This document shows, piece by piece, positions 1-35,270 of a stretch of 35,270 bases of DNA (positions are counted from its first letter, which is position 1; the number at the start of each line of letters is the position of its first letter). Both the position numbers and the translations under genes were made by a program. The notes below the pieces were generated by a model. That model was given only the letters and a program-made list of their open reading frames with translations. It ran no database searches and was not told where the DNA came from. The stretch is taken from positions 1,126,987 through 1,162,256 of the forward strand of contig NZ_KB235958.1 in the NCBI RefSeq assembly GCF_000332355.1. The letters run 5' to 3'. This DNA is from Baaleninema simplex PCC 7105. Its GTDB lineage: Bacteria; Cyanobacteriota; Cyanobacteriia; Cyanobacteriales; Geitlerinemataceae.

Positions 1-2
1 GT

Positions 3-269
3 GAGGTCGAAGCCGCGGGGGCCGAGTTCGGCCAGTGGCGTACTCCAGAAGTGGTCAACTTCCTCAACTATATAGAGCGCCATTCTCATCGCTTACCGAA
101 TTATGCCCAACGCCAGGAAAACGGCCAGGTCATTGGTTCGGGGGAAGTTGAATCGACTATTAAACGCATTGGTTTGAGAATGAAGATTTCCGGAGCGCAG
201 TGGAATCGAGAGAATGTCAATCCCATGTTGCGTTTACGCTGTGCTTATCTCAATCGCGAGTTGGCTTAA
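3..269 (+). CDS. Transposase C-terminal fragment, ISKra4-like (partial, open to window start)
   Basis: The frame is open from base 3 and reads into a transposase C-terminus. It contains the tract VIGSGEVEST, then ISGAQWNRENVNPMLRLR, which resembles the end of ISKra4-family DDE transposases (GSG-VES, then a 'W..E.VNPM..LR' tail). The catalytic Glu of this family lies in the VES-type motif; the two Asp residues would be left of the window. The stop is at 267-269. About 30 bp further on, GATGCTCCC at 295-303 sits exactly where the neighbouring DUF559 frame loses similarity, so it is probably the element's right end. The family call rests on motif memory; membership of another DDE family is possible. 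Confidence 0.6.
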   Translation, partial: EVEAAGAEFGQWRTPEVVNFLNYIERHSHRLPNYAQRQENGQVIGSGEVESTIKRIGLRMKISGAQWNRENVNPMLRLRCAYLNRELA

Positions 270-275
270 GTATTT

Positions 276-536
276 TTACTCATTACTTAAAATAGATGCT
301 CCCGGCGTAAAATGTTGTGCGCCATCTACCTCAATAACCAGTTTTAGCCTAGGACAATAAAAATCAACAATAAAGCGATCGATCGGTCTTTGACGCCACA
401 TTTTGAGGGGAAACGTTCTAAGAAACTGCCAGAGTTTGCGCTCGGCTGCGGTGGGATTTTTACGCATTTCCTTAGCACGTTCGACGAGGCTGCGATCGTA
501 GGGTAAAAAGTATTTTCCTTCCGTCAATCGTTTCAT
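276..536 (-). pseudogene. DUF559 endonuclease-domain gene, 3' end truncated by the IS
   Basis: This encodes an 86-residue N-terminal portion of a DUF559 (very-short-patch-repair-like, PD-(D/E)XK fold) protein. The signature is clear: NPTAAERKLWQFLR, then RFIVDFYCPRLKLVIEVDGAQHF, holding the D...ExD nuclease core. Full-length family members run about 115-130 residues, so the last helices are missing. After QHFTPG the frame reads ASILSNE and stops, in sequence that belongs to the adjoining IS end (about 295-303). The start at 536 opens with MKRLTEGKYFLPYDRSL, which looks natural. DUF559 genes often sit beside type I restriction loci in cyanobacteria, which matches hsdS just upstream on the same strand. 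Probably inactive. Confidence 0.75.
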
Positions 537-580
537 CTTAAGCTCTTACCAACTCTATTTAACTCAAGCTTCCCAACCCA

Positions 581-690
581 AGCCCCCCTTCAAAAGCCCC
601 CTTCAAAAGCCCCCTTCAAAAGCCCCCCTTCAAAAACCCCCTTCAAAAGCCTCCCTTCAAAAGCCTCCCTTCAAAAGCCTCCCTTCAAAA
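581..690. repeat. Tandem 13-14 bp repeat array, about 8 units
   Basis: About eight consecutive copies of a 13-14 bp unit, TTCAAAAGCCCCC with variants (CCTCCC in the later copies and one AAAAACCCC copy). The array runs straight into the G/C hairpin at 692-710, whose left arm is the same CCCCCCTT word. It is non-coding and looks like slippage expansion of one arm of that common cyanobacterial hairpin repeat. Confidence 0.85.
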
Positions 691-691
691 G

Positions 692-776
692 CCCCCCTTA
701 GCAAGGGGGGTTGGGGGGATTCCCTCGGGGAGTCTGCTGTTTTATCCCCCCTCAGTCCCCCCTTTTAAAGGGGGGA
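692..776. repeat. Two G/C-rich hairpins downstream of hsdS
   Basis: Hairpin one is CCCCCCTT-AGC-AAGGGGGG at 692-710, followed by TTGGGGGG. Hairpin two is CCCCCCTTT-T-AAAGGGGGG at 757-775. A near-identical hairpin occurs at 9456-9474. Lying 20-100 bp past the hsdS stop, they could terminate or stabilise the hsd transcript, although neither is followed by a proper T run on the minus strand. Confidence 0.7.
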
Positions 777-797
777 GGTAATGGGTCAGTTGTGGGG

Positions 798-2024
798 TTA
801 GAGTTCGCCACGAAAAGCACGTTGAAGGAGAGAGTTGAAGAGGTTTTCGTGAAATGATTTTTCTGAGATTAACCTAGACTTGAATTTATAAATTTTATGA
901 TAAGCCGTTTCAAATTTGATTTGCAAATCAATTGGAGGCAGTCTAAGCATGAATGAACTGACATCCTGTTGATTGATACTCGATTGATTGACTGCATCTC
1001 GACTTTTTTTCTTGATTTGACCTTTTATCCAAGGATCTTGTAATTGAAAAACCAAAAAAATAGGGTTTGCTAATTGTTCATCAACAGAGATACGCATCAT
1101 ATTAGATTCGTAAACAGTCGGTTCATTAAGATTTAATACGACCGCTGATTTACCCAGATGACTAATTGAATTTACGCGATTAACAAGAATATCTCTCGCT
1201 TTTAACTGATATTTTTGAGTCAATTCAAGATTTAAAGACACTCGCTTTAAATTTCTGATATCTTTGATCGAAGTTTTATCAAAAGAGTCAATTCTTACGA
1301 TAGGAACTCCACTTCCGTAATCTTTGGCTGGTTTATATATTCCATTTTGTGGACTATCCATCATTAACTTTTTAAAGCTAACTGTTGGCCAACCCTTCGG
1401 GTTGGTGACGGGATCGCCGAACATTTCCAAGAAAGTCGATCGCAGTAACTCCTCCGTCAGCCGAATCGCCTCCTGTCGCTTCCGCCGCACCGCATCGGCT
1501 TTATCGAGTATCTCCGCGATCCGTTTTTGTTCTTCGATCGACGGTAGAGGAATTTTTACACTGATGAGCTTGCTGTCATAAATAGCACAAACACTCGTTG
1601 TTTTGTTCTTGAGTTTTTCAAGCTGACTTTTTACTATATTGGACTGAAAAGCAAAATTTATGTACTGTGGATGCACAAATTCATGAAATCTTACTCGCAT
1701 TATATTATTGTTAAAGAGATATATACCATCTAATTCTTCAAATATTGCAGATTTCCCAACTAATTCATGACTATTTCTAGTATTGAATAAAAAATCACCA
1801 TACTTGAGCTTATATCTGTCTACCTCATCAGATGTTGCGTTTACTCGTGTAGCAAGAGAAAGATCCAATCTTCCATTACGATAAATAGAATCCATCTTAA
1901 TGTATGAATACTGAAAGTTTATAGATTGCTCTTTGCTGCCACGAACCAATCCAATTAGTCTTTCAGAAGTAAGCTCTCCAAACGGTTTTGTTTTCCAAGT
2001 TTTGTCCATGTCAAAAAAACTCAA
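798..2024 (-). CDS. hsdS: Type I restriction-modification specificity subunit HsdS
   Basis: A 408-residue DNA-recognition subunit of a type I R-M enzyme. It pairs with HsdM and sets the bipartite target site. It has the usual two-half layout. TRD1 is about residues 10-160 and ends in LPSIEEQKRIAEILDKADA, followed by the central coiled-coil spacer (RRKRQEAIRLTEELLRSTFLEMFGDP). TRD2 is about 205-365, then LPPIDLQIKFE and a second helical spacer ending LLQRAFRGEL, a typical HsdS C-terminus. DNA for both TRDs (about 840-1370 and 1560-2020) is visibly AT-richer than the central conserved part, as expected for swapped TRDs. It is the last gene of the hsdM, small ORF, hsdS run; the gap to the preceding ORF is 22 bp. 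Confidence 0.92.
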   Translation of the reverse strand: MSFFDMDKTWKTKPFGELTSERLIGLVRGSKEQSINFQYSYIKMDSIYRNGRLDLSLATRVNATSDEVDRYKLKYGDFLFNTRNSHELVGKSAIFEELDGIYLFNNNIMRVRFHEFVHPQYINFAFQSNIVKSQLEKLKNKTTSVCAIYDSKLISVKIPLPSIEEQKRIAEILDKADAVRRKRQEAIRLTEELLRSTFLEMFGDPVTNPKGWPTVSFKKLMMDSPQNGIYKPAKDYGSGVPIVRIDSFDKTSIKDIRNLKRVSLNLELTQKYQLKARDILVNRVNSISHLGKSAVVLNLNEPTVYESNMMRISVDEQLANPIFLVFQLQDPWIKGQIKKKSRDAVNQSSINQQDVSSFMLRLPPIDLQIKFETAYHKIYKFKSRLISEKSFHENLFNSLLQRAFRGEL

Positions 2025-2046
2025 TTTTATCTAAAATCTACCCAAT

Positions 2047-2355
2047 CTAATCTTTCTCCAATGACTCAATCAATGCCTCTCGAATTACATCATCGCTCAC
2101 CCCTCGACACTTTAACCCTGCAATAAACCTTGAACTCTCAAGATTCCGCGACTCCAGCAAATACAAAATCTGTTCGCTTGGTTCTGGTCGCTCGATCGGA
2201 TCTATTTTTGCCTCATACGCCTCTACCAACGTCGTCAAAATTTCCAATTGATCGCCCTCCGGCGTTCCGAGCGGCGCATCAAACAACCGTTCTATCTCTA
2301 ACAAAGCTCGATCGTAATCTACTTCTGTCTTAATCGGTTTTAAATCCAACATCAA
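2047..2355 (-). CDS. HigA-like antitoxin N-terminal domain protein without a recognisable HTH
   Basis: 102 residues. The first about 55 (LKPIKTEVDYDRALLEIERLF, then GTPEGDQLEILTTLVEAYE) match the N-terminal arm of HigA-type antitoxins, which are usually followed by an HTH_3 domain (about 60 residues). Here the rest reads EQILYLLESRNLESSRFIAGLKCRGVSDDVIREALIESLEKD. The start resembles a HigA helix ('I...ME.R.L'), but the helix-turn-helix core and its SRVSEVL-type turn are not visible. It sits between hsdM (32 bp upstream) and hsdS (22 bp downstream) on the same strand, so it is probably co-transcribed. No HigB-type toxin gene is next to it. It may be a repurposed regulator of the R-M operon or a decayed antitoxin. 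Confidence 0.7.
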   Translation of the reverse strand: MMLDLKPIKTEVDYDRALLEIERLFDAPLGTPEGDQLEILTTLVEAYEAKIDPIERPEPSEQILYLLESRNLESSRFIAGLKCRGVSDDVIREALIESLEKD

Positions 2356-2387
2356 TCAACCTCTCTAACGTCTGCATTACCGCAAAA

Positions 2388-3893
2388 TCACTTGCCTTTC
2401 AACAACCCCTCAAGCTCGTCCAAATCCCCCCGAATCTCACTCTCAAGACCGCGCAACTTCGCCAAAATATCCAACGGCGGATCGTATTCCACCTCTTCAT
2501 ACTCGATCTCTTTGTACCGATTAATCGACAGATCGTAACCATTTTCAACAATCTCCGCCTTCGGCACAAAAAACGCCTTACCCTTACGATCGATCTCCTT
2601 CGACGCATCCCGCGACTGCCACCGCGCCAAAATATCCGGTATATCGTTCTCCTCCACGGGTTGCCGCTTGTCGTCCAAGGAAAACCCGTCCGCCTCCATA
2701 TCGTAGAACCAGACGTTATCCGTTCCCCCCGCCCCCGTCTTCGTAAACATCAGAATCGCCGTCGAAACCCCCGCATAGGGCTTAAACACCCCCGACGGCA
2801 TCGACACGATCCCATCTAACTTATGCTCCTCCACCAGCGCCTTGCGAATCGCCTTGTGCGCCCGCGACGACCCGAACAACACCCCATCCGGCACGATCGC
2901 CGCACAGCGTCCCCCCACCTTCAGCAAGCGCAGGAACAACGCCACAAACAGCAACTCGGTTTTCGTGGTCTTCACCACCTGGGTTAAATCCTTGGCAATA
3001 CTATCCTTCGAGACCGACCCCTTAAACGGCGGGTTCGCCAGCACCAGGGTAAACGCCTCCTCAAGGCTGGCGTGGTCTTCCGAAAGGGAATCCCGCGCCT
3101 CGATGGTGGGATTTTCGATGCCGTGAAGCATCATGTTCATGGAACCGATTCGCAGCATCGTCCCGTCGAAATCGAAGCCGTGGAACATCCCACCCTTGAA
3201 ATGCTCTCGGTTTTCCGGCGCCATCAACTCCGATTGCTTGCGCTTGTTCAAATATTCCGCCACGCCGACCAAAAACCCCGCCGTTCCACAAGCCGGGTCG
3301 CAAACCACCTCTCTCTCGGTCGGTTCCATCAACTCCACCATCAACTTAATGATGTGGCGCGGCGTGCGAAACTGGCCGTTCGTCCCCGCTTGGCTCAGCT
3401 TCGAGAGCATATATTCGTAGAGGTCGCCCATCAAATCGACGTAACTCTCATCGGGGGAATTCCTCGCCTGTTCTTGAATTCCGTCGATAATATTGTCGAT
3501 TTGCTCGATGGCTTGAGACAGCAGTGCCGGAGATGCAATCAGAAACACCGCCTCTTTCATGTGTTTGGCGTAAGCACTCTCAGAAGCCGCACCGCCGAGA
3601 TTCTTAATCAGCGGAAACGCGCGATCGCGAACCGTGGCCAACTTCTCCTCGGGGTTGAGTTCCCGAAACTTCGACCAACGACAATCCTGCTGTTCTGGCG
3701 AAAAAGTCGGATTGTTGACAGGCTTGCGAATTCGCCGCGCCTTATTCTCTTTGTTGATTTCCTCGTCGTCGAGTCGCCGCATAAACAGCAGGTAAGAAAT
3801 TTGCTCGATGACCGAAATCGGGTTGCTGATGCCGTTGTTCCAGAAGTGCGTCCAGAGTTTATCGACTTTTCCTTTCAGTTCGCCTGTAATCAT
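2388..3893 (-). CDS. hsdM: Type I restriction-modification N6-adenine methyltransferase HsdM
   Basis: A 501-residue modification subunit, S-adenosylmethionine-dependent, that methylates adenine in the site chosen by HsdS. The HsdM_N helical domain is about 1-130 (ITGELKGKVDKLWTHFWNNG, YLLFMRRLDDEE). The N6_Mtase domain is about 145-440. Motif I is DPACGTAGFLVG (SAM binding) and motif IV is VLANPPF (the N-P-P-F catalytic motif of adenine methylases). Length and order are normal for the family and the catalytic motifs are intact, so the methylase should be functional. It is the first gene of the operon. AAAGGAC lies about 13 nt before the ATG. A partner hsdR is absent from the window on either side. 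Confidence 0.95.
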   Translation of the reverse strand: MITGELKGKVDKLWTHFWNNGISNPISVIEQISYLLFMRRLDDEEINKENKARRIRKPVNNPTFSPEQQDCRWSKFRELNPEEKLATVRDRAFPLIKNLGGAASESAYAKHMKEAVFLIASPALLSQAIEQIDNIIDGIQEQARNSPDESYVDLMGDLYEYMLSKLSQAGTNGQFRTPRHIIKLMVELMEPTEREVVCDPACGTAGFLVGVAEYLNKRKQSELMAPENREHFKGGMFHGFDFDGTMLRIGSMNMMLHGIENPTIEARDSLSEDHASLEEAFTLVLANPPFKGSVSKDSIAKDLTQVVKTTKTELLFVALFLRLLKVGGRCAAIVPDGVLFGSSRAHKAIRKALVEEHKLDGIVSMPSGVFKPYAGVSTAILMFTKTGAGGTDNVWFYDMEADGFSLDDKRQPVEENDIPDILARWQSRDASKEIDRKGKAFFVPKAEIVENGYDLSINRYKEIEYEEVEYDPPLDILAKLRGLESEIRGDLDELEGLLKGK

Positions 3894-4132
3894 GGAGCGG
3901 TTTCGTCCTTTGTCTTACCTCCCCGTTGTCTGCCTTAGAGAAGGGTTGCGGGGAATTCTGCGATCGCCAATCTCTAATTCTCTCACCTTCTCTTCAGTCT
4001 TGCATCCCAATTTTCCCACCCCCGCCGTAGCCTGTCGGCGTCACCGTAATAAGGAATCTACGGGGTTTTTTGGGATTGTTGGAATTTTGAGAATTCTTGA
4101 AAGGGGAGCGATCGCACCCCGTTTAAATCAAT

Positions 4133-5329
4133 TTACGCCAGCTTCGCGTCAAAGCGAATTCCGGCTTCTTCGAGGCGATCGAGCGCCGTTTGCAGGCGTT
4201 CTAGCTCCGCAATCAGACTAATCCGCACGAAGCCTTCTCCGCCCTCACCGAAGGCGTTCCCCGGCGTCACGACAACGCCCGTATTTTGCAGAACCGTCAG
4301 TGCGAAATCCGTCGAACCCATTCCGGGCGGACAGGGAACCCATAAATACATTGTTGCCAAGGGTTTTCTAACAGTCCAGCCGAGTTTTTCTAAGCCAGAA
4401 ATCAAGAAATCTCGACGACTGCTGTATCGTTTTTGAACCTTTTCTAAATAGATTTCTGGCAATTGAAGCGCTGTTTCTGCTGCCGACTGTAACGCTGCAA
4501 AAATACCATAATCTAAGTTAGTTTTTAAAGTTCGCAACCCTTGAATCACGTGACGATTGCCCACGACAAACCCAACGCGCCACCCAGCCATATTGTAAGT
4601 TTTCGAGAGGGTGTGGAATTCCACGCCGATGTCTTTCGCGCCGTCGATTTCCAACAAACTCGTCGGTTGATAGCCGTCGAAAGCTAACTCGGCATAGCAT
4701 AAATCGTGAACCAACAGAATCGAATAGTGACGGGCGAACGCCACCACCTCTTCAAAAAACTCGCGCGGTGCCGTGGCTCCCGTGGGATTGTTGGGATAGT
4801 TGAAATACATCACCTTCGCTTCCCGCGCCACGTCTTCGGGAATCGAATTGAGGTCGATCGCCCAGTCGTTTTCGGGCTTCAACATAATGCTGTGAACCCG
4901 CGCCCCAGCAATCAACGGCCCGCGAAAGTGCGCCGGATAAGCCGGATTCGGCACGAGAACCAAATCGCCGGGGTTGAGATATGCCAGGGCTAAATGCGTC
5001 AGTCCTTCCTTCGAGCCGAGCAGGGGTAACGCTTCCCCTTCAGGGTCGAGTTTGACGCCGTACCGCCGCTCGTACCAAGTGGCGATCGTGCGTCGAAAAC
5101 TGCCCGTTCCCTCAAAGGGAGGATAGCCGTGATTGGCCGGATTGCGTAACGCTTTCGCCGCCGCTTCAATGACGGGTTCGGGCGTCGCCCCGTCGGGGTT
5201 GCCCATACCCAAATCGATTAAATCCAATCCCTGCTCTCGCGCTCGTGCTTTCAACTCGTCGAGACGCGCGAACACATAGGGAGGTAATGCTTGCACCCGA
5301 TCCGCCGGGCCGATCCAATCCAAAACCAT
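4133..5329 (-). CDS. PLP-dependent class I/II aminotransferase (LL-DAP/alanine aminotransferase-like)
   Basis: 398 residues, fold-type I. It starts MVLDWIGPADRVQALPPYVF and has the substrate/PLP loop LIDLGMGNPDG (about 38-47), GSKEGL (about 105-110), NYPNNPTG (about 177-184), and the Schiff-base lysine K243 in SKTYNMAGWRVGF. A C-terminal Arg lies in GFVRISL. This is the cyanobacterial branch variously annotated as LL-diaminopimelate, aspartate or alanine aminotransferase. The exact amino donor and acceptor cannot be read from sequence, so no symbol is given. It is transcribed on the minus strand, like the dehydrogenase gene ending 37 bp upstream, so they may be co-transcribed. A HIP1-containing GGGG..CCCC palindrome at about 4104-4121 lies just past the stop. 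Confidence 0.88.
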   Translation of the reverse strand: MVLDWIGPADRVQALPPYVFARLDELKARAREQGLDLIDLGMGNPDGATPEPVIEAAAKALRNPANHGYPPFEGTGSFRRTIATWYERRYGVKLDPEGEALPLLGSKEGLTHLALAYLNPGDLVLVPNPAYPAHFRGPLIAGARVHSIMLKPENDWAIDLNSIPEDVAREAKVMYFNYPNNPTGATAPREFFEEVVAFARHYSILLVHDLCYAELAFDGYQPTSLLEIDGAKDIGVEFHTLSKTYNMAGWRVGFVVGNRHVIQGLRTLKTNLDYGIFAALQSAAETALQLPEIYLEKVQKRYSSRRDFLISGLEKLGWTVRKPLATMYLWVPCPPGMGSTDFALTVLQNTGVVVTPGNAFGEGGEGFVRISLIAELERLQTALDRLEEAGIRFDAKLA

Positions 5330-5365
5330 TGGGGAACGTGGACGAAGAACAGACCTTTTACTCTA

Positions 5366-6523
5366 TCAGGTTTTGAGGGGCGATCGATCTCTGGCCGCGC
5401 CGCAAGTCAGACAAGATGCGGTAGTCGAAACCATGGCCGCCATAACCTGAGCGGGTTCGACGGGAAACGGCAAGTGATGGATATCCGATTCGGGAACGCA
5501 GGCCAACTCGGCCGCCCGTTCTAATTCCGACAGGGAAATTTCCCCCATGCCTAAATCCGCTAAGGTTTTCGGCAGTCCGATTTCATCGTAGAACTTCAGC
5601 AGTTGTTGGCGAGCGGCGGCGGCCAGTTGGTTCTGTTGCACCGTTTCTTCGAGGCGCAGTTGGACGAGGATGCCGAAGGCGACTTTTTCGCCGTGGATGG
5701 TTTTGCGGTTTTGTGACAGGTGCGTGAGGGCGTTGTGGACGGCGTGGGCGGCGACGGTGCGGCATTGAGCGCCCCCCAGTCCACCGATCGCACCCGCTAA
5801 GAGAACGCTGGCATCGACCACTTCGCGCCATGCTGGGCTTCCCGGTTCGGCGATCGCTCGGGCGGATTTTTGCAGGAGGAGATCGCGCAAAACTCGGGCT
5901 TGTTGCACGGCGGCCACGATGAGGGTGCGATCGGAACTGCCGCTACTGACAGAGGCTTCGTACCATTTGGCCAGGGCGTCTCCGATTCCGGCAACGAGCG
6001 TCCGTTGGGGAGCGTGGCGAACGAGGTCGTAGTCGAGTACGAGTAAGTCCGGGCATTGGGTAAGGGGAACGTCGTAGCGAAACGCCCCTTCGGAAGTGTA
6101 GACGTTGGACAGTCCCGTCCAGGCGGCACAGGTGGCGGCGGAGGTGGGAATGGTAACGACGGGGAGTTGGGTGCGGTGGGCGAGGAGTTTGGCGGCGTCT
6201 AGGGCTTTTCCGCCACCGACACCGACGATAACATCCGCATCGTGCGATCGCACCGCGTCTTCCATCGCCGCCAAGCCGGTTTCGTCACAGTCGCAGCCGT
6301 AGGAGGTGCTAGCGACAGCGAGGTGGTGACGTTCTAAAACCGGACAAACGCGCTCTCGGGCAAGGTCTAACGTCTGATGGCCGGCCACGACGATCGGACG
6401 CCGTCCGAGTCGGGCAACGGGTTCGGCGATTTGGGACAGGATGCCGTCTCCGCGCAACACTCGAGCGGGGGCGACGCTTAAGGCGGTGTAGGATGGAGTT
6501 TGAGTCGTGACTGATTCGGGCAT
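5366..6523 (-). CDS. Iron-type alcohol/glycerol dehydrogenase family protein
   Basis: 385 residues. The NAD-binding half has GVGGGKALDAAK (about 101-112) and TIPTSAATCAAWT (about 124-136). Metal ligands can be placed as in glycerol dehydrogenase: D182 (GIGDALAKWYE), H260 (AAHAVHN) and H277 (TIHGEKVAFG). All three are present, so an active metal-dependent NAD(P) oxidoreductase is expected. Substrate is unknown; glycerol dehydrogenase is the closest well-studied relative, and 1,2-diol or other polyol substrates are also possible. The start is the ATG at 6523, facing the divergent hypothetical gene at 6691 across about 170 bp. The aminotransferase follows downstream on the same strand. Confidence 0.85.
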   Translation of the reverse strand: MPESVTTQTPSYTALSVAPARVLRGDGILSQIAEPVARLGRRPIVVAGHQTLDLARERVCPVLERHHLAVASTSYGCDCDETGLAAMEDAVRSHDADVIVGVGGGKALDAAKLLAHRTQLPVVTIPTSAATCAAWTGLSNVYTSEGAFRYDVPLTQCPDLLVLDYDLVRHAPQRTLVAGIGDALAKWYEASVSSGSSDRTLIVAAVQQARVLRDLLLQKSARAIAEPGSPAWREVVDASVLLAGAIGGLGGAQCRTVAAHAVHNALTHLSQNRKTIHGEKVAFGILVQLRLEETVQQNQLAAAARQQLLKFYDEIGLPKTLADLGMGEISLSELERAAELACVPESDIHHLPFPVEPAQVMAAMVSTTASCLTCGAARDRSPLKT

Positions 6524-6690
6524 AGCGTAGTAACAGTGACGTCGATCGAGCGGTCTCGCCGAGGCGAGGCGATCGTGTATGGTTGTTGTTGGTAGGATAG
6601 CGGAAACGCTCGCTCGGCTAACGGCGATCGCTCGAAAATCTTCAGAGTTTTTGGCGAGAACGGCTGTTCTGACGGAACTTTTTTCCAGGT

Positions 6691-7170
6691 ATGAGTTTAG
6701 ACACGCAAATTCAAACGCTTATCGAGAACGCCCCCCGCGACGGCTCGACTCCCCAGGCGATCGAAGCGATCGCGCCAGTTTTGAAAGCCCTCGCCGAGCA
6801 ACTGCGACACCGCGAGTACTATATTTTACAAACTCCCGATGGCAATTGGTTGACGACGACGTTGAGCAATCGCGCCAATCCCGATTTAGAGAAGTCGGTG
6901 GTGTATGGATTTCCCTCTCTCGAAGACGCTCGCGCCAGTCGCCCGCAAACTACGGAACGGGAACTCATCGCCGCACCGCTTCCCGTGACGCATCTGCTGT
7001 TTCAGATGTTAGCGTTCGATCGAGTGGACAGTTTGATTTTCTTTGAAATCCCAGGAAACCGCGAAACTGGCACGGAAGTCAAGCGGGAAGACCTTCAACG
7101 CGCCGTTCGCCTGCAACTACAAAGCTATTTGCAACAGAAAAAATCGAACATCCCCCCGAATTTGGCGTGA
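6691..7170 (+). CDS. Conserved cyanobacterial hypothetical protein
   Basis: 159 residues, soluble, with no signal peptide or membrane segment. It has a helical N-terminus (MSLDTQIQTLIENAP, then IEAIAPVLKALAEQLRH). A mixed core follows (EYYILQTPDGNWLTTTL, VVYGFPSLEDA, LPVTHLLFQMLAF, DSLIFFEIPGN), then a charged amphipathic C-terminal helix (REDLQRAVRLQLQSYLQQKK). The pattern resembles a conserved protein found widely in cyanobacteria, but I do not know a function. CCAGGT precedes the ATG by a few bases. It is divergent from the dehydrogenase gene and followed by an inverted-repeat-rich gap. Confidence 0.75.
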   Translation: MSLDTQIQTLIENAPRDGSTPQAIEAIAPVLKALAEQLRHREYYILQTPDGNWLTTTLSNRANPDLEKSVVYGFPSLEDARASRPQTTERELIAAPLPVTHLLFQMLAFDRVDSLIFFEIPGNRETGTEVKREDLQRAVRLQLQSYLQQKKSNIPPNLA

Positions 7171-7214
7171 TTCCTCTTTAGAGAGGGAGGGGGAGAGGGG
7201 GAGAGAATCGGTAG

Positions 7215-7272
7215 GGTGCGTGACTTGAAAAATGGGGTGTAAATCCGTAAGACCGATAAATCGTCACGCACC
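7215..7272. repeat. Small inverted-repeat element, copy 1 (GGTGCGTGAC ends)
   Basis: A 58-bp element with perfect 10-bp inverted ends, GGTGCGTGAC at 7215-7224 and GTCACGCACC at 7263-7272. It is one of three related copies in this window (see 7299-7364 and 15792-15850). It contains no ORF. Confidence 0.8.
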
Positions 7273-7298
7273 GCCAATGTACACCAACCACATACAAG

Positions 7299-7364
7299 GG
7301 TGTGTGACGCGGCTGGAAAATGTGGCTGAACTCCGGTCAATGGGATGTTACCGCGTCACGCACC
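7299..7364. repeat. Small inverted-repeat element, copy 2
   Basis: A 66-bp relative of the 7215 element. GGTGTGTGACGCGG at 7299-7312 pairs with CCGCGTCACGCACC at 7351-7364 with one mismatch over 14 bp. It lies just past the stop of the GTPase gene (minus strand) and could also fold in its 3' UTR. Confidence 0.75.
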
Positions 7365-7379
7365 GCCCCCACCGACACA

Positions 7380-8810
7380 TCACCCCATCACCACATCTTC
7401 GGGGGATTTGGCAGAGAATCGATCGATCCCTTGACGTACCAGAGATTTCACGAAGGTCATGCGCTGGTTGTTGTTGAAGACGCTTTGCAGAATGCTGCCT
7501 AAACGCTCGCCATCGACCGACGTAGCCGGGTTTTCCACGTCCTGCTGCTCGAAGTATTCCACCAAGCTCAACCCGGCGATACGGGTTAAATAGGCGGCGC
7601 TGAGACCCTGGACGGTTCCCCCCGCGACGAAGGTGACGGGATTGTGTTTGAGGGCGGTACTGACGAGTTGCGTCGAAAGTTCTACCAGTCCCAGTTTCAC
7701 CATGAGGCCGCCCAAGGTTCCCGCTGCGGCTTGTGCTTGTTGCAAGGACAATCGCTGTTGGTAGAGATTGCCTAAATCGAGGACGAGTTGGGCGCTAATG
7801 GCACCGGTTGCCAATAAATCGAGGGCGGGGACGGGGTTAGCGAAGGCGGTTGCGGCGGCAACCCATTGATATTGAGTGATGATGGGTAAGGCGCGATCGC
7901 GACGAACGGCGTTGAGGCGAGTTTTTACGTCGTTTTTGAAACGTCGGGCTTGGCGGTAGACGGTTCCCCAGACGATGGGAGAACGGTTCGCCAATTGGCG
8001 ATCGAGAATTCGAGTTAAGTCTGAAATTTCGGGTTCGGGGGTTTCGCGGCGACTGACAACGGTGTTGTCGGTTTGGTGGCGTCGTACTTCGATCGCATCG
8101 GGGGCGGCGGCGACGGTGCAAACGCAGTCTTCATCAAGAAGGTTGGTGACGTTGCTGCGAACGCGAGCGAGTACGGCATCCCGTTCGGGGCGATCGTAGC
8201 GATCGCCTTTGTTCCACGCCAGGAGGACGGTTTGTCGCTGTTGGCGCAGGTGTTGTAAGACTTGACGTTCGCTGTCGGTGAGGTCGCCGTCGATGAGGAA
8301 TACGACTAAATCGGCGGTGAGGGCATCTTGGAGATTGTCGGCTTCGTCATGGCGAAAGAAGGCAGGAACTTCGTCGATTTCGACTCGATCGTTATTTTGC
8401 AGCCAGTGTTGGCGCAATACCTTCGCTAAAGCGGTTTTTCCGACGCTTTTACTGCCGACGATCGCAAGTTTGATGTCGGTGCGATCGAGGTTGTCGTGCA
8501 GTTGCGTCCAACGCTGTTGGAGATCGTCGCAAGGGGTTTCGCTTTCTTCGGATAAGCGATCGAGGAGAGTTTTCGCTTTCTCGAGAACTCGTTCGGCGTC
8601 CGATCGTGCGATCGTTTCTGGAACGATTTCCGGTAGCGGTTCGGGCGATCGCTGCTTGAACCACCACGCCCCAGCACCGACGGCGATGAGTCCCAAAACC
8701 CCCCACTCGCCAAACTCTCCAACGGAGCGATCGAGGCTTTCGAGCAACCACAACGCGAAGGAAAGACTGATTCCCCCGATTAGGATCGGTCGTTTCAACG
8801 TCCCTGCCAT
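7380..8810 (-). CDS. Membrane-anchored P-loop GTPase with DUF697 (YcjF-like) domain
   Basis: 476 residues. Two N-terminal hydrophobic segments (about 9-25 and 36-51) are followed by a helical linker. The small-GTPase-like domain is about 110-270, with Walker A VGSKSVGKTAL (GxxxxGKT), a Walker-B-like stretch DLVVFLIDGD, and a G4-like WNKGDRYD (NKGD instead of NKxD). The C-terminal about 300-460 is a DUF697-type helical domain (NPVPALDLLATGAISAQLVLDLGNLY; LVELSTQLVSTALKHNP), usually membrane associated. It belongs to the GTPase-DUF697 proteins common in cyanobacteria, whose cellular role is unsettled. The classical DxxG motif is hard to place, so nucleotide hydrolysis is not assured. It stands alone on the minus strand. 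Confidence 0.82.
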   Translation of the reverse strand: MAGTLKRPILIGGISLSFALWLLESLDRSVGEFGEWGVLGLIAVGAGAWWFKQRSPEPLPEIVPETIARSDAERVLEKAKTLLDRLSEESETPCDDLQQRWTQLHDNLDRTDIKLAIVGSKSVGKTALAKVLRQHWLQNNDRVEIDEVPAFFRHDEADNLQDALTADLVVFLIDGDLTDSERQVLQHLRQQRQTVLLAWNKGDRYDRPERDAVLARVRSNVTNLLDEDCVCTVAAAPDAIEVRRHQTDNTVVSRRETPEPEISDLTRILDRQLANRSPIVWGTVYRQARRFKNDVKTRLNAVRRDRALPIITQYQWVAAATAFANPVPALDLLATGAISAQLVLDLGNLYQQRLSLQQAQAAAGTLGGLMVKLGLVELSTQLVSTALKHNPVTFVAGGTVQGLSAAYLTRIAGLSLVEYFEQQDVENPATSVDGERLGSILQSVFNNNQRMTFVKSLVRQGIDRFSAKSPEDVVMG

Positions 8811-8980
8811 ACCTACACTACTTTTCGTTATAAATTTTTCTACGTCCCGAAGGCCGTTCGTATACCCCTATACTACCGCGTCCCTTCACGCTCTCGGGTC
8901 GTTAGGACAGCGATCGAACAGTTCCCAAGCCTCTCGCTTCGTATCGTGTTTCATTTCCTGTTTCATTGCTGAGCCAATCA

Positions 8981-9013
8981 AAAAGCCCCGCAGTTTGAAA
9001 CTACGAGGCTTTT
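8981..9013 (-). terminator. Strong terminator of the initiator tRNA gene
   Basis: On the minus strand AAAAGCCTCGTAGTTT is followed, after one base, by AAACTGCGGGGCTTTT. Allowing two G-U pairs, the arms match over about 15 bp around a 3-nt loop, ending in a T run. It starts 7 bp after the tRNA 3' end. The A/T flanks make it potentially bidirectional, so it also closes the region 3' of the GTPase promoter. Confidence 0.85.
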
Positions 9014-9019
9014 GAAAAA

Positions 9020-9335
9020 TGGCGGGAGGCGGATTTGAACCACCGACCTTCGGGTTATGCGTACCACTACAGTTTTCACTGCCTGAACTTTCGTCAGTTT
9101 GTAGTCTGGACTCTCCCTTCACCTTCAGCCGTACTGTTAGGGTGCTTCCCATCGAGTCTCTACACCTTCTCCGATTTCGGAGCTTGGCTCGGGATTACCA
9201 CGCTACAGGCTTCCCCGAGTTTGGGAAGTTGTCGCAAAGCAGTTTCCTGCCTTACAGCCCCGCTGACTCAACCGCTAAGCGTTTGATTAAGCCAGCCTTT
9301 GAGCCCGACGAGCTACCAGACTGCTCTATCCCGCG
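9020..9335 (-). tRNA. trnfM: Initiator tRNA-fMet(CAU), split by a group I intron
   Basis: Exon 1 is 9302-9335 and exon 2 is 9020-9059, both on the minus strand. Joined they give a 74-nt cloverleaf: acceptor CGCGGGA/TCCCGCC, D arm GAGC..GCTC, anticodon stem TCGGG/CCCGA with loop CTCATAA (anticodon CAT), and T arm GGTGG-TTCAAAT-CCGCC. Initiator hallmarks are present: a non-Watson-Crick 1:72 pair (C:C here; C:A is usual) and three consecutive G:C pairs in the anticodon stem. CCA is not encoded. The anticodon loop is interrupted between U33 and C34. The gene has its own promoter and terminator. A variant 1:72 base is the only oddity in the mature part. Confidence 0.92.
9060..9301 (-). ncRNA. Group I intron (IC3-like) in tRNA-fMet, no ORF
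   Basis: A 242-nt intervening sequence. With the group I rule (5' exon ends in U, intron ends in G), the cuts fall at GGGCT|CAAAGG and TACG|CATAAC. Internal-guide pairing of GGCU with exon GGCU, including the U-G wobble at the cut, gives P1. Conserved core strings typical of cyanobacterial and plastid tRNA introns are visible on the minus strand: GGTAATCCCGAGCCAAGC (P/Q, about 9183-9200), AGAGACTCGATGGG (R, about 9149-9162) and GAGAGTCCAGACTAC (S, about 9101-9115). There is no homing endonuclease frame. A group I intron in cyanobacterial tRNA-fMet is known from Synechocystis PCC 6803, so the class is not new. Self-splicing is inferred. Confidence 0.9.
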
Positions 9336-9346
9336 ACGCATTTTCC

Positions 9347-9376
9347 AGTATAAACTCAATAGCTCTGAAGTGACAA
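9347..9376 (-). promoter_or_regulatory. Sigma-70-type promoter of the initiator tRNA
   Basis: On the minus strand TTGTCA (9371-9376) is followed, 18 bp later, by TATACT (9347-9352). Transcription would start near 9340, about 5 nt before tRNA position 1. Both boxes differ from consensus by one base. Confidence 0.7.
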
Positions 9377-9455
9377 CCCCTTTTCGATATTTTTTTGAGT
9401 TTTTGAGAAATCGAGCGATCGGTTGGGTTTCCATCTTCACCCCATCCCTCCTTAG

Positions 9456-9474
9456 CCCCCCTTTCAAAGGGGGG
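9456..9474. repeat. G/C hairpin repeat
   Basis: CCCCCCTTT-C-AAAGGGGGG followed by TTGGGGGGATT, the same dispersed hairpin type as at 692-710 and 757-775. It lies in the gap between the tRNA promoter and the IS4-like element. Confidence 0.75.
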
Positions 9475-9617
9475 TTGGGGGGATTGAAGGATTTGTCGGG
9501 TTGTCAGCATTGGTGACAAGTTAAGAAAATAGGAGATTTGTCAAGGGGAGGTTGAAGAGAGGGTCAAAAGCCGTCAAACTGAGAACTGGCCAACGATTGA
9601 GCCGTAGGGAAAACACC

Positions 9618-11146
9618 ATGAGCCGGAAGCGAAAACCGAATCGAGACCATGCCAAGAGGATGCAACGTCCCCTGGCCGAAGATGCCGAGATTGTCCGACA
9701 ATTAGAAGAATTAGTCACCCCGGCCATCACGTCTCAAGAAAATTACTATCGACAGTTGGGACTAAGAGATCGAATTCTGACCCTACCGTTGATGGTGGCA
9801 TCGGTATTAACTTTGCTGTGGCGAGATGTAGCCGGAGTCAGAGAACTGACAAGAATGTTGGCGCGAGAAGGATATTTATGGTGTAGTCCGACTCAAGTCA
9901 GCCAACAAGCAATGTCCCAAAGATTTCTCACTTTTCCGGCCCAATTATTTGAGGGCGTGTTCAAAGAATTATTACCCAAGTTTCGGGAAAGGTGGCACAG
10001 TCGAAATCGTCGTCCCTTACCGGAAAGCATTCAGTTCACACTCTCGAAATTTCAGAACATATGGATTGCGGATAGTTCGACATTAGAAGCCTTGTTTCAG
10101 AAACTCAAAAGTTTGGAAACGGCTCCCAAAGGACAATTAGCCGGAAAAATGGGAGTCGTTATCGATCTCGTGACCCGACTGCCTCAAGAGATTTGGTTTC
10201 AAGAGAATCCTCGGTCATCGGATACGAATCTAGAGGGTAGAATCTTGAATTTAGTGGAGCCGGCAACCCTGTTATTGCTAGACCGAGGGTTTTACCATTT
10301 TCAGTTTTGGTTAGACTTAAGGGAGCAGGGAGTTGAGTTCATCACGCGGTTGAAGAAAGGAGCCGCCATTCAAGACGTTCGGCGAAGCTCAGTCGAGCCG
10401 TTGAGAAGATTTTCACCGAGAGTTATGGGATTCGCGACCGTCAAATTCGATTGGGTTCGGGAACGAAGAAAACTCCTTATGTCACCTTGCGTCTCATTGA
10501 AGTGCGTTCGGGAAAAGTCTGGTATTCCTATCTGACTTCAGTGTTAGATCCTCATGTATTGCCTCCCTATGTCGTTGCCGATCTATATCGAAAACGGTGG
10601 CGAATCGAAGAAGTGTTTAATACCGTGAAACGGTTGCTCGGCTTGAGTTATTTATGGACGGGTTCTCTGAATGGAGTTCGGTTGCAGATCTGGGGAACTT
10701 GGCTGTTTTATGGAGTCTTAGTCGATTTAGGGGATGCGGTTGCTGATGAATTATCTTTGCCGATTGATTCCATTTCTTTAGGGCTCTTCGGAATTTAGGG
10801 TGACAGAAAAACTAACTTCACGAGATTTCAAGGGTTTTGGCTCTCGAATTTTCGATTTTTTGTATCATTTTATACGTTTTTAACCACAAACTCCGAAGAC
10901 CCTTCTTTAGAGATGATTTATCAGGGTCTCTACCATTTTTCGGTGGCTCATCAAAAAGGGCTAGCTTCCGATCCCGTTCAATACTTTGCGGCTCCAGAAA
11001 ACAAAGATTTAGGCATTGTCAAGCAGAAACGAAAATCCCAAGTCAGACTCATTGTCTCTCCTTTCCCGGCCCGCCAACGTTCTCCCGAAGAGTTTTTCTT
11101 TCAGCCTGACTCTCAAACCCCCTTGACAACTGACTTACAGCCTTAA
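9618..11146 (+). pseudogene. IS4-family transposase gene, broken by frameshift and MITE insertion
   Basis: The start MSRKRKPNRDHAKR at 9618 is natural. Catalytic residues are all present in pieces: first Asp in WIADSSTLE, second Asp in LLLDRGFYHFQFW, and Glu in the Y(2)R(3)E(6)K-like YRKRWRIEEVFNTVKRLLGL. The reading frame changes by -1 near 10378-10390: frame one runs on to a stop at 10535, while the homologous frame continues as KLSRAVEKIFTESYGIRD and onward. It is then interrupted at SISL by the MITE (10782-10902) and resumes as EMIYQGLYHFSVAHQK to LTTDLQP at 11146. Deleting the MITE and one 8-bp duplicate restores SISLEMIYQG in frame. The protein is therefore not made intact. Confidence 0.9.
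10774..10910. mobile_element. 121-bp ISL3-like MITE with 8-bp target duplication, copy 1
   Basis: The element is 10782-10902. Its ends are GGCTCTTCGGAATTT and, inverted, GGGTCTTCGGAGTTT (13 of 15 match). It is flanked by direct 8-bp repeats TTCTTTAG at 10774-10781 and 10903-10910. Ends that begin GGCTCTT with 8-bp duplications are the hallmark of the ISL3 family, so this is probably a non-autonomous ISL3 derivative. It contains no ORF. It sits inside the IS4-like transposase gene. The second copy at 34984-35104 has the same length and is about 93% identical by eye. Confidence 0.9.
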
Positions 11147-11224
11147 CTTGTCACTAATGGATAGTCACGGGATTTCACCAACTACTCTAACTTAGCGGTT
11201 TGTCGATCGCGATCGCCTTCTGAA

Positions 11225-14200
11225 TTAAGCCGTCAACTTATAAGACTGACACTTCGGAATTTCAATAATAAATTCCGTTCCCCAATCGGGACTCGAACTA
11301 CAATAAAGCTTGCCTTTATGTTTGTCTACCACGATTTTATAACTAATCGAAAGCCCCAATCCCGTTCCTTGTCCGACGGGTTTCGTGGTGAAGAACGGAT
11401 CGAAAATTTGCTGCTTGACCTTGTCGGGAATTCCACAACCATTATCTCGAATGCGAATCTCAACCCAATCGCCTTTTTCTAACGTTGTGATGTTAATTTG
11501 GCTGGGATTTTTGTTGATTTCCGTCGCATCGCGTTTTTTATCTCGTTCCTCTAACGCATCGACGGCGTTCACGAGGATATTCATAAACACTTGATTGAGT
11601 TGTCCGGCATAACATTCAACGAGAGGAAGCTGACCGTAATGTTTCACGATGTCGATCGCCGGATGGTTGGGCTTATCCTTAATCCGATTGTGGAGAATCA
11701 CTAACGAATTATCCAGACCTTCGTGCAAATCAGCAGATTTATACTCTGCCTCATCGAGACGAGAGAAATTCCGCAGCGACGCGACGATATCGCGAATGCG
11801 TTTGGCCCCCTCTTTCATCGAATCGATGAGCTTCGGGAAATCTTCAATCAGAAAATCCACATCGGCCAGTTCGATTTGTTCTTGCACCTCGTCAGTGGGA
11901 TCGGGATAGTTGCGTTGATAGACGCGAATCGTGTCGAGTAAGTCTTCGGCGTACTCCTCGGCGTGGACGATATTACCGAAAATAAAATTGACGGGGTTGT
12001 TAATTTCATGGGCGACGCCTGCCACCAATTGCCCCAGACTGGACATTTTTTCACTTTGTACCAGTTGGCTTTGAGTGTGTTGGAGTTCCCGCAACGTCTC
12101 TTGAAGTTCGTTCGCTTTTTGACGTAATCGAGCTTCGGATTCCCGCAGTTCGGCCTCGGCTCGCTTGCGTTCGGTAATGCTCAGCCCCGTTCCCCGGAAA
12201 CCGACGAGCTGGCCGTCGTCGTCGAAAATGGGAACGCCGCTGACGTCTTCCCAAACGACTTCCCCCGTCGAGGTGATGTCGCGGTGTTGCAGTTTGAACG
12301 AGGTGCGATTGTCGAGGGCAACGTTGAGGATGGCGCGAACGTTGTCGATATCCTCTTCTGGCATCGTGATAAAGGGACTGCGTCCGAGCAGTTCCGAGGC
12401 ATTGTATCCTTTTACGTCTTTGACGCGATCGGTGAGGAAGGTATAGGTTCCATCAGTGTCGATTTCCCAAACGTACTCACCGGCAGCTTCAGATACGTCT
12501 CGGAATCGCTTTTCGCTTTCCCGTAAGGCTTCTTCGGCCAGCCTGCGCTCGGTGATGTCCAATGCCATCGAGGCCACGCCGACAAACTGTCCGTCTACAT
12601 CGATGAGGGGCGCGTTGTACCACTCGCATATAATCGTCTGTCCGGCTTTCGTTAAATTCTCGTTGGTACTGCGGTTTCCCCCTCGCTGCTGTACGAGTAA
12701 ATCCATGATGCCCAGTACCGCAGATTTGGCACCCTCGGGAACGATGAGTCCTGCAACGTTGCGCCCGATCGCCTCGCTAGCACTATAGCCAAAAATCGTC
12801 TCGGCGGCAGGGTTCCAGGCAGCGATCTCGCCGCGATCGTTCCATTCGATGACGGCCAGGGGAGTTTGATGCACCATCATCGATAAGCGTCGCTGAGATT
12901 GGCGAATTTCAACCTCGATGCGTTGGCGTTCGCGAATTTCGGCGTTGAGTGCTTGGTTGGCTGAGGTGAGCCGTTCCGTGCGTTCTCGTACTCGCTGTTC
13001 GAGAAGTTCGTTTGCTTGTTGGATTTCGCGAAACTTCTGCTGGAGCGTCACTGACATAGCTCGAAAGTTGCCGACGAGTGCCTCCAACTCCCACGCTGAG
13101 GTTCGCGGCCAGTCGATGGGAGAACTGTAGCTGAGCTTTTCAGACAGCCCCGTACTGACGTCGGCCAGTTGGGCGAGGGGACGCACGGTCGAGCGACTGA
13201 GCAAGCTGGCAAACAGGAGGGCGATCGCCGCGATCGCGAGCATCGTCACCAAACTCCCGATGTAGCGTTGTTCGAGTTGGTTGATGAAGGGAGCCGCCGA
13301 AGCAGTCACCACGATCGTCCACGGGAGATCGGACACCGACATACGGCTGTAGTAGATCGATCGCCGCCAGCGTACCATCAGGGGTACATCTTCGTCGGGG
13401 AGCCAGTGATAGACGTTGCGATCGAGAGAGTGGTGAAGGTTTTTTCCGTCGAGATCGAGCAGTTGGGCGGTTGCGGGGTAGCGAATCAGGGGGCGATCGC
13501 CGCGATCGAGCAAGAAAAACGCCATCTCGAACGGTGTTTCGTAAAACTCCCACATCTGACGCACCACGTTCAAGTCGGCAAAACTGTTATCGTGGGCGAT
13601 GCGAACTTCCGCAGCGAGTTGCTGTGCGGTGGCATGGAGAGTACTTTCAATGGAGTGTTCGAGGTCTCGTTTGACGACCCGGCTGTCCACCACCATCAGC
13701 CCCAACGTTGGTAACAGTGCGAAGGCGACCAGAAGGTTAAACAGTGTATGTCTCAGGGGAAACAACTGTTCTCGCCGACCGTGCAGCCAATGCGCGATCG
13801 GTGTGTGGACGAGCAGCAAGCTGGCCACGAGGGCGTTGAAAATACCGTTGATAGCAACTTTGAGAACGATGAGGACGACCGATTGGACGGGAAGCCCCAA
13901 CACTTGAAAATAAAACACCCAGGTCAGCGGCATTCCCAACAGCAACCAGTAGAGACCGTCGAGGGCGACGAGGTGCAACGACGATCGCCGCAATCCCCAA
14001 CCTACTACGAAAGCTTCTAGGGTAAAGGTGACGATGGCATAGGGATGACCCCACAAGCGCATCGTGTAGAGGCTGGCGAGAAAGCCGACGAGGGTTCCCC
14101 ACCTTAACCCGTACAGACTAGCAACGAGCATTACCGCGATGCTGCCAAATAAAAAGTCCACTCCGAAAAAGAGTGGCAATTTATAATAGTTGCCCAAGTA

Positions 14201-14314
14201 ACCGACGAAGATGAGTCCTATGAGAACCAGGGCAGTTCCCCATCGCAGGTTGACTTTAGAAGCGAGATACGGTCGGGCGTATTCTTTTTCGAGACGTTCG
14301 AAGAGATTAGCCAT
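11225..14314 (-). CDS. Membrane-bound PAS-PAS sensor histidine kinase
   Basis: From the ATG at 14314 (MANLFERLEKEY) it is 1029 residues; an upstream in-frame ATG at 14431 adds 39 unlikely residues. The N-terminal about 25-205 has several membrane spans, with a further span at about 190-210. An extracytoplasmic sensor loop (about 215-350) ends in another span (LVTMLAIAAIALLFASLL). Then come HAMP, a coiled coil (ELLEQRVRERTERL) and two PAS domains (VIEWNDRGEIAAWNPAAETIFGY; YVWEIDTDGTYTFLTD). The HisKA phospho-acceptor is H769 (GVAHEINNPVNF), followed by HATPase_c with N box FMNILVNAVDAL, DNGCGIPD and GTGLGLSI. All catalytic boxes are intact. It resembles cyanobacterial kinases with an 'HEINNPVNFI' box. 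No response regulator is adjacent. The ligand is unknown. Confidence 0.9.
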   Translation of the reverse strand: MANLFERLEKEYARPYLASKVNLRWGTALVLIGLIFVGYLGNYYKLPLFFGVDFLFGSIAVMLVASLYGLRWGTLVGFLASLYTMRLWGHPYAIVTFTLEAFVVGWGLRRSSLHLVALDGLYWLLLGMPLTWVFYFQVLGLPVQSVVLIVLKVAINGIFNALVASLLLVHTPIAHWLHGRREQLFPLRHTLFNLLVAFALLPTLGLMVVDSRVVKRDLEHSIESTLHATAQQLAAEVRIAHDNSFADLNVVRQMWEFYETPFEMAFFLLDRGDRPLIRYPATAQLLDLDGKNLHHSLDRNVYHWLPDEDVPLMVRWRRSIYYSRMSVSDLPWTIVVTASAAPFINQLEQRYIGSLVTMLAIAAIALLFASLLSRSTVRPLAQLADVSTGLSEKLSYSSPIDWPRTSAWELEALVGNFRAMSVTLQQKFREIQQANELLEQRVRERTERLTSANQALNAEIRERQRIEVEIRQSQRRLSMMVHQTPLAVIEWNDRGEIAAWNPAAETIFGYSASEAIGRNVAGLIVPEGAKSAVLGIMDLLVQQRGGNRSTNENLTKAGQTIICEWYNAPLIDVDGQFVGVASMALDITERRLAEEALRESEKRFRDVSEAAGEYVWEIDTDGTYTFLTDRVKDVKGYNASELLGRSPFITMPEEDIDNVRAILNVALDNRTSFKLQHRDITSTGEVVWEDVSGVPIFDDDGQLVGFRGTGLSITERKRAEAELRESEARLRQKANELQETLRELQHTQSQLVQSEKMSSLGQLVAGVAHEINNPVNFIFGNIVHAEEYAEDLLDTIRVYQRNYPDPTDEVQEQIELADVDFLIEDFPKLIDSMKEGAKRIRDIVASLRNFSRLDEAEYKSADLHEGLDNSLVILHNRIKDKPNHPAIDIVKHYGQLPLVECYAGQLNQVFMNILVNAVDALEERDKKRDATEINKNPSQINITTLEKGDWVEIRIRDNGCGIPDKVKQQIFDPFFTTKPVGQGTGLGLSISYKIVVDKHKGKLYCSSSPDWGTEFIIEIPKCQSYKLTA

Positions 14315-14558
14315 CCAACAGATCTGCTTCCCCAGCAGGATGAAATACTGAGATACCGTCTGACTCCGAACGATACACTCTCGGAATCTCCACGATATTC
14401 TATCGTGTCGTGAAGAACCAAAGGGTCTCACCCTTCAGTAGACGAAGTACCCCTTATCAGCATATCCTTCAGGGCGATCGCTCAGACAGGGTAAAGTCAC
14501 AGATTTTTAATTGCGTAGTTTTACAGACGCCATGATGAAAAAGCGTACGTAGAAACAT

Positions 14559-15644
14559 TTAGTCTGCGAGGCGATCGCCCGATTCGATGTCGAACCAATG
14601 GAGGGATTCGAGGGAAAAGGTAAAGTCTACGTCTTCGCTGTTCCACTGACAATCGGCCGGAAGGAGCGATCGCATCACGATCGCGTTATCTTCGTCTCCC
14701 GTTCCCGCCACACGAACGCTCAGCAAATTTTGCATCCCCAAGTTTTCGACTAAAAACACGCGGCCGGATACTCGCAACTCGTCGTCGGGAGAGGCCAAGC
14801 GCAAATCTTCCGGGCGCACCCCTAATACGACGTGACGGGGGACATCGATTCCCGAGGGTAGGGGAATTTTGGTATTTCCCAACAGTGCGGCGTTCCCCTG
14901 ACAGCTCAACGTAATCAAGTTCATTTGAGGACTCCCGACGAATCCCGCGACGAATTGGTTTGCTGGAGAGAAGTACAGGCGATCGGGGGGATCGAGCTGT
15001 TGTACGTCTCCCTCGTAGAGTACCGCCACTTTCGTCGAAAGCGTCATCGCCTCGACTTGGTCGTGCGTCACGTACACGACAGGAGCTTGTTGCTGCTCGA
15101 ACAGTTGTTTGATTTCGGCTCGAACTCGTTCCCGCAGCAACGCATCTAAGTTACTGAGAGGTTCGTCGAGGAGAAAGACCTCCGGCTGACGCACTAACGC
15201 CCGTCCCAAGGCGACCCGCTGGCGTTGTCCCCCGGAAAGCTGTCCGGGTTTGCGGTTCATTAAATCTTCTTTTAAATCTAAAAAACGACTGGCTTCGGCC
15301 ACGCGTCGCTGAATTTCCTCAGAAGAGACTTTCCTCAATCTGAGAGCCGACGCCATATTTTCATAAACCGTCATGTGGGGGTAGAGGGCGTAACTTTGAA
15401 ATACCATCGAGATGTTGCGATCGCCCGGTTTGAGTGCGGTGACATCTCGTCCGCCAATAAAAATCGAGCCGTGGGTCGGTTCTTCGAGTCCTGCAATCAA
15501 CCGCAGCGTCGTCGATTTTCCACATCCCGACGGTCCTAACAACGTCAAAAACTCGCCATCTTCGACGTTCAAGCTAATATCTTTAACCGGGATCGTTTTG
15601 CGGTTGTAGGTTTTGTTTAGATTTTTAAGTTCGAGTTTTGCCAT
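14559..15644 (-). CDS. ABC transporter ATP-binding protein, MalK/UgpC type
   Basis: 361 residues. The nucleotide-binding domain is 1-235: Walker A GPSGCGKS (37-44), Q-loop VFQSYALYPHMTVYEN, signature LSGGQ (136-140), Walker B VFLLDE (156-161) and H-loop H194 (YVTHDQ). The C-terminal about 240-355 is a TOBE/OB domain with GVRPEDL, typical of carbohydrate importers of the CUT1 type (MalK, UgpC, SmoK). It would couple ATP hydrolysis to uptake of sugars, sugar alcohols or glycerol phosphate. No permease or binding-protein gene lies in the window, so it may be a shared ATPase serving several importers, as occurs in cyanobacteria. An MFS sugar-type carrier lies upstream on the same strand across a repeat-filled gap. 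Confidence 0.9.
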   Translation of the reverse strand: MAKLELKNLNKTYNRKTIPVKDISLNVEDGEFLTLLGPSGCGKSTTLRLIAGLEEPTHGSIFIGGRDVTALKPGDRNISMVFQSYALYPHMTVYENMASALRLRKVSSEEIQRRVAEASRFLDLKEDLMNRKPGQLSGGQRQRVALGRALVRQPEVFLLDEPLSNLDALLRERVRAEIKQLFEQQQAPVVYVTHDQVEAMTLSTKVAVLYEGDVQQLDPPDRLYFSPANQFVAGFVGSPQMNLITLSCQGNAALLGNTKIPLPSGIDVPRHVVLGVRPEDLRLASPDDELRVSGRVFLVENLGMQNLLSVRVAGTGDEDNAIVMRSLLPADCQWNSEDVDFTFSLESLHWFDIESGDRLAD

Positions 15645-16019
15645 CTTTCAAACAATTGATAATCGATCGCGAAGGAATAATACGGAATCTGTTTTCGATA
15701 AGCTGGGTTTCAAAAAGTCTTCACCACTTTGACAGCGAACAGTGTTTCAGTCACCCGTCACCAGTGAAGACAGTTTTCAGAGCAATCGTAGGGTGCGTGA
15801 CCTAAAGACAAGAAAAGTATCCGGTCTTACCGGCCAACTCGTCACGCACCTTTTACAGTCAACAGCCAACAGTGAGCAGTGAACAGTGAAGACAGTCACC
15901 AGTCGCCAGTCACCAGTCGCCAGTCACCAGTCACCAGTCACCCGTGAAGACAGCAAACAGATAACTGTTTCTCCCTTGCTCCCCCTCTCCCTCTCTCCCC
16001 CTCTCCCCCTCTCCCTGGC
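15645..16019. repeat. Repeat-filled intergenic region with STRR heptamers
   Basis: 375 bp without a gene. At about 15740-15775 and 15855-15955 there are runs of 7-bp units (CAGTCAC, CAGTCGC, CCAGTCA and AACAGTGA variants). These are short tandemly repeated repetitive (STRR) sequences typical of filamentous cyanobacteria. The 59-bp GGTGCGTGAC inverted-repeat element (15792-15850) is embedded between the two STRR patches. A C/T-only tract (CTCCCTCTCTCCCCCTCTCC type) at about 15970-16015 reaches the MFS stop codon. The complementary G/A tract occurs at about 7180-7206. Confidence 0.85.
15792..15850. repeat. Small inverted-repeat element, copy 3
   Basis: A 59-bp element with perfect 10-bp inverted ends GGTGCGTGAC (15792-15801) and GTCACGCACC (15841-15850). 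An internal CCGGTCTTACCGG palindrome at about 15821-15833 corresponds to the CGTAAGACCG core of copy 1. STRR repeats lie on both sides. Confidence 0.8.
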
Positions 16020-17366
16020 TTACGAATTTTCGATCGAGGCGGGTTCGGAAAGGTCGCCGATGTCTTCGGAATCGCGCACTTGCGGGACGAGAATCGCACC
16101 GACGAGCATCGAGACGCCACCCGCCACGACTGCCAGGAGGCGATCGTTGTGCAAGAAGTGACTCACCACCCAGCCTAACCCCAGAGATGCCGCAATTTCG
16201 GGTAAGACGACAAATGCGTTGTAAATTCCCATATAAATGCCAATACGGTCTTCAGGAAGGGCAGAGGACACCATGGCGTAGGGCAGCGACAACAAGCTCG
16301 CCCAGGCAATCCCCAAACCGATAACGGACACGAGAATGAGGACGGGACGCTCGATAAACCACAGGGAAATCAACCCCGTGGCACCGGCGAACAGACAAAA
16401 TGCGTGGGCGATTTTGCGGTTGGTCAGGTTGACGAAGTAGGGAATGACGAAAGACGCCAAAACACAGACGGCGTTGAATACGGCGATACAGACCCCCGCC
16501 CATTCGATCCCTTCGGAGTACAGTTGAGAGCCTTGTTCGGTCGCCCCGAAGAAGTTACGGGCGACGGCTGGGGGAAAGTAAAGGAAAAAGCAGTAAATGC
16601 CCAGCCAGGAGAAAAATTGTACCCAGGCCAGTTGGCGCATGGTTTCGGGCATTTCTCGTACGGCGTCGAGCATATCGTCGAAGTTTTCGCGAAAACTGCT
16701 GGCTTCGACTTGTTCGGCCAGGGCGTCGGGATCGTCGGGGGGATATTCTTCGGTAGTTGCGACCGTCCAGAGGATAGTTCCCATGAAGACGGCGGCACCG
16801 ACGTAGAAGGAGATTTCGATGTTGGGCGGAATGGCGCGATCGATCCCGACGTTCGTTACGTCGAATAGGTGACTTAACGTCCAGGGAAGAATGGCGGCCA
16901 CGACCGCACCGAGTCCGGTGAGCAGGCTTTGGACGACGAAGCCGAGGGTTTGTTGGGATTCGGGGAGTAGGTCGGTGACGAGGGCGCGAAACGGCTGCAT
17001 ACTGACGTTGTTTGCCGTGTCGAGTATCCACAAACTCCCGGCGGCAATCCAAAGGGTCGAGGAGTTGGGCATAAAAATTAGCGCGATCGAGCTGAGGATC
17101 GCGCCGACGAGGAAGTAGGGTCGTCTGCGTCCGAGTTTTCCCCAGGTGCGATCGCTCATTTGCCCGACGACCGGTTGCACGATCAGTCCGGTGAGGGGTG
17201 CGGCAAGCCAGAGAATGGGGATTTCGTCGGCTCTTGCCCCTAAATGCTCGAAGATCGCGCTCATGTTCGTCATTTGGAGCGCCCACCCGAACTGGATGCC
17301 GAAAAAGCCGACGCTCATGTTGAAGATTTGGAAAAAACTAAGCTTTTTTTTATCGGTTTGACTCAT
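16020..17366 (-). CDS. MFS transporter, SLC45/GPH-like sugar (sucrose/maltose-type) carrier
   Basis: From the ATG at 17366 (MSQTDKKKLSFFQIF) it is 448 residues; an in-frame ATG 18 codons upstream is less likely. It has about 12 membrane spans. The first half carries FGIQFGWALQMTNMS in TM1 and the loop 2-3 motif GQMSDRTWGKLGRRRPY. This matches sucrose/H+ symporters and SLC45 proteins (GxxSDR....GRRRPF). A central charged cytoplasmic loop is at about 215-245. Substrate is most likely a disaccharide moved with protons, but this is family inference. The ABC sugar ATPase is downstream on the same strand. The C-terminus ends in an acidic tail (VRDSEDIGDLSEPASIENS). Confidence 0.85.
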   Translation of the reverse strand: MSQTDKKKLSFFQIFNMSVGFFGIQFGWALQMTNMSAIFEHLGARADEIPILWLAAPLTGLIVQPVVGQMSDRTWGKLGRRRPYFLVGAILSSIALIFMPNSSTLWIAAGSLWILDTANNVSMQPFRALVTDLLPESQQTLGFVVQSLLTGLGAVVAAILPWTLSHLFDVTNVGIDRAIPPNIEISFYVGAAVFMGTILWTVATTEEYPPDDPDALAEQVEASSFRENFDDMLDAVREMPETMRQLAWVQFFSWLGIYCFFLYFPPAVARNFFGATEQGSQLYSEGIEWAGVCIAVFNAVCVLASFVIPYFVNLTNRKIAHAFCLFAGATGLISLWFIERPVLILVSVIGLGIAWASLLSLPYAMVSSALPEDRIGIYMGIYNAFVVLPEIAASLGLGWVVSHFLHNDRLLAVVAGGVSMLVGAILVPQVRDSEDIGDLSEPASIENS

Positions 17367-17420
17367 GAGAATTGGGCATAGTGTTAGGTTCAGTATAGCG
17401 ATCGATAGAAATTCCTTCAA

Positions 17421-17775
17421 TTTTAATATCGATGGAATCCTTGTCTCATCTGGGATTTACTGGTTGTTGCGTACTGACATCGTACAAAAAACAAGACGAG
17501 CGAGGTGCGATCGCCCGAGAAACGACTGCCCCCTCGTTGTCGGCTGAGTCGGTCAGGGACGGTGACACTGGCGCGATCGACACTCAAAACGGGGAACCTC
17601 GGGGAAGGGGCGATCGCCGACAAACTCCCCCATACTGGGCAAAGGGGCGATCGACCGTTACGTCAACTGTCACCGTTGCCGGTAGACGATCGCACAAGTC
17701 TCCAAACGCCAACTCGGGAGACAGAGCGTCCGCTCCACAATCGATGCTGTAAGCACGTTACGGACGCCATCTGCC
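17421..17775. other. Intergenic region, no gene seen
   Basis: 355 bp between the divergent MFS and DUF3747 genes. It is rich in CGATCG/GCGATCGC words (five or more). Plus-strand frames here overlap the DUF3747 gene, lack a plausible start and resemble no protein I know. It presumably holds both promoters; I could not pick convincing boxes. Confidence 0.6.
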
Positions 17776-18768
17776 ATGAAACGCTCGCTCTCAGTTCGCC
17801 TCGCTACGGTTGCTGCCGCCACCCTTTCCACCCTCGGAGCGCTATTTCCACTTCCGGCTCGCGCGACGACCTTCGGACAAACAGAAGTCTCGCAGCGAGA
17901 TTTCGTTGCTGTAGCCGCTCCCGTGGGAACGACGCGCCATCAACTGGTGGTGATCGAGCAGGTTTCTGACGCACGACCCTGCTGGAGCGAAAGGGGTTCG
18001 GCGCCGGTTCGCGTCGAGCCGCTTCTGTTAAACTTCAACTTTACTGGGATTTGCGGACGAGCCACAGACAGCAATGGCTTTTCTGTCCGAGTCAACGGTC
18101 GCGATTTGGGAACGCAATACAGTTTGCGCGTGATTCGCGAAGATAACGATTTGGTGTTAACGGCCGTTCCCTTTGGGGGTGAGGCAACCGGGGCTATCGA
18201 AATCGGCCGCACTCACGGTGCTACGTCAGATTTTGCCAAAATTCATCTCGATCCCGGTTGGCGCTTCACTAAACGTAACTATCAAGGACGCACTCTCGGT
18301 CATATTTATCTCACGAGCGATCGCCCGCTGAGTGCCTTGCTCGATTCGAGTTCGACCCCCGCTCCGACGGCGACGATCGACCGCCAACCCATTTCGAGAC
18401 CGACTCCCGAAACTCGCACGCCGGTTACGTCCGTTCCGACCCCCACGACGCCAGATCCCGTCGCGATCGGCGATCGGCAGTCGTCTCCTTGGGACGAACT
18501 GAACGTTCCCTCGGAACATCGGGCGTATTTGCAGTTAGTGTGGCAGCGGTACGAGGTTGCGATCGACAATCAACGCCAAGCGATCGCAACGGCCGAGCGT
18601 CAACTGGCTACAGCCCTCGAGCGTGGTGCGTCCGATCGCGCGATTCGCCGCTATCGGGAAAACTTAGACGATCTGCGCGAGGCTCTCGAACGGTTGCAGT
18701 TCCGCCAACGTTACGCGGTCAGGAGTTACGCAGTTGGAGAAAGAGTGACCCAGGAAGCCGATAAGTAG
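17776..18768 (+). CDS. DUF3747 family exported protein
   Basis: 330 residues. It has a clear Sec signal peptide (MKRSLSVRLATVAAATLSTLG...PLPARA|TT, cleavage near residue 30). A globular domain (about 31-190) follows, with the DUF3747 pattern: FGQTEVSQRDFVAVAAPVG, HQLVVIEQ, RPCWSE, LLNFNFTGICGRATDSNGFSVRVNG, and a C-terminal LGHIYLTSDRP. A Pro/Thr-rich linker (about 195-235) leads to a 90-residue charged coiled coil (YEVAIDNQRQAIATAERQ, RYRENLDDLREALERLQ). DUF3747 is a cyanobacterial surface or periplasmic family with no known function. The C-terminal coil is an addition that many members lack. Monocistronic by context. Confidence 0.85.
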   Translation: MKRSLSVRLATVAAATLSTLGALFPLPARATTFGQTEVSQRDFVAVAAPVGTTRHQLVVIEQVSDARPCWSERGSAPVRVEPLLLNFNFTGICGRATDSNGFSVRVNGRDLGTQYSLRVIREDNDLVLTAVPFGGEATGAIEIGRTHGATSDFAKIHLDPGWRFTKRNYQGRTLGHIYLTSDRPLSALLDSSSTPAPTATIDRQPISRPTPETRTPVTSVPTPTTPDPVAIGDRQSSPWDELNVPSEHRAYLQLVWQRYEVAIDNQRQAIATAERQLATALERGASDRAIRRYRENLDDLREALERLQFRQRYAVRSYAVGERVTQEADK

Positions 18769-18830
18769 GAGCGAAACGCCTCGCGAATCATACTCCATCC
18801 TGGGTGCATCTCGCTTTGGTAAAAATATAA

Positions 18831-19058
18831 GTCTGGAGTAGCTTGGAAAAGCTCGGACTCGAGAACAATCAAATTTCTGATGTCAGCGCTTTAGTTCCTC
18901 TGACTAATCTGAACGAGCTTTGGCTCAGTGACAATCAAATTTTTGATGTCAGCGCTTTAGTTCCTCTGACTAATCTGAGGATTCTCAGACTCGAGGAAAA
19001 TCCACTGCTCGATCGAACTTGTCCCGTCCAACCCGAAAGTATCTGTCGCTTCGAGTGA
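18831..19058 (+). pseudogene. Leucine-rich-repeat protein remnant (internalin-like, 3' end only)
   Basis: The frame is open from 18831 (stop at 18828-18830) with no ATG; the first possible start is a TTG at 18843. It encodes two 22-residue leucine-rich repeats of the internalin/bacterial type (NQISDVSALVPLTNLNELWLSD and its partner NQIFDVSALVPLTNLRILRLEE), then a capping end with NPL and two Cys (TCPVQPESICRFE). The two repeats are almost identical in DNA for about 50 bp. Normal members carry many repeats and an N-terminal cap, so this looks like the surviving 3' end of a longer gene. It lies 3' of the DUF3747 gene, same strand. Confidence 0.7.
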
Positions 19059-19081
19059 AGCGGGACAAGCCAAAACCTCCG

Positions 19082-19804
19082 TTAAAACGCGCCGCCGCTG
19101 GGCATCAAAACCAGCTCTTCAACGACTGCCCCATCGGGGAGTCCAACCACGTGTAAGATCGACTCAGCCACAATCTCAGGGGTGAGCATTTTCGATCGAT
19201 CGAAATCCGAATCGACGGTTTCCGTTTCCCAAATCGGCGTATTCACCGCTCCCGGACACATCGCCGTGACGCGAATGCCGTTTTCCCGTTCTTCAGCGGC
19301 TAAGGCTTGAGACATTCCCAACAAGCCGAACTTACTGGCACTGTACGCCCCCCAAATGGGAAAGGCTTGTTTTCCGGCAACTGAAACGACGTTAACGATG
19401 ATGCCGCTTCCGCGCGATCGCATCCCCGGTAAAACTCCTTTAACACATTCAAAAGCACTTGTCAAGTTTAAGTCGAGAACTTTTCGCCAATGATGGAGGG
19501 GAGTATCCATCAATTTTGCCGTATAGGCCATCCCGGCGTTGTTGACGAGGATGTCGATTCCGCCAAATTTCTCAGCTAAGTTGGAAACTTGTTCTCGAAC
19601 GCGATCGAGCTCTAGCAAATCGAGAGTTAACGTTTCGACTTCTACCCCTTCCTGGCGTGCCGCCTCAGCAACTTTCTCTAATTTGTTCGCCGAACGACTC
19701 AACAACGCCACGTGAATGCCTGCTTTCGCAAATGCCATCGCCGTCGCTTCGCCGATACCGCTACTGGCACCCGTAATTAACGCTCGTTTTCCCTTCGCTG
19801 TCAT
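19082..19804 (-). CDS. Short-chain dehydrogenase/reductase (classical SDR)
   Basis: From the ATG at 19804 (MTAKGKRALITGASSGIG) it is 240 residues. GGAG lies 7 nt before this ATG, which supports it over the ATG nine codons upstream. Rossmann motif TGASSGIG (11-18), NNAG, catalytic Ser in VVSVAGK, and YSASK (Tyr and Lys of the active site) are all present, followed by CPGAVNTPIW. The residue after the second beta strand (LLSRSANKLE, Arg/Ser) suggests NADP(H). Substrate is not readable; family members include 3-oxoacyl reductase-like and clavulanate-like reductases of unknown role. It stands alone, with an IS605 remnant upstream. Confidence 0.9.
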   Translation of the reverse strand: MTAKGKRALITGASSGIGEATAMAFAKAGIHVALLSRSANKLEKVAEAARQEGVEVETLTLDLLELDRVREQVSNLAEKFGGIDILVNNAGMAYTAKLMDTPLHHWRKVLDLNLTSAFECVKGVLPGMRSRGSGIIVNVVSVAGKQAFPIWGAYSASKFGLLGMSQALAAEERENGIRVTAMCPGAVNTPIWETETVDSDFDRSKMLTPEIVAESILHVVGLPDGAVVEELVLMPSGGAF

Positions 19805-19902
19805 GGATTCGCTCCACTGGTATTCGTGCAACTTCTTCGTTTAACCAAAACCACGAGAATCCTACGTTTCTAATCTTCGAGTAGTTTGACATACTCACCG
19901 CC

Positions 19903-20127
19903 CTAGAAGGGCGATGATTCCTGCTCTAGAGCAGTTACTGGTTCAGCGACACCACTTACTGACTCAGGTTTCCCTTTATCAGCAGAGGTGGAAGTCTCCC
20001 CAGTCGTACCCTCTTTCGAGGCAGTTTTCGGATGCCCTCCGATACTGTTCGATCGCTCCATCCCCAATACTCCTATACCCCGCTTGAGAACGTTCAGCGC
20101 AGCATTATTGACGCTCTCCCCCCAACC
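19903..20127 (-). pseudogene. TnpB C-terminal remnant of an IS200/IS605-type element
   Basis: A minus-strand frame of 74 residues opens after a TAG at 20128-20130. It reads ESVNNAALNVLKRGIGVLGMERS then a Ser/Thr/Gly-rich tail ending ALEQESSPF. NNAALNVL corresponds to the last catalytic block of TnpB (D-x-NAA-N), here with Val replacing the usual Asp region, and the zinc finger before it is gone. The tail ending in 'QES.PF' is typical of cyanobacterial TnpB. Downstream, CGCCCTAGAAGGGCG (19899-19913) is a subterminal hairpin like those at IS605 right ends. The gene is clearly dead. Confidence 0.75.
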
Positions 20128-20580
20128 CTAGCGGGTATGGTCGGAGATTCCTGTTTCACTGGCTCATGCCTAGATAAACGAGCAAGCCCGAATACCCCCG
20201 GTCAGAACGCCTTCACAGGCTGTTTGTTTAACGTCCACGATGCGCCCCACCGCAGACCTAAGCGAGAATCAAATTCTCTTGACAACACCAACTGGCGATT
20301 TTGTGGTTTACCTCCACCACGGGTTTTTCGGGTGTTGCGAACCATACCCTTAGGATCTTAAAGACCGTTTCCGGTCAGGCAATTTTACCAGTTTGTTCGT
20401 TTCGGCGCTATCCCCTTCTCTCGCTATCGCATTGTTCGGGGGATGCACCGAAACTCACCGCCGCTTCACCACCAACCAAGCCTATTGGCTATGGTTGGAG
20501 CGCTGCGACGAATCTTGATAGCTCCTGTTTTTTGCTCAACGGTCGACAATTGCAGTCGCCATACATCCTCTGACAGCTCG
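20128..20580 (-). other. Highly structured non-coding stretch beside the tnpB remnant
   Basis: No convincing frame on either strand. Read as minus-strand RNA it shows a series of good hairpins. 20472-20498 is CCAACCATAGCC/GGCTTGGTTGG around AATA. 20399-20454 has a roughly 16-bp stem, GTTTCGGTGC-ATCCCC with GGGGAT-A-GCGCCGAAAC. 20363-20376 is GACCG-GAAA-CGGTC, a GNRA tetraloop. 20264-20278 is GAGAAT-TTG-ATTCTC. One minus frame holds HEPVKQESP, which looks like another TnpB tail, so mobile DNA is likely. It could be an omega/HEARO-type guide RNA or intron remnant; I could not match it to a family. Confidence 0.45.
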
Positions 20581-20641
20581 GGCAAAGTGCGTTAAGCTCG
20601 AATCCAATCGACAAACGCAGCTAAGCAAAAATTAGAAAGCT

Positions 20642-20782
20642 ATGGAAATTCCGGCATGGATGGATTGGGTAGTCGTGGGATTCGCTGCCGCACTGCTTCT
20701 CGGTAGCGGCCTCGTCATGTCCAACGGCGCGATCGAGGACGAGCAGAAGTTACAACGACCGAAATCGAAGCCTAAAAAATAA
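20642..20782 (+). CDS. Small single-span membrane protein, 46 aa, function unknown
   Basis: ATG at 20642, stop at 20780-20782. It starts MEIPAWMDWVVVGFAAALLLGSGLV, one transmembrane helix, and ends in a charged tail (IEDEQKLQRPKSKPKK). AGAAAG precedes the ATG by about 6 nt. Photosynthetic membranes of cyanobacteria contain many single-helix subunits of this size (Psb, Pet, Ndh small subunits), but I cannot match this one to any. It is convergent with the c6-like cytochrome gene, whose end is 26 bp away. It could be spurious, but the hydrophobic pattern and Shine-Dalgarno-like site argue for a real gene. Confidence 0.6.
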   Translation: MEIPAWMDWVVVGFAAALLLGSGLVMSNGAIEDEQKLQRPKSKPKK

Positions 20783-20808
20783 GACGTTTCTAACTTCGTT
20801 CGTCGAAC

Positions 20809-21141
20809 TTATCTCGATCGCCAGTTGTTCGCAGCGCGATCGAGGACGTAAGCCGTCACGTCTGCAATTTCTTCGTCGCTGAGGCGATCGCCGTAGGCAG
20901 ACATATTGTTTTTACCATTTTTGACCAGTTCGGCGATCGCTTCGGGCGTATCCCGTCCGTAACGCCGCAAAGTCCGTTGTTTCAGCGTTTTTCCCCGACG
21001 GATAATATTACCACCGTTAACGTGGCATCCCACGCAATACCGATCGAAAATCGCTTCGCCGTTGTCCAAATCTGCTGCGTTGACCGCCGTTCCCGATAAG
21101 CCTAAAATTAAAAGTAAGATTAGTATTAATACTCTCATCAT
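20809..21141 (-). CDS. Cytochrome c6-like protein
   Basis: 110 residues with a signal peptide (MMRVLILILLLILGLSGTAVNA|AD, cleavage near 22), so it is lumenal or periplasmic. The heme c site is CVGCH (Cys36, Cys39, axial His40) and the axial Met is M80 (KNNMSAYG). The fold matches cytochrome c6 throughout (NGEAIFDRYC, GGN.....KTL, YG.....AI...V.NGKNNM.A.G.RL.DEEI..V.AYVLD). Typical c6 has MPAF after the Met ligand and here it is MSAY. This suggests one of the low-potential c6 paralogues (c6B/c6C) rather than PetJ. Its start is 5 bp past the stop of the REC-kinase gene, so it is probably translated from the same mRNA. Confidence 0.9.
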   Translation of the reverse strand: MMRVLILILLLILGLSGTAVNAADLDNGEAIFDRYCVGCHVNGGNIIRRGKTLKQRTLRRYGRDTPEAIAELVKNGKNNMSAYGDRLSDEEIADVTAYVLDRAANNWRSR

Positions 21142-21145
21142 CCCC

Positions 21146-22279
21146 TCATCCCCGCTTCTCCTCCTCTCCCAACGGTAACATCACGGTAAACGTCGTTCCC
21201 TTTCCTTCTTGGCTGCTGACGGAAATCGAACCGCCATGTATGTCCACCGATCGCTTGACGATCGCCAATCCCAACCCCGTTCCGGGGATTTTTCCAACGT
21301 TTTTAGCCCGGTGAAACGGCTCGAAGAGGCGATGTTGCTCCTCGGGGGCGATACCGATTCCCGAATCGCTCACTTGAAAGCAAACGCGATCGCTCTCGAA
21401 AGAAACGGTAAAAGTGACGACTCCCCCATCTGGGGAATATTTAACAGCGTTCGAGAGTAGGTTGTTCAGTAAGTGCCACAGCAGTTTCTCGTCGAGATGT
21501 GCGGGTTGGGGCGTACCTCGAACTGAATATTCGATCGAATAACCCTGTCCGGCCCCAAAGGCGATCGCATCGACTAAATCCCGACAAAACGTCTCGACAT
21601 CTACCGAAGTCCGCTGAAATGGAACTTTTCCCGATTCGACCCGACCGAACGTCAGCACGTCTTCGAGCAGTTGGTTCATGCTGGCCGTACTCGAGAGAAT
21701 GCGCTGAATGTACTTTTGTTTTTTCTCGTCCGACCAAGCATCGCCAAAATGCTCTAACATCTCTGCCGACGATTGAATCACAGTTAGCGGCGTGCGAAAT
21801 TCGTGGGACGTCATCGACAAATACTGAGTTTTGAGATCGCTGTTTTCTTCCGCCGCTCGTTGTTGTTGGCGGGTGTTTTCTAACGCTTGCTGAAGCTCGC
21901 GTTCGGCGTGGTGGCGCGTCAGGGCAATTTCGATCGTAACCTGCAACTCTCGGTCTTTAAAAGGTTTGAGGACGTAACCGAGGGGAACGCTGACCTTCGC
22001 TCGCTCGAGGGTGGCGCGATCGGCGTTAGCCGTTAGGTACACCACCGGAAGCTCGAGGCGTTCTCGGATGGTACGAGCGGCTTCGATACCGTCGATCTCC
22101 CCCTGTAACATAATGTCCATCAAAACCAAGTCTGGGAGGTAGTCCGTGGCGGATTCGATCGCTTCTTCTCCCGACGCCACAATGTCTGCGATCTCGTATC
22201 CCAAATTTTCTAGCCGGTAGGCGATATCGTCTGCGACGATCGCTTCGTCCTCGACGATGAGAATGCGAATCTCAGACAT
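21146..22279 (-). CDS. REC-histidine kinase (response regulator receiver fused to HisKA kinase)
   Basis: 377 residues. An N-terminal REC domain (1-120) has acidic pair D11/E10, phospho-acceptor D55 (LVLMDIML), T83 region and K105 (YVLKPF). A coiled-coil linker (125-150) follows. HisKA carries H159 (SMTSHEFRTPL), then HATPase_c with N box LLNNLLSNAVKYS, DSGIGI and GTGLGLAIV. All residues for receiving and passing phosphate are intact. In cyanobacteria such proteins act as middle steps in phosphorelays. It starts 10 bp after the stop of the 1803-aa kinase and ends 5 bp before the cytochrome start, so the three form a tight operon. Confidence 0.93.
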   Translation of the reverse strand: MSEIRILIVEDEAIVADDIAYRLENLGYEIADIVASGEEAIESATDYLPDLVLMDIMLQGEIDGIEAARTIRERLELPVVYLTANADRATLERAKVSVPLGYVLKPFKDRELQVTIEIALTRHHAERELQQALENTRQQQRAAEENSDLKTQYLSMTSHEFRTPLTVIQSSAEMLEHFGDAWSDEKKQKYIQRILSSTASMNQLLEDVLTFGRVESGKVPFQRTSVDVETFCRDLVDAIAFGAGQGYSIEYSVRGTPQPAHLDEKLLWHLLNNLLSNAVKYSPDGGVVTFTVSFESDRVCFQVSDSGIGIAPEEQHRLFEPFHRAKNVGKIPGTGLGLAIVKRSVDIHGGSISVSSQEGKGTTFTVMLPLGEEEKRG

Positions 22280-22288
22280 AACGTCGGG

Positions 22289-25200
22289 TCAACCTCGCGT
22301 GCGGTCTCGAAGTGGAGAAAACGTCACCTGAAAGACGGCTCCATTTCTGTTGTACATCTCTAGTTTGCCTCGAAGTTGGCGCGTCAGCGATCGCACTAGA
22401 CGCAGTCCCAAGGAGGTCGTTCGCGCGATGTCTAAATTTTCGGGGAATCCTACGCCCGTATCGCTGACTCTGAGCATCAGTCGATCGTCGCGATCGAACC
22501 TTCGGAACTCTAGGGCAATTTTACCCGATCGCCCTTCAGGAAATCCATGTTTTAAAGAGTTGGAAATCAGTTCGTTAACGAGCAATCCGCAAGGAATAGC
22601 TGTATCGAGGTTTAGCGAAATTGGCTCGACGCTCGTTTCGAGCCGAACGCAGTTAAAACTCACATTGTATGAGGAAAACAACGCATGAACTAAGTTCTGG
22701 ACGTAATCGGCAAAATCAATCTTAGAAAAACCATTAGATTGATAAAGTTTTTCGTGGATCAAAGCCATGCTTCGGATTCTATTTTGACTTTCTTCTAAGA
22801 TGGAAAGAATACCCTTATCTCGACTAAATTGTGACTGCAATGAAAAAATGCTTGAAATGACTTGCAGGTTATTTTTGACTCGATGATGCACTTCTTTAAG
22901 CAATAATTCTTTATCGTGCAAAGAGGTTTTTAGTTCGGATTCCGCTTGTTTGAGTTCGCTAATGTCAATGCCAACGGATACTGCCGAACGACCGCGATCG
23001 TACTTTTTCGCCACCATTAAATAAGTACGAACTCGACCGCGAACGGTCGAAGTCACTTCACAAGACAGTTGACTGTCACTCAGTTGAAAAAAGCGATCGA
23101 TCCATCGAGAAAATTCAGACTGTCGGTCTTGAAAACCGACGGGACGGCCGATAAAGGTTTCGGTCGGCAAATCGTAAGTATTCGCTAAATGTTGGTTGAC
23201 ACCGAAATAATACGCCCGGCCTTCGTTGCGATCGAAGCCCATCCACGACACGAGACCCGGTACGGCGTCCAACACAGCTTGCAGTCGGTCTTTCGCTTGC
23301 TGCAACTCGGTTTCAGCCTGTTTGCGATCGCTGATATCAGTCCAATATCCCAAAATTTCGACGGGATTTCCCGCCTCGTCGCGAATCAACTTCAACTGAT
23401 CGTAAACCCAGTGATAGCATCCATCGTCGAACAAAAAGCGATACTCGTGGTTGTAACAATCTGTCTCGAAGACGTGCTTCAAGTTCTCGAATACGCGATC
23501 GCGATCGTCGGGATGAATGCAACTCCCCCAAAAATGCGGTTCGATAACAAACCGCTCGGCCGGGTATCCCGTCAGAGATTCGACGTTGTCGCTCATATAC
23601 GTCGCCGCAAAATTGCCCTCGGCTTTGCAACTATAAATCACACCCGGACTAGAAACGAGGAGGTATTCCAGTCGCTTCTGAGCCAAATGTCGATCTAACT
23701 CCGCAAATTTGGCTTCGGTGATATCGTTTTGAATCCCCAGATAGTGCGTGACCGCGTTTTCGGCGTCGTAAATCGGAGAAATCGATACTTCGTTCCAAAA
23801 CATCCGGCCGTCTTTGCGATAGTTGCGAAGAACGACCGTACAACTGCCCTGACGCTTTAAGGCGTTGCGGAGGTTGTCGATTTCGACTTGGTGGCGATCG
23901 CGCCCCTGTAAAAACCGACAGTTGTGTCCCAACACCTCCTCAGCCGTATACCCCGTAATCTGCTCGAAGGCTGGGTTGACGTAAATGAGTGGATAATCCG
24001 GTTTTTGGGCGTCTACGATGACGATGCCGTTACTGCTAGCTTCGATCGCCCGTTCGTTGAGGCGCAAGCGTTCTTCAGTTTGCTTGCGATCGCTAATATC
24101 GCTGCACACTCCGATAAGCTGCGTCGGTTTTCCGTCGTCCGTGCGAGAAAACACCGCCTCGCGACTGAGTACCCACCGCCATTGACCGTTCGCGTGACGG
24201 ATGCGATATTCGATTTCGAGAACGGTCGCGTCGTCGATGCGATCGAAGCGACTCAACCTCTGCTGGACTCGCTCCCAATCGTCGGGATGGATGAGTCGAG
24301 ATAAAAACCCGTTTCCCATGGCAGCGATATCTTCGAGAGAATACCCCAAAAGCACCTGAATTTCCTGGTTGACGTAAACATTACGTCCTTGCTGGAGATC
24401 GTAGATATAGAGAAGGTCGGGAATCGCATCGGCCACGCGTCGAATAAAGCGTTGACTCTCCCGTAGTTGCTGTTCGGCCTGTTTGCGATCGCTGATGTCT
24501 GTCGAAATACCGCCGACAGCGTAGGGACGTCCGCCATCGTCTTTGAGGGGAAATTTAATCGAGAGATACGTTCGGGTTCGATCGTCCAAAGGAACGCATT
24601 CTTCAAATTCCCCAGGGGTTCCCGCTTCGAGAACCTCGAGATCGTTGTTCCGAAACGACTGAGCGATGTCGCGATCGATCAGCTCGAAATCCGTACGTCC
24701 GATCGCGCGTTCGGGTTCGATCTCGAACAGTTCCGAAAAGCGAGAGTTCACCAGGAGATATCGCCCTTGCAGATCCTTGAGATAGACCACAGAGGTCGTG
24801 TTGTCGAGGATCGCTTGCAACCGTTGCTGGGACTCTCGCAGCGCTTCTTCTGCCCGTTTGCGATCGCTGGCATCCCGCACGATGCAGATCGTCCCCCCAT
24901 CGTCGAGTGTCGTGAGCGACACATCTTGAGGATACGTCGTCCCGTCGCGCCGCAACCCCCGAACCTCGCCGCGCCATTCTCCCCGTTCTCGCAGTTGGGG
25001 CAGCGCCTCTCGTTGCAAACGCTGCCGTTCGTCATCTCGGTAGAGGACGCTCCAACTCCGGCCGAGGAGTTCCTCGGGGCGATCGTAACCGTAAACTTGG
25101 AGATGAGCGGGGTTGAGATAAACGTAGCATTCCTCAGCGTTGAGAATCGCGATACCGTCTCGGGCGGCATCCATTGCTTTTCCTTGCTGTCGCAGTCGAG

Positions 25201-27700
25201 CTTCGGTACGGCGGCGTTCGGTAATATCTTCGTAGGTGACGAGAATGCCGATAACGTTCCCGTCGGGATCGTGTAGGGGTATGCGGCTGGTATCTAACCA
25301 CGTTATCCGGCCGTCGGGACGGCGAATTTCTTCGATCGCGTGGTATTCGGGGACATCGCCGTCCATCGCCCGTTGGTGGCAAACGCCGCACCCTTCGATG
25401 TCAGCACAATAGTCGGGGAGGTCGCGATCGCGCTTTCCGATGAGGTCTTCGGGGCTGGCCGCGCCTTTGTCTCGGGCGAACGTTTGGTTGCAGCCGCGAT
25501 AGACGGTATCGCGGTCTTGCCAGAAAATAGCTTGAGGAATGTTGTCGATCACCAGTCGCAGAAAGGCTTGAGACTGTCGCAGTTCCAGTTCGGCTCGTTT
25601 GGCGTCGGTGATGTCCCGCACGATGGCGATAGTTTCGTTGGCCGCACTGGCGGTCACGCGGGCTTCCCAGTATCGCAGTCGATCGCCGATGGGCATTCGG
25701 TACTCGAAGGACTGGAGCGATCGCGTGGTTAAAGCCCGTTCGATAGCGTCGAGGGTCAATGTCGCTACTTCTGAAGGCAAAATTTGACTGACGTGTTTGC
25801 CGAGAAAGTCGTTGGGAGACATCCACAGCAACCCGTCGGGTGGACTGTGATAGTTGACGAACACGCCATCTCGCCGGATGCGGAACAGTAAATCGGGCAA
25901 GGCGTCGATAAGGGCGCGGTTGGTGGCGTAACTGCTGCGGAGACGTTCGTCGGCCTGTCGGCGATCGGTGGCGTCCCGGCCGATACCGCGATATCCCTGC
26001 AAGCATCCTTCCGCGTCGAGGATGGGAACGCCGCTGGCTTCGACGATGACTTCGTTGCCCGTTTTAGCGTGGTAAAAGATATATTCTTGGTTGCGAAAGG
26101 GTTGGCGGTCGGCTGCGGCTCGTAAGAATGCTTCGCGACCCCGTTGGGCGTCTTGAACGTTCATGAAGTCCCAAGGATAGCGATCGCACAGCTCTTGAGG
26201 GTCGAGTCCGAGGATCTCCCGCACTTGGGGACTGGCGTAGATGAATTTTCCTCGGCGATCGGATTCCCAGACCCAATCGCTACTGGCTTCGACGAGGTTG
26301 CGAAATCGCTGTTCGCTGTCTCGAAGGGCGTCGATCGCCCGCACTCGTTCGAGTTCGGCGGCCGCTCGGGCTGCGAACACTCGTAAAATCGAGAGGTTGT
26401 AGTCGGGATCGTCGCAGGGGCGATCGTTGATGGCGCAGAGATAGCCGATGGGGTTGCCCTGGGCGTCTTGCAGACACACACCGAGGTAGCTTTCGGCGTC
26501 GAAACAGGCTAAGTCCGAGTCGTGGGGAAAGGCTCGGCGCACGCCAGAGGGGTAGCAGCAAGATCCGGCTTCGAGAGCGATCTGACTGGGGGTTCCTGGG
26601 ATGGGGGAGATGACGTTATGTTGGAGTTTTCCGTCGCGCCAGACGGCTAGGGCGTGCAGGCGATCGCCTTGGAGTTGGGAGACGAAGACGCTCTGCACGT
26701 CGAGCGCGATGGCGATATGGCGGACGAGGGCGGGGAAAAAGTCGCTTCCGGTGACGGCGGCGGTTCCGGCGACGAGGTTGGTCAGAGCGGTGTCGGTGCG
26801 CTGGCGACGGGCGATTTCGGTTTCGAGGCGGTCGATCGTTTCTTGCAGTTGTCGGGTGCGCTCTCGAACTTGGGTTTCGAGTTCTCGGTTGATGTGTTGG
26901 AGTTGCTGTTGGCTGCGCCTGCGATCGCTGATGTCTTGACCTTCGACGACCAGTAAGATGGTGAGATCGCGTTCCCAAGATACGGGAGTTACGGATAAGG
27001 CGAGGGTGAGGGGTTCGCCTGAGAGGGGATGGGTAAAGTCGAGTTCTAAGCGGGCGATCTTGCCGCCTGTCGCCTGTCGAACGGCTTCACGGACTCGGTC
27101 TTTCGCGGCGTCTTCGAGATTCCACCACCGGGCTTCCCAAAAGCGATCGCCGAGAACTTCGACGACGGAGAGGTTGGCGAAGTCTAAGACGCGCTGGTTC
27201 GCTTCGGCGACGGTTCCGTCGGGCATTAACAGCCAGATGAAGTTGAAGGCGCGATCGAAGATGCAGCGAAAGCGAGTTTCGTTGGCTTCCAAGGCGAGTT
27301 GGGCAAAGTGTCGTTCGCTGAGGTCGTGTAGGGCGATCGCCCATCCTCTCGGGGATTCTCCCGTTTCCCCAACAGCCGTCGCGGTGCAATCGACGGACAC
27401 GGACTTACCGTCGTCGGCGATCGAGAGGAGGTTGCTGAAATGGCGAGGGGAATCCCCAGACGCGAGGGTAGTGGCGGACAGTTCGACGGGTCGGTACGTT
27501 TTCTGGCTCGTCAACTGCAAAATGTCTTCGAGCGGTCGGCCGATGGCGGATTCGGCAGTCCGTCCGGTGAGCCGTTCGGCAACGGGGTTAAACGCGATCG
27601 CGGTTCCAGTGCGATCGGTTACGATAACGCCGTCTCGGAGGGTCGAGAGGGTGGCAGACAGCCACAAGTCGCGATCGCCATGCTGTTCGTTTACCGTCAT
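22289..27700 (-). CDS. Giant multi-PAS/GAF/LOV histidine kinase (HisKA_2/HWE-like)
   Basis: 1803 residues, no membrane span. Order read from repeats of 'DISDRKQ(A/T)E' ends: PAS (about 12-130), PAS (138-262), coiled coil (262-303), GAF (305-450), then nine PAS units of about 125 residues each (460-1595). The seventh of these (about 1213-1340) is a LOV domain. It has GHNCRFLQG with the flavin-adduct Cys at 1261, followed by NYRKDGRMFWN and LGIQNDIT, the FMN-contact Asn, Asn and Gln. The kinase core has LLKEVHHRVKNNLQVISSIF (phospho-acceptor at His1605 or 1606), then HATPase_c with LLVNELISNSLKHGF and SDTGVGFP. The GAF lacks a bilin-binding Cys pattern. It heads the operon with the REC-kinase and cytochrome. 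Blue-light sensing is inferred from the LOV residues. Confidence 0.93.
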   Translation of the reverse strand: MTVNEQHGDRDLWLSATLSTLRDGVIVTDRTGTAIAFNPVAERLTGRTAESAIGRPLEDILQLTSQKTYRPVELSATTLASGDSPRHFSNLLSIADDGKSVSVDCTATAVGETGESPRGWAIALHDLSERHFAQLALEANETRFRCIFDRAFNFIWLLMPDGTVAEANQRVLDFANLSVVEVLGDRFWEARWWNLEDAAKDRVREAVRQATGGKIARLELDFTHPLSGEPLTLALSVTPVSWERDLTILLVVEGQDISDRRRSQQQLQHINRELETQVRERTRQLQETIDRLETEIARRQRTDTALTNLVAGTAAVTGSDFFPALVRHIAIALDVQSVFVSQLQGDRLHALAVWRDGKLQHNVISPIPGTPSQIALEAGSCCYPSGVRRAFPHDSDLACFDAESYLGVCLQDAQGNPIGYLCAINDRPCDDPDYNLSILRVFAARAAAELERVRAIDALRDSEQRFRNLVEASSDWVWESDRRGKFIYASPQVREILGLDPQELCDRYPWDFMNVQDAQRGREAFLRAAADRQPFRNQEYIFYHAKTGNEVIVEASGVPILDAEGCLQGYRGIGRDATDRRQADERLRSSYATNRALIDALPDLLFRIRRDGVFVNYHSPPDGLLWMSPNDFLGKHVSQILPSEVATLTLDAIERALTTRSLQSFEYRMPIGDRLRYWEARVTASAANETIAIVRDITDAKRAELELRQSQAFLRLVIDNIPQAIFWQDRDTVYRGCNQTFARDKGAASPEDLIGKRDRDLPDYCADIEGCGVCHQRAMDGDVPEYHAIEEIRRPDGRITWLDTSRIPLHDPDGNVIGILVTYEDITERRRTEARLRQQGKAMDAARDGIAILNAEECYVYLNPAHLQVYGYDRPEELLGRSWSVLYRDDERQRLQREALPQLRERGEWRGEVRGLRRDGTTYPQDVSLTTLDDGGTICIVRDASDRKRAEEALRESQQRLQAILDNTTSVVYLKDLQGRYLLVNSRFSELFEIEPERAIGRTDFELIDRDIAQSFRNNDLEVLEAGTPGEFEECVPLDDRTRTYLSIKFPLKDDGGRPYAVGGISTDISDRKQAEQQLRESQRFIRRVADAIPDLLYIYDLQQGRNVYVNQEIQVLLGYSLEDIAAMGNGFLSRLIHPDDWERVQQRLSRFDRIDDATVLEIEYRIRHANGQWRWVLSREAVFSRTDDGKPTQLIGVCSDISDRKQTEERLRLNERAIEASSNGIVIVDAQKPDYPLIYVNPAFEQITGYTAEEVLGHNCRFLQGRDRHQVEIDNLRNALKRQGSCTVVLRNYRKDGRMFWNEVSISPIYDAENAVTHYLGIQNDITEAKFAELDRHLAQKRLEYLLVSSPGVIYSCKAEGNFAATYMSDNVESLTGYPAERFVIEPHFWGSCIHPDDRDRVFENLKHVFETDCYNHEYRFLFDDGCYHWVYDQLKLIRDEAGNPVEILGYWTDISDRKQAETELQQAKDRLQAVLDAVPGLVSWMGFDRNEGRAYYFGVNQHLANTYDLPTETFIGRPVGFQDRQSEFSRWIDRFFQLSDSQLSCEVTSTVRGRVRTYLMVAKKYDRGRSAVSVGIDISELKQAESELKTSLHDKELLLKEVHHRVKNNLQVISSIFSLQSQFSRDKGILSILEESQNRIRSMALIHEKLYQSNGFSKIDFADYVQNLVHALFSSYNVSFNCVRLETSVEPISLNLDTAIPCGLLVNELISNSLKHGFPEGRSGKIALEFRRFDRDDRLMLRVSDTGVGFPENLDIARTTSLGLRLVRSLTRQLRGKLEMYNRNGAVFQVTFSPLRDRTRG

Positions 27701-27746
27701 TTCTATACCACAACATCAGCATTTTGTCAACAAAAAACCGAGTCGT

Positions 27747-28388
27747 TTACGTTCGAGCGTCGAGCCAGGTTCCCGTCAGACAAGACCCCGTTAACAGAGT
27801 TCCCTCGAACGTCGCATTGTCCACCTCGGCACACAGCAGGTTCGCCCCCGATAGGTTCGCCCCCCGCAAGTCCGCACCCGACAGGTTCGCTTCCTCGAGG
27901 TTGGCTTCCGCGAGCAGCGCCCCTTTCAAGTCCGCCTCGGCGAGATCGGCCCCCGACAGGTTCGCTCCCGACAGGTTCGCCCCCCGCAAGTCCGCACCCC
28001 GTAAATCGACACCTTGCAAATCGACCCCCATCAGGTTCGCGCCACTTAAAAACGCGCCGTTGAGAACCGCTTGTTGTAGCCTCGCCCCCATCAAGTTCGC
28101 CCCGCGCAGGTTGCTTCCCCGTAAGTCCGCTTCGCTCAAATTAGCTTGCATTAAGTTTGCCCCTAAAAAGGTCGCGCGGGCGTCTGCCCGATCTAACGAC
28201 GCTCCGAGGAGATTGGCGCCGTCGAGACGCGTGGTTTCGAGCTGACTGCAAGATAGGTTAGCACCGACGAGATTGGCACCAGCAAGATCTACACCTCGCA
28301 AGTCGAAACCCGAGAGATTTTGGTCTTCGAGATCGACGCCGCGTAGGTGGTCGAACTGTCGCGATCGCAGAATTTCGAGATCTTTCAT
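27747..28388 (-). CDS. Pentapeptide-repeat protein
   Basis: From the ATG at 28388 (MKDLEILRSRQFDHLRG) it is 213 residues; upstream in-frame codons to 28478 look untranslated. From residue about 17 to the end it is an almost uninterrupted series of A(D/N)LXX pentapeptides (GADLRGANLSGANL and so on), which fold as a right-handed quadrilateral beta-helix. There is no signal peptide or extra domain, so it is probably cytoplasmic. Function is not readable; members range from gyrase-protecting proteins to unknowns. The gene lies 47 bp upstream of the giant kinase start on the same strand and 100 bp after the DICT gene, suggesting shared transcription. Confidence 0.88.
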   Translation of the reverse strand: MKDLEILRSRQFDHLRGVDLEDQNLSGFDLRGVDLAGANLVGANLSCSQLETTRLDGANLLGASLDRADARATFLGANLMQANLSEADLRGSNLRGANLMGARLQQAVLNGAFLSGANLMGVDLQGVDLRGADLRGANLSGANLSGADLAEADLKGALLAEANLEEANLSGADLRGANLSGANLLCAEVDNATFEGTLLTGSCLTGTWLDART

Positions 28389-28487
28389 ATGAAAAGTTGC
28401 AGTGACTGACGAGCTGGGGAATTTACAGTGAAGCGGGAAGGATTGCCGGAACGCGAACAACGAGGGAGACGCAGACACCGGCTCTCC

Positions 28488-29879
28488 TCATCCTCGGTAC
28501 TGGCTGGGTTCGAGCGAGCCAATCGAGTCGTCGTGACGGTCGAGCAGCCACATTCCCGAGGCGATCTTGAAGGATTCCGTCGGCAGTGCCATACCCTGTT
28601 GCAAGGCTAACACTAGCAATGCTAAGGTTTCGACCAGTTTGGGATCCCACCGAAAACCGCTGTTCTCCTGGCAGTCGGACAGGGCGGTGGACAGGGCTTC
28701 TTCGCGACGGCACGTCCGAGATAGCTGCGTCGTTCGTCCTTGGAAATACGCCATTAACCCGAGAATTCGCGACTCGAGAGGAATGCTGTCGTAGCTGAGT
28801 CCCGCCGGTTGTCCCGAACCGTCCCAGCGTTCGGTTTGGTGGGTGACGATTTTCGCCACCGCTCGCAGTTGGGGCATCGTCCGCAACACTTGCGCCCCCG
28901 TCCGCAACCGACAGCTCGGGGCCTCTCCCTGGCTCGCCGGGATTTCCTCGGGATTGCTACCGGGTAAGTAGTCGAGGCGATGGAGCCATCCCGCCAACCG
29001 CAAGCGTTTGATTTGCCACGCTTGGAGACCGAGCAGTTGTCCCATCATCTCGCACAGCGACGAGACTTCCGTGGCAGCCATCGGGTTTTCCGTGTCGGCT
29101 AAGTCGATGAGCTGCGCCATGCGGAGAAACGCTTGCAGCTTGTTGGAGACGATGTTGCGTTCGAGTTGCTGTTGGTGGGGAAACGGCGTCGAATCGAACC
29201 GTTCGTCTAAATCGCTGTGGCTGGCTTTGAGGTAGTTGACAACCCGCGAGACGATCTCGCTCAAGTCTTCCGTTCGATCGCCCTCGGCGGCGTCTTCGAT
29301 CTCGCGGACGCGATCGGCCAATCGGTCTCGCAGCGAGCGATCGCGAGTTCCGATATGTTCGATCGACAACTTCACGGCTTCGAGAACCAATTCTGGCTCG
29401 AAAGTCCAGAATCCGTAAAACTTCCGTTCGACATCGACGTCAGGAACGCCTTCCGCCCCGTAGTCTTCGGGTAAGAGTTCCTGACACATCACCATGGCCG
29501 TGTAGCTCGGCGATAAAATCATTAAGTGCCATTCTTGGGCAACCGGATCCTCTGGCGATAAGGCCACGAACGAGACGTTCGGTTTTCGACTCGCCACGCG
29601 ATCGGCAAATCCCGTTTCGGGAACGGCCATAATCGCGATCTCTCGCGCTTTGTCTGCCAGTTCCGCATAGCGATCGGCTTCTTGCAGATACCATTTTCCC
29701 CGTTGAAACGCGGCGATCGCGATGGGTTGGCACTCCGATTCGAGAATACTATCTTCGAGGGCGTGACACAGCGCAATTAAAGTATTTTTATAATAAACTC
29801 CGTAGTTTAAAGGAGTTTTGCTCGTTTTTCCTTGACGGTGGCCGTCAACGAGTTTTTGTAAGATCGATCCCTTCAGCAT
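28488..29879 (-). CDS. DICT sensory domain protein with degenerate HD-GYP-like domain
   Basis: From the ATG at 29879 (MLKGSILQKLVDGHRQG) it is 463 residues. DICT domain about 20-165 (GVYYKNTLIALCHALEDSI; FYGFWTFEPELV). DICT occurs with two-component and cyclic-nucleotide signalling in cyanobacteria. The C-terminal about 240-440 resembles HD-GYP c-di-GMP phosphodiesterases, but key residues differ. WLHRLD (298-303) replaces the HD(I/L)GK metal motif, and HQTERWDGSGQPAGL (347-361) has HQT for HHE and GQP for GYP. Catalysis is therefore doubtful, and it may bind a nucleotide or act as a scaffold. It leads a same-strand series with the pentapeptide protein and the giant kinase. Confidence 0.85.
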   Translation of the reverse strand: MLKGSILQKLVDGHRQGKTSKTPLNYGVYYKNTLIALCHALEDSILESECQPIAIAAFQRGKWYLQEADRYAELADKAREIAIMAVPETGFADRVASRKPNVSFVALSPEDPVAQEWHLMILSPSYTAMVMCQELLPEDYGAEGVPDVDVERKFYGFWTFEPELVLEAVKLSIEHIGTRDRSLRDRLADRVREIEDAAEGDRTEDLSEIVSRVVNYLKASHSDLDERFDSTPFPHQQQLERNIVSNKLQAFLRMAQLIDLADTENPMAATEVSSLCEMMGQLLGLQAWQIKRLRLAGWLHRLDYLPGSNPEEIPASQGEAPSCRLRTGAQVLRTMPQLRAVAKIVTHQTERWDGSGQPAGLSYDSIPLESRILGLMAYFQGRTTQLSRTCRREEALSTALSDCQENSGFRWDPKLVETLALLVLALQQGMALPTESFKIASGMWLLDRHDDSIGSLEPSQYRG

Positions 29880-30131
29880 TACGACGGTACGAACCATTGG
29901 TACTTCCGATCGGAATTATAATGGATCGTTATGCTTCGGGCAGGAAAGGTACAGCGCGAGGGATCGCGATTCGAGGATGGGGACAGAGGGCCGAGTTCGC
30001 AGGGAAAACGACTCCGGGTCGATAAGTTCGTCTTCGTTTTCCCTTCTAGAGATCGACTCGGCCGCGATGCGATCTCACCAGCTCTTAGCGGGCATTTCAG
30101 CGCGGCGATCGCCCCGAACCCGGCCGCGAGA

Positions 30132-30476
30132 TCAAACGCCCGGTAAATTCAATCCGCCCGTCAGCTCTTCCATTTTTTCGCGCATCGTCGCCGTCGATTT
30201 TTGATAGGCGTCTTGCATGGCTTCCGTCACCAGTTGCGAGACGACTTCAGCCCCTTCGCCGAGGGCATCTTCCGAGATTTCTGCCCGACGGGGTTCCTGG
30301 TTTCCGCTCAAGACGACTTTAACCAAACCACCTCCAGCTTCTCCCTCGATTTCCATGTTATCGAGGTCTTCTTGTAACTTTTTCGCTCCTTCTTGGACTT
30401 CTTGAGCTTTTTTGAACGCCTCGGCCAGTTCTTTCATTTTGCCGAGGCCGAAACCAAAACCTTGTCCCTTTGCCAT
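30132..30476 (-). CDS. YbaB/EbfC family nucleoid-associated protein
   Basis: From the ATG at 30476 ([17 protein letters not shown]) it is 114 residues, the usual family size; a longer in-frame start at 30548 lies in a low-complexity leader. It is Met-rich and helical at the start ([26 protein letters not shown]), then strands with [28 protein letters not shown] and a C-terminal helix ending TGGLNLPGV. The protein binds DNA as a dimer with little sequence preference. It lies about 140 bp downstream of murB, same strand, as is common in cyanobacteria. Confidence 0.93.
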
Positions 30477-30618
30477 AACTAATTTGCGAGTTGATTTGCG
30501 AGTCGATCCGCAAGCCTGCCTGCAAGTCGAGCGATCCGTTGCAACCACAACAGGAGTCCGACCCGAGCCGGCCTTTAGAGCGTATACGTCTCCCTATTCT
30601 GACACCTCAGCGTCCTTC

Positions 30619-31596
30619 TCACCAAAGATCGTCGTAGTCGCGCGAAAATTCGCCGAGGAGTTTGACCTCCGGTTCGAGCCAAACGCCCCAGCGATCGCAG
30701 ACCGTTCGACGCACGTGACGGATGACCGAGACGACATCGTCGGCCGTCGCACGTCCGCAATTCAAAATAAAATTGGCGTGTTCTTGAGCCACACAAGCCC
30801 CTCCGACCGTATATCCCTTCAGCCCCGACTGTTCGATGAGCCAACCGGCGGCTTGGGGGGTCGGATTGCGGAAGACGCTGCCACAACTGGGACGATGGTA
30901 GGGTTGGCTGGCGTGGCGCTGTTTGAGATGGGATTCCGTGCGGGCTTTGACGCAAAGGGGGTCGTCTCCGACTCGTAAGGCGAACGTGGCGCCGAGAACC
31001 GTGCGATCGCTGCCCTGCAAGACCGAATGGCGATAGCCGTACTGTAGGTCTTCGAGTTTGAGAACCTCTAAGCGGCCTTCAGCAGACAACACCTCCACCG
31101 AAGCCACCACGTCCGCCGTACAACTGCGATGGGCGCCAGCGTTCATCACCACCGCCCCGCCGACCGTTCCGGGAATTCCCACCGCCCACTCGAAGCCGCT
31201 CCAACCGCGATCGGCGATTTGCCAGGCCAGTTTGGGAAGCGGAACCCCAGCGGCGACTCGTACCCGTCCGTCGGTCTCGAAGGCGGTCTCGCGTAGATAA
31301 CGGGTACTGACGACGAGGCCGGGAATTCCCTTGTCGCCGATGAGGAGGTTCGATCCCGCCCCTAACAGCGTGACGGGAAAGCCTTCGGATCTGGCCCAAC
31401 TCACCGCCGCGTGCAAGTCGTCGAGGTGTCGGGGCGTGACGTACCACTGAGCCGGTCCGCCAACGCGCAGGGTCGTCATGCGAGTCAGCGAAACCTGTCG
31501 GTAAATGGGAGCCTCAGATCCCAGGAGACGAATCGGAGATCGATCGAGATCGTCTGTCATGACGATAGGGGAAGATCTAGGTTGAGAAAACGTCAC
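30619..31596 (-). CDS. murB: UDP-N-acetylenolpyruvoylglucosamine reductase MurB
   Basis: 325 residues if started at the GTG at 31596, or 313 from the ATG at 31560 (MTDDLDRSP); neither has a strong ribosome site. The FAD-binding part has TTLRVGGPAQWYV, LLGAGSNLLIGD and GIPGTVGGAVVMNAGAHR. The catalytic Ser lies in SCGSVFRNP and the catalytic Glu in WLEPEVKLLGEF. This is a type I MurB, reducing UDP-GlcNAc-enolpyruvate to UDP-MurNAc with NADPH in the cytoplasm. It follows murC by 6 bp (GTG) or 42 bp (ATG), so the two form an operon for the steps making UDP-MurNAc and adding L-Ala. Confidence 0.95.
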   Translation of the reverse strand: MTFSQPRSSPIVMTDDLDRSPIRLLGSEAPIYRQVSLTRMTTLRVGGPAQWYVTPRHLDDLHAAVSWARSEGFPVTLLGAGSNLLIGDKGIPGLVVSTRYLRETAFETDGRVRVAAGVPLPKLAWQIADRGWSGFEWAVGIPGTVGGAVVMNAGAHRSCTADVVASVEVLSAEGRLEVLKLEDLQYGYRHSVLQGSDRTVLGATFALRVGDDPLCVKARTESHLKQRHASQPYHRPSCGSVFRNPTPQAAGWLIEQSGLKGYTVGGACVAQEHANFILNCGRATADDVVSVIRHVRRTVCDRWGVWLEPEVKLLGEFSRDYDDLW

Positions 31597-31602
31597 GATC
31601 GT

Positions 31603-33135
31603 TCAAGATATACGGTACGACGACGCCGAACGCACCTGTACGGAGGGGCGATCGCGTTCGGCTTGGCGGCACTCTTCCATCACTTGAGGCACGATTTGAT
31701 TGAGATCGCCTGCCCCTAAGAATAACGCTAAGTCTCCCGTTTCGAGGAAATCGCCGAGAAAGTCGGCTAACTCGGGCAGTTGGGGACGGTAGTAGACGCA
31801 CCGATGGCACTCGGCCAGCGCGTCGGCCAAGCGCTTTGAAATCGCGCGATCGAAGGCGGCTTCTCCGGCACTGTAAACGTCGCTGACCACGACCACGTCC
31901 GCATCCGAGAAAGACTGGGCGAATTCCGTCAAAAAGGTTTGGGTGCGGCTGTAGCGGTGGGGTTGAAAGACGGCCACGACGCGGCGAATTTTTTCGGGGT
32001 CGCTGTCGGCTTGCAGTCGCGCCGCCGAGAGTGTAGCTTGAATTTCGCTGGGGTGGTGGGCGTAGTCGTCGATAAAGCGAATGCCGTCGATGGTGCCGCG
32101 CAACTCGAACCGCCGCCGGGCCCCTTCAAACTGTTTGAGGGCGTTCGCGATCGTCTCGAACTCGAGACCGAGATGGCGTCCCACGGCGATCGCGGCGAGG
32201 GCGTTGCTGAGGTTGTGCCGTCCGAGGAGTTTCAACTCGAGGGTGCCGAGAGCCTGTCCCCGTTCCCAAATGCGGGCGCTGGCACCGCCGGCCGAAAACG
32301 CGATGCGATCGGCGAAGTAATCGGCGTTGGCGTCGGGATCGAGGCTGTAGGTGAGGTCGGGGGCGATGCGATCGCGGACGACCGTACAGTCGATACACCC
32401 GATGGTGAGGTGGCAGCGATCGGCAAACTGTCGGAAAATTTGGGTGACTTCGTCGAGACTTTGGTAGTGGTCGGGGTGATCGAGTTCGATGTTCGTGACG
32501 ATGCCGATCGCGGCGTCGAATTTCACGAGAGAACCGTCTGATTCGTCAGCTTCGGCGACGAGGTAGTCTCCGAGGCCGAGACGAGCGTTCCCTTCCCAGG
32601 CTTTGACTTCTCCGCCCACGACGATGGTGGGGTCGAGACCGGCGTGCAGTAATAGGAAACCCACCATGCTGCTGGTGGTCGTTTTTCCGTGAGTTCCGGC
32701 GACGGCGATACTTTTGTAGTCGCGAATCAGAGCCGCTAAAACGTCCGAGCGATGAAAAATCGGACAACCGAGGTCTAAGGCTGCCCGATATTCAGCGTTC
32801 GTCGAGTCGATGGCGGTCGAACAGATGACTTGGGGAAGTTCTTCGTTTTGGGGTCGTCCTCGACCGTTGCGACGGGGATTACCGTTCGACGAGAAGGTGG
32901 AAGCGCGATCGGCTCGGACGTTTTCGTGAAAAAATTCGAGATTGTTCGCGTTTTGTTCCCAGAAAATATGAGCGCCCAGCTGTTGCAATCGTTGGGTATG
33001 GGAATTGGATTTTAAATCCGAACCGTAAACGGGAAGCTGGCGCTTCGCTAAGATATATGCCAGGGCTGACATTCCAACTCCACCAATTCCGATGAAATGA
33101 AATGGCTTGCCGCTGAAATCAACAGAATTCGGCAT
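31603..33135 (-). CDS. murC: UDP-N-acetylmuramate--L-alanine ligase MurC
   Basis: From the ATG at 33135 (MPNSVDFSGKPFHFIGIGGVG) it is 510 residues. GGAG sits 6 nt before it, which decides against the longer start at 33171. The N-terminal Rossmann part has GIGGVGMSALAYIL; the ATP loop is GTHGKTTT (147-154); then AEADESDGS, NIELDHPDHY and IDDYAHHPSEI. It adds L-alanine to UDP-MurNAc using ATP. It is longer than usual because residues about 68-99 hold a polar Arg/Asn-rich insert (FFHENVRAD, FSSNGNPRRNGRGRPQNEE) before LPQVICSTAI. It heads the operon with murB and is divergent from nadD. Confidence 0.96.
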   Translation of the reverse strand: MPNSVDFSGKPFHFIGIGGVGMSALAYILAKRQLPVYGSDLKSNSHTQRLQQLGAHIFWEQNANNLEFFHENVRADRASTFSSNGNPRRNGRGRPQNEELPQVICSTAIDSTNAEYRAALDLGCPIFHRSDVLAALIRDYKSIAVAGTHGKTTTSSMVGFLLLHAGLDPTIVVGGEVKAWEGNARLGLGDYLVAEADESDGSLVKFDAAIGIVTNIELDHPDHYQSLDEVTQIFRQFADRCHLTIGCIDCTVVRDRIAPDLTYSLDPDANADYFADRIAFSAGGASARIWERGQALGTLELKLLGRHNLSNALAAIAVGRHLGLEFETIANALKQFEGARRRFELRGTIDGIRFIDDYAHHPSEIQATLSAARLQADSDPEKIRRVVAVFQPHRYSRTQTFLTEFAQSFSDADVVVVSDVYSAGEAAFDRAISKRLADALAECHRCVYYRPQLPELADFLGDFLETGDLALFLGAGDLNQIVPQVMEECRQAERDRPSVQVRSASSYRIS

Positions 33136-33365
33136 TTTCGCTCCTAACACACCACACCGTACCGATAACACGCGATATCATATCAGGTATTGTTATTTTG
33201 CGATACAACTTCAGGTGAAGATCGCGGGTCGTCTCTTTCGAGACAATACCCCATTCGCGTATCGCGGTGTTTATCGCGATTAAGTTTAGCGCAAGGGGTT
33301 CGCATTCGATCGCTTCGTACCTGTGAAACCCGATCGAAACTTGCCGTTCGAGCGATGCGCGAGCG

Positions 33366-34046
33366 ATGCGCGATCGCCCCAAAGGGAATTTGACAGAGAA
33401 TTTGGCTGGGAATTTAGCAGAAAATAGGGTCGAAAATTTGGCCGTGTTTGGCGGCACTTTCGATCCCGTTCATTTCGGTCATCTGGCGTTAGTTGAGGCG
33501 GCTCGAAAACAGTTCGATCTCGATGTGGTGGTTTGGGTGCCGACGTTCCGTCCGCCGCATAAAGGCGATCGGGTCGTGGCCTCCTTCGAGCGACGGTTGG
33601 ACATGGTTTCGATCGCGATCGAACCGATCTCGGAATTCGTCGTTTCGGACGTCGAATCCGAACGATCTCGAACGTCTTTCGCCATCGATACGTTGAGGGC
33701 GTTGCAGCAACGATATCTCGCCGAACGGTGGTATTGGATCGTCGGCAGCGATACCGCTCGCTTTTTACCCCGGTGGGTGGGGATCGAAACTCTGGTGGCA
33801 CGGTGCGAGTGGATCGTCGCTCCCCGTGACTCGAGCGCGGCATGGCAGACGACTGAAGCCGTGGCGCGACAGTTGCAACAGCGACAGTTAACGTGGCGTT
33901 GGTACGGTTTGAATTGGGAGCCGCTGCCGATTTCCTCGAGCCAGGTGCGCCGCGCCTGTCGCGTCGGGGACTCCATTGAGAAACTCGTTCCCTCGGCGGT
34001 GGCCGATTACCTCAAAAAATTTCGACTTTACGACAGTTCGCTGTAG
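33366..34046 (+). CDS. nadD: Nicotinate-nucleotide adenylyltransferase NadD
   Basis: 226 residues from the ATG at 33366, but a TTG at 33438 preceded by AGGGTCGAAAA gives 202 residues beginning (M)AVFGGTFDPVH, close to the family start, and is the better guess. The nucleotidyltransferase motif GGTFDPVHFGHL (H-x-G-H) is at the start, then VPTFRPPHK, WYWIVGSDTARFLPRW and ISSSQVRR near the end, matching the IS(S/T)(T/S)xxR motif. It makes NaAD from NaMN and ATP. Codons 33366-33437 read a short repeat, LTENLAGNLAENRVENLA, unlike any NadD. The gene is divergent from murC. Confidence 0.9.
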   Translation: MRDRPKGNLTENLAGNLAENRVENLAVFGGTFDPVHFGHLALVEAARKQFDLDVVVWVPTFRPPHKGDRVVASFERRLDMVSIAIEPISEFVVSDVESERSRTSFAIDTLRALQQRYLAERWYWIVGSDTARFLPRWVGIETLVARCEWIVAPRDSSAAWQTTEAVARQLQQRQLTWRWYGLNWEPLPISSSQVRRACRVGDSIEKLVPSAVADYLKKFRLYDSSL

Positions 34047-34415
34047 AAAATTCCCGCAAACGAGGTAAGATTTCGACGATCCCCGATCGGTTCGACGCCA
34101 CGATCGCACTAGCGATCGTCGGATAAAACAGCGATCGATCCGTCGTCGCTTCCTTGGAAAAACTGTCGCGACCCCACGCGTTTTTGCTTGCGGTTGCCAA
34201 TAACCCACATTCCGCACTTCAAATGTAGTGTATAAGTAGTATAAATTGAATCGGAAAAGAATTAGGTATTTCGACTCAGCCAACTGACCCCTTGACTTGA
34301 AAATAACATTCAAGAGCCAACTGACTTGACAAAAATAGTAGGATATGCAGAATGACTTCCGGCAAGCTTTTCTGTCATCATCAAAAAATGTAGCCATCAG
34401 AAAAAGGAAGAGACT
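34047..34415. other. Intergenic region and left end of the IS1634-like element
   Basis: 369 bp with no gene. The first about 150 bp is ordinary GC-rich chromosome with HIP1 words (34080-34145). From about 34200 the composition turns AT-rich (CCCACATTCCGCACTTCAAA, then TATAAGTAGTATAAATTG), and this is probably the left end and promoter of the transposase gene at 34416. I could not fix the end because the right end is missing. Confidence 0.5.
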
Positions 34416-34983
34416 ATGTCGGTAGAGGTCAAAAATTTAGACCACTTGGGGTTAGTGGCGGGAATCATTGACGAAATCGGAATTGTCGAAATCGTCAATG
34501 ACTTACTCGGAGAAAAAAAGACGGAAAAAGTTAGCGCGGGTCTCGTCGTTAAAGCCATGATTTTAAATGGCATGGGATTAGTGTCATCCCCTCTTTATAT
34601 TTTTAAGAATTTCTTTGAAAGTAAGGCGGTAGAAAACCTACTGGGAGAAGAAATTAAAGCCGAGTATTTAAATGACGATCGACTGGGAAGGGTTCTCGAT
34701 AAAATTTATCGATTTGGACTCAATCGAATTTTTGTGGCCATTGCCTTAGCCACGGTAAAAAAGTATGAATTAACGGTAAATTCCAACCATCTCGACTCAA
34801 GTTCGTTTCACGTTCATGGAGACTACCCTAACTCCGGGGGAATCGGGAACGATTGAAATTACTTACGGATATTCAAGAGACCATCGCCCGGATTTAAAGC
34901 AATTTCTGATGAATTTAATCTGCACTGGAGATGGCGATGTGCCACTTTGGATGAAGATGGGTTCGGGAAACGACTCAGACTCA
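34416..34983 (+). pseudogene. IS1634-family (DUF4277) transposase, frameshifted and truncated
   Basis: It starts MSVEVKNLDHLGLVAGIIDEIG, the DUF4277 N-terminus of IS1634-type transposases (LVAGIIDEIGIVEIVND, GLVVKAMILNGMGLVSSPLY). The first catalytic Asp is in HLDSSSFHVHGDY. The frame then shifts by +1 near 34830-34850, in or beside a run of five G, and continues as GTIEITYGYSRDHRPDLKQFLMNLICTGDGDVPLWMKMGSGNDSDS. It is cut at 34983 by the MITE. The remaining about 300 residues are not in the window. AGGAAGAG just before the ATG is a good ribosome site. Confidence 0.88.
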
Positions 34984-35104
34984 GGCTCTTCGGAGTTTAG
35001 GGTGACAGAAAAACTAACTTCACGAGATTTCAAGGGTTTTGGCTCTCGAATTTTCAATTTTTTGTATTATGGTATACATTTATAACCACAAACTCCGAAG
35101 ACCC
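34984..35104. mobile_element. 121-bp ISL3-like MITE, copy 2, without target duplication
   Basis: Same length and ends as copy 1 (GGCTCTTCGGAGTTT and inverted GGGTCTTCGGAGTTT, 14 of 15 matching). Differences from copy 1 cluster in the AT-rich segment at about 35060-35085. The left flank (CAGACTCA) and right flank (CCCCTGTT) do not match, so one side has been lost or exchanged. Left of it is a DUF4277 transposase, right of it an IS5-like one on the other strand. Confidence 0.88.
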
Positions 35105-35270
35105 CCCCTGTTTCAATTAGCTTCTCAATATATTCCAAATTTCTTTTCACATACTTCAGTTGTTTCTTCACTGCATTGATTCGTTCTTTTCTCGATTTCT
35201 TCTTCCTTTTAGAAAATTTTAGATACTCTTTACGGGCTTGTTTTCGATAAGTTCTCGGTCTTTTCTCTCC
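35067..35270 (-). pseudogene. IS5-like transposase fragment (partial, enters from window end)
   Basis: A minus-strand frame, open to base 35270, encodes GEKRPRTYRKQARKEYLKFS, then KRKKKSRKERINAVKKQLKYVKRNLEYIEKLIE, the basic linker region of cyanobacterial IS5-type transposases between the first two catalytic Asp residues. From 35104 downward it reads into the MITE (GVFGVCGYKCIP) and stops at 35067-35069. The gene is therefore truncated at its 3' side by the MITE. The family name is from motif resemblance only. Confidence 0.65.

Follow-up and report, generated by a model that had tools for sequence, protein, structure and literature searches.

An endonuclease-less group I intron in the doubled initiator tRNA gene of Baaleninema simplex PCC 7105

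A 35,270-nucleotide stretch of the genome of the cyanobacterium Baaleninema simplex PCC 7105 (contig NZ_KB235958.1, forward-strand positions 1,126,987 to 1,162,256; hereafter the window) contains a tRNA-fMet gene that is cut in two within the anticodon loop. Do the two halves constitute a working gene, what kind of element separates them, and can the cell start protein synthesis without its removal? The locus is very probably a genuine initiator tRNA gene that is interrupted between U33 and C34 by a group I intron lacking an endonuclease; initiation should depend on the splicing of this intron, which is most likely a stranded, immobile member of its family.

tRNA introns of this kind are assigned to subgroup IC3. 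ORF-less introns at the U33/C34 site were reportedly described in Dermocarpa and Scytonema by Biniszkiewicz (1994), and Paquin (1997) is also said to have dealt with cyanobacterial tRNA-fMet introns. Such introns are already in print (PMC1995217, PMC3073962, PMC5733544, PMC3610870, and PMC8450103). The intron of Synechocystis PCC 6803 measures 655 nt and contains a 150-aa ORF encoding I-Ssp6803I (PMC1995217, PMC3073962), and tRNA-fMet introns, located in the same gene as that of the window, are present in Dermocarpa, Scytonema, and Gloeobacter (PMC5733544, PMC8450103). One sentence of PMC5733544 is readable as ascribing an ORF to all three genera, Dermocarpa and Scytonema among them.

The interrupted gene and its intron

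On the minus strand of the window, 9335 to 9020 comprise two exons, the first of 34 nt and the second of 40 nt, separated by a 242-nt insert (Table 1). The initial annotation had proposed a 74-nt initiator tRNA assembled from 9302-9335 and 9020-9059, and ARAGORN recognizes the joined exons as a 74-nt tRNA-Met(cat) with no base to spare; the insert lies between U33 and C34 at exactly the bases proposed. The cloverleaf has the CAU anticodon, three G:C pairs (GGG/CCC) in the anticodon stem, and no Watson-Crick pair at 1:72, as bacterial initiator tRNAs do. C1 stands opposite C72, which had been regarded as distinctive, a view that is rejected here: position 1:72 is C:C in 81 of 92 intronless cyanobacterial tRNA-fMet genes and thus ordinary in cyanobacteria. 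The expectation that automated callers would miss the gene was borne out, as ARAGORN finds no tRNA on the raw window and, with introns of up to 1000 nt permitted, mis-calls the gene as tRNA-Leu(caa). The initiator tRNA gene of the window is invisible to a standard caller, and every protein that the cell makes should require a ribozyme.

Table 1. Features of the tRNA-fMet locus and its neighbourhood (window coordinates)
Feature	Position	Strand	Basis or remark
DUF697 protein gene, downstream neighbour of the window copy	7380..8810	-	orthologue behind tRNA-fMet in G129
Terminator-type hairpin, common to the second copy	8978..9015	-	-21.3 kcal/mol, z -4.8
tRNA-fMet 3' exon, from C34, CCA not encoded	9020..9059	-	sequence and ARAGORN
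Group I intron, 242 nt, no ORF, final G	9060..9301	-	Rfam match, covariation
P7 3' strand GAGUC	9109..9113	-	covariation
P7 5' strand GACUC	9154..9158	-	covariation
Guide GGGC, pairing with G31-C32-U33 and the first intron base	9257..9260	-	pairing by eye; invariant in 50 relatives
tRNA-fMet 5' exon, bases 1-34, ending at U33	9302..9335	-	sequence and ARAGORN
Promoter-like site of the tRNA gene, TTGTCA-18-TATACT	9347..9376	-	0.2 such sites in shuffles
Insertion sequence, DDE transposase, upstream of the tRNA gene	9508..11159	+	ends drawn from inverted repeat

The promoter and the terminator had been ascribed to the insert as its own. Both are present; they belong to the whole tRNA gene and not to the intron. 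A simple terminator scan of the window does not list the hairpin at 9015-8978. Upstream of the promoter lies a G-rich inverted repeat (9437-9491), seen by eye and accompanied by chance-level microRNA matches.

The insert bears two marks of a group I intron: the 5' exon ends in U and the intron in G. The precursor folds better than 100 of 100 shuffles (z -3.1). The insert contains no ORF of 60 aa or more, in agreement with the initial annotation. The covariance search suggested there for 9060-9301 gives a whole-model match of Rfam Intron_gpI (RF00028) to 9279-9082 with 45.3 bits and an E-value of 2.6e-10, which falls below the gathering score of the model (50 bits), so that a search of the window at that score lists nothing; the second copy of the gene, described below, also remains under it with 49.7 bits. 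The 50-bit score is a cut-off of the model rather than a trait of the class, and the gap is filled by covariation. Weaker group I-like matches in the same genome are located at C4:2514645-2515611 (L068 and L069) and C5:230704-230841 (L070), with 36.2, 22.3, and 16.6 bits; none of the three is listed at the gathering score.

Covariation was assessed in an alignment of 50 same-site introns without an endonuclease ORF, picked without a fixed rule from 75 short representatives. A structure of 54 pairs, including P7 as a pseudoknot, leaves 96.8% of the cells paired, and both sides have changed in 38 pairs as compared with 24.8 in shuffles; when the partners are slid, pairing drops to 30-43%. P7 is paired in all 50 relatives, with its last pair occurring as GC, UA, CG, and AU (all four Watson-Crick types) and once as GU. 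Unaided, RNAalifold prefers to pair the guide with the 3' strand of P7 in a nested helix, which competes with P7; this solution was set aside because the nested helix shows hardly any variation, in contrast to the covarying P7. The group I P3-P8 core with its P7 pseudoknot, which the initial annotation had read from core strings, is therefore confirmed in the window intron. The insertion site, the guide, and the final G are the same in the relatives. By its U33/C34 site and homologous core, the intron is assignable to the tRNA-fMet intron family of the Synechocystis type.

A single transcript would start at the promoter, cover both exons, and end at the terminator. Within it, the intron would fold into the core shown by covariation, and the GGGC guide, as read from the sequence, would pair with the last bases of the 5' exon. 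Following the established mechanism of group I introns, guanosine would then attack after U33, and the freed exon end would attack after the final G of the intron, releasing the 74-nt tRNA.

Distribution of the intron and placement of its endonuclease

Within the class, the intron occurs in at least 23 genomes, that of the window included (291 searched, 286 with any match), a search that may overlook divergent introns; in the family, the intron occurs in two of 14 genomes, G000 (the window genome) and G291. The pattern of intron end plus 3' exon was found at no fewer than 114 loci in genome contigs under 16 phylum labels. Among the matches listed, 109 of the 114 are preceded by the tRNA-fMet 5' exon, and the remaining five are cut off by the end of the sequence retrieved. 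The labels of these listed matches, taken from record titles (many of the records are MAGs), comprise Cyanobacteriota (51), Bacteroidota (22), Omnitrophota (10), Rhodothermota (6), Nitrospirota (4), and 11 further ones with one to three loci each; one locus has no label. The Bacteroidota loci share an exon type of their own, as judged by eye, and include the isolates Neolewinella lacunae and Lewinella sp. JB7; for these reasons contamination is in general disfavoured. The label Acidobacteriota of locus L169 was not accepted: the exon is Bacteroidota-like, the intron sits with a Bacteroidota intron, and the contig is probably mis-binned. In the literature searched, mostly open-access main texts available in part (including PMC4853749, PMC5143459, PMC6125680, PMC11835236, and PMC3984707), no mention of tRNA-fMet introns outside cyanobacteria was found.

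A single clade of cyanobacterial introns is not rejected (p-AU 0.103), and no claim is made that they entered cyanobacteria several times. The tree parts the intron of G000 from that of G291, their union in one clade being likewise not rejected (p-AU 0.211). Bacteroidota and Rhodothermota introns as one clade are rejected (p-AU 9.4e-5), under labels that come from record titles, many of them of MAGs. The junction pattern was found in no viral contigs, and among phage and plasmid records none spans 80% of the gene, the matches there being to the core or to one exon. Two plasmids contain group I intron-like cores. One lies in the Escherichia coli plasmid NZ_CP023816.1 (L057:1410-1601, plus strand; RF00028, 36.6 bits, E 1e-6), flanked by a small hypothetical gene and by an ATPase gene adjoining aac(3)-IId, and similar core matches occur in most of 1272 plasmid records. 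The other is located between annotated genes of the Bradyrhizobium conjugative plasmid NZ_CP094524.1 (L058:1452-1636, plus strand; 45 bits, E 3e-9).

The relatives of the window intron, in which most of the interest lies, differ in where an endonuclease gene is found. Of 134 introns analysed, repeats and the strain's own copies included, 28 measure at least 450 nt and 26 have an ORF of at least 100 aa, 25 of these ORFs constituting one family. The product of the ORF in the f4 introns matches PDB ID 2OST (I-Ssp6803I) with an E-value of 5.8e-90. A profile of the inner ORFs also detects the same gene outside the intron. After removal of eight repeats, 126 distinct loci remain (the two own copies included), with the endonuclease inside the intron in 30 (26 genes and 4 fragments), in the flank in 37 (33 genes and 4 fragments), and absent in 59 (55, plus 4 with a flank shorter than 700 nt). 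Its absence, regarded by the initial annotation as a peculiarity of the window intron, is thus common; one Gloeobacterales tRNA-fMet intron, for instance, has 265 nt and no endonuclease. Inner and flanking genes occur together in none of the 126 loci (Fisher p 6e-6, a figure that ignores relatedness).

Most of these genes are one unbroken stretch (24 of 26 inside, 30 of 33 in the flank). All 37 flank endonucleases lie downstream and on the strand of the tRNA, 49-139 nt away in 32 loci and 775-1189 nt in five; 31 of the loci are cyanobacterial, four belong to Bacteroidota and two to Omnitrophota. A terminator-like hairpin is discernible by eye between the tRNA and the flank gene in 6 of 6 loci. 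Beside intronless cyanobacterial tRNA-fMet genes, the endonuclease was found in none of 78 control loci (75 with at least 1000 nt downstream), a control that is not lineage-matched, nor was it found at intronless loci collected earlier. In a rapidly built tree of 54 proteins, the position of the gene requires three changes, at least two of which are forced by well supported branches. A search for relatives of the I-Ssp6803I-type endonuclease in viral contigs or plasmids found none.

In phages, free-standing endonucleases work together with ORF-less introns in collaborative homing (PMC3984707), as in the case of psbA/F-CphI (PMC3984707, PMC6083498). The flank arrangement resembles this, with an ORF-less intron and a free-standing endonuclease near the target gene in 37 of 126 relatives, though not in the window; it differs in residing on a bacterial chromosome, in a tRNA gene, and with an I-Ssp6803I-type enzyme. 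In the same mostly open-access literature, no mention of this arrangement for tRNA-fMet introns was found either; neither negative is proof of novelty. On balance, it seems probable that the intron of the initiator tRNA is a mobile element that has reached many bacterial phyla in two interchangeable builds. The endonuclease would be encoded either within the intron, in its 5' loop, or immediately downstream of the tRNA, never at both places, and its position would have switched at least twice; the downstream build would be the chromosomal equivalent of the phage pairs that engage in collaborative homing. The window genome would represent a stranded end state, doubled together with the gene, on which all translation depends. 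The loci of the family (endonuclease inside, next door, as remnants, or absent) offer natural stages for how endonuclease genes enter introns. The 952-nt tRNA-fMet intron of Desulfatirhabdium (L135) contains a 225-aa ORF outside the I-Ssp6803I family that appears LAGLIDADG-like by eye, and another kind of endonuclease may have entered the same intron there.

Doubling and stranding in Baaleninema simplex

The genome assembly (6.15 Mb, 8 contigs, 97.9% complete) contains the interrupted gene twice. A search for a second tRNA-fMet, as the initial annotation had advised, yields one at C4:523262-523577, and it is interrupted too. The two copies have three differences in 316 nt, all within the intron, while the exons are identical; similarity extends over 368 bp (98% identical), beginning roughly where the -10 box ends and reaching as far as the terminator, and promoters and flanks differ. 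No contiguous tRNA-fMet was found in the genome, the next match being tRNA-Phe. Because both copies are interrupted and no intronless one was found, translation initiation in the strain should depend on splicing of the intron; this is the dependence foreseen for a sole initiator tRNA, carried by two copies instead of one. Among 24 intron genomes searched, four half matches occur in the window genome alone, and two interrupted copies set it apart from Dermocarpa, Scytonema, and Gloeobacter. The element belongs securely to a known kind; what is unusual is that it is doubled and that no intronless copy was found.

Initiator tRNAs could not be annotated in 15 of 2,323 genomes, for which missing annotation was suspected (PMC5143459), and in 36 genomes group I introns are responsible for missing fMet or Ile2 calls (PMC8450103). 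Introns of this kind may likewise explain part of the former 15.

The window intron shares with that of Synechocystis PCC 6803 the gene, the anticodon-loop site, and the family, and differs from it in its length of 242 nt, the lack of an ORF, and the lack of any such endonuclease found in the genome. In a tree of 105 intron cores, it forms one set with L015, L025, and L029 (97/84), of which L025 has a flank endonuclease and the other two have none; one step out, a set of ten rows (98/84) includes endonuclease-bearing introns, namely that of Snowella and the f4 introns (654-655 nt, with the Synechocystis-type ORF). A one-protein query detects no endonuclease in the window genome or in G291, while G218 and G129 give matches. 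Neither the window nor 19 kb around the second copy contains a remnant at E<=1. A homing intron would have an endonuclease gene in or beside it, and none was found there in this genome. Between the tRNA and the DUF697 gene, the window has 209 bases where G129 has an endonuclease gene. With no endonuclease found in the intron, near the tRNA, or elsewhere in the genome, the intron is most likely stranded and now immobile. The simplest reading is that the endonuclease was lost in this line, which may alternatively never have had one.

Two alternatives concern what the intron still does. It might be mobile in trans through an endonuclease gene that was missed or is present intermittently, as in collaborative homing, since the enzyme, whole or as fragments, lies downstream of the tRNA in 37 of 126 relatives and L025 is among the closest introns; given that the query matching G218 and G129 found nothing in the window genome, and that even remnants were lacking around both copies, this is very unlikely. 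An intact intronless initiator tRNA might also sit in a gap of the incomplete assembly and leave the interrupted copies dispensable or dead. That reading is the least probable of those weighed here: the exons have remained identical and the introns nearly so, and 23 of 24 intron-bearing genomes likewise have no contiguous tRNA-fMet at E<=1e-5, the exception being G114, with 8% contamination. An immobile intron on which initiation should depend is thus retained as the preferred reading.

The origin of the second copy, as distinct from that of the intron, raises a further alternative. RNA-mediated copying of an unspliced transcript, giving rise to the window copy, would account for a similar block whose limits fall approximately at transcription start and terminator, between unlike promoters and flanks; it is improbable, for both loci preserve older surroundings. 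Upstream of copy 2 lies an asparaginase II gene, as in 16 related loci (60-84% identity), with which copy 2 also shares a wider gene order, and the window copy retains its DUF697 neighbour, which is 47% identical to the DUF697 gene of G129 as compared with 30% for the best of three other own paralogues (the genome has six DUF697 matches). Elsewhere in the genome, the insertion sequence of the window has a single further long match, a partial copy starting about 70 bp behind copy 2, so the only two long copies of this element adjoin the two tRNA genes. This count comes from one search in which a small repeat crowded the candidates and the best 40 of 146 were scored, and from a further one that scored all 24. 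A tandem arrangement is, moreover, known in G292. A tandem pair parted by a rearrangement linked to the insertion sequence, and kept alike by gene conversion, fits best.

In G292, a genome of the same family (locus L060), two intronless tRNA-fMet genes stand in tandem, 319 bp apart, behind an asparaginase gene, possibly a picture of the state before the copies of the window genome parted. A repeat of about 121 bp is inserted in the insertion sequence of the window (10782-10902) and recurs near the window end (34984-35104); among the best 40 of 146 candidates, it has about 40 matches in the genome at 89-100% identity.
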